This document shows, in pieces, positions 1 through 62,242 of a DNA stretch of 62,242 nt. Position 1 is the stretch's first letter; each line of letters begins with the position of its first letter. The notes beneath the pieces are model-generated. The model saw nothing but the letters and a program-made list of their open reading frames with translations, had not been told where the DNA came from and ran no database searches. The stretch comes from Bacteroidota bacterium. GTDB lineage: Bacteria; Bacteroidota; Bacteroidia; Bacteroidales; VadinHA17. The stretch is taken from contig JAAYDB010000118.1 in NCBI GenBank assembly GCA_012729475.1, positions 1 through 62,242 of the forward strand, in the 5' to 3' direction. The position numbers were made by a program, and so were the translations under genes.

Positions 1-1452
1 AAAAAAACACTTATCCTTGAGAAAAATGATTACGCAGGAGGATATAACACTGCATTTCAAAGAGGTGATTATGTCTTTGAAACAACACAACTTTTCCCCG
101 ATATAATCGACATGATGGAATACCTGGGAATTAAGATCAGGCTGAAACAGTACCAAAATGATTTCATGCGCAGGATAGTTGTCAATGGTGACCGGATCAC
201 TGAATATAAAATACCTGCCGGTGTTACAAATTTCACTGACTATCTGAAAAAAACTTTCCCGGAGGATAGTGACAAGATAGATAAGTTAATGGAATATTCT
301 GTTTCCATGTTTTCCCAGGTTCGAAAACTGAAAGTTATTCCAACACTCACAGATACACTTGTGACTCCATTCAGGGCTCCCAAAGTCGTTGCAAACCTGA
401 ACACAACCTATTCCGGACTGCTGGATAAATTTAATATTACAAACCGGGGACTAAGAGAAGTTCTGGAAACATTCACTTCCTTTTCCGGTGTTCCTTCAGA
501 CAGAGCATCAGCAATTTATGCCACAGGAGCCATGCTCTCATCAATGACCAGGTGCTTCAGGCCTTACGGCTATTTTGATGAGTTCGCTTCAGAAATGGCG
601 CGACTTTTTCAGGAATGGGGAGGAGAACTAAAATTAAACTCGGAGGTGGAAAACATTATTATTGAAAATGGTAAAGCCAGAGGAGTTAAAATAAAAGGAG
701 ATGATAGTGTAATAACCGCAGATACAGTGATCACAACCATTGATCCTATGGTAGCGTTAAGGAAACTTGTCGGTGATGAATACCTGCCGGCAAAATATAT
801 TGAAAGACTCGGGAATATAGTTATGTCTACATCATCAATAAATATTTCGCTTGGACTTGATGATAAAATTGATCTGGGAGCAATGGACCTCGATTACCCG
901 TACAATGTTGTATCAACGGGACTGGGTACTTCAGAAAAACTCTTCGACGGCTTTCTTGCTGGTGATAATTCTTTCTCGGATGATTGCTTCCATGCAGCAG
1001 TTATCTGTCCGTCATTAACCACAGGAGCAAAAAACACAATCACAATAAGATGTACCCCCTTTGCAATAAACAGCTGGCCCGAATGGAGAAAGAACGACTC
1101 CAAAAGATATAATTCTGAGAAAGAGAGATGGGCCGACTTCTTTATCAATATAGCCGAAAAATACTTTGTCCCGGGATTGAGCAAACATATAGTTGTAAAA
1201 AACATTGCTACCCCCGCGACCTTCTCTATGTTCTCCGGATCGCCCACAGGAAGTATTTATGATATGGCTTCTATAGTCACCCAGTTCGGACCTAAGCGTC
1301 TTCCCTTTAAAACACCAATTGAAAACCTCTACCAGCCAAAATTTGCACATGGGTTATATGGCAGCATGATGAATGGAGTACAAATGGCAGATATGCTCCT
1401 CGACCGTAAATTTAATGATGGCAACTCACTGTTTAACCCACGGAAAAAATAA
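1..1452 (+). CDS. FAD-dependent phytoene desaturase/retinol saturase-like oxidoreductase (5' end cut by window)
   Basis: Frame 1 is open from the first base, so the gene begins before the window; the ATG at 112 is internal. The residues encoded by 1-60 (LILEKNDYAGGY) are the end of the FAD-binding beta-alpha-beta region, which in this family follows a GxGxxG motif that lies outside the window. A Gly-Asp-Tyr-Val-Phe-Glu segment follows, as in COG1233 (CrtI, carotenoid isomerase, retinol saturase). Near the C-terminus, LYGSMMNGVQMADMLL resembles the terminal FAD-contact helix of the family. The substrate cannot be told from sequence: carotenoid, other polyene or prenyl lipid are all possible, and no carotenoid genes are nearby. 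It is followed by a decayed gene. Confidence 0.8.
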   Translation, partial: KKTLILEKNDYAGGYNTAFQRGDYVFETTQLFPDIIDMMEYLGIKIRLKQYQNDFMRRIVVNGDRITEYKIPAGVTNFTDYLKKTFPEDSDKIDKLMEYSVSMFSQVRKLKVIPTLTDTLVTPFRAPKVVANLNTTYSGLLDKFNITNRGLREVLETFTSFSGVPSDRASAIYATGAMLSSMTRCFRPYGYFDEFASEMARLFQEWGGELKLNSEVENIIIENGKARGVKIKGDDSVITADTVITTIDPMVALRKLVGDEYLPAKYIERLGNIVMSTSSINISLGLDDKIDLGAMDLDYPYNVVSTGLGTSEKLFDGFLAGDNSFSDDCFHAAVICPSLTTGAKNTITIRCTPFAINSWPEWRKNDSKRYNSEKERWADFFINIAEKYFVPGLSKHIVVKNIATPATFSMFSGSPTGSIYDMASIVTQFGPKRLPFKTPIENLYQPKFAHGLYGSMMNGVQMADMLLDRKFNDGNSLFNPRKK

Positions 1453-1522
1453 CTGATTTGCCAACAAGAAATTAAATAACTATAACACTCCAGTCAGCTG
1501 GTGAATATTTATTCCATTTAAT

Positions 1523-1660
1523 ATGATAAAAAAAATAACAGCAACATTTTTAGTTTGCATAATGGCCATATACTCCCTGAATGCATGCACTACCTTTGTA
1601 ATCAAAGATTCAAAAAACCTGGTTTACGGACGAAATTTTGACTGGGATATTGCTTCCTGA
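1523..1660 (+). pseudogene. Truncated Ntn-hydrolase (choloylglycine hydrolase / linear amide C-N hydrolase) remnant
   Basis: The 45-residue reading frame has a signal peptide ending in LNA, then Cys22-Thr-Thr-Phe and later GRNFDW. An N-terminal catalytic Cys after signal cleavage and a downstream G-R-N-x-D-W are the start of penicillin-V-acylase/bile-salt-hydrolase-like enzymes, which are normally about 320-360 residues. Here a TGA comes right after DWDIAS and I find no continuation in any frame in the next 270 bases. It is best read as the 5' stub of a gene that lost its body. An independent short peptide is unlikely. Confidence 0.6.
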
Positions 1661-1934
1661 TTCAATTCATTATAATAAAAAAGATAGATCTGATAAAACA
1701 AACAATATTATTCCCTCCCGAAGAATCCCGGTGAAAAGACCAGGATCAATCAGGTCAAAATGACAGTCGGCAACAATGACAGTAACCTCTTCATAGACAT
1801 TTTTACATTTTTTAACTGCCAGGTGAGAATGGATTGTTTTTTGCAGTGTTTAAAACACGGAGAAAAAATCATCAGTAAAAAAAGAATGGGACATTAAAAG
1901 CTTCAGTATATGTTGAGATACAGATCTGAATCGA
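1661..1934. other. Non-coding or decayed sequence between the Ntn-hydrolase stub and dnaJ-like gene
   Basis: No recognisable gene. Short open stretches exist, for example one of about 45 codons starting near 1759, but they show no family features. This is probably residual sequence left by the decay of the upstream hydrolase gene plus the promoter of the following co-chaperone. No TAnnTTTG box is evident. Confidence 0.35.
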
Positions 1935-2903
1935 ATGACAATGGATTATAAAGATTACTATAAAATATTGGGAGTATCAAAAGGTGCCAGTCAGGAAGAC
2001 ATAAAAAAAGCTTACCGTAAGCTGGCAGTCAAATACCATCCGGATAAGAATAAGGATGATAAGCAGGCTGAGGAGCGTTTCAAAGAGATTGGTGAGGCCT
2101 ATGAAGTACTGAAAGATCCAGAGAAAAGGAGAAAATATGACCATCTGGGAGCAAACTGGAAACAGTATGAGAATGCAGGAACAGGTGATTTTGATTTCTC
2201 TGGTTTCAGCGGAAGGTCTTCAGGTAAACGAAAATATTATTACGGAGATGATCTGGGAGATCTTTTCGGCGGCAGAGAGAGTGGCTTTTCAGATTTCTTC
2301 AATGCCTTCTTCGGCGATCTCACAGGAGAAAGGATGTCGGGCTTCACAGATTTCGGATCACGCCGCCGCCCCGGTAAAGGGACTGATTATCAGGCTAAAA
2401 TTGAGATCAGTCTGGCTGAAGCTTATTCCGGTACAACACGCATACTAAACGTCAATGGACAAAAACTGCGTACCACAATAAAGCCCGGAGCTTATGAGGG
2501 ACAGGAACTACGGATAAAGGGCAAGGGTGGTAAAGGCATTAACGGAGGAGCTCCCGGCGATATCCTGATAAGGATCACAATAAGACCGGACAATAATTAT
2601 GAGATAAACGGACACGATCTGCTGTTAAAAACAGATATTGACCTGTATACTGCCGTTCTGGGTGGCAAAATTGAAGTCAACACTCTGGCAGGCCGGATAA
2701 GCTTAAATGTACCGGCCGGATCGCAGAGCGGATGCAGACTCAGACTGAAAGGTAAAGGTATGCCCGTATACGGGAAAACAGGTATGGCCGGTGATTTGTA
2801 TATCCGCCTGAATGTAATTATCCCCCGTCATCTGACAGAAGAAGAACTAAAACTATTCACCCGACTCAAAGAAATAAACAGGAAAAAAACAGGCAGTCAT
2901 TAA
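1935..2903 (+). CDS. cbpA: CbpA-type J-domain co-chaperone (DnaJ C-terminal domain, no zinc finger)
   Basis: The N-terminus is a J domain (about residues 5-70) with the DnaK-stimulating His35-Pro36-Asp37. A Gly/Phe-rich linker follows (about 75-140, rich in [10 protein letters not shown]-like sequence), then two DnaJ C-terminal substrate-binding beta domains (about 150-315). The CxxCxGxG zinc repeats of class I DnaJ are absent, so this is a class II/CbpA-like protein; 322 residues is close to the usual length. It should act with DnaK in the cytoplasm. The second ATG, at 1941, is an equally good start. It neighbours an HtrA protease and a damaged small-heat-shock gene, giving a protein-quality-control neighbourhood, though on opposite strands. 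Confidence 0.88.
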
Positions 2904-3073
2904 TTCTCCCTGCATTCTTCACATCTTTGAATTTAACTGAACAGACAACCAAACGGTATTATACCAACTCCTTCTCATCTGCTGTAGTAAATGCGAAAGG
3001 AGGATTAAACAGATTACCTGAACAAATGAGTAAATGATCTTTTCATTAACAGATCATACCGTTTGTGATTAAG

Positions 3074-3106
3074 CAAAAAAATCCCGGAGACATTTCTGTC
3101 TCCGGG
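3074..3106 (-). terminator. Rho-independent terminator of the htrA gene
   Basis: A perfect 10-bp stem, CCCGGAGACA (3083-3092) with TGTCTCCGGG (3097-3106), encloses a TTTC loop. Read on the minus strand, the stem is followed by a run of T (the A-run 3074-3081). It lies just past the stop codon of the reverse-strand protease gene. Confidence 0.9.
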
Positions 3107-3121
3107 TAATATTATGGAGGA

Positions 3122-4645
3122 CTATAATCCGAAGGCATAGTAATACGTGCCCGGATAGTCTTCATAAATTCCTTCAAGCATCACACCACCTTTTTTATTC
3201 TCAAGGTATTTGACAAGATCCTCTGTTGTTCTCATCACTTTGCCGTCGGCTTTTGTTATTATAAAGCCAACTCTCATATCGGTATGACGCCTTATTATCC
3301 CTGTGGATAACTGTGTAACCCGTAATCCTCCGTCAATATCCAGTTTACGTCTTGTCTCTTTGTCGAGTTCTTCAACCTGGATACCCAATAAGCCAAGAAC
3401 TTCTTCACTGCCTTTCTCATACAGTCTTTCCTTACCCTCCTGATTACGGAGTGTTACAAGGAAGTCCATTTCTTTTCCTTTACGGTCAATCTTAAGAGCA
3501 ACTTTATCACCAGGATGATAAAGGGCAACCATTTCGAGCAGTTCTGCTGAAGTCTTTACAGGGCTGTTATTGACTTCAAGAATAACATCACCCGGCTTCA
3601 CTCCTGCATCTCCTGCCGCACTGTTGACTGATATACTGTCTACATACACACCGGTAGTAACATTCAGATCTTTCTCTTTTGCCAGATTACCATCGACACT
3701 TCTTATTATCAATCCGAGATAGCCTCTCTGTACCATCCCGTATCTAAGAAGATCTTCCACTACTTTCGATACTATATTCGAAGGCACGGCAAATCCATAT
3801 CCGGCATAAGCGCCGGTAGGACTGGCAATAGCTGTATTGATACCTATCAGTCCACCCTGCAGATTAACCAGGGCTCCTCCGCTATTACCCGGATTGATGG
3901 CAGCATCTGTCTGAATAAAGGACTCAATAGCACTGCGGTCCGGCAGGATATGTATACTGCGGCCTTTTGCACTGACAATCCCGGCGGTAACAGTCGAATT
4001 CAGGTTAAAAGGATTACCGACAGCCAAAACCCACTCTCCCACTTCCACATCATCAGAGTTAACCAGGGGCAGATAAGGCAGACCCTTTTCATTTATCTGC
4101 AACAGGGCAATATCGGTTGAAGGATCAGCACCTATTACCTTAGCCTTAAAAACGCGGTTATCGTCAAGAGTGACTTCAATGTCGTCGGCATTGTCAATAA
4201 CATGATTATTTGTTACTATATAACCATCGGCATTTATTATAACCCCTGAACCGGCTCCTACCCGTGCCTGCGGACCACGGGGCTGTTGCTGCCGGGGAGA
4301 TTCAAACCTGAACTCCGGTCCGAAAAAGTATTCAAAAATATCATCATCAAAAAAATCCCTGAACTGATCAGGATTACCCCTGTACTGAGAATTGCCTGTA
4401 TTTTGTACCTGTGTTGATTTAATATGTACAACAGCAGGCATCACTTGTTTTGAGACTGTTGTAAACTCAAGAGGTACAACCTCTCCGTCTTCCGTTACAG
4501 TATAGGTAGCTCCCACTACCGGGGAACCTGACAGATGTTCTATCTTAACAGTGTTACCATTGTTATTGCCAAAAAGCATAAAGGTACCTATAGTCAGGGC
4601 GCTGCCTAGTACTGCTGAAATAATAAGTGTTACATATTTTTTCAT
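3122..4645 (-). CDS. degQ: HtrA/DegQ-family periplasmic serine protease with two PDZ domains (copy 1)
   Basis: Trypsin-like protease with catalytic triad His148 (TNNHV), Asp178 (STDIAL) and Ser255 (GNSGGAL), counted from the chosen start. Two PDZ domains follow, at roughly 280-375 and 400-500. An N-terminal hydrophobic segment acts as a signal/anchor. The frame opens at 4660 (MEGYD), but the ATG at 4645 (MKKYV) sits 6 bases after a GGAGGG Shine-Dalgarno, so I take 4645 as the start. DegP/DegQ proteins degrade or refold misfolded envelope proteins. A decayed Hsp20 gene lies 33 bp upstream on the same strand, so the two probably formed a stress operon. A paralogue lies at 19253. Confidence 0.92.
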   Translation of the reverse strand: MKKYVTLIISAVLGSALTIGTFMLFGNNNGNTVKIEHLSGSPVVGATYTVTEDGEVVPLEFTTVSKQVMPAVVHIKSTQVQNTGNSQYRGNPDQFRDFFDDDIFEYFFGPEFRFESPRQQQPRGPQARVGAGSGVIINADGYIVTNNHVIDNADDIEVTLDDNRVFKAKVIGADPSTDIALLQINEKGLPYLPLVNSDDVEVGEWVLAVGNPFNLNSTVTAGIVSAKGRSIHILPDRSAIESFIQTDAAINPGNSGGALVNLQGGLIGINTAIASPTGAYAGYGFAVPSNIVSKVVEDLLRYGMVQRGYLGLIIRSVDGNLAKEKDLNVTTGVYVDSISVNSAAGDAGVKPGDVILEVNNSPVKTSAELLEMVALYHPGDKVALKIDRKGKEMDFLVTLRNQEGKERLYEKGSEEVLGLLGIQVEELDKETRRKLDIDGGLRVTQLSTGIIRRHTDMRVGFIITKADGKVMRTTEDLVKYLENKKGGVMLEGIYEDYPGTYYYAFGL

Positions 4646-4678
4646 ATCATAGCCCTCCATAATTTTAGGTTTTACATT

Positions 4679-5037
4679 TTATTTTTTGTTCTGTCTGACT
4701 TTGTTTAAAGCAGCCTTTAAGCAGACTACCTGTCCGCATCTTGCGGGATTATATTTCGCAGCTATCTTTTCAGTATGAACGGTGTTTTCAGGTACTGTGA
4801 AAGAACGCTGGAATGACTGATAATTAAATTCTTTCCGTGTGATCTTTTCCCCCTGATTTTCTTCATGCTCTGCCTTTTTCTCAGCAGTGATAGTCAGCCT
4901 GCCATTTTCATAGTTTACCTTGAAGTCGCCCTTCTTCATTCCGGGGGCAGCCACTTCAAGCATGTACTCTTCAAAAAACTATCTATTAATGAAGGAAAAG
5001 ATGGAAACCAGTTGTTTGATAATCTTGCTAAAGTCAT
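4679..5037 (-). pseudogene. Small heat shock protein (Hsp20/alpha-crystallin), internally deleted and frameshifted
   Basis: On the minus strand an ATG at 5037, preceded by GGAGG, opens MTLARLSNNWFPSF, a typical Bacteroidota Hsp20 N-terminus. After about 20 codons the frame runs to a stop near 4936. The alpha-crystallin domain (YMLEVAAPGMKKGDFKV ... REFNYQSFQRSF) continues in another frame. About 30 residues that normally precede the EVAAPG strand are missing at the junction near 4975-4985. The C-terminus is also abnormal: after KYN the expected DGxLxxxLPKK beta strand is replaced by unrelated sequence. An internal ATG at 4963 could still yield 94 residues, but without the first strands. A broken gene is the best reading. 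Confidence 0.75.
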
Positions 5038-5236
5038 GGCTGAATCCTCCATTTTTTTTAAGTTAGACATTACATTCTTTTATTTTTCGCTTTAAAAAAA
5101 ATCAAACTGTATGCCAGAACAAATATTATCACTAAATACTTTTATCGTATCCTCATGTACATCAGATAATTAAAAATATCATTGATTTTTCCGGCCTTGT
5201 TCCAAAAACTCATTATTCTGTATAATAAATGCCACA

Positions 5237-5418
5237 ATGTCATATAACACCTTCAAAGAGACGTCATTATGGCATAATTGAATTACATTGTTCAAGGCCT
5301 AAATACAGTATGTTATATTGCATATGGTGATTTTGTCAGTCCTCTGGCATTTGCACAGGCAGACAGACAATTCACAGACATAGATATTAAGAAATTCGAG
5401 GGAAAGAATATTATTTAA
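5237..5418 (+). pseudogene. Possible decayed short gene of unknown family
   Basis: An ATG at 5237 opens MSYNTFKETSLWHN and then stops (TGA 5279). In a second frame, 5278-5418 is open and encodes a 46-residue segment ending AQADRQFTDIDIKKFEGKNII before TAA. Together they read like a protein of about 60 residues interrupted by one frameshift. I do not recognise the family. It could also be the 3' tail of a larger lost gene; it is too short to be certain it was ever coding. Confidence 0.3.
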
Positions 5419-5472
5419 ATAACGCAAAAAGGATTTAGCAACTTTGGAAAACTCCTAACATAATCAAATCTG

Positions 5473-5480
5473 TAATTTTG
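5473..5480 (+). promoter_or_regulatory. Bacteroidota -7 box upstream of xylA
   Basis: TAATTTTG matches the TAnnTTTG -7 consensus of Bacteroidota RpoD. It lies 58 bp before the xylA ATG, leaving a leader of about 50 nt. No good TTG sits 19-20 bp upstream (the nearest is 26 bp away), so the -33 element is weak. Confidence 0.45.
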
Positions 5481-5538
5481 TAGCAACTTTTTTATAAAAA
5501 GTCAAATAAATTGATTAACAATACATAATTAAAAGAAC

Positions 5539-6876
5539 ATGACTATTTTTAAAGGAAATAAAGAGTTTTTCCCCTTTACCGGGGCTGTCCAATATGAGGG
5601 ACCCGATTCAAAGAATCCCATGGCATTCAAATGGTACAATGCCGATCAGATAGTAAGGGGTAAAACAATGAAAGAATATCTTCGTTATGCAATTGCTTAC
5701 TGGCATTCATTCTGTGGTGATGGACAGGATATCTTTGCGATAAATCATCCCACACAACTTCGACCCTGGAATAAAGCAAACGACCCTATGGATGCAGCTA
5801 AAGATAAGATGGATGCAGCTTTCGAATTTATCAGTAAAATTGGTGCTCCGTTCTACTGCTTTCACGACACGGATTTAGTCGGTACCGGTTCGGTTTTCGA
5901 AATCGAGAAACGTCTGGCAGATATAATTGATTTAGCTAAAGAACGCCAACAGTTTACAGGCATTAAATTACTTTGGGGCACAGCCAACGTTTTCAGTCAT
6001 CGCCGTTACATGAACGGGGCATCTACCAATCCCGATTTTAATGTTGTTGCCAATGCTGCCGTTCAGGTCAAAAACGCGATAGATACAACGATTGCCCTGG
6101 GAGGTGAAAATTATGTTTTTTGGGGAGGTCGTGAAGGATATATGAGTCTGCATAATACCAATACAAAAATTGAGCTTGAGAACATGGGCCAATTCCTGAG
6201 AATGGTTCGCGATTATGCCAGATCGAAAGGATTTACAGGGACTTTTTTGATTGAACCCAAACCAATGGAACCCACCAAACATCAATATGATTACGATACC
6301 CAGACTGTAATTGGGTTTCTAAAATCTCACGGTTTAGAAAATGACTTTAAGTTGAATATCGAAGTTAACCATGCTACATTAGCTGGTCATACATTTGCTC
6401 ATGAGCTGCGTATGGCAGGCGACAACAACATGTTTGGATCGATTGATGCCAACAAAGGAGACTATCAAAACGGATGGGATACTGACGAATTCCCCACTAA
6501 TGTTTACGAAGTCACTGAGGCTATGCTCGAAGTTATCCAGGTTGGTGGATTTTCTACCGGAGGTATAAACTTTGATGCGAAACTCCGACGTAACTCTACC
6601 GATTTGGAGGACCTGTTTATCGCCCATATTTCAGGAATGGATACATTTGCACACTCATTAATCATTGCAGACAAAATTTTAAAAGAATCAGATTACCTAA
6701 ACCTTAAAGCCAATCGGTACAAATCATTTTTAGAGGGAAAAGGTATGAATTTCAATAAAGGCAAAATGACCTTGGATGATTTATACAACTATGCAAAAGC
6801 AAACGGAGAACCAAAACCAATAAGCGGTAAGCAAGAAATGTTAGAACAACTGATAAACAGTTATATTTACAGTTAA
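5539..6876 (+). CDS. xylA: Xylose isomerase
   Basis: A 445-residue TIM-barrel isomerase interconverting D-xylose and D-xylulose (also glucose and fructose). Visible hallmarks are the FHDTDLVGTG segment with catalytic-region His109 and Asp112, the metal-ligand stretches LIEPKPMEPTKHQ and IEVNHATLAGHTF, and GSIDANKGD. The length fits the long class II enzymes of Bacteroidota (about 438 residues). No xylulokinase or xylose transporter is adjacent, so this is a solitary copy. Its only near neighbour on the strand is an AraC-type regulator starting 26 bp downstream, probably co-transcribed. Confidence 0.96.
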   Translation: MTIFKGNKEFFPFTGAVQYEGPDSKNPMAFKWYNADQIVRGKTMKEYLRYAIAYWHSFCGDGQDIFAINHPTQLRPWNKANDPMDAAKDKMDAAFEFISKIGAPFYCFHDTDLVGTGSVFEIEKRLADIIDLAKERQQFTGIKLLWGTANVFSHRRYMNGASTNPDFNVVANAAVQVKNAIDTTIALGGENYVFWGGREGYMSLHNTNTKIELENMGQFLRMVRDYARSKGFTGTFLIEPKPMEPTKHQYDYDTQTVIGFLKSHGLENDFKLNIEVNHATLAGHTFAHELRMAGDNNMFGSIDANKGDYQNGWDTDEFPTNVYEVTEAMLEVIQVGGFSTGGINFDAKLRRNSTDLEDLFIAHISGMDTFAHSLIIADKILKESDYLNLKANRYKSFLEGKGMNFNKGKMTLDDLYNYAKANGEPKPISGKQEMLEQLINSYIYS

Positions 6877-6901
6877 TAACTATATAAGTTTCTTTCTCTT
6901 A

Positions 6902-7771
6902 ATGCAACAGGTAACATCAGCATATTACCAGCAAACAGGCTGTGATGTAAAAAATTATATCTATAACCATTTATCAGACGAACTAAATGTAAAACACTTG
7001 TCTGAACAGTTTGGTATTTCGTTTTTTCATTTTCAAAGGATAATGAAAGACTACCTAAACGAACCATTGGGCAAATTTATTAATAGGGTCAGGCTCGAAA
7101 CAGCTCTTAAAATAATACGGTACACAGACCTGCCGCTATCTGAAATTGCATTACAAATAGGGTATAGTGATTGTTCTGCATTCTCAAAAGCATTCAGTAA
7201 GAAATTTGGCTTTTCTCCTCAGAGGTTCAAATCCAATAATTTAATTGCATTAAATACACATGTCGATTTTAAAATCAATAACTCAGGTAAACTAGTTAAT
7301 GATATTAAACCGAAAATCGTCATTTTCGCCGATAAACCCATTGTTTATACAAAATTTAAAGGTGAATATACCGGGAAAGAATATAATAATACCTGGGATA
7401 ACTTTTGGGAGGTTGTGATACGAAATAATATCTTGAGCTGGAAACCAGATGTTTTTTCAGCTTATTACGATAATCCTTTTGAAACTGATCCTACTGATTG
7501 CAAGGCTGAATGTTGTGTTGCCACCCATAAGAAAGCATCAAACAGTGAGCAGATAGAAACCAAAACATTAGCTGGCGGCAAATACGCCATGTTTAGGTAT
7601 AAAGGTCCGCATAAAATGCTGTTGAAAATAAACGAGTATATTTTGAAAAAATGGGTAATTAGTTCAAATCTCAAACTTCGAAATTCTCCATTAATAGAAA
7701 AGTATATCAATAACTATCGTTTTATTGATCCCCCCAGCCTTCTGACAGAAATATACATACCGATTGAATAA
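6902..7771 (+). CDS. AraC-family transcriptional regulator with C-terminal GyrI-like effector domain
   Basis: Residues about 15-110 form the AraC double helix-turn-helix (LNVKHLSEQFGISFFHFQRI and LSEIALQIGYSDCSAFSKAF ... GFSPQRFK). Residues about 135-289 resemble the GyrI-like small-molecule-binding fold (AraC_E_bind). The DNA-binding part precedes the ligand part, the order of the Rob/SoxS-like GyrI group and the reverse of AraC itself. Start 6902 is 26 bp after the xylA stop. The context suggests it could control xylA, but GyrI-domain regulators more often respond to hydrophobic or cationic compounds, so this link is inference only. Confidence 0.85.
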   Translation: MQQVTSAYYQQTGCDVKNYIYNHLSDELNVKHLSEQFGISFFHFQRIMKDYLNEPLGKFINRVRLETALKIIRYTDLPLSEIALQIGYSDCSAFSKAFSKKFGFSPQRFKSNNLIALNTHVDFKINNSGKLVNDIKPKIVIFADKPIVYTKFKGEYTGKEYNNTWDNFWEVVIRNNILSWKPDVFSAYYDNPFETDPTDCKAECCVATHKKASNSEQIETKTLAGGKYAMFRYKGPHKMLLKINEYILKKWVISSNLKLRNSPLIEKYINNYRFIDPPSLLTEIYIPIE

Positions 7772-8279
7772 TTCATTACGGTATACTTATAATCATTGTT
7801 TAATTCATGATAAGAAGATCTTTATTATTGATCTTTTATGGTGAATAGTGGAATGAGTTCCTGTCAATACGCAAAATTTTACATTGACAGAAAGAATTAT
7901 CTCACTTCCATTCTGTTTGATCAGCTGATTTATCTTTGGCAGTATCGAAAACCTTGCTGACAGTACTGTAATGGTCTGAAAAAACCGGACAGGATAAATC
8001 ATCTAATAGTACAGATACCCATCCGCTGCCGTGATCACATGTAATGCAACTTTTTCGAATCAGATACGTCTTTTCTTCGAACACCAGGACTTATTCAGAT
8101 GGACTATTGAAAAGCAGCCTCCTATTCATTGTAACAATGCAATTATATTTGAACATTTGTATAATAAAAATAATGAAACGTATTTGAGTAGTAACTTTCA
8201 ACAGGAAATGACTGCTTAATTTATGTAAGTTTCTTACTACAATGAAATAATATTTTAAATAATCGTGTTAAAAAGAAAA
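7772..8279. other. Intergenic region without a convincing gene
   Basis: About 500 bp, AT-rich. A 60-codon reverse-strand frame from a GTG at 8084 to 7902 contains CITCDHG and could be a remnant. A 62-codon forward frame at 8031-8219 overlaps it. Neither has a ribosome-binding site or recognisable family features. The stretch next to 8265 should hold the promoter of the following exported protein. Confidence 0.4.
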
Positions 8280-9641
8280 ATGAAAAAAATTATTACCGGA
8301 ATTTTGCTACTTATTTTCCCGCTTATATCAAACGGACAATCAGAAATGTTACCAATTGATAGTCTCTACCTAAATAGTGTCAGTAAGTTCTATCAATACG
8401 CAAAACAGGTAAAAAATGATATATGGCCGGCTATGGAGATCTCTCCTGTATGCCTTTTCAGAACCAATGGTCCTGCTATTTTATACGGACATCCAAATCC
8501 TCCGGAATCATTTATAAAAACAGATGATAATATCTTTATAGGATCTCAGAGAGAGATGCATCTGGCTGGTGCTACCCAGATGGAGATAAATGGTGTATCA
8601 ACAGCGATTATTGATTATGGATACGATCATTATTCAACACCAGAGGAGGTTTATGCAGAACTTTTCCATGAGATACATCATGTCTATCAGCTTAACAAGA
8701 TTGAAAACATCGAATATGACAATCCCGCTATCCTTCTTGTTTACCCTGAAGATACAAACAATGACGCCCTGAAACTTTATGAGCAACAGATATTGCTAAA
8801 AATGGTTTTCACTGACGATAAGAATCAGTTCGACAAATACCTTAACGAATTTTATAGCTGCAGATTAAAAAGAGAGAAAATTATCGGAAAAGAATTTCTT
8901 GATTACGAAAAAACAGTTGAGAACATGGAAGGACCTGCTTTTTACTGTGAATACAGGTTTTATAATGAAAAGGCCGTTTGTGATAAGATCATTAAGGAAC
9001 ATTATAATTTCAATCATTTCTGGTCGGTATTGAATACTCCTTATTATGGCCGCACCAGTCTGAGGTTAAGACATCTTTCTGCAGGTATGGCTATGTGCTA
9101 TATCCTTGATAAATTTCATGACAGTGATTGGAAAAAAGAATACTATTCACAAAATTCCGGTTTGTTTGATTTTTTTATGTCGAAATTTAATCCGCAAATT
9201 ATTGAATTGCCCGATCTTAAAATTTATTATTCCTTAAGTAACTATCATACTACAGAATCTGTTTTACAGCATGAAAGGGTTTTTGATGAATTTTCCAGTC
9301 AGCCAGGAATTAAAATCATTCTTGAGTTTGCTTCAGTCCCGCAGTTCAGAGGTTTCGACCCTATGAATGCCAATGCTATTAATGACAGCATCGTGTTACA
9401 TAATACTTTACTGAATCTTGGAAACGAAAACAATAAACTATTTATTACCAACCATGACATTGCCACGATTTATAAGGGGCAGATCTGGTTTGTCGATAAG
9501 GCTGTTTTTTTCGTGAGTAATAAATCAGAAATAAAGAATATTGACGATAAGATAATTATTTCATCAGAGGATATTGACTTCGAGTGGTCAGGTGAAATAA
9601 TTTCTGAAGAAAAAAACAAAATAATAATAAAATGTGATTAA
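8280..9641 (+). CDS. Secreted putative zinc metallopeptidase of unrecognised family (HExxH)
   Basis: The frame can open at a GTG at 8265, but the ATG at 8280 begins a clean signal peptide (MKKIITGILLLIFPLISNGQ), so I use it. The 453-residue product carries HEIHH at 130-134 (first His, catalytic-type Glu131, second His134), the HExxH zinc signature. About 83-90 residues later comes EGPAFYCE (Glu217 and Glu224), resembling the EGxAxYxE element that supplies a third ligand in several gluzincin-like families. I do not recognise a named family. The C-terminal ~150 residues look beta-rich and have no obvious anchor or sorting domain. Peptidase activity is inference from the motif. Confidence 0.6.
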   Translation: MKKIITGILLLIFPLISNGQSEMLPIDSLYLNSVSKFYQYAKQVKNDIWPAMEISPVCLFRTNGPAILYGHPNPPESFIKTDDNIFIGSQREMHLAGATQMEINGVSTAIIDYGYDHYSTPEEVYAELFHEIHHVYQLNKIENIEYDNPAILLVYPEDTNNDALKLYEQQILLKMVFTDDKNQFDKYLNEFYSCRLKREKIIGKEFLDYEKTVENMEGPAFYCEYRFYNEKAVCDKIIKEHYNFNHFWSVLNTPYYGRTSLRLRHLSAGMAMCYILDKFHDSDWKKEYYSQNSGLFDFFMSKFNPQIIELPDLKIYYSLSNYHTTESVLQHERVFDEFSSQPGIKIILEFASVPQFRGFDPMNANAINDSIVLHNTLLNLGNENNKLFITNHDIATIYKGQIWFVDKAVFFVSNKSEIKNIDDKIIISSEDIDFEWSGEIISEEKNKIIIKCD

Positions 9642-9646
9642 TTCTG

Positions 9647-9852
9647 ATGCCAACAGTAATTATGATTATTGAGGGCTTCGGGTATGTACCTTTCTTTCCG
9701 GATTTCTCAAAAGAGAGAGGTCATATTGAGTACATGGATGTTCATGTCTCACCGGGCATTCTCTCCTCAGTCAGCTGAAAGACCATCTGGGAGCAGAAGC
9801 CCTTAAGAACATAGCCCTGGAAGAACAGTTAAAAAAGATTTCCGGTCAGTAG
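9647..9852 (+). pseudogene. Possible frameshifted gene remnant, family unknown
   Basis: An ATG at 9647 opens a 43-residue frame ending RGHIEYMDVHVSPGILSSVS at a TGA near 9779. A second frame continues from there as LLSQLKDHLGAEALKNIALE and on to TAG at 9852. The two halves join plausibly with one base shift near 9760-9770, which suggests a broken small gene or the tail of a lost one. I cannot name the family. Confidence 0.3.
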
Positions 9853-9874
9853 TAAAAAAGAAGCTTCTATTATT

Positions 9875-10975
9875 CTATTTACTGATACGTAACAGGTTTA
9901 CAAACTCATCCAGGAAGAAAGTGTTTTCGTATATCCCTGTGAATTTATGAGCACCGGGGCCATATGCGAAAACAGGGACCATTGTTGCAGTATGGTTACC
10001 TGTCTGAATAAAATTACTGCGCACCTGGTGGCTTTTCCTATCTCCCCCCACTAGTGTCAGGCCTCCTGTCTCATGATCGGCAGTTACAACGATAAGTGTC
10101 TTACCGTCATTTTCGGCAAATTCTTTTGCAACACCAACAGCTTCGTCCATATCCAGTAATTCCGACACTATATATTCAAAATCCTTTGCATGGCCTCCCC
10201 AGTCGATCATTGAACCTTCCACCATCAGGAAGAAACCATTTTTATTGCGGCTAAGAGTACTGATAGCTTTTGCGGTCATTTCTGCCAGGACCCCTACTCT
10301 TCCTTCAGTTACCCTGGGCATGTGCTCTTTGGCAAGTAAGCCTGCAATTTTCTCAGAACCGGAAGCCTTCAGGTCGTCCATAGTGTAAACGACATCATAA
10401 CCCTGTTCCTCCAATGAAAGAGTCAGATCTTTTCCGTCTTTTCTGTTCCGAAAATTATCTTCTCCTCCACCGATAAAGACATCTGCCGTTCCGTTGAGAA
10501 AATCTTCAGCTATGCCTTCATAATCGTTACGGGTAATATTATGGGCAACAAAAGAAGCAGGAGTGGCATGTGTTACCGATGCAGTACTCAGTACTCCTGT
10601 TGCCAGACCGTTCTTATGAGCTATCGCAACAATAGAAGCAATATCCGTCGAATCAGGACCCATTCCAATCATATTATTTCTTGTCTTTTTCCCACAGGCT
10701 AATGCAGTGCCTCCTGCACCCGAATCAGTAACATAGTTGTCTGATGAATACGTCTTACTGAAACCGGTAAATGGGAATGACTCAAGAACAAGTGGCTCGG
10801 GGCTTATTGTCATGCCGGCATAAACCTGGGCCGTCCCCATACCGTCACCAATAAAGAAAATAATGTTCTTCACCCGGCTTTCTCTTCTGCCGGAAGTGCT
10901 GATATTACTGGCTGAACAGCCGGATAAAATGATTATAAAAGAAAATATAATCGCTTTATATAACATGTTTTTCAT
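9875..10975 (-). CDS. Alkaline phosphatase (PhoA superfamily), predicted lipoprotein
   Basis: A 366-residue monoesterase of the alkaline phosphatase superfamily. GDGMG (metal ligand Asp44), nucleophile Ser85 in VTDSGAGGTALACG, ATPASFVAHN and DHETGG are all present, so the metal-binding and catalytic set looks complete. The N-terminus is a lipoprotein signal with LSGC, Cys20 being the lipidated residue, so it should be anchored in the envelope and free inorganic phosphate from monoesters. It is shorter than E. coli PhoA (about 450 residues) and closer to compact bacterial forms. Transcribed alone; a 9-bp inverted repeat lies 64 bp upstream of its start. Confidence 0.93.
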   Translation of the reverse strand: MKNMLYKAIIFSFIIILSGCSASNISTSGRRESRVKNIIFFIGDGMGTAQVYAGMTISPEPLVLESFPFTGFSKTYSSDNYVTDSGAGGTALACGKKTRNNMIGMGPDSTDIASIVAIAHKNGLATGVLSTASVTHATPASFVAHNITRNDYEGIAEDFLNGTADVFIGGGEDNFRNRKDGKDLTLSLEEQGYDVVYTMDDLKASGSEKIAGLLAKEHMPRVTEGRVGVLAEMTAKAISTLSRNKNGFFLMVEGSMIDWGGHAKDFEYIVSELLDMDEAVGVAKEFAENDGKTLIVVTADHETGGLTLVGGDRKSHQVRSNFIQTGNHTATMVPVFAYGPGAHKFTGIYENTFFLDEFVNLLRISK

Positions 10976-11303
10976 AAAATATGGATGATTAAATTAATTA
11001 TCTTCATAATCCCTAAAAAAAGCCGGATAGTTTCCTGCTAACATATTGCTTTAAAATTAACTAATATGTTAAGACAAAATTAATTTTTTCAAGGAAGAAA
11101 TCAATTTAAAACAGCTTTTTGTTTATCGGCCGTCTTATAAAAATGTCATTCGTTAACCGGGATCTGCTATTGGTTGGATTAGTCTTTTCCGGCTTTATAT
11201 TATATACTACTTTCGGTATGAAGTTATTGATAAGCGTTTTCATAAATGAAAATAATCGTTAAGATATAAAAAATGATTTTTTAACTAATTAATCCTTCAA
11301 GCC
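10976..11303. promoter_or_regulatory. Divergent intergenic region with a 9-bp inverted repeat
   Basis: TAACATATT (11039-11047) and AATATGTTA (11063-11071) form a perfect inverted repeat with a 15-bp AT-rich spacer, just upstream of the reverse-strand alkaline phosphatase gene. It may be a regulator site or only an AT-rich coincidence. A 39-codon frame at 11143-11262, encoding one hydrophobic segment, is also present but unsupported. The remainder shows nothing. Confidence 0.35.
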
Positions 11304-11786
11304 ATGAAAAAGATGATTTTTACCTTATTACTTGCAGTTATTTGTACTGCTTCTTTCGGAAGAAATGTTGTTGCACAGGGCAAGACATTCTCTTCACTGG
11401 GTGACTACAAGATTGAAACCGCCGATGATCCTTTCACTATTAACGGAGAGGATTTCAAGGCTTACATAATCAGCTATGCCAACTCCCCCATGGAGGTTAC
11501 TGTTGTTGTATGCAAGGAAAGAAAATGCAGGAAATATCTGGTATTATCAGACAAGCTTTCCGTACAGTATATTAACAACGAGAATTATTTCGGCGTTGAA
11601 AGACTTGACAAGTCGTTTGAAAAAACGGGTTATGCAACGAGAGAATCGGATATCAATAAGATGGAATATTTCCATCAGAAAGTATTGGGTTCGGGACAAA
11701 AAGGTGATCACGAAGCCACTCAACTCATTGCAGCTTATTTCCCATTTCTTCTGAATGATCCTGTAACATTCTCAGCTGCAAAGTAA
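11304..11786 (+). CDS. Small exported protein of unknown function
   Basis: 160 residues with a signal peptide ending around NVVAQ. The mature part is short and mixed alpha/beta, with a Cys pair in CKERKCRK (positions about 70-75) next to a hydrophobic strand. There is no lipobox, membrane segment or known motif. I do not recognise the family. It stands alone, follows a divergent intergenic region and is closed by a strong terminator, so it is a single-gene transcript. Probably periplasmic. Confidence 0.7.
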   Translation: MKKMIFTLLLAVICTASFGRNVVAQGKTFSSLGDYKIETADDPFTINGEDFKAYIISYANSPMEVTVVVCKERKCRKYLVLSDKLSVQYINNENYFGVERLDKSFEKTGYATRESDINKMEYFHQKVLGSGQKGDHEATQLIAAYFPFLLNDPVTFSAAK

Positions 11787-11833
11787 TTAGTTTATCCCCG
11801 GCCGTCCGGCCAGTTTTGGTTTTATTGATCTGA

Positions 11834-11866
11834 AAAAAGGGTGTCTTAAAGAGGCACCCTTTTCTT
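11834..11866 (+). terminator. Rho-independent terminator after the small exported protein
   Basis: The arms AAAAGGGTG and the nearly complementary GGCACCCTTTT flank a short TCTTAAAGA-type loop, and more T follows. The hairpin ends the gene at 11304-11786. Confidence 0.75.
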
Positions 11867-11942
11867 TCATTGAGCAACAGTGTATCAGAAAAAAATAATC
11901 CACTGATAGATTGCCGTAATAAGATAATGGTACAGTATTCTG

Positions 11943-12707
11943 TCAGCCCTTGAATCTCTCCATGTGAATAAGAAACAGGTCTTTCCTGTTTCTTGAAACG
12001 GGTATCCTGGCTCCGTCCTGCATTTCTATATATCCTCCGTCTTTGCGTATATATTTACGGACATATTTCAGGTTTATGAGATGGGAGTTATGCGAACGGA
12101 AAAAATACCGGTCGCTGAGCAGATCCTGAAATTCTTTCAGATGTTTGGAAACAAGCATTTTCCTGCTGGCTGTCATAAATAACCACGAATAGCTTCTGTC
12201 AGCTTCGAGCCTGATGATCTCTTTTGGATTGACATACTCCATACCATCAGATGTAGGTATAGCCAGACGGGAAGGATTTGTTGTCCTGAGGTTTTCGAGA
12301 AGTACTTTAATACTTTCATTAGAACTTTGTTTGTCTCCGGCGCGTACACGGATAACTTTTTTTACAGCTTCCACGAATTCCGATATATTAACCGGTTTCA
12401 GGATATAGTCAACAGCACTGTACTTAATTGCTTTAATAGCATAATGGTTAAATGCTGTAATAAAGATCACGTCAAATGCCTTATCCGGAAAATCCTGGAG
12501 CAGGTCGAAACCTGAACCGTCGGGCATCTCAACATCAAGAAAAACAAGATCCGGATCTTTTTCCCTTATCACTGCCACACCACCGGAAACATTTCCTGCT
12601 GTACCAACAACATCCAGACCGGGACAATATTCTTCAATTACCGAGGAGATGAAATTTACGGCATTGACTTCATCATCAATAATAATTGTTCTCAATTTCG
12701 TATTCAT
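11943..12707 (-). CDS. LytTR-family response regulator
   Basis: The receiver domain (about 5-120) has acidic residues Asp11-Asp12 and phosphoacceptor Asp58 in FLDVEMP. The LytTR DNA-binding domain (about 150-250) has the usual beta-strand pattern, including GMEYVNPKEIIRLEADRSYS and FFRSHNSHLINL. 254 residues is normal for the family. The start ATG overlaps the stop of the upstream sensor kinase by 4 bp (ATGA), so the two are translationally coupled and should work as a pair. The target genes are unknown; LytTR proteins bind direct repeats, and I did not find clear ones nearby. Confidence 0.93.
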   Translation of the reverse strand: MNTKLRTIIIDDEVNAVNFISSVIEEYCPGLDVVGTAGNVSGGVAVIREKDPDLVFLDVEMPDGSGFDLLQDFPDKAFDVIFITAFNHYAIKAIKYSAVDYILKPVNISEFVEAVKKVIRVRAGDKQSSNESIKVLLENLRTTNPSRLAIPTSDGMEYVNPKEIIRLEADRSYSWLFMTASRKMLVSKHLKEFQDLLSDRYFFRSHNSHLINLKYVRKYIRKDGGYIEMQDGARIPVSRNRKDLFLIHMERFKG

Positions 12708-14644
12708 GTCATTATCGGAATATGAATCTCCACGCGTGTACCTTCAGGCTCTCCCTTGTCGTTAACAAGATCGAAATAAACGGTTTTAAGGCTTGTCCCA
12801 TACAGTTCATTGACAAGGTCAAGCCTCGAAGAAGCAATCTTAGTACCCATTGAATTATGGTTGCTCTTTCTCTGTTTTGATTTTTCCCCTGCTGCTTCCC
12901 GTCCAATACCATTATCTTCAATAGTACAGGTTATATGATCTTTATCCAGTCTGAAACCGATATTGACGTAGCCTTTTTCAGCTTTTGGCATCAAACCGTG
13001 ACATATTGAGTTTTCCACATACGGCTGAATAAGCATTGTAGGTATTTTAAACAGAAAGGGATCAATCTCATCATCCACAGCAATCCGGTAATCAAATTTA
13101 CCACTGAATCTTAAAGATTCCAGTTCAAGATAAAGGGTGATTGCGTCCAGTTCATCACGAAGAGATACAGAGGTATGATTTGAGTTCTCAAGGACTTTAC
13201 GCATGAGATTTGAGAATTTAGTAAGATAGTTATTTGTAGCCAGCTTGTCATGTTGATACATATAATACTGTATCGAATTAAGAGTATTGAAAATAAAATG
13301 AGGGTTCATCTGCTGCCGCAGGTTGACCTGTGTCAGTTCTGCTATCTTACGGTTCATTTCGCTCAATCTTCTTTTATCCTTCAGCCTTGATCCCCTGAAA
13401 AGGAGTAAACCTATTATCACTGCCAGGATAAAAAAGCCAAGGATAGCTATGTTCAGCAGCCTGTTGTTCTTCAATCTTAGTGAAAGAATATCCACTTCTT
13501 TATTATGCATATCAGCCTCATACCGCACCCGGGCTTCTGTAAGCCCCTGTGAACTTCTGGTAATAAGAACCGAGTCATTAAACTGCTTATACAGCACAAA
13601 ATTCTCATATGCATTAGCAGTATCCTGCCTGTTAAGATAGAGTTGATGCATATCATTATAAACCCACGACAGTGTGTACCAGTCCTTTGCTTTTTTTGCA
13701 TATTCAAGGGATAGCTGGTAATATTTCAAAGCTGTGTCAGAGTCTCCCAGATCCCGGTTTATCGTGCCCATGTTACCGTAAGAGTTGGCTGATATCATCA
13801 CATAATTGTCCTTAAGGCTGTATTTGAGTGACCTCTCGTAATTAGCCACAGCAGAATCGTACATGTGTTCGCAGTAGTAATTCCATCCGATGTTTGCTGA
13901 AGCAAAAGCTGTATAGTAAGTATTCTTCTGTCTCAGTGAAAGGTCCACGCATCTGCGCAGGATGGAATCGGCTCCGTTGAAATCACGTATTTCTCCGGCC
14001 AGAGAGGTGCCCAGGAGAAGATATGCTTCCATGACGGCAACGGTATCATCTTCAGCCAGACCTGCTTCTGCCATTAAACCAAGATGGCTGCGGTAGTTTT
14101 CCGGATCATTTACTGTGTTATATACATTTGCCTGTCCTCTGTATGAAGAAGGTATTACTTTCTTCAGTTTATGCTTTTTCGCAAAGGCAATACTCTCATT
14201 GTATTTTTCTATACTCTCATTGAAAAAGCCTGTACGCTGGTAATACATCCCCAGTAATAAAAGTGTCTTCACATAAGTATCATATTCACCGGCATCCAAT
14301 GCTTTTCCAAGAGCTATGTTTGCCTGTTCCTCAGAACTACTGTAATCACCTGATCTGAAAAAATAGTCGGCATGAAGAAGATGCAGGAGAGAAGGCCATT
14401 CAATATTGTGTTTGTTGCATAAACGGGCAGCAGAATCGAGATATACGAAAACATCATCCCTGTGTCCGGAATATTTATCAAGGCAATCCCGGGCCTTACC
14501 CATCAGTTCGTCAAGTTTCTTTTTATTGTCCTTATCATTATCATCCTCCCGGATACTATATGTGATGACAGCATTGTGTGTTGATAAAGCTGAAGCAGAA
14601 AAAGGCAGAAAAAAAGATATAAGAATTATAAGGATAGTCTTCAT
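12704..14644 (-). CDS. TPR-containing LytS-type sensor histidine kinase
   Basis: A 646-residue protein: signal peptide (1-20), a periplasmic array of tetratricopeptide-like helices (about 60-380), one transmembrane helix (about 396-416), a short coiled coil, then a His_kinase domain with His449 in QQMNPHFIFN and a HATPase_c domain (YVENSICHG and DNGIGR). This is the usual Bacteroidota design in which periplasmic TPRs sense an unknown signal or partner. The gene overlaps its LytTR partner by 4 bp. No obvious -7 box is visible upstream. Confidence 0.92.
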   Translation of the reverse strand: MKTILIILISFFLPFSASALSTHNAVITYSIREDDNDKDNKKKLDELMGKARDCLDKYSGHRDDVFVYLDSAARLCNKHNIEWPSLLHLLHADYFFRSGDYSSSEEQANIALGKALDAGEYDTYVKTLLLLGMYYQRTGFFNESIEKYNESIAFAKKHKLKKVIPSSYRGQANVYNTVNDPENYRSHLGLMAEAGLAEDDTVAVMEAYLLLGTSLAGEIRDFNGADSILRRCVDLSLRQKNTYYTAFASANIGWNYYCEHMYDSAVANYERSLKYSLKDNYVMISANSYGNMGTINRDLGDSDTALKYYQLSLEYAKKAKDWYTLSWVYNDMHQLYLNRQDTANAYENFVLYKQFNDSVLITRSSQGLTEARVRYEADMHNKEVDILSLRLKNNRLLNIAILGFFILAVIIGLLLFRGSRLKDKRRLSEMNRKIAELTQVNLRQQMNPHFIFNTLNSIQYYMYQHDKLATNNYLTKFSNLMRKVLENSNHTSVSLRDELDAITLYLELESLRFSGKFDYRIAVDDEIDPFLFKIPTMLIQPYVENSICHGLMPKAEKGYVNIGFRLDKDHITCTIEDNGIGREAAGEKSKQRKSNHNSMGTKIASSRLDLVNELYGTSLKTVYFDLVNDKGEPEGTRVEIHIPIMT

Positions 14645-15098
14645 ATGTTTGAAATTTTATTCTACCTGCTACCTTCTTTACTCTATTTTTTAATTATGCC
14701 TTTTTGTGTTATCTGATCAAAGAATTTCATGTCCTTTTCATGTTTATCATCTATTGCCGGCAATAAAGCAAAGTTAACAAATCAGATGCTGCCGGCATAT
14801 TCCTTTATCAATTCATTTAAGGCAATGCAAAGTTCGTTTTCTCTTATATAAAAATACAACACAAACAGATAAAAACCTTATATGGGTTTACAAATGGTAT
14901 CCTATAGTTTACGGCTGAACTTTTTCAAAAAAACTGATCTTTTTATATCGTCTGAAAAGAATGTTTTTTTAGACTTTAACCGGGAGTAATATTATTCAAT
15001 TTTTTACATCAAAAATTGATACAGATGATAACATAAATTAAATTATATTGTTACATTCGTCTAATTATATCTGATAGTAATAATTAAAAAATCCGGAT
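14645..15098. other. Divergent intergenic region between sensor kinase and exported methyltransferase
   Basis: About 450 bp, very AT-rich, with no convincing reading frame or RNA structure. It must hold both divergent promoters, but no full TTG-N19/20-TAnnTTTG match was found on either strand by eye. Confidence 0.4.
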
Positions 15099-15932
15099 AT
15101 GAAATCAGTTATTCCTATACGTTCTTTTTTTGGTATATTGATGCTTCTGGTTATCATACCTTCATTGAAGGGTCAGGATGATAGCCGGCGTGATTATGTT
15201 CCAGAGGTTGGTCAACAGGGCAAGGATGTTGTGTGGGTGCCAACACCCCAGGAGCTTGTTGACACTATGCTTTCCATAGCTGAGCTTACTCCTTCTGATC
15301 TGGTTATTGATCTCGGGTCAGGAGATGGCCGCACAGTTATCACTGCTGCCAAGCGGGGAGCCCGTGCCATAGGCATTGAATTCAATCCTGATATGGTAAC
15401 TTTATCCCGCAGGAATGCTGAAAAAGAAGGTGTCAGTTCACAAGTTCAGTTCTTTGAGGGTGATCTCTTTGAGTATGATCTTTCTAAAGCTACTGTAATA
15501 ACTATGTTCCTTCTGCCAGAGATCAATCTTAAGTTAAGGCCCCGGCTTCTTGAGCTTAAGCCTGGCACACGTGTGGTTTCAAATACATTCACTATGGGAG
15601 AATGGATCCCTGACCTGGAGGTAAACACTCCTGACAGCTGGAACAGCTGGACCACTGCCCTGATGTGGATAATACCGGCAAAGGTTGAAGGAAGATGGAA
15701 GATAGGGGAACATGAACTGAGCTTAACCCAGAAATATCAGTTTATAAACGGTACTTTCAATAACGGAGGTACAATAACAGCTATAGCTGACGGACGGCTG
15801 AGAGGGAATGAGATATCATTCAAAATAGGTAATATCATCTACCTCGGCCAAGTCAATGGGTCGCGTATAACAGGGACAGCCAAATCGGATTCTGCAAAAT
15901 GGGACTGGACTGCTGTTAAGAGTTCTGAATAA
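15099..15932 (+). CDS. Class I SAM-dependent methyltransferase-like protein with a signal peptide
   Basis: Residues 1-26 form a signal peptide (hydrophobic FFGILMLLVIIPSLKGQ). Residues about 60-180 are a Rossmann methyltransferase core: motif I DLGSGDGRT (Asp71-Gly77), an acidic residue after strand 2 in GIEFNP, and FFEGDLFEYDL. The layout resembles DOT1-like lysine methyltransferase folds. The last ~80 residues form a beta-rich tail of repeated short strands. Export is puzzling because SAM is cytoplasmic. The hydrophobic stretch may be an uncleaved anchor with the catalytic part elsewhere, or the domain may have another role. Substrate unknown. Confidence 0.75.
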   Translation: MKSVIPIRSFFGILMLLVIIPSLKGQDDSRRDYVPEVGQQGKDVVWVPTPQELVDTMLSIAELTPSDLVIDLGSGDGRTVITAAKRGARAIGIEFNPDMVTLSRRNAEKEGVSSQVQFFEGDLFEYDLSKATVITMFLLPEINLKLRPRLLELKPGTRVVSNTFTMGEWIPDLEVNTPDSWNSWTTALMWIIPAKVEGRWKIGEHELSLTQKYQFINGTFNNGGTITAIADGRLRGNEISFKIGNIIYLGQVNGSRITGTAKSDSAKWDWTAVKSSE

Positions 15933-15943
15933 AGAACAGTCTA

Positions 15944-17962
15944 TTAGCGGGATTTACCTTTTATTAGCTTCTGAAGGGCTGCCATTTCATCTCTGTATCT
16001 GGCAGCCTCAATAAAATCAAGTTCGGAAGCTGCTTTTTGCATATTTTTTTCTGCCATATTGAAAGCTTTTTCAAGAGCTTCAATATTCATATATTTCACA
16101 ACAGGATCAGCAGCAATATCAGGTCTTTCAGGTTCAAGATATGTCTTTGCCGCTATTCCTTTACGGTTCAGTCCGGCCAGGATAGTACCTGTTTTACGTA
16201 CTATCTGAGCCGGCGTTATTCCCATTTTCTCGTTATATTTCAATTGTTTGTCTCTCCTTCTGTTTGTCTCATCAATAGTCTCTTGCATACTATTTGTGAC
16301 AGTATCGGCGTACATGATCACTTTCCCGTTTATATTACGAGCCGCTCTGCCGGCTGTCTGTGTCAGTGATCTTGCTGATCTGAGAAATCCTTCCTTGTCA
16401 GCATCCAGAATAGCTACCAGAGATACTTCAGGTAAATCGAGGCCTTCCCTGAGAAGGTTCACACCAACCAATACATCAAAATCTCCTGCTCTCAGGCCTT
16501 CCATAATCTCAATCCTTTCCAGAGTATCTATACCGGAATGGATATAACGGCATCTGATATCAAATTTCATCAGATAAGCTGTCAGTTCTTCAGCCATCCT
16601 TTTTGTAATTGTTGTTACAAGAGTTCTCTCTCCCGCCGCCGCCCTTTCTCTTATCTCTTTCATGAGATCGTCAACCTGTGTGGTACCTGGTCTGACATCA
16701 ACAGGCGGATCGAGCAGACCTGTAGGCCTTATCACCTGGTCAACGATAATCCCTTCACTCTTTTCAAGCTCGTAATCGGCGGGTGTGGCACTGACAAATA
16801 TCACCTGATCTGTAAGGGCTTCAAATTCGTCCAGCCTCAATGGTCTGTTATCAAGAGCTGCGGGAAGACGGAAACCATATTCTACCAGAGTCTGTTTGCG
16901 GGAATGATCACCTCCGTGCATACCTCTTATCTGAGGGATACTGACATGGCTTTCATCAATTATTGTTAAGAAATCGTCAGGAAAATAATCCAGCAGGCAG
17001 AATGGTCTTGTCCCGGCCTTCCTTCCGTCAAAATAACGGGAATAGTTTTCTATTCCGCTGCAGTATCCCAGTTCCTTAATCATCTCAAGATCATATAACA
17101 CCCTCTGCTTAAGGCGCTTAGCTTCTTCCCTTTTCCCTATATCCCTTAAATAGGCTATCTGTTGCACCATATCATCCTGAATCTGATTGATAGCAAGATT
17201 TATTCTGTCTCTTGTGGTAACAAAGATATTTGCCGGATATACGGTATATTCAGTGAGAGATTCAATACGGGCACCGGAAACAGGATCAAAGGTATTTATG
17301 TCTTCTATCTGGTCTCCGAAAAAAATTATTCTCACTGCCATATCTGCATAAGCGGGGAAGATATCGACAGTATCGCCTCTCACCCTGAATGTGCCATGCC
17401 TGAATTCAATATCATTTCTTGAATAAAGGCTATCCACCAGTTTACGGAGCAGTACATTACGTGATATATACTGTTCTTTTGAAATACTTATTGTATTTGA
17501 ATGGAAATCCTCGGGATTACCTATACCATAAAGACATGAGACAGAAGAAACCACAATCACATCGCGTCTGCCTGAGAGCAGTGATGCTGTGGTGCTAAGA
17601 CGTAATTTTTCAATATCTTCATTAATGGAGAGATCTTTTTCTATATAAGTATCTGTAACTGGCAGATACGCTTCTGGCTGGTAATAATCATAATAAGAAA
17701 CAAAATATTCAACACTGTTTTCAGGAAAAAACTGCCTGAACTCACCATATAACTGGGCTGCCAGAGTTTTATTATGGCTGAGAACGAGTACAGGTCTGTT
17801 AATTTTTTCAATTACATTGGCTATTGTAAAAGTTTTACCTGAGCCTGTAACACCAAGAAGAGTCTGGTACATACTGCCATTAACAAGGCCCTCTACAAGC
17901 TGTTTTATTGCCTCCGGCTGATCACCTGTAGGAAGAAAATCCGATATCAGCTTAAAACCCAT
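15944..17962 (-). CDS. uvrB: UvrABC excinuclease subunit B
   Basis: Nucleotide excision repair helicase-like subunit, which receives damaged DNA from UvrA and positions UvrC. Walker A GVTGSGKT, the DNA-clamping beta-hairpin region (YYDYYQPEAYLP), the DESH box, helicase motifs (QTAGRAARN) and a C-terminal UVR motif (EKNMQKAASELDFIEAARYRD region) are all visible. The frame stays open to a TTG at 17992, but that TTG lies inside the -7 promoter box, so the ATG at 17962 (MGFKLISDF) is the start, giving 672 residues. It converges with the methyltransferase gene, with only 11 bp between stops. Confidence 0.97.
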   Translation of the reverse strand: MGFKLISDFLPTGDQPEAIKQLVEGLVNGSMYQTLLGVTGSGKTFTIANVIEKINRPVLVLSHNKTLAAQLYGEFRQFFPENSVEYFVSYYDYYQPEAYLPVTDTYIEKDLSINEDIEKLRLSTTASLLSGRRDVIVVSSVSCLYGIGNPEDFHSNTISISKEQYISRNVLLRKLVDSLYSRNDIEFRHGTFRVRGDTVDIFPAYADMAVRIIFFGDQIEDINTFDPVSGARIESLTEYTVYPANIFVTTRDRINLAINQIQDDMVQQIAYLRDIGKREEAKRLKQRVLYDLEMIKELGYCSGIENYSRYFDGRKAGTRPFCLLDYFPDDFLTIIDESHVSIPQIRGMHGGDHSRKQTLVEYGFRLPAALDNRPLRLDEFEALTDQVIFVSATPADYELEKSEGIIVDQVIRPTGLLDPPVDVRPGTTQVDDLMKEIRERAAAGERTLVTTITKRMAEELTAYLMKFDIRCRYIHSGIDTLERIEIMEGLRAGDFDVLVGVNLLREGLDLPEVSLVAILDADKEGFLRSARSLTQTAGRAARNINGKVIMYADTVTNSMQETIDETNRRRDKQLKYNEKMGITPAQIVRKTGTILAGLNRKGIAAKTYLEPERPDIAADPVVKYMNIEALEKAFNMAEKNMQKAASELDFIEAARYRDEMAALQKLIKGKSR

Positions 17963-17989
17963 TAAGAGAATATTTAAAAGTGGTAAGGG

Positions 17990-17997
17990 CAAAGTTA
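17990..17997 (-). promoter_or_regulatory. -7 box of uvrB
   Basis: On the minus strand the sequence is TAACTTTG, matching TAnnTTTG, 28 bp before the uvrB ATG, so the leader would be about 20 nt. A TTG lies 22 bp upstream. The same octamer serves rpoD. Confidence 0.6.
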
Positions 17998-18214
17998 AGA
18001 AAGCAAGTCATGATAATCGCAATCATTCCTCAAAATGTCATAGTTTCCTGATTTTAAAGTGCTCGTCGGGAAGTGAGGATTAATATTGTTTATGAGCAGC
18101 AAGTTCTTACAACGCATATATAGAAAATAATCTTCATTACAGAACACATATCTCTGTGAGACAGACCATTAAGCCCCTTTCAGGGAGTACGGGGGCAGAG
18201 ACGAAGGCAAAGAA

Positions 18215-18242
18215 CAAAAAAAGGAGTCTGCTACGACTCCTT
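18215..18242 (-). terminator. Rho-independent terminator of rpoD
   Basis: AAGGAGTC (18221-18228) pairs with GACTCCTT (18235-18242) around a 6-base loop. On the minus strand the stem is followed by a T-run (A-run 18216-18220 plus the stem As). It lies 23 bp past the sigma-factor stop. Confidence 0.85.
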
Positions 18243-18264
18243 CTCTATAAACCAGCTAATATAA

Positions 18265-19125
18265 TTAACCCAAATAACCTTTCAACAGTCTGCTTCTGGA
18301 AGTATGTCTGAGCCGTCTTATTGCTTTTTCCTTTATCTGGCGTACTCTCTCACGGGTAAGGCCAAATTTCTCCCCTATTTCTTCGAGAGTCATTTCCTGG
18401 CAACCAATTCCGAAGAAAAATCTGATAATATCTCTTTCTCTTTCTGTAAGGGTAGCAAGAGCTCTGTAAATCTCACGTGACAATGACTCATCCATCAGCA
18501 GTTTATCAGCAACGGGGGAGTCGGTATTGGTAAGTACATCGAGAAGACTGTTATCTTCACCTTCAATAAAAGGAGCATCAACAGACACGTGTCTGCCGGA
18601 CACCTTCAGGGTGTCAGTCACTTTTTCCTTTGGCAGTTCAAGAACTTCAGCCAGCTCATCGGGAGAAGGGGTTCGTTCATTTTCCTGTTCAAACTTTGAA
18701 AAAGCTTTATTTATTTTATTAAGAGAGCCAACCTGGTTAAGAGGTAATCTGACTATTCTTGATTGCTCAGCCAGGGCCTGAAGTATAGATTGTCTTATCC
18801 ACCATACTGCGTAAGAGATAAACTTAAAACCTCTTGTTTCATCGAATTTCTCAGCAGCTTTTATCAGACCCAGATTACCTTCATTGATAAGATCCGGAAG
18901 GCTTAAACCCTGGTTCTGATATTGTTTTGCAACAGATACTACAAATCGTAAATTAGCTTTAGTGAGTTTTTCGAGAGCATTTCTGTCTCCCTTTTTTATC
19001 CTTTGAGCCAGTTCAACTTCTTCCTCCACCGAGATCAACTCTTCTTTACCAATTTCCTGCAAATATTTGTCGAGTGAAGCACTCTCTCTGTTTGTAATGG
19101 ATTTGGTAATCTTTAGTTGTCTCAT
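18265..19125 (-). CDS. rpoD: Primary sigma factor RpoD/SigA (short Bacteroidota form)
   Basis: 286 residues, the compact Bacteroidota primary sigma, which lacks the long region 1.1 and non-conserved insert of E. coli RpoD. Region 1.2 is [16 protein letters not shown], region 2 contains [20 protein letters not shown] and the -10 melting segment [12 protein letters not shown], region 3 follows, and region 4.2 is the [23 protein letters not shown]. It should direct housekeeping transcription from TAnnTTTG promoters, one of which drives its own gene. Single-gene transcript with its own promoter and terminator. Confidence 0.97.
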
Positions 19126-19144
19126 CAGCCTTTAAAAATTTGCG

Positions 19145-19175
19145 CAAAGTTAATATATTCTTATTAGAATAACAA
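19145..19175 (-). promoter_or_regulatory. rpoD promoter, TTG-N20-TAACTTTG
   Basis: On the minus strand TTG (19173-19175) is separated by exactly 20 bp from TAACTTTG (19145-19152), a near-ideal Bacteroidota promoter. Transcription should begin about 19138, giving a leader of roughly a dozen nucleotides before the ATG at 19125. Confidence 0.75.
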
Positions 19176-19252
19176 AACAAGCCCTGGAATGTTTAAAAAA
19201 ACAGAGCCTGTCTGTATCTTGCTATATTACAGTATGTTAATTTGCATTTATA

Positions 19253-20713
19253 TTAATTACTAAAACTATAACTGAAGCGCCTGCCATCAGGAGTATATCC
19301 TTCGACAGACTTAAGAGATCTTTGGTTACTACTGATTGCATTGCGTACATCGGCAGTATTTTCAACTTTTTTCCCGTTAATAAAGGTTATGATAGTCCCT
19401 CTTCTAAGCCCCAGATCTCTGAACAAACCATCTTCCACTTTGGTTATTTTCACTCCGCCATCTATTTTGAGTGGGCGTCTTTCATTAGAGGAAAGGGATT
19501 CAAAGGTAGCACCAAAAACCTCTGCAGTGTTTGTATCTCGTGTAACCAGGCTGGTGTTACCTGCTACATTTTTAAGTGTTACAGGCACTGTATTCTCTTT
19601 TCCGTTTCTCACATAAGTGACAGTGATCTTGTCACCCGGACGGTACTTTGCGACCTGTTCCTGGAGTTCTGATGGAGTAGCTACTGGTATTCCTGCTATT
19701 TTGATTATTACATCATTTTCCCTAAGCTTAGCATCAGCTGCAGCGCTACCATCGTAAATCTTGGTTATAAGGGCTCCCTTTACTTCTTTAAGGTTTTGTT
19801 TTTCAGCAATTTCAGATGTAAGCTCGTTAATTCCGATACCTATTATTGCTCTCTGTACTTCGCCATACTGACGAAGGTCATCAACAACTTTTTTTACTAT
19901 ACTTACCGGTATTGCAAAAGAATTACCGGCATAGGCTCCACTAGGAGAATATATTGCTGAAGTGATACCAACAAGCAATCCTTTTGTGTCGACCAGTGCT
20001 CCTCCGCTGTTACCTACATTCAAAGCAGCATCTGTTTGAATAAATGATTCAATACGGTATTCCTGATCTTCGAGGATACCAAGGTTTCTGCCTTTGGCAC
20101 TCACGATACCTGCCGTAACAGTAGACGTAAAGTTAAAAGGATTACCCACGGCAAGTACCCACTCCCCTATTTTGAGATTATCGGAATCTCCATACCTCAG
20201 GTATTCAAGATTTTTTGCTTCTACCTTTAGCAGAGCTATGTCGGTAGTGGGATCACGTCCTACCAGTTCAGCAGGCAGAACCCTGTTATCGTTCATTTTG
20301 ACTTCTATATTCTGTGCAGCTTCAATAACATGATTATTGGTAATTATGTATCCGTCCGGTGAAATAATCACTCCTGATCCGAATCCTCTTTGTTCCCTTT
20401 CCGAAGGGGCATTCCTGTAACGGTCACCATACCACCATTCAAGAAAAGGATTTTCAGGTTGTACAACCATGGACATTGTCCTAACATGTACCACTGCATG
20501 AATTGTCTTCTCGGCAGCATAAGTCAGGTCAACCTGAACTTCTGGTACCTGATAGGATGTAAGAACAGCCCTGCCATCATGTAATTCTGTCATGGCACTG
20601 TCGTTGGACACAATTATTTCCGGCTTTTCAATTATCCTGGTATAAGCAAACAGTGCAGTGGCACCACCAGCTATAGCCATCAGAAGACCGCCCAATATAG
20701 TTTTTGCTTTCAT
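19253..20713 (-). CDS. degQ: HtrA/Deg-family serine protease (copy 2)
   Basis: 486 residues: N-terminal signal/anchor (GGLLMAIAGGATALFAY), protease domain with His128 (TNNHV), Asp158 (TTDIAL) and Ser236 (GNSGGAL), then PDZ1 (about 270-370) and a degenerate PDZ2 (about 400-480). The same architecture, and the same EWVLAVGNPFN and VTAGIVSAKGR segments, occur in the copy at 3122-4645, so these are paralogues. It faces dapF divergently and is probably a single-gene unit. This copy has no heat-shock neighbour and may be the basal, housekeeping envelope protease. Confidence 0.93.
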   Translation of the reverse strand: MKAKTILGGLLMAIAGGATALFAYTRIIEKPEIIVSNDSAMTELHDGRAVLTSYQVPEVQVDLTYAAEKTIHAVVHVRTMSMVVQPENPFLEWWYGDRYRNAPSEREQRGFGSGVIISPDGYIITNNHVIEAAQNIEVKMNDNRVLPAELVGRDPTTDIALLKVEAKNLEYLRYGDSDNLKIGEWVLAVGNPFNFTSTVTAGIVSAKGRNLGILEDQEYRIESFIQTDAALNVGNSGGALVDTKGLLVGITSAIYSPSGAYAGNSFAIPVSIVKKVVDDLRQYGEVQRAIIGIGINELTSEIAEKQNLKEVKGALITKIYDGSAAADAKLRENDVIIKIAGIPVATPSELQEQVAKYRPGDKITVTYVRNGKENTVPVTLKNVAGNTSLVTRDTNTAEVFGATFESLSSNERRPLKIDGGVKITKVEDGLFRDLGLRRGTIITFINGKKVENTADVRNAISSNQRSLKSVEGYTPDGRRFSYSFSN

Positions 20714-20883
20714 AATTATAATGTATTATTAGTAAAACGGCATTTTAAGAATGATTCTCAAATATTATGCCTTGAAAAAGATTCATATCTTTATAACCAA
20801 TTTTCAATGATTTTGTTTTTCAAAGATCATTCTTTTTTTGAATGACCTTCAATGTATTACACTCATTTAACAACACTTTAACA

Positions 20884-21663
20884 ATGATGATGATAACATT
20901 TAACAAATATCAGGGAGCAGGGAATGATTTCGTAATCATAGACAATCGTACCGGCATAATTAATCCTGATGACTCAAAACTTATTAACATGATGTGCGAC
21001 AGGCGTTTTGGCATAGGAGCCGATGGTCTTATCCTTGTTTCCGATTATCACGGCGCCGATTACGAGATGAAGTATTTCAATTCTGATGGCAAACTGGGTT
21101 CAATGTGCGGCAATGGTGGCAGATGTGTAGCTCATTTCACCTTCACTCATGGTATTGCAACAGACTCCCAGAGATTCCTGGCTTACGATGGCTTACATGA
21201 AGCTACTGTTAATGATGACACTGTCAGGTTGCAAATGGCCGATGTCAATAAGTATGAACTGATAAACAATAATTATTTTCTTGACACGGGCTCTCCACAT
21301 TATGTTGTTTTTATGGATGATATAGATAATCTGAATGTTTTTGAAGAAGGCAGTAAGCTCAGATGGGCCCCTGAATTCAAACCGGGAGGAACGAATGTCA
21401 ACTTTGTAAAGATACTGCATGATGGTCTTTATCTCAGAACCTTCGAGCGTGGTGTTGAAGATGAGACATTGGCCTGTGGTACCGGAATAACTGCCTCTGC
21501 TATCGCTTCAGTTTTAAAAGGACATTTCGACAACGGGTCTGTCAATATAAGAGCCAGAGGTGGCAATCTGAAAGTTGAATTAAAGGTTGACAACGGTAAA
21601 ATCAAAGATATTTGGCTTACCGGACCGGCTACTTTTGTGTTTGAAGGGAAAATAGAGCTCTGA
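20884..21663 (+). CDS. dapF: Diaminopimelate epimerase
   Basis: Converts LL- to meso-diaminopimelate for lysine and peptidoglycan. It has the two-cysteine acid/base pair in GSMCGNGGRC and LACGTGITAS, and the N-terminal KYQGAGNDFV that defines the family. The frame is open from an ATG at 20842, but homologues begin at the ITFNKYQ segment, so the start is one of the three consecutive ATGs at 20884-20892; I use the first. It precedes rlmN by 77 bp on the same strand and may be co-transcribed with rlmN and the PBP4-like gene. Confidence 0.95.
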   Translation: MMMITFNKYQGAGNDFVIIDNRTGIINPDDSKLINMMCDRRFGIGADGLILVSDYHGADYEMKYFNSDGKLGSMCGNGGRCVAHFTFTHGIATDSQRFLAYDGLHEATVNDDTVRLQMADVNKYELINNNYFLDTGSPHYVVFMDDIDNLNVFEEGSKLRWAPEFKPGGTNVNFVKILHDGLYLRTFERGVEDETLACGTGITASAIASVLKGHFDNGSVNIRARGGNLKVELKVDNGKIKDIWLTGPATFVFEGKIEL

Positions 21664-21740
21664 TACTTTCAACAGGGATCAGGGTAAGTTAATCACAGTA
21701 TGAGCCGGACCATTCAACTGAAATAATATTCAGGCACAGT

Positions 21741-22775
21741 ATGCAAAAGGAAAAATTATACGGAAAAACACTAAACGAGCTCATTGACGTAACGAGGAAG
21801 ATTGGCCTGCCAGGCTATTCAGCCAGACAGATTGCCGACTGGTTGTATAAAAAAGAGATCACATCCATCAATGAGATGACAAATCTGTCGAAGAAGATTA
21901 GGGACAGTCTTAAGAGTACCTATGAAATTGGCCTTTCTGCTCCTGTTACTGTTGCGGTCAGCAATGACGGCACTAAGAAATACCTCTTCAAAGTACTGAA
22001 TAATAAATACATAGAGACCGCACTTATCCCTGAAGCCAAGCGTGCAACATTATGTGTTTCCTCTCAGGCCGGCTGTAAAATGGGATGTGTATTCTGTATG
22101 ACCGGCCGTCAGGGTTTCCAGGGCAACCTCACTGCCAACGAGATACTGAATCAGTTACGCAGTATTCCTGAAGCAGGAATAATTACCAATATAGTCTATA
22201 TGGGTATGGGTGAGCCTCTTGACAATATGACGGAGGTACTAAATAGTCTTGAAATATTGACTGCTGAGTGGGGATACGGATGGAGTCCCTCCCGTATAAC
22301 AGTCAGCACCATAGGCCTTTCTGAACCAATAAGGGAGTTCCTCGAAAAAAGCAGGTGCCATCTGGCTATCAGTCTGCATTCTCCCTTCAATGAAGAAAGA
22401 AGCGAACTGATGCCTATACATAAAAACAACAAAATTGAAGATCTTCTTAATATTATAAATTCTTTCGAATTAAGTAAACAGCAGAGGATATCATTTGAAT
22501 ATATTCTGTTCAGTGGCATTAATGACAGTCTGCGGCATATAAAAGGACTATCGCGACTTCTTGGCAGTATGCGGTGCCGCATCAATATCATTCTTTTCCA
22601 CCATGTTCCCGGATCACCTTTCAGGAGCCCCGGCCCTGCAGAAGCAGAAAGTTTCAGAGATGCACTTAATGCCAGAGGCATAACAGCCACCGTAAGACGA
22701 TCCAGGGGAGAAGATATAGGCGCGGCATGCGGTCTTCTCTCGACACTGGAACAGAACAAAGAGAAAAACGAATGA
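21741..22775 (+). CDS. rlmN: Dual-specificity 23S rRNA A2503 / tRNA A37 C2-methyltransferase
   Basis: Radical SAM enzyme with the cluster motif CKMGCVFC (Cys112, Cys116, Cys119), GMGEPLDN, and a C-terminal Cys330 (GAACGLL) corresponding to the methyl-carrying cysteine. 344 residues is normal. It methylates A2503 in the peptidyl-transferase centre, and in several bacteria A37 of tRNA. Its stop codon overlaps the ATG of the following peptidase gene (ATGA), so the two are translationally coupled. Confidence 0.96.
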   Translation: MQKEKLYGKTLNELIDVTRKIGLPGYSARQIADWLYKKEITSINEMTNLSKKIRDSLKSTYEIGLSAPVTVAVSNDGTKKYLFKVLNNKYIETALIPEAKRATLCVSSQAGCKMGCVFCMTGRQGFQGNLTANEILNQLRSIPEAGIITNIVYMGMGEPLDNMTEVLNSLEILTAEWGYGWSPSRITVSTIGLSEPIREFLEKSRCHLAISLHSPFNEERSELMPIHKNNKIEDLLNIINSFELSKQQRISFEYILFSGINDSLRHIKGLSRLLGSMRCRINIILFHHVPGSPFRSPGPAEAESFRDALNARGITATVRRSRGEDIGAACGLLSTLEQNKEKNE

Positions 22776-24211
22776 ACCGTACAACCATCTTTCTGACTCT
22801 TCTGCTCAACTCTGTAGTTCTGTTTTCACAGGATAGTATTTTTTACAGCTTTCTTGCCAACAGCACCATGGAACATGCCCGGGTATCCTTTAGTTTGGTT
22901 GATGCCGGCAACGGGGAAAAAATCTTTGAACATGATTCAGAAATAAGTCTGATTCCCGGCTCTGTCCTGAAATTGCTCACTACAGCAGCTGCACTGGAAA
23001 TTTTAGGACCTGATCACAGGTTTAGGACAATCATAGGGTATACCGGAAAAATCAACGGGAGAACAGGTACTCTTGATGGTGATATTATTATTACAGGAGG
23101 GGGTGATCCCTGTCTTGGCTCAGAGAATTTCAGACAACACTATGGTGAATTTGCCGATAATTGGATTAGTGAAATAAATAATGCCGGAATAAAAAAGATC
23201 AACGGCCGGGTAATCACAGACGATTCATATTTTGATTACCACCCGGTACCTGCCAAATGGTTATGGGAAGATATTGGCAATTATTATGGTGCAGGAGCTT
23301 ACGGCCTGTCTGTCTTTGATAATACATGTGAAATATTACTGGCCTGCCTGCCTGGCCCGAGTAAGCCTGTCGTAATTGGTTTTTCGCCGGAAGAATGCCG
23401 TATTGATTACTTCAACCATTTATCTGCTGCCGGTACAAAAGATGCAGCTTATGTTTTTGCAGCTCCCTATACGGAAACAGGTTCACTGGAAGGTACAATA
23501 CCTGCCAGTGGACCTGAATTTATTCTTAAGGGGTCAATTGCCGATCCGCCTCTGTTAATGGCAAGAATAATTGATCGTAAGCTGAAAGAATCAGGAACAG
23601 AGATCACCTGTCCTCCTTCAACAACAAGGCTAACAGGGAAAGGATCATATGAGACCTTTGTTGTAATAAATGAGATACTTTCTCCATGTTTAAAAGATAT
23701 AATAGAAGTAACCAATCATAAGAGTATAAATCTTTACGCTGAACATCTTTTAAAAGAAATGGGCAGGATATGCAGAGGTAAAGGGACAAGCGAAAGCGGA
23801 CTTGAGGTAATTACAGGATTCATTGAAGGAACAGGCAGGGATACAAAAGGTATTTTTATGGAAGACGGGAGTGGGTTATCTCTTCTCAACGCTATCAGTT
23901 CAGAACAAGTAGTGGCTCTGCTTACATATATGAAAAGAAACGGGAAGTATTTCAAAGAGTTTTATTCATCTTTCCCGGAAGCAGGAAAAGAAGGGACTCT
24001 ACGTAACTATTTCAAAGATCCTCTTTTTGGTGCGGATTTCAAAGTGAAGAGCGGATCCATGACGAGAGTGAGAAGTTATGCCGGATATCTGACTGCCTTA
24101 TCGGGGAAAGAGCTTATATTTTGTATTATAGTAAATAATTTCAATGGATCATCAGGATTAACAGTCAGTTACATAGAAGAAATACTAAAAGATATAATAA
24201 GGAATCAATAA
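22772..24211 (+). CDS. dacB: D-alanyl-D-alanine carboxypeptidase/endopeptidase (PBP4, peptidase S13)
   Basis: Start at the ATG 22772, which overlaps the rlmN stop; an upstream in-frame ATG at 22727 lies inside rlmN and before the signal peptide. Signal peptide MNRTTIFLTLLLNSVVLFSQ, then SxxK at Ser64-Lys67 (GSVLK), an SGLSLLN region standing for the SxN motif, and KSGSM as the KTG-type motif near the C-terminus. The large insertion between SxxK and SxN typical of PBP4 is present. It trims or cleaves peptidoglycan peptides in the periplasm. 479 residues, near the family norm. Confidence 0.93.
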   Translation: MNRTTIFLTLLLNSVVLFSQDSIFYSFLANSTMEHARVSFSLVDAGNGEKIFEHDSEISLIPGSVLKLLTTAAALEILGPDHRFRTIIGYTGKINGRTGTLDGDIIITGGGDPCLGSENFRQHYGEFADNWISEINNAGIKKINGRVITDDSYFDYHPVPAKWLWEDIGNYYGAGAYGLSVFDNTCEILLACLPGPSKPVVIGFSPEECRIDYFNHLSAAGTKDAAYVFAAPYTETGSLEGTIPASGPEFILKGSIADPPLLMARIIDRKLKESGTEITCPPSTTRLTGKGSYETFVVINEILSPCLKDIIEVTNHKSINLYAEHLLKEMGRICRGKGTSESGLEVITGFIEGTGRDTKGIFMEDGSGLSLLNAISSEQVVALLTYMKRNGKYFKEFYSSFPEAGKEGTLRNYFKDPLFGADFKVKSGSMTRVRSYAGYLTALSGKELIFCIIVNNFNGSSGLTVSYIEEILKDIIRNQ

Positions 24212-24240
24212 GCTTCTGCAATATATTCCTAACATATCAG

Positions 24241-24248
24241 TATCTTTG
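24241..24248 (+). promoter_or_regulatory. -7 box before the DUF362 gene
   Basis: TATCTTTG matches TAnnTTTG and lies 15 bp before the ATG at 24264. It excludes the alternative TTG start at 24246, which falls within the box. No clear TTG element 19-20 bp upstream. Confidence 0.5.
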
Positions 24249-24263
24249 CACCTTTTTAAAGAT

Positions 24264-27776
<3,513 letters not shown>

Positions 27777-29486
27777 TCAGAGACTATAGGTAAAGCCTAT
27801 CATGAGGTTAAAACGCTGAGTAGGATAAAAAGCCCATTCGTAGTAGCGTTTAAAAGCAATATTGTTTATTCTTGCCCACACTGACAATATTTTTGTATAA
27901 CGGTATTCGGCGCTAATATTCATATTGAAATGAGCCGGTCTGGTAATTACTTCTGCAGAAGGAGGCAGGATAACATCATATCTGGTAGCCAGTAATCTGT
28001 ACTCACCAATTGTTCGAAGGTCAATATCTGCTATTATTTTATTTCTGAGGTTATATTTAATATTCAGGTTAGCATCCCATTCGGGTTTGTTCCATGCATA
28101 TTCATTTTTTGAAAGAGTATACTGGTACCAGTTGGCAATACCCCTGAAAGTAACCTTATCTCCTATCATCCCTGTTAGTTCGCCGTGTATATTCAGTATT
28201 TCCGCATCATCGGCCAAAGGAGTGAAATAGTTACCCATTTGTGGAGCTTCAATACTATCAGGGAAAACAAGATTTGAATAAAAGAGCATATTATCGACAA
28301 GTGAGTAGGAAGCTGAGAGGAGATAATTACCTTCGAGTCCGTTGTTTCCTTTAAAACCCACTGAAAACTTCATGGGGGTACTTGTGTTTTGAAGGCGGAA
28401 GAGGCTACCATCATCTACGATATAAGGATTTACTGCAATGATACTCCATGGATCATTGGTAAGCAGCTCACCTTTCAGGCTGGCAAAGAAAGATACATAG
28501 GAGGGCACCATGTTAAATCCGAAGTTAACATCGGGATACAGGTGAAATTCAGCTGTTGACCGTATATTCCTGTCAAGCAACAGCTGAAGGCCAAGTCTGA
28601 AATTCCACTTTGGAGTGCTCTTGTTCACGAAGGGATTGACAGCAAAAATATATTTTGATCTGTCAAAAACTTCCGGAGATGGTATGAAATATCCAAAATC
28701 AAGCTTGCCACCCACATAGTAGCCTCTGTGACTCTTTGACATAGTGCCTGTAAGTCCTGTATTATGCTGATAACGTTTCTCTCCCTGAAAGAACAGGTCG
28801 TAATGAGCATTAAAATCATAGGAAAAATCTGTTGAATCGAGGTTAAGCGAAGAGAAAGAGATATCAGATGACAGATTATTATTTCCGGTACGTATGTTCT
28901 CATTCTTGGGTACATAATCGCTTATACCCGGATCGTAGCCGTATGCAAAACGCATTTTCTGACTATAATCGATTGTTCCTTTAAGGTAGTTATCTCTGAA
29001 GAATTTTTTTCCGAAAAGAGATACATCATTATCCATATATCCGGCGAAGACACGCTTGTCGTTATCCAGTTTAACCCTGCCGTTTGTCGAAAAGTGACGT
29101 GCATACAGCCCATAGGATGATCTTTTTGACCGTTCATTGGTCAGACTGATCTCTGCAAGGGGAGTAAGATAATTTCCTATCCCAAGATTCACATAAGTCT
29201 TATAGAGCTTGGTGAGCGGGTCGGGAAGCAGTGTTGCTGCCTTAATCGGGCTTATTTTATATTCGGGAGAAAAAGGATTGGCTGATATATCATACGCAAA
29301 GTCTTCTGTAACTTTTAAAGTATCATTGATATCTGCAAAAAAGCTTCTCTTTTTAACCGGAGGGAGTGATGGTTTGTAAGGGTTATAAAGAGTCACTTCT
29401 CTTTTGAGATCCTCCTGCTTTTCCTGAGCCGATAGGGATAATGTAAGAGATAATAAGAGGAGAGTAAATATATGGATTCTATTCAT
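27777..29486 (-). CDS. Outer-membrane beta-barrel protein paired with giant TPR protein
   Basis: Signal peptide MNRIHIFTLLLLSLTLSLSAQ, then an N-terminal segment with NPYKPSLPPVKKR, and from about residue 90 to the end alternating amphipathic strands with a terminal aromatic-rich strand (RFNLMIGFTYSL), typical of a TonB-receptor-like barrel without a plug. The frame opens at 29516, but the ATG at 29486 starts the signal peptide. It lies 73 bp after the 1,007-residue TPR gene on the same strand, a pairing that suggests a joint envelope complex. Function unknown. Confidence 0.75.
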   Translation of the reverse strand: MNRIHIFTLLLLSLTLSLSAQEKQEDLKREVTLYNPYKPSLPPVKKRSFFADINDTLKVTEDFAYDISANPFSPEYKISPIKAATLLPDPLTKLYKTYVNLGIGNYLTPLAEISLTNERSKRSSYGLYARHFSTNGRVKLDNDKRVFAGYMDNDVSLFGKKFFRDNYLKGTIDYSQKMRFAYGYDPGISDYVPKNENIRTGNNNLSSDISFSSLNLDSTDFSYDFNAHYDLFFQGEKRYQHNTGLTGTMSKSHRGYYVGGKLDFGYFIPSPEVFDRSKYIFAVNPFVNKSTPKWNFRLGLQLLLDRNIRSTAEFHLYPDVNFGFNMVPSYVSFFASLKGELLTNDPWSIIAVNPYIVDDGSLFRLQNTSTPMKFSVGFKGNNGLEGNYLLSASYSLVDNMLFYSNLVFPDSIEAPQMGNYFTPLADDAEILNIHGELTGMIGDKVTFRGIANWYQYTLSKNEYAWNKPEWDANLNIKYNLRNKIIADIDLRTIGEYRLLATRYDVILPPSAEVITRPAHFNMNISAEYRYTKILSVWARINNIAFKRYYEWAFYPTQRFNLMIGFTYSL

Positions 29487-29558
29487 TCGTTTATTTTTTA
29501 GTATTCTGGCACACATTTGACAATCTTCAGTTTATCTTATTATTACAACCGGCATCAT

Positions 29559-32500
29559 TTAATTTCTCTGATCAATGGCAGCCAGTTTATCATTCACTTC
29601 ATCAAGTATTCCGTCATCTTTCAAGGTATAATAATCCCTCAGACTCTCGAGGGTAGCTTTTGCCTGAAGCAAATCTCCTTTTTGAATACTTATATCGGAA
29701 AGAAGGATGAACATACGGGCCATCCAGTATTGGTGAGGTGATTTCTGATCGATAAACTCCATTATCACTTTTTCCGACTCGTCAGCCATATTATCTTTAT
29801 AGAGTAATTCGGCTACTCTGTATTTTGATTCTGCTCCTTCAGCACTGACTACTTCATTGGCAAGTACCCGGAAGTCATCCATAGCTTCAGTAAAATTATT
29901 GAGGCTGTAATTAGCTTTTGCTTTCATAAACCGGGCTTCTCTGGCTAATTCCTGGGGAGCTCCTGATATACTGAGAATTTTTTCTGCAGCAGTAAGAGTT
30001 TCCCGGGCATCTCCCATCTGGTAAGATGATCTGAGCTGCCCTGTAAGAGCAGTTATCCGGTTTTCTGTAGCAGTTGCCACTTTCTCCAGACGCCTGTAGT
30101 AATCGAGAGAAAAATTATAATCTTCATTTTCATAATAGATATCTGCAGCCGATAGAAGCGCCTGTTCAGTGAACTGGTTATTAGGATCTTCCGCCACCTT
30201 TGTGTAGAGGATTAAAGCTTCCTGCTTATCTCCTGACCGCTTACTGCATTCAGCAAGATAAAAACGGGCATTCTGACTGAAGATACCTGAGGGGAATTCT
30301 CTCAGGTAATTACGGAAGATCACTGCCGCTCTGTCATATTGCCCTGTTATGTACAGGTTTTCTCCTGATCCGTAAAGCAATGAATCTTTTTCCGACAGAT
30401 TAATATCATCTGAACCCTGTTGCTCTTTTATATAGGCAAAATATGACTCAACATCATTGATTTCTATGTATATATTTTTCAACCCTGTGGTAGCATATCT
30501 TGCTTCGGGTGTCGAAGGATAGCTTTCTATGACTCTCTTGTACTGAGCTATAGCTTTGTCGTTTTCTCCTATATTATTATAGAGAAGGCCAAGCTGGACC
30601 ATTGACTGTGGTGCAAGCTGTGACTCGCGGTATGAAGTAATAATTGTAGTAAAGTCTTCTTCCCCTTTTCTAAAGTCTTCGAGTACAACATAAGCCCTGC
30701 CTCTTTCAAATATTGCATTCGGCACATAAGACGATGAAGGGAAACGGCGGGCAAGAAGAGAGAGGACATCTGTCTTAGCTCTGTGATCATTCATCAGGCC
30801 CAGGCAGAATCCTTTCTGATACATGGCATAATCGGCATTTGCCTTTCCGAAATCAATCACTTTATCGTAATATTCAATTGCCAGAGGGTAATTGGTAGTT
30901 ATATAATAACTGTCTGCTATCCTGCTTCTTGTATCAGCCAGGATATCTGGTTGTCTGTTTCCTGCTTCTGCCTCAAAAGTTTTCAGGTGTGTAAGGGCAT
31001 TTGAATAATCGCCCAGGTTAAAAAAAGCATATCCCAAGTTATATCTGACCAGAGAATATTCATTGAGATTCATTGATCCGGGTATTCCAATAAATTCAAC
31101 ATAATGTTTTTTAGCATCTTCGTATCTGCCAAGCCGGTAACAGGCTTCTCCCTGCCAGTATAAAGCTCTTGCTCTCAATTGATTATTGTATTTCCCGTAC
31201 ATCAAAGATTTGTCAAGCATCTCTATTGCAGCCATCAGCTCCATGTTATTAAAAAGCTCAAGCCCTCTGAAGAAAGCCACTCTTTGGTATGCTTCTTCCA
31301 GTTCAGGACTCTTAGTTCTTATCTTGTCCAGAGAAGCGAGGGCTGCCCTGTAGTTTTTGGCCTTCAGATAAGTTGACACCAGATAATTATATACTTCTTC
31401 CACCCTTTCAGACCCCGGATAAAGTTCTATATAGCGGTTAAAAGCCGTAATTGCTTCCCCGAAAGGTGAATATGACAACTCATAGGTCAGTTTGGCATAA
31501 TTGAACAAGGCATCTTCCCTGATTTTTTCATCGAAATCGAGACGTGAAGCTTCAGCAAAACCAAGCTGAGCACGTTTTTTATCTCCTGTTTTCAGATAAC
31601 AGTCTCCCAGGACATACCATATATTCTGACTGAGCTGATCTGAGCCGGATCCAATTGACATCAGAGTTTTGATGGCATTATCAAAATCCCCGGTTTTATA
31701 ATAGCAGAATCCCAACTGGTACTTATCCTCTCTGCCGCTTATCTTTGTTCCTTCAGCAAATTTCTCCAGATATGGCAGGGCTTCCTCGTAATTCTCCTTA
31801 TTAAACCAGGCATCGCCGATGAACCTGTATAATTCAACAGCTCGCTCATCACCTGCAGAATTTAGAAGATCAGGTGCTATTTCAAGTATTTCATCGTATT
31901 CTTTCTGAAGATAGAGTATCTGAACGATATAAAAAGGCACTATACTCCCGAATGTTTCATCATCTCTGAGGCGGTTGAAGCCCTCCATAGCGGATAGATA
32001 CATCTCCTGCTCATAGGCTATCTGGGAATAATAATATATTGCCGGAGGAGTATATTCAGTATCTATATCCTTTATTTCCGAGAACATAAGCAAGGCACGC
32101 TGCTTATCCCCTCTTACATAGTTGGAATAGCCGTTTCGGAAAAAATATTCAGGTAACTGGTCTGAAGTCAACTCCTGTCTGTTAACCCGCTCGTAATAGG
32201 ATATTGCTTTTCTGTAATTCCTGTTAGTATAAAAATAATCTGCCAGCGACAGGTAAGCCTCATTAATCCGGGGACTCTCCGGATGATTCCGGATAAAGGT
32301 CACCATCTTATATTCTCCGTCGGGATTATAGAGATTCAGTGATGCCTTTGCGCTGAAATACTCTGCTTCTGCGACACTAAGCAGCTCTCTGTCAGGTTCA
32401 TTACTGATATATGAATCAAAAAGACGTATAGCGGCCGGATATTTTTCCTTTTTATACAACTCCACAGCCCTCATATATTCTGAACCTATCTCACTGACAG

Positions 32501-32582
32501 TAAAAGGAGCCTGCGACAGGCTCTTCAAAGGCATCAGAAGGAAGAGAAAACCTGATATGATAACGAATTTATTAATGTTCAT
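29559..32582 (-). CDS. Large tetratricopeptide-repeat envelope protein
   Basis: 1,007 residues: a signal peptide (MNINKFVIISGFLFLLMPLKSLSQ) followed by more than 20 TPR-like helix pairs along the whole length (recurrent YxxGxxYxxxGxYxxAxxxF patterns such as FFNLGDYSNALTHL and YITGQYDRAAVIF). No enzymatic domain. The repeat style resembles YbgF/BamD-type outer-membrane assembly scaffolds. Expected in the periplasm as a scaffold for the barrel protein encoded just downstream. A divergent FtsE-like gene lies 228 bp away. Confidence 0.85.
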   Translation of the reverse strand: MNINKFVIISGFLFLLMPLKSLSQAPFTVSEIGSEYMRAVELYKKEKYPAAIRLFDSYISNEPDRELLSVAEAEYFSAKASLNLYNPDGEYKMVTFIRNHPESPRINEAYLSLADYFYTNRNYRKAISYYERVNRQELTSDQLPEYFFRNGYSNYVRGDKQRALLMFSEIKDIDTEYTPPAIYYYSQIAYEQEMYLSAMEGFNRLRDDETFGSIVPFYIVQILYLQKEYDEILEIAPDLLNSAGDERAVELYRFIGDAWFNKENYEEALPYLEKFAEGTKISGREDKYQLGFCYYKTGDFDNAIKTLMSIGSGSDQLSQNIWYVLGDCYLKTGDKKRAQLGFAEASRLDFDEKIREDALFNYAKLTYELSYSPFGEAITAFNRYIELYPGSERVEEVYNYLVSTYLKAKNYRAALASLDKIRTKSPELEEAYQRVAFFRGLELFNNMELMAAIEMLDKSLMYGKYNNQLRARALYWQGEACYRLGRYEDAKKHYVEFIGIPGSMNLNEYSLVRYNLGYAFFNLGDYSNALTHLKTFEAEAGNRQPDILADTRSRIADSYYITTNYPLAIEYYDKVIDFGKANADYAMYQKGFCLGLMNDHRAKTDVLSLLARRFPSSSYVPNAIFERGRAYVVLEDFRKGEEDFTTIITSYRESQLAPQSMVQLGLLYNNIGENDKAIAQYKRVIESYPSTPEARYATTGLKNIYIEINDVESYFAYIKEQQGSDDINLSEKDSLLYGSGENLYITGQYDRAAVIFRNYLREFPSGIFSQNARFYLAECSKRSGDKQEALILYTKVAEDPNNQFTEQALLSAADIYYENEDYNFSLDYYRRLEKVATATENRITALTGQLRSSYQMGDARETLTAAEKILSISGAPQELAREARFMKAKANYSLNNFTEAMDDFRVLANEVVSAEGAESKYRVAELLYKDNMADESEKVIMEFIDQKSPHQYWMARMFILLSDISIQKGDLLQAKATLESLRDYYTLKDDGILDEVNDKLAAIDQRN

Positions 32583-32810
32583 AACTTATTTTTTTTACCC
32601 CTGGTATTAATAAAGGGTTAGCAGATAAAGCGGCAAGATTTTTATTTAAATACTTCATTATATGCTATATATAATAATATCTCCTTATCAAAACCCAATG
32701 TAAAAATACAATTATAAAACGCCTGAGTCTGGCCTTTATTATTGTTTTTATCAACATACAAACATTAATTATCAATTCTTTCATTATTTTGCATTCAAAA
32801 CACAGGGGTG

Positions 32811-33527
32811 ATGCAGGAAAATCTTCCGCTTGACACAATTATTGAATTGAAAGACTGCCTTATATGGCAACAGGATCATCTTGTTCTCTCTGAGGTGAAC
32901 TTTGCTGTGAAGAAGGGTGAGTTTATGTATCTTGTAGGGAAAGTGGGAAGTGGAAAGACGAGTGTTATAAAGACTCTCAATGCTCAGTTACCTCTTAAGG
33001 CCGGCACTGGCGTCGTTGCCGGATTTGACCTGTCCAGACTGAAATCCAGAGACATACCTGCCCTTCGGAAAAAACTGGGCATTGTTTTCCAGGATTTTCA
33101 GCTGCTCACTGACCGGACGGTCAATGATAATCTTCTTTTCGTGCTTCGTGCTACAGGATGGAAAGATAAAGCAGAGACAGGAGCCCGTATAGGAGAAGTC
33201 CTGGAAAAAGTTGGCATGAGCCTCAAAGGATACAAGATGCCTCATCAGCTCTCAGGAGGAGAACAGCAGAGGGTGGTAATAGGCAGAGCTCTTCTCAACG
33301 ATCCGGATATTATCCTGGCTGACGAACCGACCGGTAATCTTGATCCGGAGACATCAGAGGGAATAATAAGTCTTCTGAAAGAAATCAGTACAACAGGAAG
33401 AGCAGTTATTGTAGCCACACATAACTATAATATCATAAAGAAATTTCCGGCCAGGACATTTAAATGTGACAAAGGGAAACTTATTGAGCTGGATAATGAC
33501 GAGGAGATTGAATCAGATTCCGTATAA
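32811..33527 (+). CDS. ftsE: FtsE-like ABC transporter ATPase
   Basis: 238 residues: Walker [10 protein letters not shown]-loop FQDFQLL, signature LSGGEQQR, Walker [13 protein letters not shown] and switch His in ATHN. The closest family is FtsE, which with FtsX regulates peptidoglycan hydrolases at the division septum; LolD-type ATPases look similar and are the main alternative. The in-frame GTG at 32808 directly precedes the ATG at 32811, and CAGGGG before it can serve as ribosome-binding site. No ftsX is adjacent. Confidence 0.85.
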
Positions 33528-33558
33528 TCTTCTCTGTTCTTTCTTCTTTTTCATATAA

Positions 33559-34467
33559 TTACCTTAAAAATCTCAGTGGCCGGATCAGATTGTTGTAATA
33601 AATCCTGTAAAAAGTTTTTTCGGCACTGCCGAAAGACTTCTGAAAAGCTGCTATAGAAGTTATTGACGAGCCGGCAAAATCGAGAACAGAACAGGAAGCA
33701 GCATGATTTTTTACCAGCTCATCAATAATGTAATATCCTGTCCTCTTCTCCCTGCTGAAAGGAGTGTTCGCTACAAGCAACATAATCATCCTGTTAAGGG
33801 CCTCCACAAGAAAAAGTCCGTACACCGGATCTCCCTTCAAATTTCTTACTCCCATTATCCTCCCTTTCTTATTCTCAAGACAGTAATGCATCAGCTTAAT
33901 TAACCTGTTGTAATCTTTCTCTTTTACTCCTCTGATATATGCTCCCCTGTTGCTGATAAACAATCCGACAAGCTCTTCCGGGCTAAGATCTTCTGTAATT
34001 TCAGGTTTATGCTTCCGGGCTGTTTCCACATTACGTTTGCAATGTTTCGTGAAATTATCCCACAGTTTGTCGTAAGGCAAAGAGAGATCAAGTTCATAAT
34101 TCACCCTTGGTGTCACACTGAATTTCTCCGCATCAATCCGGTTCCGTATACAGAGATCGATAAAAGGGTAACGGCTGACAACTTGCTCCATCATGTCACC
34201 GGCAAGATCCGCAGCTGATGACTCATCGCGGGAAAACAGTCCGAGTTGCTGAAGGAAGGGAGGAGTAACTGTATATCTGACACAATATTTTTTAAATGAA
34301 GGAAGGGGGAACACTGACAGATAATCGCCGTATACCAGCGCTTCCCAGCCAGGAGTAATACTGTCGAGATACCATGACAATCCATAAGGTCTGGCAAAAG
34401 GACATTTTTTGACACATTCATTCCATCTTGTACGGTCAATTTCACTGTTTGTAAGATGACTGATCAT
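33559..34467 (-). CDS. FemAB/GNAT-fold acyltransferase-like protein
   Basis: 302 residues with an N-terminal segment WNECVKKCPFARPYGLSWYLD and a C-terminal GNAT-like half (MGVRNLKGDPVYGLFLVEAL, TGYYIIDELVKNHA, LDFAGSS), as in FemAB-type aminoacyl- or acyltransferases used in cell-envelope building. No exact substrate can be named. The ATG overlaps the stop of the upstream polysaccharide deacetylase by 4 bp (ATGA), so they are coupled and probably serve the same envelope pathway. Confidence 0.7.
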   Translation of the reverse strand: MISHLTNSEIDRTRWNECVKKCPFARPYGLSWYLDSITPGWEALVYGDYLSVFPLPSFKKYCVRYTVTPPFLQQLGLFSRDESSAADLAGDMMEQVVSRYPFIDLCIRNRIDAEKFSVTPRVNYELDLSLPYDKLWDNFTKHCKRNVETARKHKPEITEDLSPEELVGLFISNRGAYIRGVKEKDYNRLIKLMHYCLENKKGRIMGVRNLKGDPVYGLFLVEALNRMIMLLVANTPFSREKRTGYYIIDELVKNHAASCSVLDFAGSSITSIAAFQKSFGSAEKTFYRIYYNNLIRPLRFLR

Positions 34468-35756
34468 TGTACAGATACTTTCAGTACATTTTCAAATAAT
34501 TCTCTCCACTTTCCCCATTGCATATTGTTGATCAATGAGGTGTTATGCCAGATACTCACGAACAGGCCACCTACTTTCCTTGTCTCATTTATCAGTCTCA
34601 CCACCGTCTCTGCAGATTCTTCCGGACCCATTTTTTTATACTGATGAAGAGTTGCATCCATTACCTGGAAAGGGATTATACGCAGGGTCGTCTGTGTGTC
34701 GCTAAGAACATCATAGAAAGGGAAAGGCCGGGCAATACCTGCTCTGAACCCCGGTTCCTCAGCGTAACCCATTGAATAATCTTCCGTTACGCCTGCTCTT
34801 AAAAGGTTACGGTATGAAAAAGGAATGGAAAACCTCAGGTAATGAAATCTGGATGCTTCTACTTTCTTTCCGGTAATGGTCTCCAGTCTCATTATCTGTT
34901 TCGCCAGTACCTTGTGATCATCAGCTGAATAGTATGAGGGATGAATTCCATTGCAATATTTCCCGGAAATAGTTCTGATGAAATCCCTGTACTTCTTATT
35001 TCTCCATGAAGGATTCTTGTCATATCTTGTCAGGTCTCCTGTAGGAAAAAAGAATCGTGTATCAACACTATTCTCTTCAATCTTTTCAATAATATAATCG
35101 TATACCTGAAAAGGATCTTTCTGCAAGCCGGATAAAACCCTGTATCTGTCCAAAGACACTTTTCTGTCTTTTAAGATATCCCGGACAAAACCACCGGTAT
35201 TTCTGAAGATATTTTTCGCTCTGTAGGCAAAAGGCTGGTCGGAATCGATGGTCAGCAGAGTTTTGAATTCGTTTCTTCTGAATGTTGTTTCAGGAAATTT
35301 CTTCAATATTTCTCTGGTAAGCTCCTTTGCCCACAAGTCAACAACAGGAATATCCAGGAATCCGTGTCGGGCTGATAATGATTCTGAGGCAGGAAAACGG
35401 CTGTGTTTATCAGGAATATATCCAAGGTATTCCTCATAACGGCTAACAAGAAAAAAAGAGGCTGCAAAAATATCGAAAGGTATATCGGACCCCTTACCGG
35501 TCAGAAAGAAAACAGGAAGTCCTTTCCATTCATCAATGATTATTTTTTGTTCTGACACACCTGTTTCGGATAAAACAGGACAGGGATTAATTTTCAGGGC
35601 GCCTGTAATATCTTCGGAAGAATAATTAATCACCGGACTCTTCCCAAGCTTTCGACGGTCTGTCACTATCTCATAAGACAAGCCCAGTATATCTCCAAGC
35701 AGTATACCTGTAATATATCTCAGCCGGGGAAGATCTTTCCTTGTAAATATCTTCAT
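34464..35756 (-). CDS. Polysaccharide deacetylase-like protein (Bacteroidota type)
   Basis: A protein of about 430 residues matching the Bacteroidota group in which an N-terminal DUF7033-like region (LRYITGILLGDILGLSYEI, PFDIFAASFFLVSRYEEYL) precedes a polysaccharide-deacetylase barrel (LLTIDSDQP near the metal-binding site; ISIWHN near the end, here VSIWHNTS). It would remove acetyl groups from cell-surface polysaccharide. The frame opens at 35771 (MLIRP), but a TAAATTTG box at 35776-35783 puts the transcript start next to that ATG, so the ATG at 35756 (MKIFTRK) is preferred. Confidence 0.75.
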   Translation of the reverse strand: MKIFTRKDLPRLRYITGILLGDILGLSYEIVTDRRKLGKSPVINYSSEDITGALKINPCPVLSETGVSEQKIIIDEWKGLPVFFLTGKGSDIPFDIFAASFFLVSRYEEYLGYIPDKHSRFPASESLSARHGFLDIPVVDLWAKELTREILKKFPETTFRRNEFKTLLTIDSDQPFAYRAKNIFRNTGGFVRDILKDRKVSLDRYRVLSGLQKDPFQVYDYIIEKIEENSVDTRFFFPTGDLTRYDKNPSWRNKKYRDFIRTISGKYCNGIHPSYYSADDHKVLAKQIMRLETITGKKVEASRFHYLRFSIPFSYRNLLRAGVTEDYSMGYAEEPGFRAGIARPFPFYDVLSDTQTTLRIIPFQVMDATLHQYKKMGPEESAETVVRLINETRKVGGLFVSIWHNTSLINNMQWGKWRELFENVLKVSVQ

Positions 35757-35775
35757 TGGACGTATCAACATTTAA

Positions 35776-35783
35776 CAAATTTA
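35776..35783 (-). promoter_or_regulatory. -7 box of the deacetylase/FemAB-like pair
   Basis: On the minus strand TAAATTTG matches TAnnTTTG, 20 bp before the ATG at 35756. No TTG at 19-20 bp upstream, so moderate confidence. If correct, this pair is transcribed independently of the LtaS-like gene upstream. Confidence 0.4.
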
Positions 35784-35872
35784 GTAAAACTGGTGTACAT
35801 CTGTCTGCCGGAGAGTAAACAAAGAGTTATCTGTTCCCGGGAATATTTAGCTACAGATTCATTACAGGATTA

Positions 35873-37711
35873 TTATCTGCCCAGGAAATCTTCATATAAC
35901 ACCTGCAGGTATGCCTTACCGAATCCGGCTGCTGTCTCCGGGTCTTTCCCCTCTGATAGTACAGCGTTATTAAGTTTATTATCGTAGATATATTTTGAGC
36001 TGTCTGTTATAAAAGCAAATCCGTCATTAAAGGTATAGAAGGCAAAAGATGGTGAATTTTCCGATAAGAGATCTTTGGCAAAAGGAAAATCCGCATTTAT
36101 TTCCAGCTGATTTAAAAGAGTAAGAGCGATGTCGGTCTGGCTTCCCTTTTTTTCTATTCTTACATCGGCGGTATCAAGTGCTCCTCCTAGCCATAGCATT
36201 GGTATCCGGAACATATCTTCGGAATAGACCAGCACATCATCGGAATTTCTCCTGCAGTGGTCGGCAATTATTATCATAAGAGTGTTATCCCACCATTCAC
36301 TTTCCCGGGCTTTTTCAATAAAAGCACCTACCGCTGTGTCAGAATAGAAAACTGAATTTCTGAACCTGGTCAGATCATCGTTACCTTCAAAGACCGGTTC
36401 CATTGGGACATCAAAGGGTTCGTGGCTCGATAAAGTCAGCACTACCTTAAAAAAGGGCTCTCTTATATTTCTCATAGAATCACTGAGAGTATTTAAAAAG
36501 ATATGATCATGGACGCCCCATTTTGAATTATAGAAGCGCGGATCAAAATTATCCATGGTCACCACTTCATGGAAGCCATTATTGATAATAAAAGAATTAA
36601 AATTGGCAAAATTTATTTCGCCTCCATACCAAAAAGAAGTTTTATATCCTTCTGAAGAGAGTTTTTTCACTATACCGGGCAGTGATTGTGTTTTTTTTGG
36701 TTCTTTCATTACTGACTGGGCCGGCTGGGCAGGATATCCGTTGAGAATGGCAGGCATAGCCTTATCAGTCCTGTTACCTGAAGCATAAAAATCAGTAAAG
36801 AGCAGGCCCTCGTTGCAATATCTGTTCAGATTGGGTGTCGTAAGGCTATCTCCTCCGAGGGGACCAATAAGAGCACTTCCAAAACTTTCAAGGACCAGAA
36901 TAATAATATTTGGGCGTGGCTGGTTTATGACTTTTACAACAGAGCCGGCCGGTCTTTTTGTCAGAGAATCGGTAAGCATTACAGCTTTCTTATGATCAAA
37001 GAACACATAAGGATTTTTTGTTGGTTTGCCATTAAAGAATGAATCCCCGACATTCCAAACCACATTAACTGCGGTATGATTGATAAATATATGTTTGCTG
37101 AAATAGACCGTACCGGCATTTATCGGGGCTATACCCACACCACCTCGAACAGGGATGAGAAGAGAGGCGAAACAGAGTGTCAGAAATAATGTTGCCGGTA
37201 TTTTTAGTTTTACCGGACTGAAATTGAAGAACAGTTTATATACTAATTTCCTGTAGAGCAGAATAAAAACAGCAGATATAGCTATAATAATCATCACTAC
37301 TGCCGTTGTCTGGAGAGCTGTGGCAGAAGCCATTGCTTCTTTGGGCGTTTTAAGATAGAAAAACACTGTATGATCCATTCTGAATCCCCAGTATTTATAC
37401 AGCAATGTATCTGTAACAATTATTATTGAAGAGATAACAACAATAATATATGTATACCATTTCATGAAGTCTCCATACCATTTACCTGTAAAGAAAACTG
37501 TCAGTATCAGCAATAAAACAGGGATTGCCAGGATATAGCCTGTGGCTGAAATATCCAGTTTAAGGCCATGGAGAAATGTAGCTGCCATTGAAGAAAGGGG
37601 ATATTGTGCTGCCTCTCCTGTATGCGTTAAAATAAAAAACAATCTTGCAATGATAAAAAACACCAGCCAGAAAAGGGCAAAACAAAGTATGGCGACAATT
37701 CTTTTTTTCAT
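35873..37711 (-). CDS. LtaS-like phosphoglycerol/phosphoethanolamine transferase (sulfatase fold)
   Basis: 612 residues: five predicted membrane helices in the first ~185 residues, then a large periplasmic sulfatase-fold domain. The metal-ligand Glu275 (LVLESFGSA) and nucleophile Thr315 (NRTDKAMPAI) match the LtaS/OpgB family, and IIADHCRRN has the usual HisAsp-type ligand region. In Gram-negative bacteria such enzymes transfer phosphoglycerol or phosphoethanolamine from lipids to glycans. The acceptor is unknown. It lies upstream of the polysaccharide deacetylase pair on the same strand. Confidence 0.85.
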   Translation of the reverse strand: MKKRIVAILCFALFWLVFFIIARLFFILTHTGEAAQYPLSSMAATFLHGLKLDISATGYILAIPVLLLILTVFFTGKWYGDFMKWYTYIIVVISSIIIVTDTLLYKYWGFRMDHTVFFYLKTPKEAMASATALQTTAVVMIIIAISAVFILLYRKLVYKLFFNFSPVKLKIPATLFLTLCFASLLIPVRGGVGIAPINAGTVYFSKHIFINHTAVNVVWNVGDSFFNGKPTKNPYVFFDHKKAVMLTDSLTKRPAGSVVKVINQPRPNIIILVLESFGSALIGPLGGDSLTTPNLNRYCNEGLLFTDFYASGNRTDKAMPAILNGYPAQPAQSVMKEPKKTQSLPGIVKKLSSEGYKTSFWYGGEINFANFNSFIINNGFHEVVTMDNFDPRFYNSKWGVHDHIFLNTLSDSMRNIREPFFKVVLTLSSHEPFDVPMEPVFEGNDDLTRFRNSVFYSDTAVGAFIEKARESEWWDNTLMIIIADHCRRNSDDVLVYSEDMFRIPMLWLGGALDTADVRIEKKGSQTDIALTLLNQLEINADFPFAKDLLSENSPSFAFYTFNDGFAFITDSSKYIYDNKLNNAVLSEGKDPETAAGFGKAYLQVLYEDFLGR

Positions 37712-37827
37712 TCGTCTACTTAATTTTATTTCATACGTTTATTTAATTATCATTTCAATGGCTGAATGAAAATTACATGAAATGAACAGGAATATCTTTT
37801 CGTGAGTTACTGCTCATGTAAGTTTCA

Positions 37828-38739
37828 TCAGGTATTTATCCTTTTTATTCCGTTTTTATTAAACAGTATCAAAGATACAGTTATTATCAGCATCCCGGTT
37901 AATGTGAGCCAATCTGGTTTTTCTCCGGGCACCAGGAGCCAGCTGAGGATTGCTCCTACAACAGGAATTATAAATTTCCACAGGTTCAGTTCCGACACTT
38001 TCACAGCAGGTCTCTGAAGCAGTTTATACCAGATAGAAAAGGCTGCTGCTGACATAAAGCCCAGCCAGGAAAGTGATATCCAGTATTCTGCCGGTTTAGG
38101 TCCGAAATGTATATCCTCAAAGAGAAGAGACAAGATAAGCAGCACCGTCCCTCCGGTAAGGAAACTTGCCGAGCTCAGCACAAAAGGGTGGATTCCTCTG
38201 CTTTTCAATGAGATCATTACATTGCTTGTAGCTGCTGCAACATTTGCACCAAGCAACAGAAAGACTCCGAATAGTTCAATCAGGGTTCCCAGCTTAAAGG
38301 CCTGTCTGCCAGCACTTATCAGAATAACACCCGAAATACCGGCAACAATAGTAAGTATCTTACCTCTGTTCAGACTTTCATATTTATCCATCAGTGAAGC
38401 TATTACAGCGGTTACGAGGGGTTGTGACCCTACAACAACAGCTCCCAGAGCTCCAGGAACGAAGTCCATTCCAAGATAGAAAAGTATGTAACAAACAATG
38501 GCCTGCAGGGAGGTAACCCAGAAAAATATCTGCCTGTTCTTTCTGAGCATTGAGAAAAAGACGGCAGGTTTTACAGTAAACGGCAGAATGATTAGTCCGG
38601 ATATAATAAACCGTAATGCTGCAAAATGGATAGGGCTGTCATGACGGAGTCCTATTTTTATTCCCGCATAGGCGGTAGACCACAGGAAGCAGGCAATAAT
38701 AGCCCATAGGATGGTATTATCTTTTCTATGCACCGGCAA
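37828..38739 (-). CDS. EamA-family (DMT superfamily) inner-membrane transporter
   Basis: 303 residues with ten hydrophobic helices in two similar halves; the EamA signature regions are WSTAYAGIKIGL in the first half and TSNVMISLK/WLGFMSAAAFSIWYKLL in the second. DMT transporters export amino acids, metabolites or nucleotide sugars; the substrate is not readable from sequence. It stands alone between the LtaS-like gene and the THX gene, on the same strand as both but with gaps over 100 bp. Confidence 0.85.
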   Translation of the reverse strand: MPVHRKDNTILWAIIACFLWSTAYAGIKIGLRHDSPIHFAALRFIISGLIILPFTVKPAVFFSMLRKNRQIFFWVTSLQAIVCYILFYLGMDFVPGALGAVVVGSQPLVTAVIASLMDKYESLNRGKILTIVAGISGVILISAGRQAFKLGTLIELFGVFLLLGANVAAATSNVMISLKSRGIHPFVLSSASFLTGGTVLLILSLLFEDIHFGPKPAEYWISLSWLGFMSAAAFSIWYKLLQRPAVKVSELNLWKFIIPVVGAILSWLLVPGEKPDWLTLTGMLIITVSLILFNKNGIKRINT

Positions 38740-38938
38740 CTGATTTAGTGGAAAATAACTGAAATATATTTATTTCCCTCTGTTTGCCGGTTACTGATAA
38801 TTCAGAAGTAAATACTATCATTGACAAAGGATAAAAACCAAAAAACTATCATCTGTAAGATCAGACAATAAAAAGGATTGTTGTTACGATATATATTACT
38901 GTCGGGAAAGCACAATTACTCCGAAAACCCATATATAC

Positions 38939-38965
38939 TACTTATTATCAATAACATAATAAGTA
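38939..38965. terminator. AT-rich hairpin just after the THX gene
   Basis: TACTTATTAT (38939-38948) and ATAATAAGTA (38956-38965) form a perfect 10-bp stem with a 7-base loop, 4 bp past the stop of the reverse-strand gene. There is no clear T-run, so it may be a weak terminator or a 3'-end-stabilising structure. Confidence 0.4.
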
Positions 38966-38969
38966 TTTA

Positions 38970-39515
38970 TTATTCTTTGCTATCAGTTTTTCCGGATTTT
39001 CCTGCTGTTGTTTTCTTTTCCTTACTATCTGCAGCTGTTTTTGTATCTTTTTTAACAGTTTTTGAATTTTTAACTGTTTTGGTTGTTTTGGTTGCTTTGC
39101 CTTGCTTTTTGGCTGCAGTGGTTTCATTTTCCCCTGGAGGTACTGCAGCTTCATCAGTTTTATTTGAATTTATTTCTGACTTTTGGGGTTTCTTTGCCTT
39201 CGGTGTCTTCGGGCTTTTGTTTTCCACGGCCCGTTTCTCATCCTTACCCTGAGCCACGGCAACTTCTTCTTCAACCTTTTGTCCGGCTTCCTCTACTTTT
39301 GTATTTTCTATAGTCCCCCCTGTTTTTTCAGCAACTTCCTCAATATCTTTGGACTGTTTCTTCTCCTTAAGATGTTTCTTATCTTTTATCTCTGTGTCTT
39401 TGACTTTCTGAACTTTTTTAACAGCAGGCTTGTTTGCTTTTTTTCTGCGGCGTCTGACACCGTAAGTTCCAAGTACTATTTTGCCTCTTTTGGTCTTTTT
39501 ATCGCCTTTTCCCAT
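38970..39515 (-). CDS. Ribosomal protein bTHX with a long lysine-rich disordered tail
   Basis: The first ~27 residues (MGKGDKKTKRGKIVLGTYGVRRRRKK) match the small 30S protein THX, normally only 25-50 residues. Here the frame continues to 181 residues with a low-complexity tail rich in Lys, Thr, Glu and Ala (for example KKQGKATKTTKTVKNSKTVK), reminiscent of histone-H1-like tails. The tail keeps a normal frame with no stop, and the opposite strand shows no credible gene. The tail could bind RNA or DNA. The start ATG is shared with all THX homologues. Confidence 0.8.
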   Translation of the reverse strand: MGKGDKKTKRGKIVLGTYGVRRRRKKANKPAVKKVQKVKDTEIKDKKHLKEKKQSKDIEEVAEKTGGTIENTKVEEAGQKVEEEVAVAQGKDEKRAVENKSPKTPKAKKPQKSEINSNKTDEAAVPPGENETTAAKKQGKATKTTKTVKNSKTVKKDTKTAADSKEKKTTAGKSGKTDSKE

Positions 39516-39694
39516 ATTGATTGCTTTTGATTATTTAAAATAACCCGTAGTGGGGTGGTGACAAAGTTAATAATATTCTTTATTTTTATTAAAATTTGGA
39601 TTTGTTGATTCACAACAATTAATATTACATTATCATATCAGTATATTTTTCAAATTTATTTGCTGAAAGAGATAATAAAGTAAAAAATGATAAT

Positions 39695-40483
39695 ATGCAC
39701 ACATTAAATGATTTACGACTGGCTGTGTTGATAGATGCAGACAATATCCCCTATTCCAACATAAGAGGTTTACTTGAAGAGATAGCCAAATACGGCACCC
39801 CAACTTTTAAGAGGATCTATGGTGACTGGACGAAGCCTACAATATCAGGCTGGAAGCCTGCTTTGCTGGAAAATGCCATCACACCTGTACAGCAATACAG
39901 TTATACCAGGGGTAAAAACTCGACAGATTCTGCAATGATTATTGATGCGATGGATATCCTTTACTCGGGTAAGGTAGATGGATTCTGTATTGTTTCTAGC
40001 GACAGTGATTTCACAAGGCTTGCCACAAGGCTAAGAGAGGCCGGGATGAAAGTTATAGGTATTGGAGAAAAAAAGACTCCATCTCCTTTTATTGTTGCCT
40101 GTGATAAATTTATCTATCTTGAAATAATCAGTTCATCTGTTTCCGGACAGGAGACACAAACCACAAAAGAAAAAAGCAAAAAAACAGGACGGGATACCAA
40201 AAAAAATGAAGAAGCTGAGCAACAGCAGCAGGTAAAAAAAGCTAAGCGCCTTATTTCAAGCTCAATAACAGACGTAGCTGACGATAATGGATGGGCATAT
40301 CTGGGAGATGTAGGTAACCTGATATTAAAAAAACAACCTGACTTTGATCCACGTAACTTTGGTTTTACAAAGCTCACCCCATTAATTAAATCGTTTGATT
40401 ACGAGATAGATGAAAGAGATTCAGGACAAAATAACATTAAACATATATATATCAGAATAAAAAAACAGTCCGGTGGGAACTGA
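39695..40483 (+). CDS. NYN-domain ribonuclease-like protein with OST-HTH/LOTUS domain
   Basis: Residues about 8-150 are a NYN (LabA/DUF88, PIN-like) domain with acidic motifs LIDADN (Asp14, Asp16), DSAMIIDAMD and SDSDFTRLA. After a Lys/Gln-rich charged linker (about 155-185) comes an OST-HTH/LOTUS module (DDNGWAYLGDVGNLILKKQPDFDPRNFGFTKL-type segment, about 200-258). This pairing is known in bacteria and eukaryotes and is thought to act on RNA. The linker is unusually basic. It is followed by RRM and cold-shock genes on the same strand, suggesting an RNA-handling neighbourhood. Confidence 0.9.
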   Translation: MHTLNDLRLAVLIDADNIPYSNIRGLLEEIAKYGTPTFKRIYGDWTKPTISGWKPALLENAITPVQQYSYTRGKNSTDSAMIIDAMDILYSGKVDGFCIVSSDSDFTRLATRLREAGMKVIGIGEKKTPSPFIVACDKFIYLEIISSSVSGQETQTTKEKSKKTGRDTKKNEEAEQQQQVKKAKRLISSSITDVADDNGWAYLGDVGNLILKKQPDFDPRNFGFTKLTPLIKSFDYEIDERDSGQNNIKHIYIRIKKQSGGN

Positions 40484-40623
40484 CAACAGGCTTTCTTTGA
40501 GTATAATGGACATAAAAAGTCAAAAAGAGACTAAAATTCAACATATTGTAATTTATTTCTTTTTTGTTTAGAAAAAAAACATGACCTTTGATATTGCTTT
40601 AATAACACATTAATTATTGAATT

Positions 40624-40941
40624 ATGAACATTTATGTCGGAAGTCTTAATTTTAAAATGAAAGAAGAAGAATTAAGAGAACTATTTGAAGAGTATGGAGA
40701 AGTTGCATCTGCAAAGATCATTTTTGATAAATACTCTGGGAAAAGTAAGGGATTTGGCTTTGTTGAAATGCCAGATGATAATGAAGCCAAGAAGGCAATT
40801 GAAGAACTTAACGGGTCTGAAATACAGGGACGAAACATCATCGTCAATGAATCGATTGAAAGATCTGAAAGGAGAAGCAACTTCAGGGGTGGAGATGATA
40901 ACCGCAGGGGACGTGACCCGGGTAGAAACAGGTACAGTTAG
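40624..40941 (+). CDS. RNA-recognition-motif (RRM) RNA-binding protein
   Basis: 105 residues: a single RRM with RNP2 IYVGSL (3-8) and RNP1 KGFGFVEM (about 41-48), then an Arg/Gly/Asp-rich tail (NFRGGDDNRRGRDPGRN). Such single-RRM proteins occur in Bacteroidota and Cyanobacteria, often cold-induced. It lies 21 bp upstream of a cold-shock gene and is very probably co-transcribed with it up to the terminator at 41181. Confidence 0.95.
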   Translation: MNIYVGSLNFKMKEEELRELFEEYGEVASAKIIFDKYSGKSKGFGFVEMPDDNEAKKAIEELNGSEIQGRNIIVNESIERSERRSNFRGGDDNRRGRDPGRNRYS

Positions 40942-40962
40942 TGTATAAAAAAATCTTAAACT

Positions 40963-41160
40963 ATGAAAGGGACTGTTAAATGGTATGACAGGGTCAAAGG
41001 TTACGGGTTTCTTCAAACTGAGGATAACAGGGATATCTTTGTCCACCGTTCAGGTTTAGAAGTATCGCACATCAAACTTGAAACAGGCGAAGCTGTTGAA
41101 TTTGAAATTGAACAACGGGAAAAAGGGCCTGTAGCTGTAAGGGTTAAAAAAACAGAATGA
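40963..41160 (+). CDS. Cold-shock domain protein
   Basis: 65 residues, one CSD: MKGTVKWYDRVKGYGFLQ with RNP1-type KGYGFL and RNP2-type DIFVHRS. Binds single-stranded nucleic acid and melts RNA structure. Standard CspA length and spacing. It forms a two-gene unit with the RRM gene, ended by a strong terminator. Confidence 0.95.
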   Translation: MKGTVKWYDRVKGYGFLQTEDNRDIFVHRSGLEVSHIKLETGEAVEFEIEQREKGPVAVRVKKTE

Positions 41161-41180
41161 TCTTACCCACGTATTGAAAA

Positions 41181-41217
41181 AAGAGGGTTTCTTACAAAAG
41201 ATACCCTCTTTTTTTTA
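41181..41217 (+). terminator. Rho-independent terminator after the cold-shock gene
   Basis: AAGAGGGT (41181-41188) pairs with ACCCTCTT (41203-41210) around a 14-base loop and is followed by seven or more T. It separates the RNA-binding genes from the GntR-controlled cluster. Confidence 0.85.
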
Positions 41218-41277
41218 CTGATGGTCTTCTGCCTTTCCGGGCTTACACATCCTTGTTAATGTAAAACCATCCTTCTT

Positions 41278-41988
41278 TTAAAACCTTCCGAATATTGAAT
41301 ATTTCTTTGTGTTACAGTATATAGAAGAATACAGAAACAGAACAGGATTATTTGTTTCCAGTTTTCTTTCCAGATGAAGTACCGGCTCTCCCTCCTCAAG
41401 CCTGAGGTAACGACCTGTCTTCCCCAATGCAGGAATAGCTTTAATCCTTTGCTCCCCTCCTGTCACTTCAATATGATAATGAGTCCTTAGTATATGAAAC
41501 AATGATTTGTTCTCAAACTGGCGCGATGTTATTCTTGGAAGGTTAATATTTGCTATGTAACTGATATCATAAAAGATCGGAACTTCATCAAGAAGACGGA
41601 GTCTCTCCATATATATACAACCTGATTCTTTTTCCATATCACTCAGCACAAACATAAAATCATCATCCCAGGGGACAAGCACCGGTTTTACTATCATTCT
41701 GGTTTTCAGGTTACGGTCACCTACAGCGGAAGTTGTTCCTGATACCGATAATATGCCTATGTCACGCGGTAAACGATGCACTATACTGCCCTTCCCCTGA
41801 TGCTTCCGTATGTATCCGTCATTGGCAAGAGTGCTTAATGATTGCCTGACTGTAGGCCGTGTCATTCCATATATCTGACATAATTCATTCTCCGATGGAA
41901 GCAAATCTCCTTCTTTATATATCCCTTCTGTTATATGCTTACGCAGGATATCATATAATTTTTTATGCCGGGGAATATTCGTCCGCAA
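41278..41988 (-). CDS. GntR-family (HutC/UTRA) transcriptional regulator
   Basis: 236 residues: an N-terminal winged helix (about 8-70; LPSENELCQIYGMTRPTVRQSLSTLANDGYI) and a C-terminal UTRA ligand domain (about 90-230; SGCIYMERLRLLDEVPIFYDISYI). HutC/YvoA-type proteins bind sugars, sugar phosphates or amino-acid derivatives and usually repress neighbouring catabolic genes. The gene is divergent from the 2-oxo acid dehydrogenase operon, and the 184-bp intergenic region contains palindromic sites placed over the operon promoter, so it very probably controls that operon. Confidence 0.9.
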   Translation of the reverse strand: MRTNIPRHKKLYDILRKHITEGIYKEGDLLPSENELCQIYGMTRPTVRQSLSTLANDGYIRKHQGKGSIVHRLPRDIGILSVSGTTSAVGDRNLKTRMIVKPVLVPWDDDFMFVLSDMEKESGCIYMERLRLLDEVPIFYDISYIANINLPRITSRQFENKSLFHILRTHYHIEVTGGEQRIKAIPALGKTGRYLRLEEGEPVLHLERKLETNNPVLFLYSSIYCNTKKYSIFGRF

Positions 41989-42023
41989 AACAAGCTGTTT
42001 TTGCGTAAATATATTACTTATAT

Positions 42024-42037
42024 CTTGTAATTACAAG
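42024..42037. promoter_or_regulatory. Candidate GntR operator, perfect 14-bp palindrome
   Basis: CTTGTAATTACAAG is a perfect palindrome. It contains the TTG (42025-42027) that serves as the -33 element of the forward promoter and extends just past it, so a bound dimer would block RNA polymerase. The 11-bp core TAATTACAAGT (42028-42038) recurs at 42112-42122 in the leader. Confidence 0.65.
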
Positions 42038-42055
42038 TTATATTATATATTTTTG
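42025..42055 (+). promoter_or_regulatory. Promoter of the catabolic operon, TTG-N20-TATTTTTG
   Basis: TTG at 42025-42027, 20-bp spacer, TATTTTTG at 42048-42055, which fits the Bacteroidota TTG-N19/20-TAnnTTTG consensus. Predicted transcription start near 42062, giving a leader of about 110 nt before the E2 ATG at 42173. Confidence 0.6.
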
Positions 42056-42101
42056 TATTAACTGATCCATAATCATATAAATTATATTCTGACTATTTTT
42101 C

Positions 42102-42127
42102 TTCTTACATATAATTACAAGTAAGAA
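42102..42127. promoter_or_regulatory. Second candidate GntR site in the operon leader
   Basis: TTCTTAC (42102-42108) and GTAAGAA (42121-42127) are inverted repeats around a 12-bp AT-rich centre. The right half includes TAATTACAAGT (42112-42122), identical to the core of the palindrome at 42024. It lies downstream of the predicted transcription start and could act as a road-block or looping partner. Confidence 0.5.
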
Positions 42128-42172
42128 TCAACAGACTGGCGTAGATTAACGAATCATTACTTTACTGTAATC

Positions 42173-43420
42173 ATGGCAACACCGGTAATAATGCCTAAAC
42201 AAGGGCAATCAGTTGAAAGCTGCATAATAACCCGATGGTTTAAGAACACAGGTGACAGGGTAATAAAAAACGACATTCTTCTTTCATACGAGACCGACAA
42301 GGCTGCCTTCGATCTTGAATCTCCTGCTGATGGCATTCTTCTTGAGATATTCTTCGGCGAAGGCGACGAAGTGCCTGTATTACAAAATATTGCAGTAATA
42401 GGCAAAAAAGGGGAAACAACAGATTTCTTCAATCCCTCTGCCGGAATAAGCAGTAAAGAAAAGTCTCGGGAGACAACAGAAGAAAGAAAAAAGGAATTAC
42501 ATGCATATTCAGCCGTAAGGGTATCTGATGCTCCTATACCCCGGGGTGATAAAAGAATAAGGATATCTCCAAGGGCCAGATGTCTGGCTGAGGAGAATAA
42601 AATAAGCATTGATCAGCTCACCGGCAGCGGACCAAATGGCAGGATCACAGTAAGGGATGTGGAAACTTTTCTTTCCGGCTCTACAGAAGAGGGAATCAAT
42701 TCATTTTCAATAGCCTGTGATTATACAGACCAGCCTTTGAGCAATATACGGAAGCTGATTGCAAGGACAATGCATGCCTCATTACAGAATTCTGCCCAGC
42801 TGACTCACCATATGAGTGCCGATGCCAGAAACTTGCTTAAGGCCCGGATAACTATCAAGGAGAATATTTCCACAGTTTCAGGCCGGCAGGACATCTCTCT
42901 TAATGACATGGTCTGCTGGTGTGTTATAAAAGCCCTGAAGAAATTTCCATCTGTCAACAGCCATTTTCTTGGCGAGACTATCAGACTCTTCAATAATGTA
43001 CACCTGGGTGTTGCCGTTGATACGCCCAGAGGCTTAATGGTCCCTGTTGTAATGAAAGCCTGCAGTATGGACCTCAACCGTCTTTCCGAAGAGATAGCTT
43101 CTCTGGCTGAAGCCTCCAGAAAAGGAAGTATCAGTCCGGAACTGATCCAAAGCACTTCTGCTTCATTCACTGTTTCCAACCTTGGCAGTTACGGAGTAGA
43201 GATGTTTACTCCGGTAATTAACCTTCCGCAGACAGTCATCCTTGGAGTGTGCACAATAATAAACCGTCCTGCAGATCTGGGAAACAATACTTACGGCTTC
43301 GTTCCATACATTGGCCTTTCTTTGACATACGACCACCGGGCTGTTGACGGAGGACCTGCATCACTGTTCCTGAAAGAAATAAAAAAACAAATCGAAAATT
43401 TCAAACTTGAGATTTTTTAG
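42173..43420 (+). CDS. Lipoylated E2 acyltransferase of a 2-oxo acid or acetoin dehydrogenase complex
   Basis: 415 residues in the classical order: lipoyl domain (1-80) with lipoyl-lysine Lys43 (YETDKAAFD), peripheral-subunit-binding domain (about 130-165; ISPRARCLAEEN), and catalytic acetyltransferase domain (about 190-415) with DHRAVDGG (His388, Asp392). It transfers the acyl group made by E1 to CoA. It opens the operon and ends 47 bp before the fused E1 gene. No E3 (dihydrolipoamide dehydrogenase) is in the window, so E3 must be shared with another complex. Confidence 0.92.
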   Translation: MATPVIMPKQGQSVESCIITRWFKNTGDRVIKNDILLSYETDKAAFDLESPADGILLEIFFGEGDEVPVLQNIAVIGKKGETTDFFNPSAGISSKEKSRETTEERKKELHAYSAVRVSDAPIPRGDKRIRISPRARCLAEENKISIDQLTGSGPNGRITVRDVETFLSGSTEEGINSFSIACDYTDQPLSNIRKLIARTMHASLQNSAQLTHHMSADARNLLKARITIKENISTVSGRQDISLNDMVCWCVIKALKKFPSVNSHFLGETIRLFNNVHLGVAVDTPRGLMVPVVMKACSMDLNRLSEEIASLAEASRKGSISPELIQSTSASFTVSNLGSYGVEMFTPVINLPQTVILGVCTIINRPADLGNNTYGFVPYIGLSLTYDHRAVDGGPASLFLKEIKKQIENFKLEIF

Positions 43421-43467
43421 AACAGAATGATTTTTCTGTAATATCTTAATTTTAAATAATTTAAAAA

Positions 43468-45936
43468 ATGCCAAAAAATCAGAGTCTCATCCCGCAGATC
43501 ATCAGGAGACCCCAGTTTATTGAATTCGGAAAAATACCTGTCAACCAATACAATAAAACCATTGAAGAAGAAAGGGATAATTTCAGTAACGACGATCTGG
43601 TCATGATATACCGTGACATGGTTATTATCAGGGAGTTTGAGAGCATGCTCAACCTTATAAAAACCACGAATGAATATAATGGGATCATTTACAACCATCC
43701 CGGACCTGCTCATTTATCAATCGGGCAGGAGGCTGCTTCAGTAGGGATGGCATACCATCTTGGAGTGGATGATTATATTCTGGGGTCACACCGCAGTCAT
43801 GGGGAGTTACTGGCTAAAGGTCTGTCAGCCATACACAAACTGGATGAAGATACACTTTATTCCATAATGAAAAACTATTTCAGGGGTAACGCTTTAAAGG
43901 TTGTTGAGAAGGGTCACGCGGGCAATATTAAGGATCTTGCTGTTCATTTTCTTTTGTACGGTGCTCTTGCGGAAATATTTGCCAGGGAAAATGGTTTCAA
44001 CAAAGGCCTTGGAGGTTCAATGCATGCATTTTTCACACCATTTGGTATCTATCCCAATAATGCCATTGTAGGAGGTTCCGGTGATATATCTGTTGGCGCA
44101 GCCTTATATAAAAAGATAAACAAAAAACCGGGTATTGTGGTATGCAATATCGGAGATGCTTCAACAGGTTGCGGCCCTGTATGGGAAGGCATCTGTTTTG
44201 CCACCATGGATCAGTACAGGACACTGTGGGAAGGTGAATACAATGGAGGCCTACCTCTCATTTTCAACTTTATGAATAACCTGTATGGAATGGGTGGTCA
44301 GACAATGGGTGAAACAATGGGGTTTGGCATACTGGCGAGGTTGGGTGCCGGCGTTAATCCTGAAATGATGCATGCAGAACGTGTCGACGGCTATAATCCG
44401 CTGGCTGTCATTGATGCCTTCCGGAGAAAAATAAAAATACTGAGTGAGAAAAAAGGACCTGTCCTGCTTGACACTCTTACATACAGGATCAGCGGACATT
44501 CACCTTCAGATGCATCATCATACAGGTCAAAAGATGAAATTGAAGCATGGGAGAAAGAAGATTCAATCCTCTCTTACGGCAGTTCACTTATAAGAACGGG
44601 TATAGCGCATCAGGACCAACTTGACACTATTCAGAATGAGACAGGTAAACTGATGACCCACATACTCGGACTGGCAGTGGATGATAAAGTATCTCCGCGT
44701 ATTGACCTCATTAATGATTCTGACGCTATTGGCAGAATGATGTTTTCTAATTGTTCTGTTGATAAGATGGAAGAGCGGGCACCTGAAGTACTGATTCCAA
44801 TGGAGGAAAATCCAAGAGTTAAATCTATTGGCAACAAAGTGAGATATTATAAAGACAAAGATGGCAGGGATGTCTCCAAAACCAGAATTTTTCAGTTGCG
44901 TGATGGTATTTTTGAAGCTGTTATTGACAGGTTTTATAAAGATCCCACTTTTGTTGCCTGGGGAGAAGAGAACCGTGACTGGGGTGGTGCCTTTGCCGTA
45001 TACCGGGGTCTAACAGAAGCTCTTCCCTACCACAGACTTTTCAATTCTCCTATCTCTGAAGGAGCTATAGTAGGAACAGCGATAGGATATGGTATGTGTG
45101 GAGGCAGGGTCATTGCCGAAATAATGTATTGTGATTTTCTTGGCAGATCGGGTGATGAAGTTTTTAACCAGCTCCCCAAATGGCAGTCCATGAGCGGCAA
45201 CCTCATCAAAATGCCGGTTGTCATAAGGGTCTCCGTCGGATCAAAATACGGTGCACAGCATTCTCAGGACTGGTCATCTCTCACAGCCCATATCCCGGGT
45301 CTTAAAGTAGTGTTCCCGGCTACACCCTATGATGCAAAAGGTCTTATGAATTCAGCCTTACAGGGAACTGATCCGGTGATCTTCTTCGAGAGTCAAAGGA
45401 TATATGATAAAGGTGAAATGTTCCATGAAACTGGTGTCCCCGAAGGATATTATGAAATACCTTTCGGAGAACCCGATATAAAAAGAGAGGGTAAAGATAT
45501 TACCATATTGTCCATTGGAGCTACACTGTATCAGGTATTGAAAGCAGCTGATATCCTCCGCGAACAATATGGATTGAGTACTGAAATAATTGATGCGCGA
45601 ACACTGGTTCCCTTTAACTATACCCCTGTAATTGAATCAGTTAAAAAGACAGGGAAAATTGTTTTTGTCAGCGATGCTTCTTCAAGAGGATCATTTATCA
45701 AAGAGTTAGCTCAGTCAGTAACAGAACTGGCCTTTGACTATCTTGATGCTCCTCCTGTTACCATAGGGTCGCGTAACTGGATAACTCCGGCATATGAGAT
45801 GGAACAATTCTTTTTCCCCCAGCCTGAATGGATACTGGATGCTATTAATGAGAAAATAACACCTCTAAAGGGGCATAAATCCCGTCATGATTATTCTTCT
45901 GAAAAAATAATCTTACTGAATAAAGAGGGGGTCTGA
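43468..45936 (+). CDS. Fused alpha-beta E1, thiamine-diphosphate-dependent 2-oxo acid/acetoin dehydrogenase
   Basis: 822 residues join E1-alpha (about 40-400) and E1-beta (about 475-815) in one chain. Alpha carries GSHRSHGE (His108, His111), GDASTGCG (Gly229-Asp230) and the downstream Asn of the ThDP/Mg site, plus the phosphorylation-loop-like ISGHSPSDASSYRS. Beta carries VAWGEENRDWGGAF and YGAQHSQDWSSL. Bacterial E1 enzymes of the pyruvate, branched-chain and acetoin types mostly use separate alpha and beta subunits. The substrate is not fixed by sequence: pyruvate-like 2-oxo acids or acetoin-like acyloins are candidates. Located between its E2 and sugar-type genes. Confidence 0.9.
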   Translation: MPKNQSLIPQIIRRPQFIEFGKIPVNQYNKTIEEERDNFSNDDLVMIYRDMVIIREFESMLNLIKTTNEYNGIIYNHPGPAHLSIGQEAASVGMAYHLGVDDYILGSHRSHGELLAKGLSAIHKLDEDTLYSIMKNYFRGNALKVVEKGHAGNIKDLAVHFLLYGALAEIFARENGFNKGLGGSMHAFFTPFGIYPNNAIVGGSGDISVGAALYKKINKKPGIVVCNIGDASTGCGPVWEGICFATMDQYRTLWEGEYNGGLPLIFNFMNNLYGMGGQTMGETMGFGILARLGAGVNPEMMHAERVDGYNPLAVIDAFRRKIKILSEKKGPVLLDTLTYRISGHSPSDASSYRSKDEIEAWEKEDSILSYGSSLIRTGIAHQDQLDTIQNETGKLMTHILGLAVDDKVSPRIDLINDSDAIGRMMFSNCSVDKMEERAPEVLIPMEENPRVKSIGNKVRYYKDKDGRDVSKTRIFQLRDGIFEAVIDRFYKDPTFVAWGEENRDWGGAFAVYRGLTEALPYHRLFNSPISEGAIVGTAIGYGMCGGRVIAEIMYCDFLGRSGDEVFNQLPKWQSMSGNLIKMPVVIRVSVGSKYGAQHSQDWSSLTAHIPGLKVVFPATPYDAKGLMNSALQGTDPVIFFESQRIYDKGEMFHETGVPEGYYEIPFGEPDIKREGKDITILSIGATLYQVLKAADILREQYGLSTEIIDARTLVPFNYTPVIESVKKTGKIVFVSDASSRGSFIKELAQSVTELAFDYLDAPPVTIGSRNWITPAYEMEQFFFPQPEWILDAINEKITPLKGHKSRHDYSSEKIILLNKEGV

Positions 45937-45997
45937 AACAAATGATTTCTATTATTATTTTCTATTTTTATCATGTCAACATGATTAAAAAATATAT

Positions 45998-46771
45998 ATG
46001 ATAGAAAAAATAAAAGCGAAAAGAGGGTTCATCATCGACATGGATGGTGTTATATACCACGGCAACAGGCTCTTACCCGGCGTTACCGCTTTCATTGAAT
46101 GGATGGAAAATAACGGAAAGGAGTATCTTTTCCTGACTAATTCCAGTGAAAGGACTCCTAAAGAGCTTCATGAGAAACTTAAGAGACTGGGGTTAAAGGT
46201 AAATGAGGATCACTTTTATACCAGTGCTTTGGCCACAGCTGGTTTTCTTGCCAGTCAGACCCCCAATGGCAGTGCTTTCATAATAGGCGATGCAGGGCTT
46301 ATTCATGCATTGTACAGTGCCGGGTACACTATGAACAATGTGAATCCCGACTATGTTGTTGTGGGAGAAACGCACGGGTACAACTTTGAGAAAATAGAGA
46401 TTGCAGTAAACCTGGTAATGAAAGGGGCCCGGCTTATAGGAACAAACTCTGATGTAAGCGGCCCTATAGAAGATGGTATTACTCCGTCTACAAAGGCCCT
46501 TATCGCTCCAATTGAAATAGCTACCGGGAAAAAAGCCTATTTTGTTGGTAAACCAAATCCTTTAATGATGAGGATAGCTTTAAAAAACCTGGGAGTAAAG
46601 AGAGAGGAAGCTGTAGTCATTGGCGACCGTATGGATACAGACATAAGATGCGGTCTGGAATCAGAAATTGATACACTTCTTGTTCTAAGTGGTATAACAA
46701 ATGAAGAAGATATTGATAAATTCCCTTATCGTCCCCATTTTGTTCTTAACGGACTTATTGACCTCATTTGA
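45998..46771 (+). CDS. NagD-like HAD-IIA phosphatase
   Basis: 257 residues: motif I DMDGV (Asp18, Asp20), motif II LTNSSERTP, the conserved Lys in GKPNPLMM, and motif III GDRMDTDI. HAD-IIA members (NagD, phosphoglycolate phosphatase, AraL, PNPase) dephosphorylate sugar phosphates or nucleotides. In this operon it may release a phosphate from a pathway intermediate or remove a toxic side product. The stop overlaps a TTG of the next frame, but that gene more likely starts 11 bp further on. Confidence 0.9.
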   Translation: MIEKIKAKRGFIIDMDGVIYHGNRLLPGVTAFIEWMENNGKEYLFLTNSSERTPKELHEKLKRLGLKVNEDHFYTSALATAGFLASQTPNGSAFIIGDAGLIHALYSAGYTMNNVNPDYVVVGETHGYNFEKIEIAVNLVMKGARLIGTNSDVSGPIEDGITPSTKALIAPIEIATGKKAYFVGKPNPLMMRIALKNLGVKREEAVVIGDRMDTDIRCGLESEIDTLLVLSGITNEEDIDKFPYRPHFVLNGLIDLI

Positions 46772-46782
46772 AAATCACACTT

Positions 46783-47445
46783 ATGAAAGGAAGGCTCAGG
46801 TATAAAAATGAGCGGAAAGAAGTTGCCCGTTTCATGCGCCGTCTATACAGGCAGGGGCTGACTACCACGTCGGGTGGAAATATCAGTAAACGTCTCACTG
46901 ATGATGTTATACTGATAACTCCTTCTGCCACTGACAAGGGTAAGATGAAATGGAAAGAGGTAGGTATTGTTTCAATAAAAGGCCGTAATCTCACTCCCGG
47001 CATTAAGCTTTCCATAGAATCTACTTTACATCTCGGTATATACAAAAAGAATCCTGAGGTATCAGCTGTCATCCATGCCCATTCTGTTTTTGCTTCTTCT
47101 TTTACTGCAATGGACACAGAAATAAACACATGCCTTACTGCCGAGGCTCGTGTTATATGCGGGAAACCCATGTTTGTCCCCTATAAATTAATGGGGACAC
47201 CTGAACTGGCAGCCTGTGTTGCTGACAATTCAGTTCTGGCGGATGTTCTTCTTCTGGAAAACCACGGCATAATAACTTTTGGTAACAGTCTGCTCAATGC
47301 CTTCGACAAACTTGAAGTTCTTGAAAATGCTGCCAAAATGACTCTGATAACAAAAATGACGGGAAACATCAGGGAAATGAGTTCTTCACAGGTACAGGAA
47401 ATAGACAGACTGTATGGCCACAGAAAAAAAATAACACAAACATAA
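46783..47445 (+). CDS. Class II (zinc) aldolase, FucA/AraD family
   Basis: 220 residues from the ATG at 46783 (an in-frame TTG at 46768 overlaps the previous gene). TTTSGGNISKR contacts the substrate phosphate in this family, Glu79 (SIESTLH) is in the catalytic position, and the zinc ligands His98 and His100 (VIHAHS) and His in LLENHGI are present. It should cleave or form a keto-sugar-1-phosphate to dihydroxyacetone phosphate plus an aldehyde, or act as the epimerase variant. Fuculose-, rhamnulose- or ribulose-type substrates cannot be separated by eye. Tightly linked to its neighbours (11 bp each side). Confidence 0.9.
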   Translation: MKGRLRYKNERKEVARFMRRLYRQGLTTTSGGNISKRLTDDVILITPSATDKGKMKWKEVGIVSIKGRNLTPGIKLSIESTLHLGIYKKNPEVSAVIHAHSVFASSFTAMDTEINTCLTAEARVICGKPMFVPYKLMGTPELAACVADNSVLADVLLLENHGIITFGNSLLNAFDKLEVLENAAKMTLITKMTGNIREMSSSQVQEIDRLYGHRKKITQT

Positions 47446-47456
47446 ATATTAATATT

Positions 47457-48455
47457 ATGAACAAAAGAAAACTGGGAAGATCCGATCTTCAGATAACTGA
47501 AATAGCTTTCGGGGCCTGGGCCATAGGTGGCTGGCAATGGGGAGGAGCTGATGCAAATGATGCCATTAAGGCTGTTGAAACTGCTATTGACCACGGAATG
47601 ACTACTATAGACACTGCTTCAGTCTATGGTTTTGGTTTGAGTGAAGAGCTGGTTGGGAAAGCCGTAGCAGGAAAGAGAGATAATGTTGAGATACTCACAA
47701 AATTCGGTATGTCATGGGATGAACCTAAAGGTTCTTTTTTCTTCACATCAAAAGATAATTCAGGTAAGACAGTTGATATCTATAAGTATTCTTCAAAAGA
47801 AAAAGTATTGAAGGATTGTGAAGATAGTCTGCGGCGTCTTAAAACCGATTATATAGATCTCTTCCAGATACACTGGCCTGACCCTACTACTCCTGTTTCC
47901 GAAACAATGGAAGCTTTGGAAATTCTTGTAAGTCAGGGAAAGATACGAGCAGGAGGAGTGTGTAACTACTCGTCGGATCTGCTGATTGAAGCTTCCGGCA
48001 ATTTCACTGTTGCTTCCAATCAGGTGCCTTACAGTATGGTCAGACGTGAGATTGAAAAGGATATCGTTCCTATCTGTCTTGAAAAAAACATTGGCATACT
48101 TGCCTATTCTCCAATGCAACGCGGATTATTGACCGGAAAATTTAAACCAGGGCATGTCTTCAGAGAAGGAGACAGCAGACCTGACACAGCTTATTACAAG
48201 GAACCTAATTTTTCTGAAATAATGAAATTCCTTGAAAAGATAAAACCTGTAGCAGAGGGGTATAAAGCTACATTATCCCAACTTGTTCTCAACTGGACAA
48301 TTCAACAGCCGGGAATAACCTGTGCCCTGGCTGGTGCAAGAAATGCAGAACAGACAATGGAAAACATAGGAGCTGCAAACTTTAACATCAGTTCTTCTGA
48401 TATAAGCTTAATAAATACTTATCTGTCAGAAATGGTTATAGACACAAACATCTGA
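47457..48455 (+). CDS. Aldo/keto reductase
   Basis: 332 residues with the AKR tetrad Asp52, Tyr57 (DTASVYG), Lys82 (LTKFG) and His139 (FQIHWPDP), and the NADP-binding loop late in the barrel. The N-terminal NKRKLGRSDLQITEIAFGAW is usual for the group including YajO and L-glyceraldehyde/methylglyoxal reductases. In this operon it may reduce the aldehyde product of aldol cleavage. The next gene starts 123 bp later. Confidence 0.92.
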   Translation: MNKRKLGRSDLQITEIAFGAWAIGGWQWGGADANDAIKAVETAIDHGMTTIDTASVYGFGLSEELVGKAVAGKRDNVEILTKFGMSWDEPKGSFFFTSKDNSGKTVDIYKYSSKEKVLKDCEDSLRRLKTDYIDLFQIHWPDPTTPVSETMEALEILVSQGKIRAGGVCNYSSDLLIEASGNFTVASNQVPYSMVRREIEKDIVPICLEKNIGILAYSPMQRGLLTGKFKPGHVFREGDSRPDTAYYKEPNFSEIMKFLEKIKPVAEGYKATLSQLVLNWTIQQPGITCALAGARNAEQTMENIGAANFNISSSDISLINTYLSEMVIDTNI

Positions 48456-48578
48456 CACTTCTATATGACTTTTTCGTACAGGCATTGTCAAAATAAATAT
48501 CCTCTTGTGTCAATTATTCTGCCTGATGGCACATGTTATCCTATCAACAAAATATAAATTTTAAAACAGTATTGTATA

Positions 48579-49820
48579 GTGAAAAATAATTTTTTAAAAG
48601 ATTTCCCCTGGTACAATGAGTTAAAACAATGTATGAACGGGAATTCATCCCCTCCTTACAGAGAAACAAACAGTCACATTCACACTCCATACTCGTTTAG
48701 TTCATTTGATAGTATGGATACTATTTTTTCAATGGCCCTTAATGAGAATATCTCAGTGCTTGGCATCAATGATTTCTTTGTCACTGACGGATATGAAGCA
48801 TTCCATAATGGCTGCCTGGAAAACAATATTTTCCCACTCTTTAATATTGAATTCATTGGTTTGCTGAAAGCAGAACAGAAAAAGGGCATCAGGATCAATG
48901 ATCCGAATAATCCCGGACGAGTTTATTTCTGTGGTAAGGGACTTGATTTCCCTCATAATCCCGGTCTGATCCATAAATTGACTCTTCAGAAAATTAAAAA
49001 AGAATCCCAGAATCAGATTAAGGTTATGATAAACAAGCTTAACGGCCTTATGGAATCAATTGACAAGTCGGTTACTTTAAGTTATGATAATGTAAAAAAC
49101 AAATATGCAAAAGGACTGGTACGTGAAAGACATCTTGCCAAAGCGGTCAGGCAACTGGCTGTTGATAATTACAGCACCCCTGACGAGCAAATAAGATTTA
49201 TTGAAGCACTCTATGGAGGGAAAAAATCAAAATTCCCTGTCGATGAAAGTGTTTTTCTTGAAAATGAGATAAGATCTAATCTGCTGAAGGCAGGAGGAGT
49301 CGCTTATATTGAAGAAAATAACAATTCTTTTCCTGAACTGAAAAAGATCATCAAATTAATAACCTCTTTGGGGGGTATACCTTGTTATCCTGTTCTTCTT
49401 GATGACCCATCCGGTAATTTGACCGAGTTTGAAAATGATGCAGAGAAACTTCATTCGGCTCTTTCTTGCATCGGAATAGGATGTATTGAACTCATTCCCG
49501 GACGTAATGATCTTTCAGTCCTGAAAGATTTTGTCAGCTTCTTTGACAGTAAGGGCTATCTTATAACTTTCGGAAGCGAACATAATACACCGGAACTGGC
49601 TCCACTGACTATTACTGCCCGTGGTTCAGTACCTCTTGATGAAACGCTTAAAGAAATAGCCTGGAACGGAGCCTGTGTTATTGCTGCTCACCAATATTTA
49701 AGGGCACACGGCCGTCAGGGATACGTTCTGACTGACGGGAGACTGAGTATAGAACAAAAAGAAGATCTTACAGAACTTGGAAAAAATGTTATTGAATATT
49801 ATCTAAACAAAAGGAATTAA
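48579..49820 (+). CDS. PHP-domain metal-dependent hydrolase-like protein
   Basis: 413 residues from a GTG start. The PHP metal site is visible: His33 and His35 (NSHIHTPYSF), Asp65 (LGINDFF), Glu near 91 (FNIEFIG), and a late GSEHNTPE and IAAHQYLRAHG. An insert of about 100 residues sits between them. PHP enzymes hydrolyse phosphate esters or other bonds; the group seen beside rhamnose-like aldolase genes has no firm function to my knowledge. The 3' end shares one base with the next ATG (TAATG), so the two are coupled. Confidence 0.8.
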   Translation: MKNNFLKDFPWYNELKQCMNGNSSPPYRETNSHIHTPYSFSSFDSMDTIFSMALNENISVLGINDFFVTDGYEAFHNGCLENNIFPLFNIEFIGLLKAEQKKGIRINDPNNPGRVYFCGKGLDFPHNPGLIHKLTLQKIKKESQNQIKVMINKLNGLMESIDKSVTLSYDNVKNKYAKGLVRERHLAKAVRQLAVDNYSTPDEQIRFIEALYGGKKSKFPVDESVFLENEIRSNLLKAGGVAYIEENNNSFPELKKIIKLITSLGGIPCYPVLLDDPSGNLTEFENDAEKLHSALSCIGIGCIELIPGRNDLSVLKDFVSFFDSKGYLITFGSEHNTPELAPLTITARGSVPLDETLKEIAWNGACVIAAHQYLRAHGRQGYVLTDGRLSIEQKEDLTELGKNVIEYYLNKRN

Positions 49821-51796
49821 TGAATCAGTATATCAAAGACCTGACTGATATCTCAAGGTTCTACGGAGCAAGCATGGATTATGTGATAGCTGGTGGAGGC
49901 AATTCTTCTTACAAAGATGATAAGACTCTGTGGATAAAAGCCAGCGGAGAAGCTCTTGCAGAGCTTACAGAGGAAGGTCTGGCAGTTCTTGACCGTGATA
50001 AACTGAAAAAGATATCAACTGAAAAATACTCAGATGATCCATTGGCGCGCGAAGAACAGGTTAAAAACGACCTCTACGCCAGTATTCTTGATCACTCAAA
50101 GGGGAAAAGGCCATCAGTCGAAACTTCTCTGCATGATCTGATCCGTTACCGCTTCGTTGTCCACCTTCATCCTTCGTTAATAAATGGCATCCTGTGCAGC
50201 CGGAATGCGAAGAATATTATTTCGCAAATCTTCGGAGAAAAGGCTCTTTTCGTCACTTATACCGATCCCGGCTATACACTCTTTAAAAAGCTGGAAACAG
50301 AAATAACAGAGTTCCGGAAAAATTTCTCATCCGATCCGAAAATGATCTTTCTTGAGAATCATGGTGTTTTTGCTGCAGCTGACACTACCGAAGAGATCAG
50401 GGAAATATACGATAATATCTTCAGCAAAGTTGAAGAGAGGACAGAACGTCTCTCAAACATACAGGAGCTCCCTTACAACTCAGTATTGCACAAAACATTA
50501 CCAGGGATACGAATGCTCCTGACAAAAGACAGGATCAAGATTATACGGCACCGTCACAACACCCTGATCTCAAAATATTATTCCAGTCAGCAGAATTTTC
50601 ACAATATATCATTGCCTCTTATACCTGATGTCATTGTGTATTGCAAAGCCAGATATCTGTATATTGATCAATCGTCAACAGCTGACAGGATACTGGAATC
50701 TCTCAGGATACAGCTCTCCAGGTTTAAAAACGAATACGGCTATCTCCCAAAAATAATTGTCATAAAAGATATGGGAGTATTTGCCGTAGAGGAGAGTGTT
50801 GGCGCAGCAGAAACGGCACTTGATGTTTTTGAAGATAATATCAGGATATGCCATTATGCTTTGCAGTGTGGAGGAATAAAATTTCTTACGCCTGAACAGA
50901 CTGATTTCATTGACAAATGGGAAGTGGAAAACTACAGGAGGAAAGCGCTTAAGCCAGTGAGTAGCAAAAGCAGGCTGGAAAACAGGATAGCTGTCATAAC
51001 AGGTGGAGCCCGGGGCTTAGGAGAAGGCATTGCCTCCTCCTTATTCAGTCTCGGTCTTAATATTGTAATTGCTGATGTTAACGATGAAGCAGGACATGAT
51101 CTTGTTTCCCGGCTTAACAGTACAGAAAACTCAAAGAACAGAGCTGTTTTCATCAACACAGATGTCAGTGATCCGGGTTCTGTCAGTGACCTTATCTTTC
51201 ATACTGTAAAAGAATTCGGAGGTCTCGATATCATGATCAGTAATGCAGGTATATTAAAAGCCGGAGGTCTTGATGAGATGGAACCGGACGTGTTCATAAA
51301 AACCACCGGTATCAATTACAATGGTTATTTCTACTGTGCCAAGTACGCCTCTGAAGTAATGAAGCAGCAAAATCAGGAAAAACCTGACTATTTTACTGAT
51401 ATTATTCAGATCAATTCCAAGTCTGGTTTGCGTGGCAGTAAAAAGAATTTTGCTTATTCAGGGGGGAAATTCGGGGGAATAGGATTGACTCAGTCCTTTG
51501 CTCTTGAACTGGCTCCCTTCAGGATCAAAGTCAATTCTATTTGTCCGGGCAATTTTTATGAAGGTCCCTTATGGTCGGATCCCCTCAACGGACTGTTCGT
51601 TCAGTATCTGAAAACAGGTAAAGTCCCCGGAGCTAAAAACATTGATGATGTCAGGAAATTTTACGAAGATCAGGTACCGATGAAAAGAGGCTGTAAAATG
51701 GAAGATATCCTAAAGGCTTTGTTATATGTTATTGATCAGGAATATGAGACAGGCCAGGCTGTCCCTGTTACAGGAGGGCAGCTGATGCTGGGATGA
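49820..51796 (+). CDS. RhaD-like bifunctional class II aldolase / short-chain dehydrogenase
   Basis: 658 residues: N-terminal class II aldolase domain (about 1-370) with GGGNSSYK, zinc-type HLHPSL (His115, His117) and LENHGVF (His181), then an SDR domain (about 388-658) with VITGGARGLGEG, NAG and catalytic YSGGK (YxxxK). This is the fusion known for rhamnulose-1-phosphate aldolase/lactaldehyde dehydrogenase. It would cleave a ketose phosphate and oxidise or reduce the aldehyde. The operon already has a separate class II aldolase, so two cleavage steps or two substrates are implied. Confidence 0.9.
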   Translation: MNQYIKDLTDISRFYGASMDYVIAGGGNSSYKDDKTLWIKASGEALAELTEEGLAVLDRDKLKKISTEKYSDDPLAREEQVKNDLYASILDHSKGKRPSVETSLHDLIRYRFVVHLHPSLINGILCSRNAKNIISQIFGEKALFVTYTDPGYTLFKKLETEITEFRKNFSSDPKMIFLENHGVFAAADTTEEIREIYDNIFSKVEERTERLSNIQELPYNSVLHKTLPGIRMLLTKDRIKIIRHRHNTLISKYYSSQQNFHNISLPLIPDVIVYCKARYLYIDQSSTADRILESLRIQLSRFKNEYGYLPKIIVIKDMGVFAVEESVGAAETALDVFEDNIRICHYALQCGGIKFLTPEQTDFIDKWEVENYRRKALKPVSSKSRLENRIAVITGGARGLGEGIASSLFSLGLNIVIADVNDEAGHDLVSRLNSTENSKNRAVFINTDVSDPGSVSDLIFHTVKEFGGLDIMISNAGILKAGGLDEMEPDVFIKTTGINYNGYFYCAKYASEVMKQQNQEKPDYFTDIIQINSKSGLRGSKKNFAYSGGKFGGIGLTQSFALELAPFRIKVNSICPGNFYEGPLWSDPLNGLFVQYLKTGKVPGAKNIDDVRKFYEDQVPMKRGCKMEDILKALLYVIDQEYETGQAVPVTGGQLMLG

Positions 51797-51826
51797 CATC
51801 ATGCCATTAAAATCATTTATTATATA

Positions 51827-53089
51827 ATGAAAACCAAAGCAGTAAGAATCTATGGAAAAAAAGATCTCAGACTTGAGGAATTTGAGCTGCCTCCCATGCA
51901 GGAAGATGAGATACTTGCTCAGGTAATATCCGACAGTCTTTGTATGTCGTCATATAAAGCTGCACAGCAGGGGTCTGATCACAAACGTGTTCCCCCTGAT
52001 ATAAGCATCAATCCAACTATTATAGGTCATGAGTTTTCAGGGATCATTCTGGATGTAGGTAAAAAATGGCAACATAAGTTCAGTAAAGGGCAAAAATTCT
52101 CTATTCAACCTGCCATGCCTCAGACAGGATCCCTGGATGCTCCCGGTTATTCTTTCCGTTATACAGGAGGAGATGCTACTTATATAATCATCCCTGATAT
52201 TGTTATGAAAGCCGGCTGTCTGCTTCCTTATGAAGGAGAGGCTTTTTACCCGGCTTCTCTCTCAGAACCAATGTCGTGCATAATAGGTGCTTTCAATGCC
52301 AGCTATCATACCCGTCCGGGAACATACAGGCATATCATGGGAATAAGGCCCCACGGCAGGATGGCTATACTTGCAGGTGTAGGGCCGATGGGGCTCGGAG
52401 CTATTGATTATGCTGTTCACCGTGACATAAGGCCTGAGCTACTTGTTGTTACCGATATAGACAATAACAGACTGATAAGAGCAGCCAGGCTCTTTTCACC
52501 TGAACATGCAGCTGAAAGAGGAGTAAAACTTGTATATGCCAATACCGGAGGGATAACGGACCCTGTGAAATATCTCCTGGAAATATCAGGAAATAAGGGT
52601 TATGATGATGTTTTTGTATTTGCTCCGGTAAAAAGTGTTATTGAGCAGGGTGATGCTATTCTCGGCTTTGACGGATGCCTGAATTTTTTTGCCGGTCCGT
52701 CCAGCACTGACTTCCGGGCAGAGATGAATTTCTATAATGTACATTATTCATTTACCCATATAACAGGCACATCGGGCGGAAATACCGATGATATGATAAA
52801 GTCACTTGATCTGATGAGTAATGGACAAATTAATCCTGCTGTAATGATAACTCATGTTGGAGGTCTGGATTCAGTTATCCCGGCAACACTTAATCTTCCC
52901 AATATACCAGGAGGGAAAAAACTGATCTACACTAACATTTCACTGCCACTGACAGCCTTGACTGACCTTCCTGAACTGGGGAAAAATGACCTTTTGTTTT
53001 CGGGCCTCAACGAAATTGTTTCGGGAAATAACTTTATCTGGTCTGTTGAAGCAGAAAAATATCTCCTGGCAAATGCACGTCCAATCTGA
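51827..53089 (+). CDS. Zinc-type dehydrogenase, SorE-like (L-sorbose-1-phosphate reductase family)
   Basis: 420 residues of the medium-chain dehydrogenase family. Catalytic-metal residues are Cys39 (DSLCMS), His68 and Glu69 (IIGHEF). The four-Cys structural zinc loop of classical alcohol dehydrogenases is missing. The N-terminus (KTKAVRIYGKKDLRLEEFEL) and the GKKWQHKF and HIMGIRPHG segments match enterobacterial L-sorbose-1-phosphate reductase (SorE) as I recall it. It would interconvert a ketose phosphate and an alditol phosphate with NAD(P). It ends the forward run of the operon. Confidence 0.88.
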   Translation: MKTKAVRIYGKKDLRLEEFELPPMQEDEILAQVISDSLCMSSYKAAQQGSDHKRVPPDISINPTIIGHEFSGIILDVGKKWQHKFSKGQKFSIQPAMPQTGSLDAPGYSFRYTGGDATYIIIPDIVMKAGCLLPYEGEAFYPASLSEPMSCIIGAFNASYHTRPGTYRHIMGIRPHGRMAILAGVGPMGLGAIDYAVHRDIRPELLVVTDIDNNRLIRAARLFSPEHAAERGVKLVYANTGGITDPVKYLLEISGNKGYDDVFVFAPVKSVIEQGDAILGFDGCLNFFAGPSSTDFRAEMNFYNVHYSFTHITGTSGGNTDDMIKSLDLMSNGQINPAVMITHVGGLDSVIPATLNLPNIPGGKKLIYTNISLPLTALTDLPELGKNDLLFSGLNEIVSGNNFIWSVEAEKYLLANARPI

Positions 53090-53134
53090 TATCTATCCTG
53101 ACACACGGAGTTATCGGCTGTTTATTCGCAAATA

Positions 53135-54076
53135 TTAATAGTCCGTATCTTTTCGGATGGATAAGAATTTTTCAGCAAAGGAATGAGAAATATAATTATC
53201 GTAACTCAGACAGGTATCTGTGGCAAAATCGACCGCTACGGAAATGATTTCCCTCCACTCCTCTTCTCCGAGTGAGTTCAGCTGATCAGGTGTTATTTTC
53301 CTGTAAAAAAGGGATGATAACATTCCTGCATTAAAATTATCTCCGGCACCAATGGTACTGAGGGGATTTATTTCCTTTACAGGAAATTTACCCGAAAATG
53401 ATGAAGATCTTACATAGACTCCTTTTGTATTTGCTGTATAGACAAGACAACTGCAATAGTTTTTTACTGCTTCCCAGGCATGATCGGCATCATGAACCCC
53501 GAAAATATTAATAAAATCTTCATCAGAAGCTCTGACCAGACTGCTCATCTCCATATTCTCAACAATATAAGGTTTCAGTCTTTCAAGTTCATGTATATGA
53601 ACTCTCCTGAAATTCGGATCATATAATATCAGACTGCCATTTTTTTTCGCTTTACTTATGAAATTGACTATTTTTTTTCTTATTGAAGGTAATATTGCAT
53701 AGAATGAGCCATATTGTATATAATCATCTTTTTCAGTCAGTGGAAGATCTGAATTAAGTCTTTCTGCCGAAAGATCTTTATAAAAAGTATAGTGTGCTTC
53801 ATTCTTTTCATCCAGAAAAGCAATGGCCAGAGAAGTATTTTTATCTTTGAAACGGTGAACCAGTGATGTATTAACGCCATTGGCATTAAGGAATTTATCT
53901 ATCACATCTCCCACATCATCCTGTCCGTATTCACTAATAAAAGATACAGGAAGGCCTATCCTACCCATTGAAACCATACTGTTCAGAACAGATCCTCCGG
54001 GTTTTGAAGCCTGTGGATCACCATCTTTAAAAATAATATCAAGCACTGTCTCTCCGATACCAAATATCTTTCCCAT
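53135..54076 (-). CDS. PfkB-family carbohydrate kinase
   Basis: 313 residues of the ribokinase/fructokinase family: KPGGSVLNSM near the N-terminus contacts sugar, and the C-terminal TIGAGDNFNAG has the catalytic base Asp246 and the anion hole. It phosphorylates a sugar or sugar acid with ATP. On the minus strand and convergent with the SorE-like gene; its own start faces the polyol dehydrogenase gene. Probably the entry kinase of the cluster, inferred from location. Confidence 0.9.
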   Translation of the reverse strand: MGKIFGIGETVLDIIFKDGDPQASKPGGSVLNSMVSMGRIGLPVSFISEYGQDDVGDVIDKFLNANGVNTSLVHRFKDKNTSLAIAFLDEKNEAHYTFYKDLSAERLNSDLPLTEKDDYIQYGSFYAILPSIRKKIVNFISKAKKNGSLILYDPNFRRVHIHELERLKPYIVENMEMSSLVRASDEDFINIFGVHDADHAWEAVKNYCSCLVYTANTKGVYVRSSSFSGKFPVKEINPLSTIGAGDNFNAGMLSSLFYRKITPDQLNSLGEEEWREIISVAVDFATDTCLSYDNYISHSFAEKFLSIRKDTDY

Positions 54077-54240
54077 ATCTTATAATCTGATAGTATTAAA
54101 CGGTTTTTTACCTGCAGATAAATTAATATGACCCGTAAAAAGCAGGAACATTAATTTTTCTTCATGCATCTTTCCCAGTGCCATATTTCAGGTACTGAAA
54201 GTAAATGGCAAAGTAATATAAATGAATTACAATATGATGT

Positions 54241-54248
54241 TATATTTG
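54241..54248 (+). promoter_or_regulatory. -7 box of the polyol dehydrogenase gene
   Basis: TATATTTG matches TAnnTTTG, 22 bp before the ATG at 54271. No TTG 20 bp upstream; only a TTA-type triplet is present. I see no copy of the GntR palindrome here. Confidence 0.45.
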
Positions 54249-54270
54249 TATTAAAAATATAAAGGTTCTT

Positions 54271-55308
54271 ATGAAAGCAATGATGTTGACTGCTATACGG
54301 CAGATGGAAATAAAAGATGTTCCAGACGTTCATATAAGTGATCCTGAAGATGTTATCATCAAAATGAAAGTTGCAGGGATTTGCGGATCTGATATTCACT
54401 ATTATGTATGGGGTAATATTGGTTCTCAGGTTGTGAAATATCCTTTCACTGTTGGGCACGAAGGGTCAGGTGTAATAGTTGAAACAGGACCGGCTGTAAA
54501 AAACCTGAAACCCGGAGATAAGGTAGCCATTGATCCTGCCATGCCCTGTTTTAAGTGTGATCAATGTCTGTCAGGCAGGTCCAATACTTGTCGTAATCTC
54601 AGTTTTCTGGGTTGTCCCGGTCAGGCTGAAGGTTTATTATCTGAATACATTGTAATGCCGGAGAGCAGTTGTATAAAACTTCCGGATCATCTCAACTATG
54701 ATCATGGAACAATATCAGAACCTTTATCTATTGGTATTTATTCTGTCAGAAAAGCCGGAGGTGTAAAAGGTCTTAGGATTGGCATTCTCGGATTTGGTCC
54801 TATCGGCATGAGTGTAATGCTTGCTGCCGGAGCCGAAGGAGCAGAATCTGTTTATGTTACTGATAAGATACCCGAGCGTCTGGCCATAGCATCAAAGGAA
54901 GGAGCCGACTGGACCGGTAATCCGTCAGAAGACAATATAGTTGACATTATAAAGAAACGCGAACCTCTCGGACTGGATGTGGTCTTTGAATGTTGCGGAC
55001 AACAGGAAGCACTAGACCAGGCAGTTGAAGTCATGAAGCCAGGAGGGAAAATAATTGTTGTTGGAATCCCTGATCTGGAAAACTGGTTACTTAAAGTTGA
55101 CAGAACCAGAAGATATGAAAACAGTATCCATTTCATCAGAAGACAGGTTGATTGTGTTGAACCCGCTATTGAACTAATGGGTTCCGGCTCAATAGATGTG
55201 AAAAATATGATCACACACCGTTTTACTCTTGAAGAGGCGAAAGAAGCATTCGATTTCGTGGCCGATTATCGTGACGGCGTAATGAAAGCCGTGATTGACT
55301 TTGACTAA
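54271..55308 (+). CDS. Zinc-dependent polyol (sorbitol/xylitol-type) dehydrogenase
   Basis: 345 residues of the medium-chain dehydrogenase family: catalytic zinc Cys38, His63, Glu64 (GICGSDIHYY, GHEGSG), and the structural zinc cluster Cys93, Cys96, Cys99, Cys107. Rossmann motif GFGPIGMSV. Sequence style fits sorbitol or xylitol dehydrogenase, oxidising a polyol to a ketose with NAD. The gene has its own promoter and is divergent from the PfkB kinase. Together, a polyol dehydrogenase and a ketokinase could feed the aldolases upstream. Confidence 0.92.
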   Translation: MKAMMLTAIRQMEIKDVPDVHISDPEDVIIKMKVAGICGSDIHYYVWGNIGSQVVKYPFTVGHEGSGVIVETGPAVKNLKPGDKVAIDPAMPCFKCDQCLSGRSNTCRNLSFLGCPGQAEGLLSEYIVMPESSCIKLPDHLNYDHGTISEPLSIGIYSVRKAGGVKGLRIGILGFGPIGMSVMLAAGAEGAESVYVTDKIPERLAIASKEGADWTGNPSEDNIVDIIKKREPLGLDVVFECCGQQEALDQAVEVMKPGGKIIVVGIPDLENWLLKVDRTRRYENSIHFIRRQVDCVEPAIELMGSGSIDVKNMITHRFTLEEAKEAFDFVADYRDGVMKAVIDFD

Positions 55309-55427
55309 TCTCTTTAATCGTAAATTAGTATCTTTCCATAATAGTAAAATCTTTTAACTATCCTCTTGATTGCGGCTATAGTATTTAGACCTTCAGAACA
55401 GATAAGCGGGACCAGCTCAACTGAAGA

Positions 55428-57596
55428 TTACTCTTCTACTTCTACAACAGCACGATAGGACAAAGCCTCACCATCATTGGTAAGCCCCTGTATATTAACA
55501 ATATAATCTGTAACGTAGTCGGGATTCCTGAATTCAATGACTATCTTCCCTTCGGCATCAGGCTTTACAGCAGGATCCCAGTAAATAGTGTTTCTCAGAT
55601 CAGGATCCCTGCTATCCTGTAACTCCTGTGTGTTATCATCAGACAAAAGAAAATCATCAACAGGATCTGTTACCCGGTAAGAGAGTTTTACAGAGTTACC
55701 TGGAAGAGTAACATCACTTAAGTCACATTTTTTTGTAAGAACATTGACTATTCCGTTGAATAAATATTCTCCAACCATGTATTTATCCAGGACCACTTCT
55801 ATCTGTTCAACAGACTCCGGGTTAAGATTTGCCAAAACTGTAGCATCATTTAATATAACCCCATCAATAAAAATACCAGGAGGACTATTGTACGCCCTTT
55901 TATAAACAGGGTCAAGAATAAACATCTCAAAACCTGAATCTGTACGCTTCATTGTAACACCTGGAAGAAGTTCAAAAACAACCTCTTCCATTACAGGAAG
56001 CCTGATATAATCATCCATAATAATTTTAATATCCGGAATACCGTAGAAATTTTTACTCACAGTAAGCGTGTCTAAATTATTAACTGGTCTTTCGGCTAAA
56101 GATATCCTGAAGATATTGTTCAGCTGATAATTGATACTCATTCTGGATACATGCTCTGGTATCTTCGTATCAAAAATCACAGAATCAAAATATTGATAAA
56201 ATGGCTCTTTAAAAGGGCTTTCCATGTCAATAATATTTTCCTGATCAGTATTTTCAGGTTTAATAATTATTTCCGCATTACTGTTTTTTAAAGGCAACGG
56301 GAAAATAAAACTACCATCCTTTGCTGTTCGTGAATACATAAATTCTGTCTTTTCACCAGGGAAGGAGATAAAAACAATTTCATTATGAACAGGCGCAAGC
56401 GTCCCTCTGTTAACCAGTTTCCCTGAGATATAATGATTTTCATTTTCAGGTATATATTTAATCTCCGGCAAACTATCCGATAATATTTTATCCCAGACAA
56501 GCCACTTACTACCAGCGTTTCTCAGGAAGTCATCGATGAACATATTCTCACTTCCTTCTGATAGCTCTTTCCGGATATGACCGGGAATAAACCCGAATTC
56601 ACTACCGAACACCAGATAGCTGGCAATATCATTGTCTTCATTCTTAAAGGGTTCCGGGATCACTGCAATACTAAGAGTCTGACCGGAAAGCGATGAGAGA
56701 ACATCCTGTTCAAGAGTTATATCAACGACATTTTTGCTTCCGGGTCTTGCATCGGTCTGAGCCGTCATTTTCAGGATATTTTTCCCTGAGGATCTGTTCA
56801 GTAAATAAGTTTCAGAAAATGGCCGGCCACGGGTATCGAAAAGAGTAAGATGGTTAATTCCCTTTGTAAGAGAGTTTTTTGGTATTGCCAATCTGGTAAT
56901 ACCGGCAGAAATATTGATTTTCTCATTAACATCAATCACTCCGTGAGTCTGAATAAACATGTAACAGTATTTTTCTCTTTGTCCCGTCTCTGTTTCATGC
57001 GATTTGACAAGTATGATGAGTGAATCGGCGTTATTGACAATATTAACGGGCCTTGTCTTCTCTGCAGATGTCTCATATGAAAAATTGTCTGTTTCTTTTC
57101 TAAAAGGGTTATTAATATATGCCCTCCTTTTTACCGGGCTTACATTAATAGCATTGAAAACACTTATCTGTCGGGTAAAACAATTATGAGGAAAGAAGTT
57201 TTTCATATATCTGGTCCGGGCTCTGATTATATAATCACCGCTGCTCAGAGTATCCGGCAGCAATGCCATGCCGGCACCTGTTCCTCTTTCGACCTTTACT
57301 TTTTTCTGTACTACAGGTTTATTTTCGCTGTTAAGAACCTCAAGATACACTATCCGGCTCAATGCAGAAGGCTTCATACTTAATCTGTCGATGATCCTGG
57401 CACTGAACCAGATTATTTCTCCGGCGATATATTCATCTCTGTCGGTATGAATGTAAACTTCCTCCCATGGAACATTATGGCAGTAATTGATAAATTTTTC
57501 AGTGATACCGGCCTGTATCCTGTCCTGTCCTTTTAAAAAAAGAGGTAAAAGACATAGAGCCGACAGCAGTAATATTTTCTTTATGCTTTTAATCAT
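55428..57596 (-). CDS. Exported MG2-like protein with plug-like domain
   Basis: Start 57596 (MIKSIKKILLLSALCLLPLFLKGQ, signal peptide) overlaps the stop of the upstream DUF4249 gene by 8 bp; in-frame codons further upstream lie within that gene. The mature part starts with a macroglobulin-like MG2 segment (EEVYIHTDRDEYIAGEIIWF), has internal Ig-like folds, and near residues 500-650 a TonB-plug-like region (LLPGVTMKR ... FIDGVILND ... VEQIEVVLDKYM). This class occurs beside TonB-dependent receptors in Bacteroidota, and its role is not established. It ends the operon. Confidence 0.8.
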   Translation of the reverse strand: MIKSIKKILLLSALCLLPLFLKGQDRIQAGITEKFINYCHNVPWEEVYIHTDRDEYIAGEIIWFSARIIDRLSMKPSALSRIVYLEVLNSENKPVVQKKVKVERGTGAGMALLPDTLSSGDYIIRARTRYMKNFFPHNCFTRQISVFNAINVSPVKRRAYINNPFRKETDNFSYETSAEKTRPVNIVNNADSLIILVKSHETETGQREKYCYMFIQTHGVIDVNEKINISAGITRLAIPKNSLTKGINHLTLFDTRGRPFSETYLLNRSSGKNILKMTAQTDARPGSKNVVDITLEQDVLSSLSGQTLSIAVIPEPFKNEDNDIASYLVFGSEFGFIPGHIRKELSEGSENMFIDDFLRNAGSKWLVWDKILSDSLPEIKYIPENENHYISGKLVNRGTLAPVHNEIVFISFPGEKTEFMYSRTAKDGSFIFPLPLKNSNAEIIIKPENTDQENIIDMESPFKEPFYQYFDSVIFDTKIPEHVSRMSINYQLNNIFRISLAERPVNNLDTLTVSKNFYGIPDIKIIMDDYIRLPVMEEVVFELLPGVTMKRTDSGFEMFILDPVYKRAYNSPPGIFIDGVILNDATVLANLNPESVEQIEVVLDKYMVGEYLFNGIVNVLTKKCDLSDVTLPGNSVKLSYRVTDPVDDFLLSDDNTQELQDSRDPDLRNTIYWDPAVKPDAEGKIVIEFRNPDYVTDYIVNIQGLTNDGEALSYRAVVEVEE

Positions 57597-58734
57597 TATA
57601 AGTTTCTTCTTCATCTTCATGCCAGAAAGATGGTTCAACATCTGTTCCTCTTAATCTGCAATCAGCGCAATCCTCAAATCTGGTCAAAAGCCAGTATTCC
57701 GACGGTCCGTCCCACTGGTGGTCTATTATCCAGTAAATACTACCCAGACCCTGAACATCTTCAAGTCTGTAAACCTTCTTATAAGGACAATCGGAATACC
57801 GGTCTGTTAATCCCTCAAAGTTATCTTTGATAAATATTCGTTTTGAAGTTACGGAAGAAACGCTGAAATAACCGAGTACCATCTCTGTAGAATCATCAGT
57901 ACAATACATATTACCTGCTATTGACATAGGCACCACATCATAGAGATTACCAACGTTTTCGGCCATATTCTGTACTTTCTGCCAGTAATCATATTCCTGA
58001 CTGCTAATGGAGTACTGATTAACCAGAATACTGTATTTAACCCCAAATCTGTCGGAATAAGGAGGTATATAATAAAGAGGGAAACCTATTATCCTGCTTT
58101 CAGACATGAGCGAAGTGCTCTTGATCCTGATATACTGTGAGTTCTGTGTAATCCAGCAAATACGGTGTTTTACCGAATCATAGGGAAGGTGGAATTCCCA
58201 GGTCTCTGTAAAATCCCATCTGAAATTTCTACATTTATTAAGAGCATCCTGTGTATCCAGATATATCTGACAAGCGTTCACAATACCGAAATGAGAATCC
58301 TCATCCACTTTCGCATAATATACAGAGTCGATCGATGGAACCTGGATCAATTCAATGAATGGTGATTCATAAATATGATTATTTTCGCCGGGCCTGTTGT
58401 TATTAATAATCAGTTTATATTTTCTTCCCACTTCTCCTTTAAACTGCTCAGGATCTGTCTCATATAGACCAGGTTTGTTTTCTGTTAAATTAAATACATT
58501 ATCCAGATCATCTTTGATTATCAGGCTACAGTTTCTATAAGGCCTCTCTATATTTTGCCTCTCCAGGGGTACCGATCTGGTAAGTCTGACAGTGTTAATA
58601 CCGTACTGATCGGTTATCATTCCACTCACAACGAGCATATCCATTTCTTCCTCTGTCTCCGGGAAAAAAGGTGTAATACAGTTTCCTGTCAGAAACATCA
58701 ATAGCAGAAATATGAATAGTCTTAATACTTTCAT
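57589..58734 (-). CDS. DUF4249 lipoprotein
   Basis: 381 residues: lipoprotein signal with the lipobox ending LTGNC, then a DUF4249 body (LVVSGMITDQYGINTVRLTRSVPLE; C-terminal CADCRLRGTDVEPSFW). DUF4249 proteins are found just downstream of TonB-dependent receptors and are thought to be surface lipoproteins of uptake systems. Its ATG overlaps the receptor stop by 4 bp, so the pair is coupled. Confidence 0.9.
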   Translation of the reverse strand: MKVLRLFIFLLLMFLTGNCITPFFPETEEEMDMLVVSGMITDQYGINTVRLTRSVPLERQNIERPYRNCSLIIKDDLDNVFNLTENKPGLYETDPEQFKGEVGRKYKLIINNNRPGENNHIYESPFIELIQVPSIDSVYYAKVDEDSHFGIVNACQIYLDTQDALNKCRNFRWDFTETWEFHLPYDSVKHRICWITQNSQYIRIKSTSLMSESRIIGFPLYYIPPYSDRFGVKYSILVNQYSISSQEYDYWQKVQNMAENVGNLYDVVPMSIAGNMYCTDDSTEMVLGYFSVSSVTSKRIFIKDNFEGLTDRYSDCPYKKVYRLEDVQGLGSIYWIIDHQWDGPSEYWLLTRFEDCADCRLRGTDVEPSFWHEDEEETYND

Positions 58735-61481
58735 TTGTTTAAAAAATCAAAACTTAGTGTAAGAGAAGGAATTGCTCTTCCGAATATTGAAAGCTTATAC
58801 CCTCTCACAGTATGTTTATCGCTCAGGAAAAAGATACTGTAGGCATTTTGTCTTGAGAGTACATTATAAACAGAAAATGTCCAGTGGGGATTTACCAGTT
58901 TTCCTGCTTTCAGATTTCCGCTTATTTTTACAGAAAGGTCGAGTCTTGAATAAGATGGTATCCTGTATTTATTTCTTTCAGAATACTGTAAAAGAAGGGC
59001 ATCATTCATGTAGTAGGTTGCCACCGGGTATGTAACAGGCCGGCCTGTAGTCCAGGTATAATTTGCAGACAAGCTAAAACGCCTGGATATCAAATAATTA
59101 AAACTCACAACAAGGTCGTTTGGCCTGTCCACATTAGAAGGAAACCAACTACCTTCATTAATAATATCTTCCCTGAAAGATCCTGTGGTTCTGAGGAAAG
59201 TCCTTGAGAAGGTATATCCTGCATTGAAACGAACTTTGCCCACAGGTTTTTTTATTGAAAGTTCCAGGCCATAAGCTTTTCCTCTTGCATCAACAATATC
59301 TGTCTCCGCATTATCGATCATAACAAGCTTTGTTCCACTTTTAAAATCGAATGCATTTCTCATGACTTTATAATATATCTCTGCGGAGGCCTCTATTCTG
59401 TTCCCGAACAACATCCTGTAATAGCCGGCAGCATATTGATCTCCAATCAGGGGTTTGATATAATAATCGGACAGCTTCCATGTATCGGTAGGAGATATGG
59501 ATACAGTATTTGATAAGAGATGGATATATTGCCGGGTACGGTTATAGTTTATTTTCACAGAGCTGTTTTCGCTTGTCCGGATATTCAGAGACGCTCTAAG
59601 TTCAGGCCCCATATAGGTTTTCATTATCTCTCCTCTTCTAAAACTGAGAGTATCTGTAACAGAATACTTGCTTTTGGTTATTCCCTGAGCATAGATCAGC
59701 ACCGGCTTCCCTCCCATTACTGAAAAAGATGATAAACGTATCCCTGTATTCAGGGATATAAATTGATTCAGGTTTATTTTATCTTCAAAATACAGAGCTC
59801 CTTCCAAAGCTCTTTCTTTTTCAATACACTTCGGGATAAGCAAAGAGGAGTCTGAAGCCGGTAAATAATCCCCCGGATTAACAATGTAATGAGTCATTTC
59901 GAGACCATAATTTATCTGATGGCGTCCTTCATAAATATTAAAGTCGGCATTTATTCCCGTACTGTTAATTTTATGTGACATAATAAAGCTTTCCTCAAGA
60001 GGATAATTACCTGATACATCATAATGGTAGTTACTGTTGTTTGCCGTAAGTACTGAAAAAAACCTGTTATTGAAAAAATGTTGCCATTTTACAGCAACGA
60101 TCCTGTTATCAAAACTATAGAGGGTATCAGAACTAAGCTTGAAAGCATCGTGACTGAGGTAAGAAGATAATTCAAATTTATTTTTGTCATCAGGGTCATA
60201 AGATACCTTGGCATTCATATCGTAGAATCCTGCCATACTATTTCTTATGGCCTCATCTTCCATGAGTCTTAAAACCCAGTTGGAATAAGTTGTGCGACCT
60301 GCAAGGATAAACGAGGCAGTATCTTTTTTCAGAGGACCTTCAAGAAGGATATGAGTTGTGACAGGGCTTATACCGGCATTCCCGTAAAACTGTCGTTTGT
60401 TTCCCTGTCTGGTTTCAATATCCAGTACTGATGATATCCTGCCTCCGTAACGTGCAGGCATTCCTCCTTTATAAAGTGTAACATCTCTAATGACATCTGA
60501 ATTTACGGATGAAAAGAAGCCAAAGAAATGGGAAGAATTATATACCGGTGCGCCATAGAGGAGAATAAGATTCTGATCAGAGGCTCCTCCTCTGACGTTA
60601 AAACCTACGGCACCCTCTCCTATTGACTGGACGCCTGTCACCAGAAGCATGCTTTTTATTATATCGGCTTCTCCCATTGAGGTAGGCATTACTCCGAAAG
60701 TGGCCATATCGATTTTCTCTACCCCCACTTCTGTTCTCTGCAAAATAACGCTCCTGTTGGCAGTGATAACGGCTTCTCTCAATGGGACAAGAGTGCTGCT
60801 CATTTCCACATCCATCTCTCCGCTGGAGAAAATATTCAGATGAACACTTTTCTCCTTCATCCCGATGAAAGAAAATCTGACCACATGTGATCCTCTGGGG
60901 ATGGAAAGAGAATAAAACCCATACTGGTTAGACATAGTGCCGGCAGACAGCTTCTCAATATAAACCGTAGCTCCTGAAACAGGCTCTCCCGATTGATTGT
61001 TTTTTATGTAGCCCGAAACAGTCACTTTACCCGGTAATTTGCCGAGAGAAGGATTACCTATATTAAAGAACAAAGCAGCCTCTTCTCCTTTTTCCTCTCT
61101 GACAAGATCATCTGCAGGCTCTATATAGTTTTCTTCTTCATCAACCCGCCCGTCATGTACTTTAACAGCAAGGTCACCGGTAATAAAAACATTCTTTCTG
61201 TCATCAATATAATAATGGAAAGAATCATTCCTGGTAAGAGAATCCAGCAAAACATTCAACAGGACAGGTTGACCGTAATCTCCAAGTACAATATCTTCTA
61301 CCCATTCATCCTTAAAGAAAAACCTGACACTATCCCGTCTTTCAACTTCAGATACAAATTGTTTAAAAGAGAGTCCTGAATAATTAAAACTCACAACAAT
61401 TTTTTCCTGTGCTGAGAGATCCAAAATAGGTGCAAGCCAGATCAGAAGGCAAAGGACTGATAAATTAACTGTAGCTCTCAC
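58731..61481 (-). CDS. TonB-dependent outer-membrane receptor with STN and carboxypeptidase-like domains
   Basis: 916 residues: signal peptide (1-25), an STN (secretin/TonB N-terminal short) domain (about 28-105), a carboxypeptidase-regulatory-like domain (about 150-235; YIKNNQSGEPVSGATVYIEK), a plug (about 250-350; NVRGGASDQNLILLYGAPVYN) and a C-terminal beta barrel ending in FDFLNK. STN normally signals to an anti-sigma factor, but no FecI/FecR genes are in the window. The ligand is unknown: siderophore, glycan or peptide are possible. Overlaps the upstream gene by 4 bp. Confidence 0.93.
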   Translation of the reverse strand: MRATVNLSVLCLLIWLAPILDLSAQEKIVVSFNYSGLSFKQFVSEVERRDSVRFFFKDEWVEDIVLGDYGQPVLLNVLLDSLTRNDSFHYYIDDRKNVFITGDLAVKVHDGRVDEEENYIEPADDLVREEKGEEAALFFNIGNPSLGKLPGKVTVSGYIKNNQSGEPVSGATVYIEKLSAGTMSNQYGFYSLSIPRGSHVVRFSFIGMKEKSVHLNIFSSGEMDVEMSSTLVPLREAVITANRSVILQRTEVGVEKIDMATFGVMPTSMGEADIIKSMLLVTGVQSIGEGAVGFNVRGGASDQNLILLYGAPVYNSSHFFGFFSSVNSDVIRDVTLYKGGMPARYGGRISSVLDIETRQGNKRQFYGNAGISPVTTHILLEGPLKKDTASFILAGRTTYSNWVLRLMEDEAIRNSMAGFYDMNAKVSYDPDDKNKFELSSYLSHDAFKLSSDTLYSFDNRIVAVKWQHFFNNRFFSVLTANNSNYHYDVSGNYPLEESFIMSHKINSTGINADFNIYEGRHQINYGLEMTHYIVNPGDYLPASDSSLLIPKCIEKERALEGALYFEDKINLNQFISLNTGIRLSSFSVMGGKPVLIYAQGITKSKYSVTDTLSFRRGEIMKTYMGPELRASLNIRTSENSSVKINYNRTRQYIHLLSNTVSISPTDTWKLSDYYIKPLIGDQYAAGYYRMLFGNRIEASAEIYYKVMRNAFDFKSGTKLVMIDNAETDIVDARGKAYGLELSIKKPVGKVRFNAGYTFSRTFLRTTGSFREDIINEGSWFPSNVDRPNDLVVSFNYLISRRFSLSANYTWTTGRPVTYPVATYYMNDALLLQYSERNKYRIPSYSRLDLSVKISGNLKAGKLVNPHWTFSVYNVLSRQNAYSIFFLSDKHTVRGYKLSIFGRAIPSLTLSFDFLNK

Positions 61482-62209
61482 GGCTCAGCCCTCAGATTAT
61501 CACAATATTCAATAAGTGCCATAAAACTATCGGGATCATTTTTTGATATAGATATTCTGTTATGTCTCAGAAAGTCTTTTATTTCATCTTTATAACCGGG
61601 GAACAGTTTTATCACATCTCTCTTCTTTCTGAGCAAATACATCTGACTGTCTTTTTCCAGATAAATATGTTGTATCAGGGTAAAAAGATCATATTTATTA
61701 TCAACTGCCAAAGGGAGAATATCTTTCCTGTACCTGACATATAGTTTTAAACGGCCATTGTGAAGAATATTCAGGTAGCCACTTCTTTTCAATATATTAC
61801 TCACTTCTTTCTTTATGAAATGATATTGCCTGTCATTGTGCCAAAGGGTGAAGGCATCAATATTTTCTTTATTCAGACTGAGAATGACACCCTGAGGAGT
61901 CATTATCTGCAGTTCATCATTATATATGTCATATCTCAGACTGGCATCCTCAAACACTCTGTTCCCAATGTTCACATTTCCTTTTACAAAACCATTGCTA
62001 AAAAGGAACTGATCACCTTTTGTTGCTGAAAAGAGATTCCTCCATATCTTACCGTTATACAGAACCTGTTGTTCTGTACCATACTGATTTACAATATTTT
62101 GTGATCCTTCCTGAAGGAGTCCTGATGAATAGCAAGGCTCTGAAGTTGAGATAATCAATATCAGTAGTAAAAAGCCTGTACACAGAAACTCAGAAGGATG
62201 AGGTATCAT
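61478..62209 (-). CDS. Exported protein of unknown family preceding the TonB receptor
   Basis: The frame opens at 62233 (MTVISYQT), but the ATG at 62209 (MIPHPSEFLCTGFLLLI) gives a better signal peptide. The mature part (about 215 residues) is alpha/beta with basic C-terminal helices (YLLRKKRDVIKLFPGYKDEIKDF) and no motif I recognise. It is not a FecR-type anti-sigma: no N-terminal cytoplasmic part is seen. Its stop overlaps the receptor start by 4 bp, so it is the first visible gene of the operon; the promoter lies beyond or at the window edge. Confidence 0.6.
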   Translation of the reverse strand: MIPHPSEFLCTGFLLLILIISTSEPCYSSGLLQEGSQNIVNQYGTEQQVLYNGKIWRNLFSATKGDQFLFSNGFVKGNVNIGNRVFEDASLRYDIYNDELQIMTPQGVILSLNKENIDAFTLWHNDRQYHFIKKEVSNILKRSGYLNILHNGRLKLYVRYRKDILPLAVDNKYDLFTLIQHIYLEKDSQMYLLRKKRDVIKLFPGYKDEIKDFLRHNRISISKNDPDSFMALIEYCDNLRAEP

Positions 62210-62242
62210 TGTCTGATATGATATAACTGTCATTTAACAAAC

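Follow-up and report, generated by a model that had tools for sequence, protein, structure and literature searches.

For the divergently transcribed gntR and E2 genes of the window (the whole 62,242-nt stretch of Bacteroidota DNA analysed here), we propose that an autoregulated GntR/HutC divergon is the likely arrangement: a palindromic operator (site 1) at which the repressor would shut both promoters, and a weaker operator (site 2) that would loop to it. The palindrome, between gntR and what is by type a sugar operon, is very probably where the GntR repressor lands. Repression by the divergent GntR protein via two sites had been suggested in a sequence-only reading of this DNA, and comparative genomics supports most of this interpretation, the site pair following the gntR/E2 divergon across species. 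Our proposal draws on the sites, the promoter geometry and their conservation, spacing and uniqueness as read from the sequence. By position in the window, the features are as follows.

41278..41988, minus strand: gntR, GntR winged helix plus UTRA sensor domain (HutC subfamily), TTG start
42005..42013, minus strand: -7 element of the gntR promoter, TATATTTAC, 20 nt from the TTG at 42036-42034
42023-42038, strandless: site 1, predicted primary operator, TCTTGTAATTACAAGT; genus consensus ACTTGTAAATACAAGT; one -33 TTG in each arm, for E2 and for gntR
42025-42027, plus strand: -33 TTG of the E2 promoter, TTG-N20-TATTTTTG
42034..42036, minus strand: -33 TTG of the gntR promoter, same dyad, N20
42048..42055, plus strand: -7 element of the E2 promoter, TATTTTTG, a TAnnTTTG at fixed offset in relatives
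42107-42122, strandless: site 2, predicted auxiliary operator, ACATATAATTACAAGT, in the E2 leader, 84 bp from site 1; genus consensus ACTTATAATAACAAGT
42173..43420, plus strand: E2, with lipoyl, E3-binding and 2-oxoacid dehydrogenase acyltransferase domains; first gene of the operon
43468..45936, plus strand: E1 alpha-beta fusion, operon gene (domain scan and solved-structure search)
45998..53089, plus strand: rest of the presumed operon, namely HAD-IIA phosphatase, class II aldolase, aldo-keto reductase, PHP-like protein, aldolase-SDR fusion and zinc-dehydrogenase-like protein

The N-terminal part of the gntR product matches the GntR winged helix (PF00392, 6.8e-17, 61.3 bits against a cut-off of 27) and the C-terminal part matches UTRA (PF07702, 4.7e-22, 78.8 bits against a cut-off of 23.8). 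NagR/YvoA is the best match among solved structures, and DasR is also among the matches. In this genome, which is 97% complete, gntR is the only PF00392 match detected. Two loci (L171 and L172, in genomes G061 and G067) carry a second GntR paralogue, 54% identical; at L171 it stands next to an E2 of its own, together with a perfect ACTTGTAATTACAAGT. Upstream of gntR, at 39695-40941, lie two genes which we take by eye to be NYN-like and RRM-like. Both are also found within ~6 kb of gntR in relatives, the RRM-like gene in nine of the eleven named contigs examined.

The names given to the operon enzymes are family assignments. Relatives preserve the synteny of the operon, although some lack individual members, and wherever E2 and E1 were both found they are adjacent; the one exception is Geofilum (L056), where 1.4 kb separates them. 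Neither the solved-structure searches (E1, PHP-like and zinc-dehydrogenase-like proteins) nor the family scans named a substrate. For the operon enzymes scanned, all but the PfkB-like one, no NCBIfam equivalog model reached its cut-off among the matches listed (at most 25 per list); the HAD protein passed an NCBIfam subfamily model. The operon member at 48579-49820, with sub-threshold PHP similarity and no solved relative, is present in operons outside the genus too.

Relatives came from three sets: named genome contigs (28 loci, mostly metagenome assemblies), 62 genomes of the same genus, 55 of them with a gntR match at 1e-60, and 393 genomes of the order, 48 of them with a gntR match. Together these sets comprise 106 loci with distinct gntR surroundings. 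For the spacing analysis, the 55 same-genus genomes minus G030 and G073, which fell below the identity cut and were handled apart, left 53 loci, and 51 after removal of L003 and L169, which have no site 1. A smaller site set comprised 42 loci, and the anchored alignment 40 (L003 and L058 dropped). The same-genus loci share descent.

Positions 42024-42037 of the window form a perfect palindrome of 14 bp, CTTGTAATTACAAG. The copy of site 1 found here departs slightly from the relatives' consensus ACTTGTAAATACAAGT. At up to two mismatches the 12-mer occurs six times in the window against 6.12 expected, and its exact form twice in the 2.97-Mb genome, so that the pattern alone is not decisive and relatives are needed: conservation among them, not the pattern in the window, decides whether this putative operator is real. 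Of the 55 same-genus genomes in which gntR was matched, 51 have site 1 beside it; two of the other four were unreadable, and two have site 1 at E2, away from gntR. At 12 of its 16 positions, 50 or 51 of the 51 same-genus loci agree, part of this agreement being selection, as the set was chosen at a minimum of 15 of 16 matches. Among the 53 loci such a site is lacking only in two that cannot be read there, L003, which has an assembly gap, and L169, whose contig begins within gntR. Ten of all 106 loci are without a site of at least 12/16; three of these are poorly readable (L003, L169 and L186), and in the other seven E2 was likewise not found beside gntR. The palindrome has GT and AC 4 nt apart (CTTGT-AATT-ACAAG, conserved in relatives), the distance given for most HutC sites in the accessible part of PMC4494728.

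The position of the palindrome over a -33 element, claimed in the sequence-only reading, holds for the E2 promoter, whose TTG (42025-42027) lies in the left arm and is followed by exactly 20 nt and then by TATTTTTG at 42048-42055. The geometry of the proposed TTG-N20-TATTTTTG promoter recurs in relatives: TTG-N20/19-TAnnTTTG is found in 74 site-promoter pairs among the 106 loci, and the distance from the first base of the operator 16-mer to TAnnTTTG is 25 nt in 58 of them and 24 nt in 16. This fixed offset identifies the left arm as the -33 TTG of the operon promoter. The earlier claim was incomplete in that it missed the right arm, whose TTG is by the same dyad the -33 element for gntR: in 54 site-promoter pairs the opposite strand shows TAnnTTT at offset 25, as a mirror image. 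The two divergent promoters are thus symmetrical about the operator dyad, and a single bound dimer would cover the -33 element of each. At the gntR -7 position GTAAATATA is conserved in the anchored alignment of 40 loci, and the final bases of TATATTTAC in the window depart from TAnnTTTG.

According to the accessible part of PMC7366714, TAnnTTTG at -7 and TTTG near -33 are the elements of sigma-ABfr promoters of Bacteroidota. The E2 promoter resembles this type, with TATTTTTG conserved at a fixed offset as its -7 element and, 20 nt before it, a -33 region that reads CTTG, one base short of TTTG. We infer that the E2 transcript starts near 42059-42062; for gntR the predicted start is near 42000. 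The stretch at 42063-42079, at or just past this predicted start and ~42 bp from each operator, is moderately conserved (TGATTTATAATAAGAT-like in relatives). A third operator halfway between the two (+42; up to 6.8 bits with the site-2 model) is not claimed, being not palindromic by eye and lying over the predicted start region.

In two groups of relatives the operator is placed elsewhere relative to the -7 element. It starts 9 bp after the -7 start, off the -33, in L106, L145, L148, L154, L175, L179 and L057, where it would thus block the promoter at another point. In L104 and L140, two operators 95 bp apart straddle the -7 element, an arrangement that resembles gal.

The second site was recognised from the 11-bp core TAATTACAAGT, which stands at 42028-42038 and recurs 84 bp downstream at 42112-42122, within a near-perfect inverted repeat (TTCTTACATATAA and TTACAAGTAAGAA, 42102-42127), as the sequence-only reading had correctly stated. 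With a leave-one-out PWM, site 2 was accepted in 49 of the 51 loci, at 84 bp (24 loci), 83 bp (22), and 85, 74 and 73 bp (one each). The two others are L122, where the contig ends, and the degenerate L131, which has a half site only, at 84. In G069, which is outside all spacing counts, the site pair is present at a spacing of 85 bp and gntR is cut by the contig end. A PWM from site 1 alone was run on 46 of the 51 loci, short downstream regions being dropped; its best downstream match fell at 83-85 in 43 of them, at 74 in one, and at 54 and 128 in the two exceptions. Among 920 mononucleotide shuffles, 24 scored at least as high as the observed match. Over the same-genus loci the spacing has an SD of 2.1 bp, compared with 28 bp for the distance from the gntR start to site 1 and 62 bp for that from site 2 to E2. 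Of 49 loci, 48 carry A at position 5 of site 2, the corresponding base of site 1 being G in 51 of 51, and we regard site 2 as a predicted operator that is consistently weakened, in its left half; in L136 and L181 the second site is a perfect 16-mer.

Spacings of 83-85 and 73-74 bp correspond to about eight and seven helical turns, which favours looping as the predicted mode of action. Within the genus set, none of the accepted copies of site 2 departs from the others by 2-9 bp. In the GntR tree, in which some supports are low, the 74-bp locus lies among relatives with 83-84 bp and the 73-bp loci lie nearer the clade base, which makes it likely that the spacing changed by about one turn at least twice. 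Outside the genus we found spacings of 84 bp (f39 and f65), 85 bp (f43), 73 bp (f44) and 95 bp (f23), and also of 75, 82-83, 88-91, 96-102, 107-119, 142-167 and 225 bp; a search over the 106 loci showed no strict helical phasing for the order as a whole. Given this non-uniform spacing, exact phasing is a property of the genus and its near relatives, and most of the 83-84 values are inherited, not independent. Some pairs outside the genus have the strong site near E2 and the weaker one near gntR, an order which suggests that those pairs may be separate sites. For the genus and its near relatives, we assign moderate confidence to looping as predicted from these spacings.

Two independent sites would do without a loop if site 1 blocked initiation and site 2 served as an elongation roadblock or a weak reservoir. 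This reading is unlikely, although it accommodates both the position of site 2 inside the predicted transcript and the inconsistent phasing outside the genus. A roadblock, however, needs no spacing fixed at 83-85 bp with accepted departures only to 73-74 bp in the genus; much of the sequence between sites 1 and 2 is poorly conserved in the anchored alignment.

According to our preferred proposal of a looped switch, the UTRA-domain repressor would bind as a dimer to site 1 (16 bp), where each arm doubles as a -33 element, one for E2 and one for gntR, and would shut the two back-to-back promoters in direct competition with RNA polymerase. A second dimer would bind the weaker site 2 in the E2 leader, at about +49 to +64. 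With the two sites roughly a whole number of turns apart, the dimers could touch in a short loop and so repress the catabolic operon more tightly. The repressor would be released when an intermediate from the pathway of this operon binds UTRA; by analogy with NagR, this may be a phosphosugar. Taken one step further, palindrome and promoters may form a single object in this part of the Bacteroidota, in which the arms are the -33 boxes of mirror-image promoters that polymerase uses one side at a time, and in which a persistently weak leader operator at whole turns adds a loop to what would be simple occlusion and makes a lineage-tuned switch of it; we offer this tentatively, as slightly short of an even prospect.

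The palindrome had further been expected to serve for finding a regulon, and the whole-genome scan did not bear this out: at up to three mismatches, the 16-mer search of the own genome gave no sites in excess of the reversed-pattern control (35/31 against 38/37). Off-locus sites with one mismatch numbered 11 in 36 same-genus genomes, against 16 for the reversed pattern. Three of the 11 were inspected (G023:C12, G025:C119 and G022:C154) together with the exact 12-mer on C185 of the own genome, and all four lie inside open stop-to-stop frames of at least 100 codons. The perfect 16-mer (WW centre) is present exactly once in 27 of the 36 genomes, next to gntR in 26 and with E2 in G030, and four more genomes, the source genome included, have a one-mismatch form at the locus. 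We rejected a wider regulon on these counts. With a sole detected GntR-family gene and a perfect operator occurring once in 27 of 36 genomes, the predicted regulon is probably the divergon alone.

The remaining five of the 36 genomes comprise G003, with an assembly gap at the locus, G004, whose contig ends 78 bp before E2, G024 and G033, which have neither a gntR nor an E1 match, and G031, in which E2-E1 is kept and gntR was not detected (genome 77% complete). Upstream of E2 in G031 we found TAnnTTTG and another long open frame, and no operator (best 11/16); repressor and operators may have been lost jointly here (L194, L201). Where gntR lies ~18 kb from E2 (G030; L107/L108) or on another contig (G073; L168/L200), site 1 stays with E2 and site 2 is not recognisable.

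Since binding by GntR is a prediction here, the sites might instead be bound by a regulator of another family acting on both genes. This is very improbable, as the motif is of HutC form, co-occurs with this gntR and has the genome's only detected GntR-family gene divergent to it. Some GntR proteins act as activators, but an operator that covers the -33 element and the leader occupies positions expected to occlude polymerase, which makes a role of GntR mainly as activator or anti-repressor of the E2 promoter highly doubtful. That site 2 is an RNA hairpin or another mRNA leader element and not a DNA operator can hardly be right: in the window it lies in a 7-bp stem (-4.9 kcal/mol), but this stem is local to the window, folding of 46 site-2 regions (median z +0.33) supported no structure over them, the inverted repeat beyond the 16-mer is not conserved (flank pairing 2.45/6 over 49 loci against 2.27/6 at shifted controls), and the site itself is an operator variant, perfect in two loci.

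The proposed switch is of a known and ordinary type, the GntR/HutC divergon with double sites, of which it is a well-conserved example. No earlier description of this regulator, operator or operon was found in the literature, judged by titles and abstract beginnings. NagR/YvoA and DasR, also of the GntR/HutC group, share the two-domain architecture and are repressors released by an effector. Their operators and ligands are different, and their regulons are wider. HutC divergons with double sites at near-constant distance have been described by comparative genomics, in the accessible part of PMC4494728; they have in common with the present locus a HutC-type GntR, a divergent regulator and operon, GT-N4-AC palindromes, and a distance between the two intergenic sites that hardly follows intergenic length. 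In our genus this distance is constant while the intergenic length varies; it is not constant across the order. Unlike those divergons (PMC4494728), the present one has its strong site on both -33 elements, a weakened second operator in the leader, and promoters of the Bacteroidota type.

For AraR, a GntR-type protein, in-phase double-site looping is established according to the available text of PMC4218819. The protein described here shares with AraR of Bacillus subtilis, which acts at araABDLMNPQ-abfA, araE and abf2, a GntR-type DNA-binding domain and a related palindrome; in AraR, two in-phase operators and a small DNA loop give strong repression (PMC4218819), and a similar arrangement is predicted for our locus. 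AraR moreover has eight boxes in several promoters, where the regulon here appears to be one locus (PMC4218819), and a LacI-like effector domain (PMC4666351), in place of which the present protein carries UTRA, setting it apart from AraR orthologues. Within the Bacteroidota, FucR and ManR of Bacteroides thetaiotaomicron are comparable as GntR regulators of single sugar pathways, the predicted FucR regulon being one operon; their pathways are different, and the likeness is one of description, not of sequence (accessible part of PMC3878776).

For the study of promoter architecture, the divergon offers a clean set of natural variants from a phylum for which our literature search gave few dissected repressors, with one operator type traceable across many species together with its promoters, a series of spacings and apparent loss. 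It yields an exact looping prediction for Bacteroidota, in which insertions of a full turn would be set against those of a half turn, and it provides an operator-based label for the 2-oxoacid dehydrogenase/aldolase operon.
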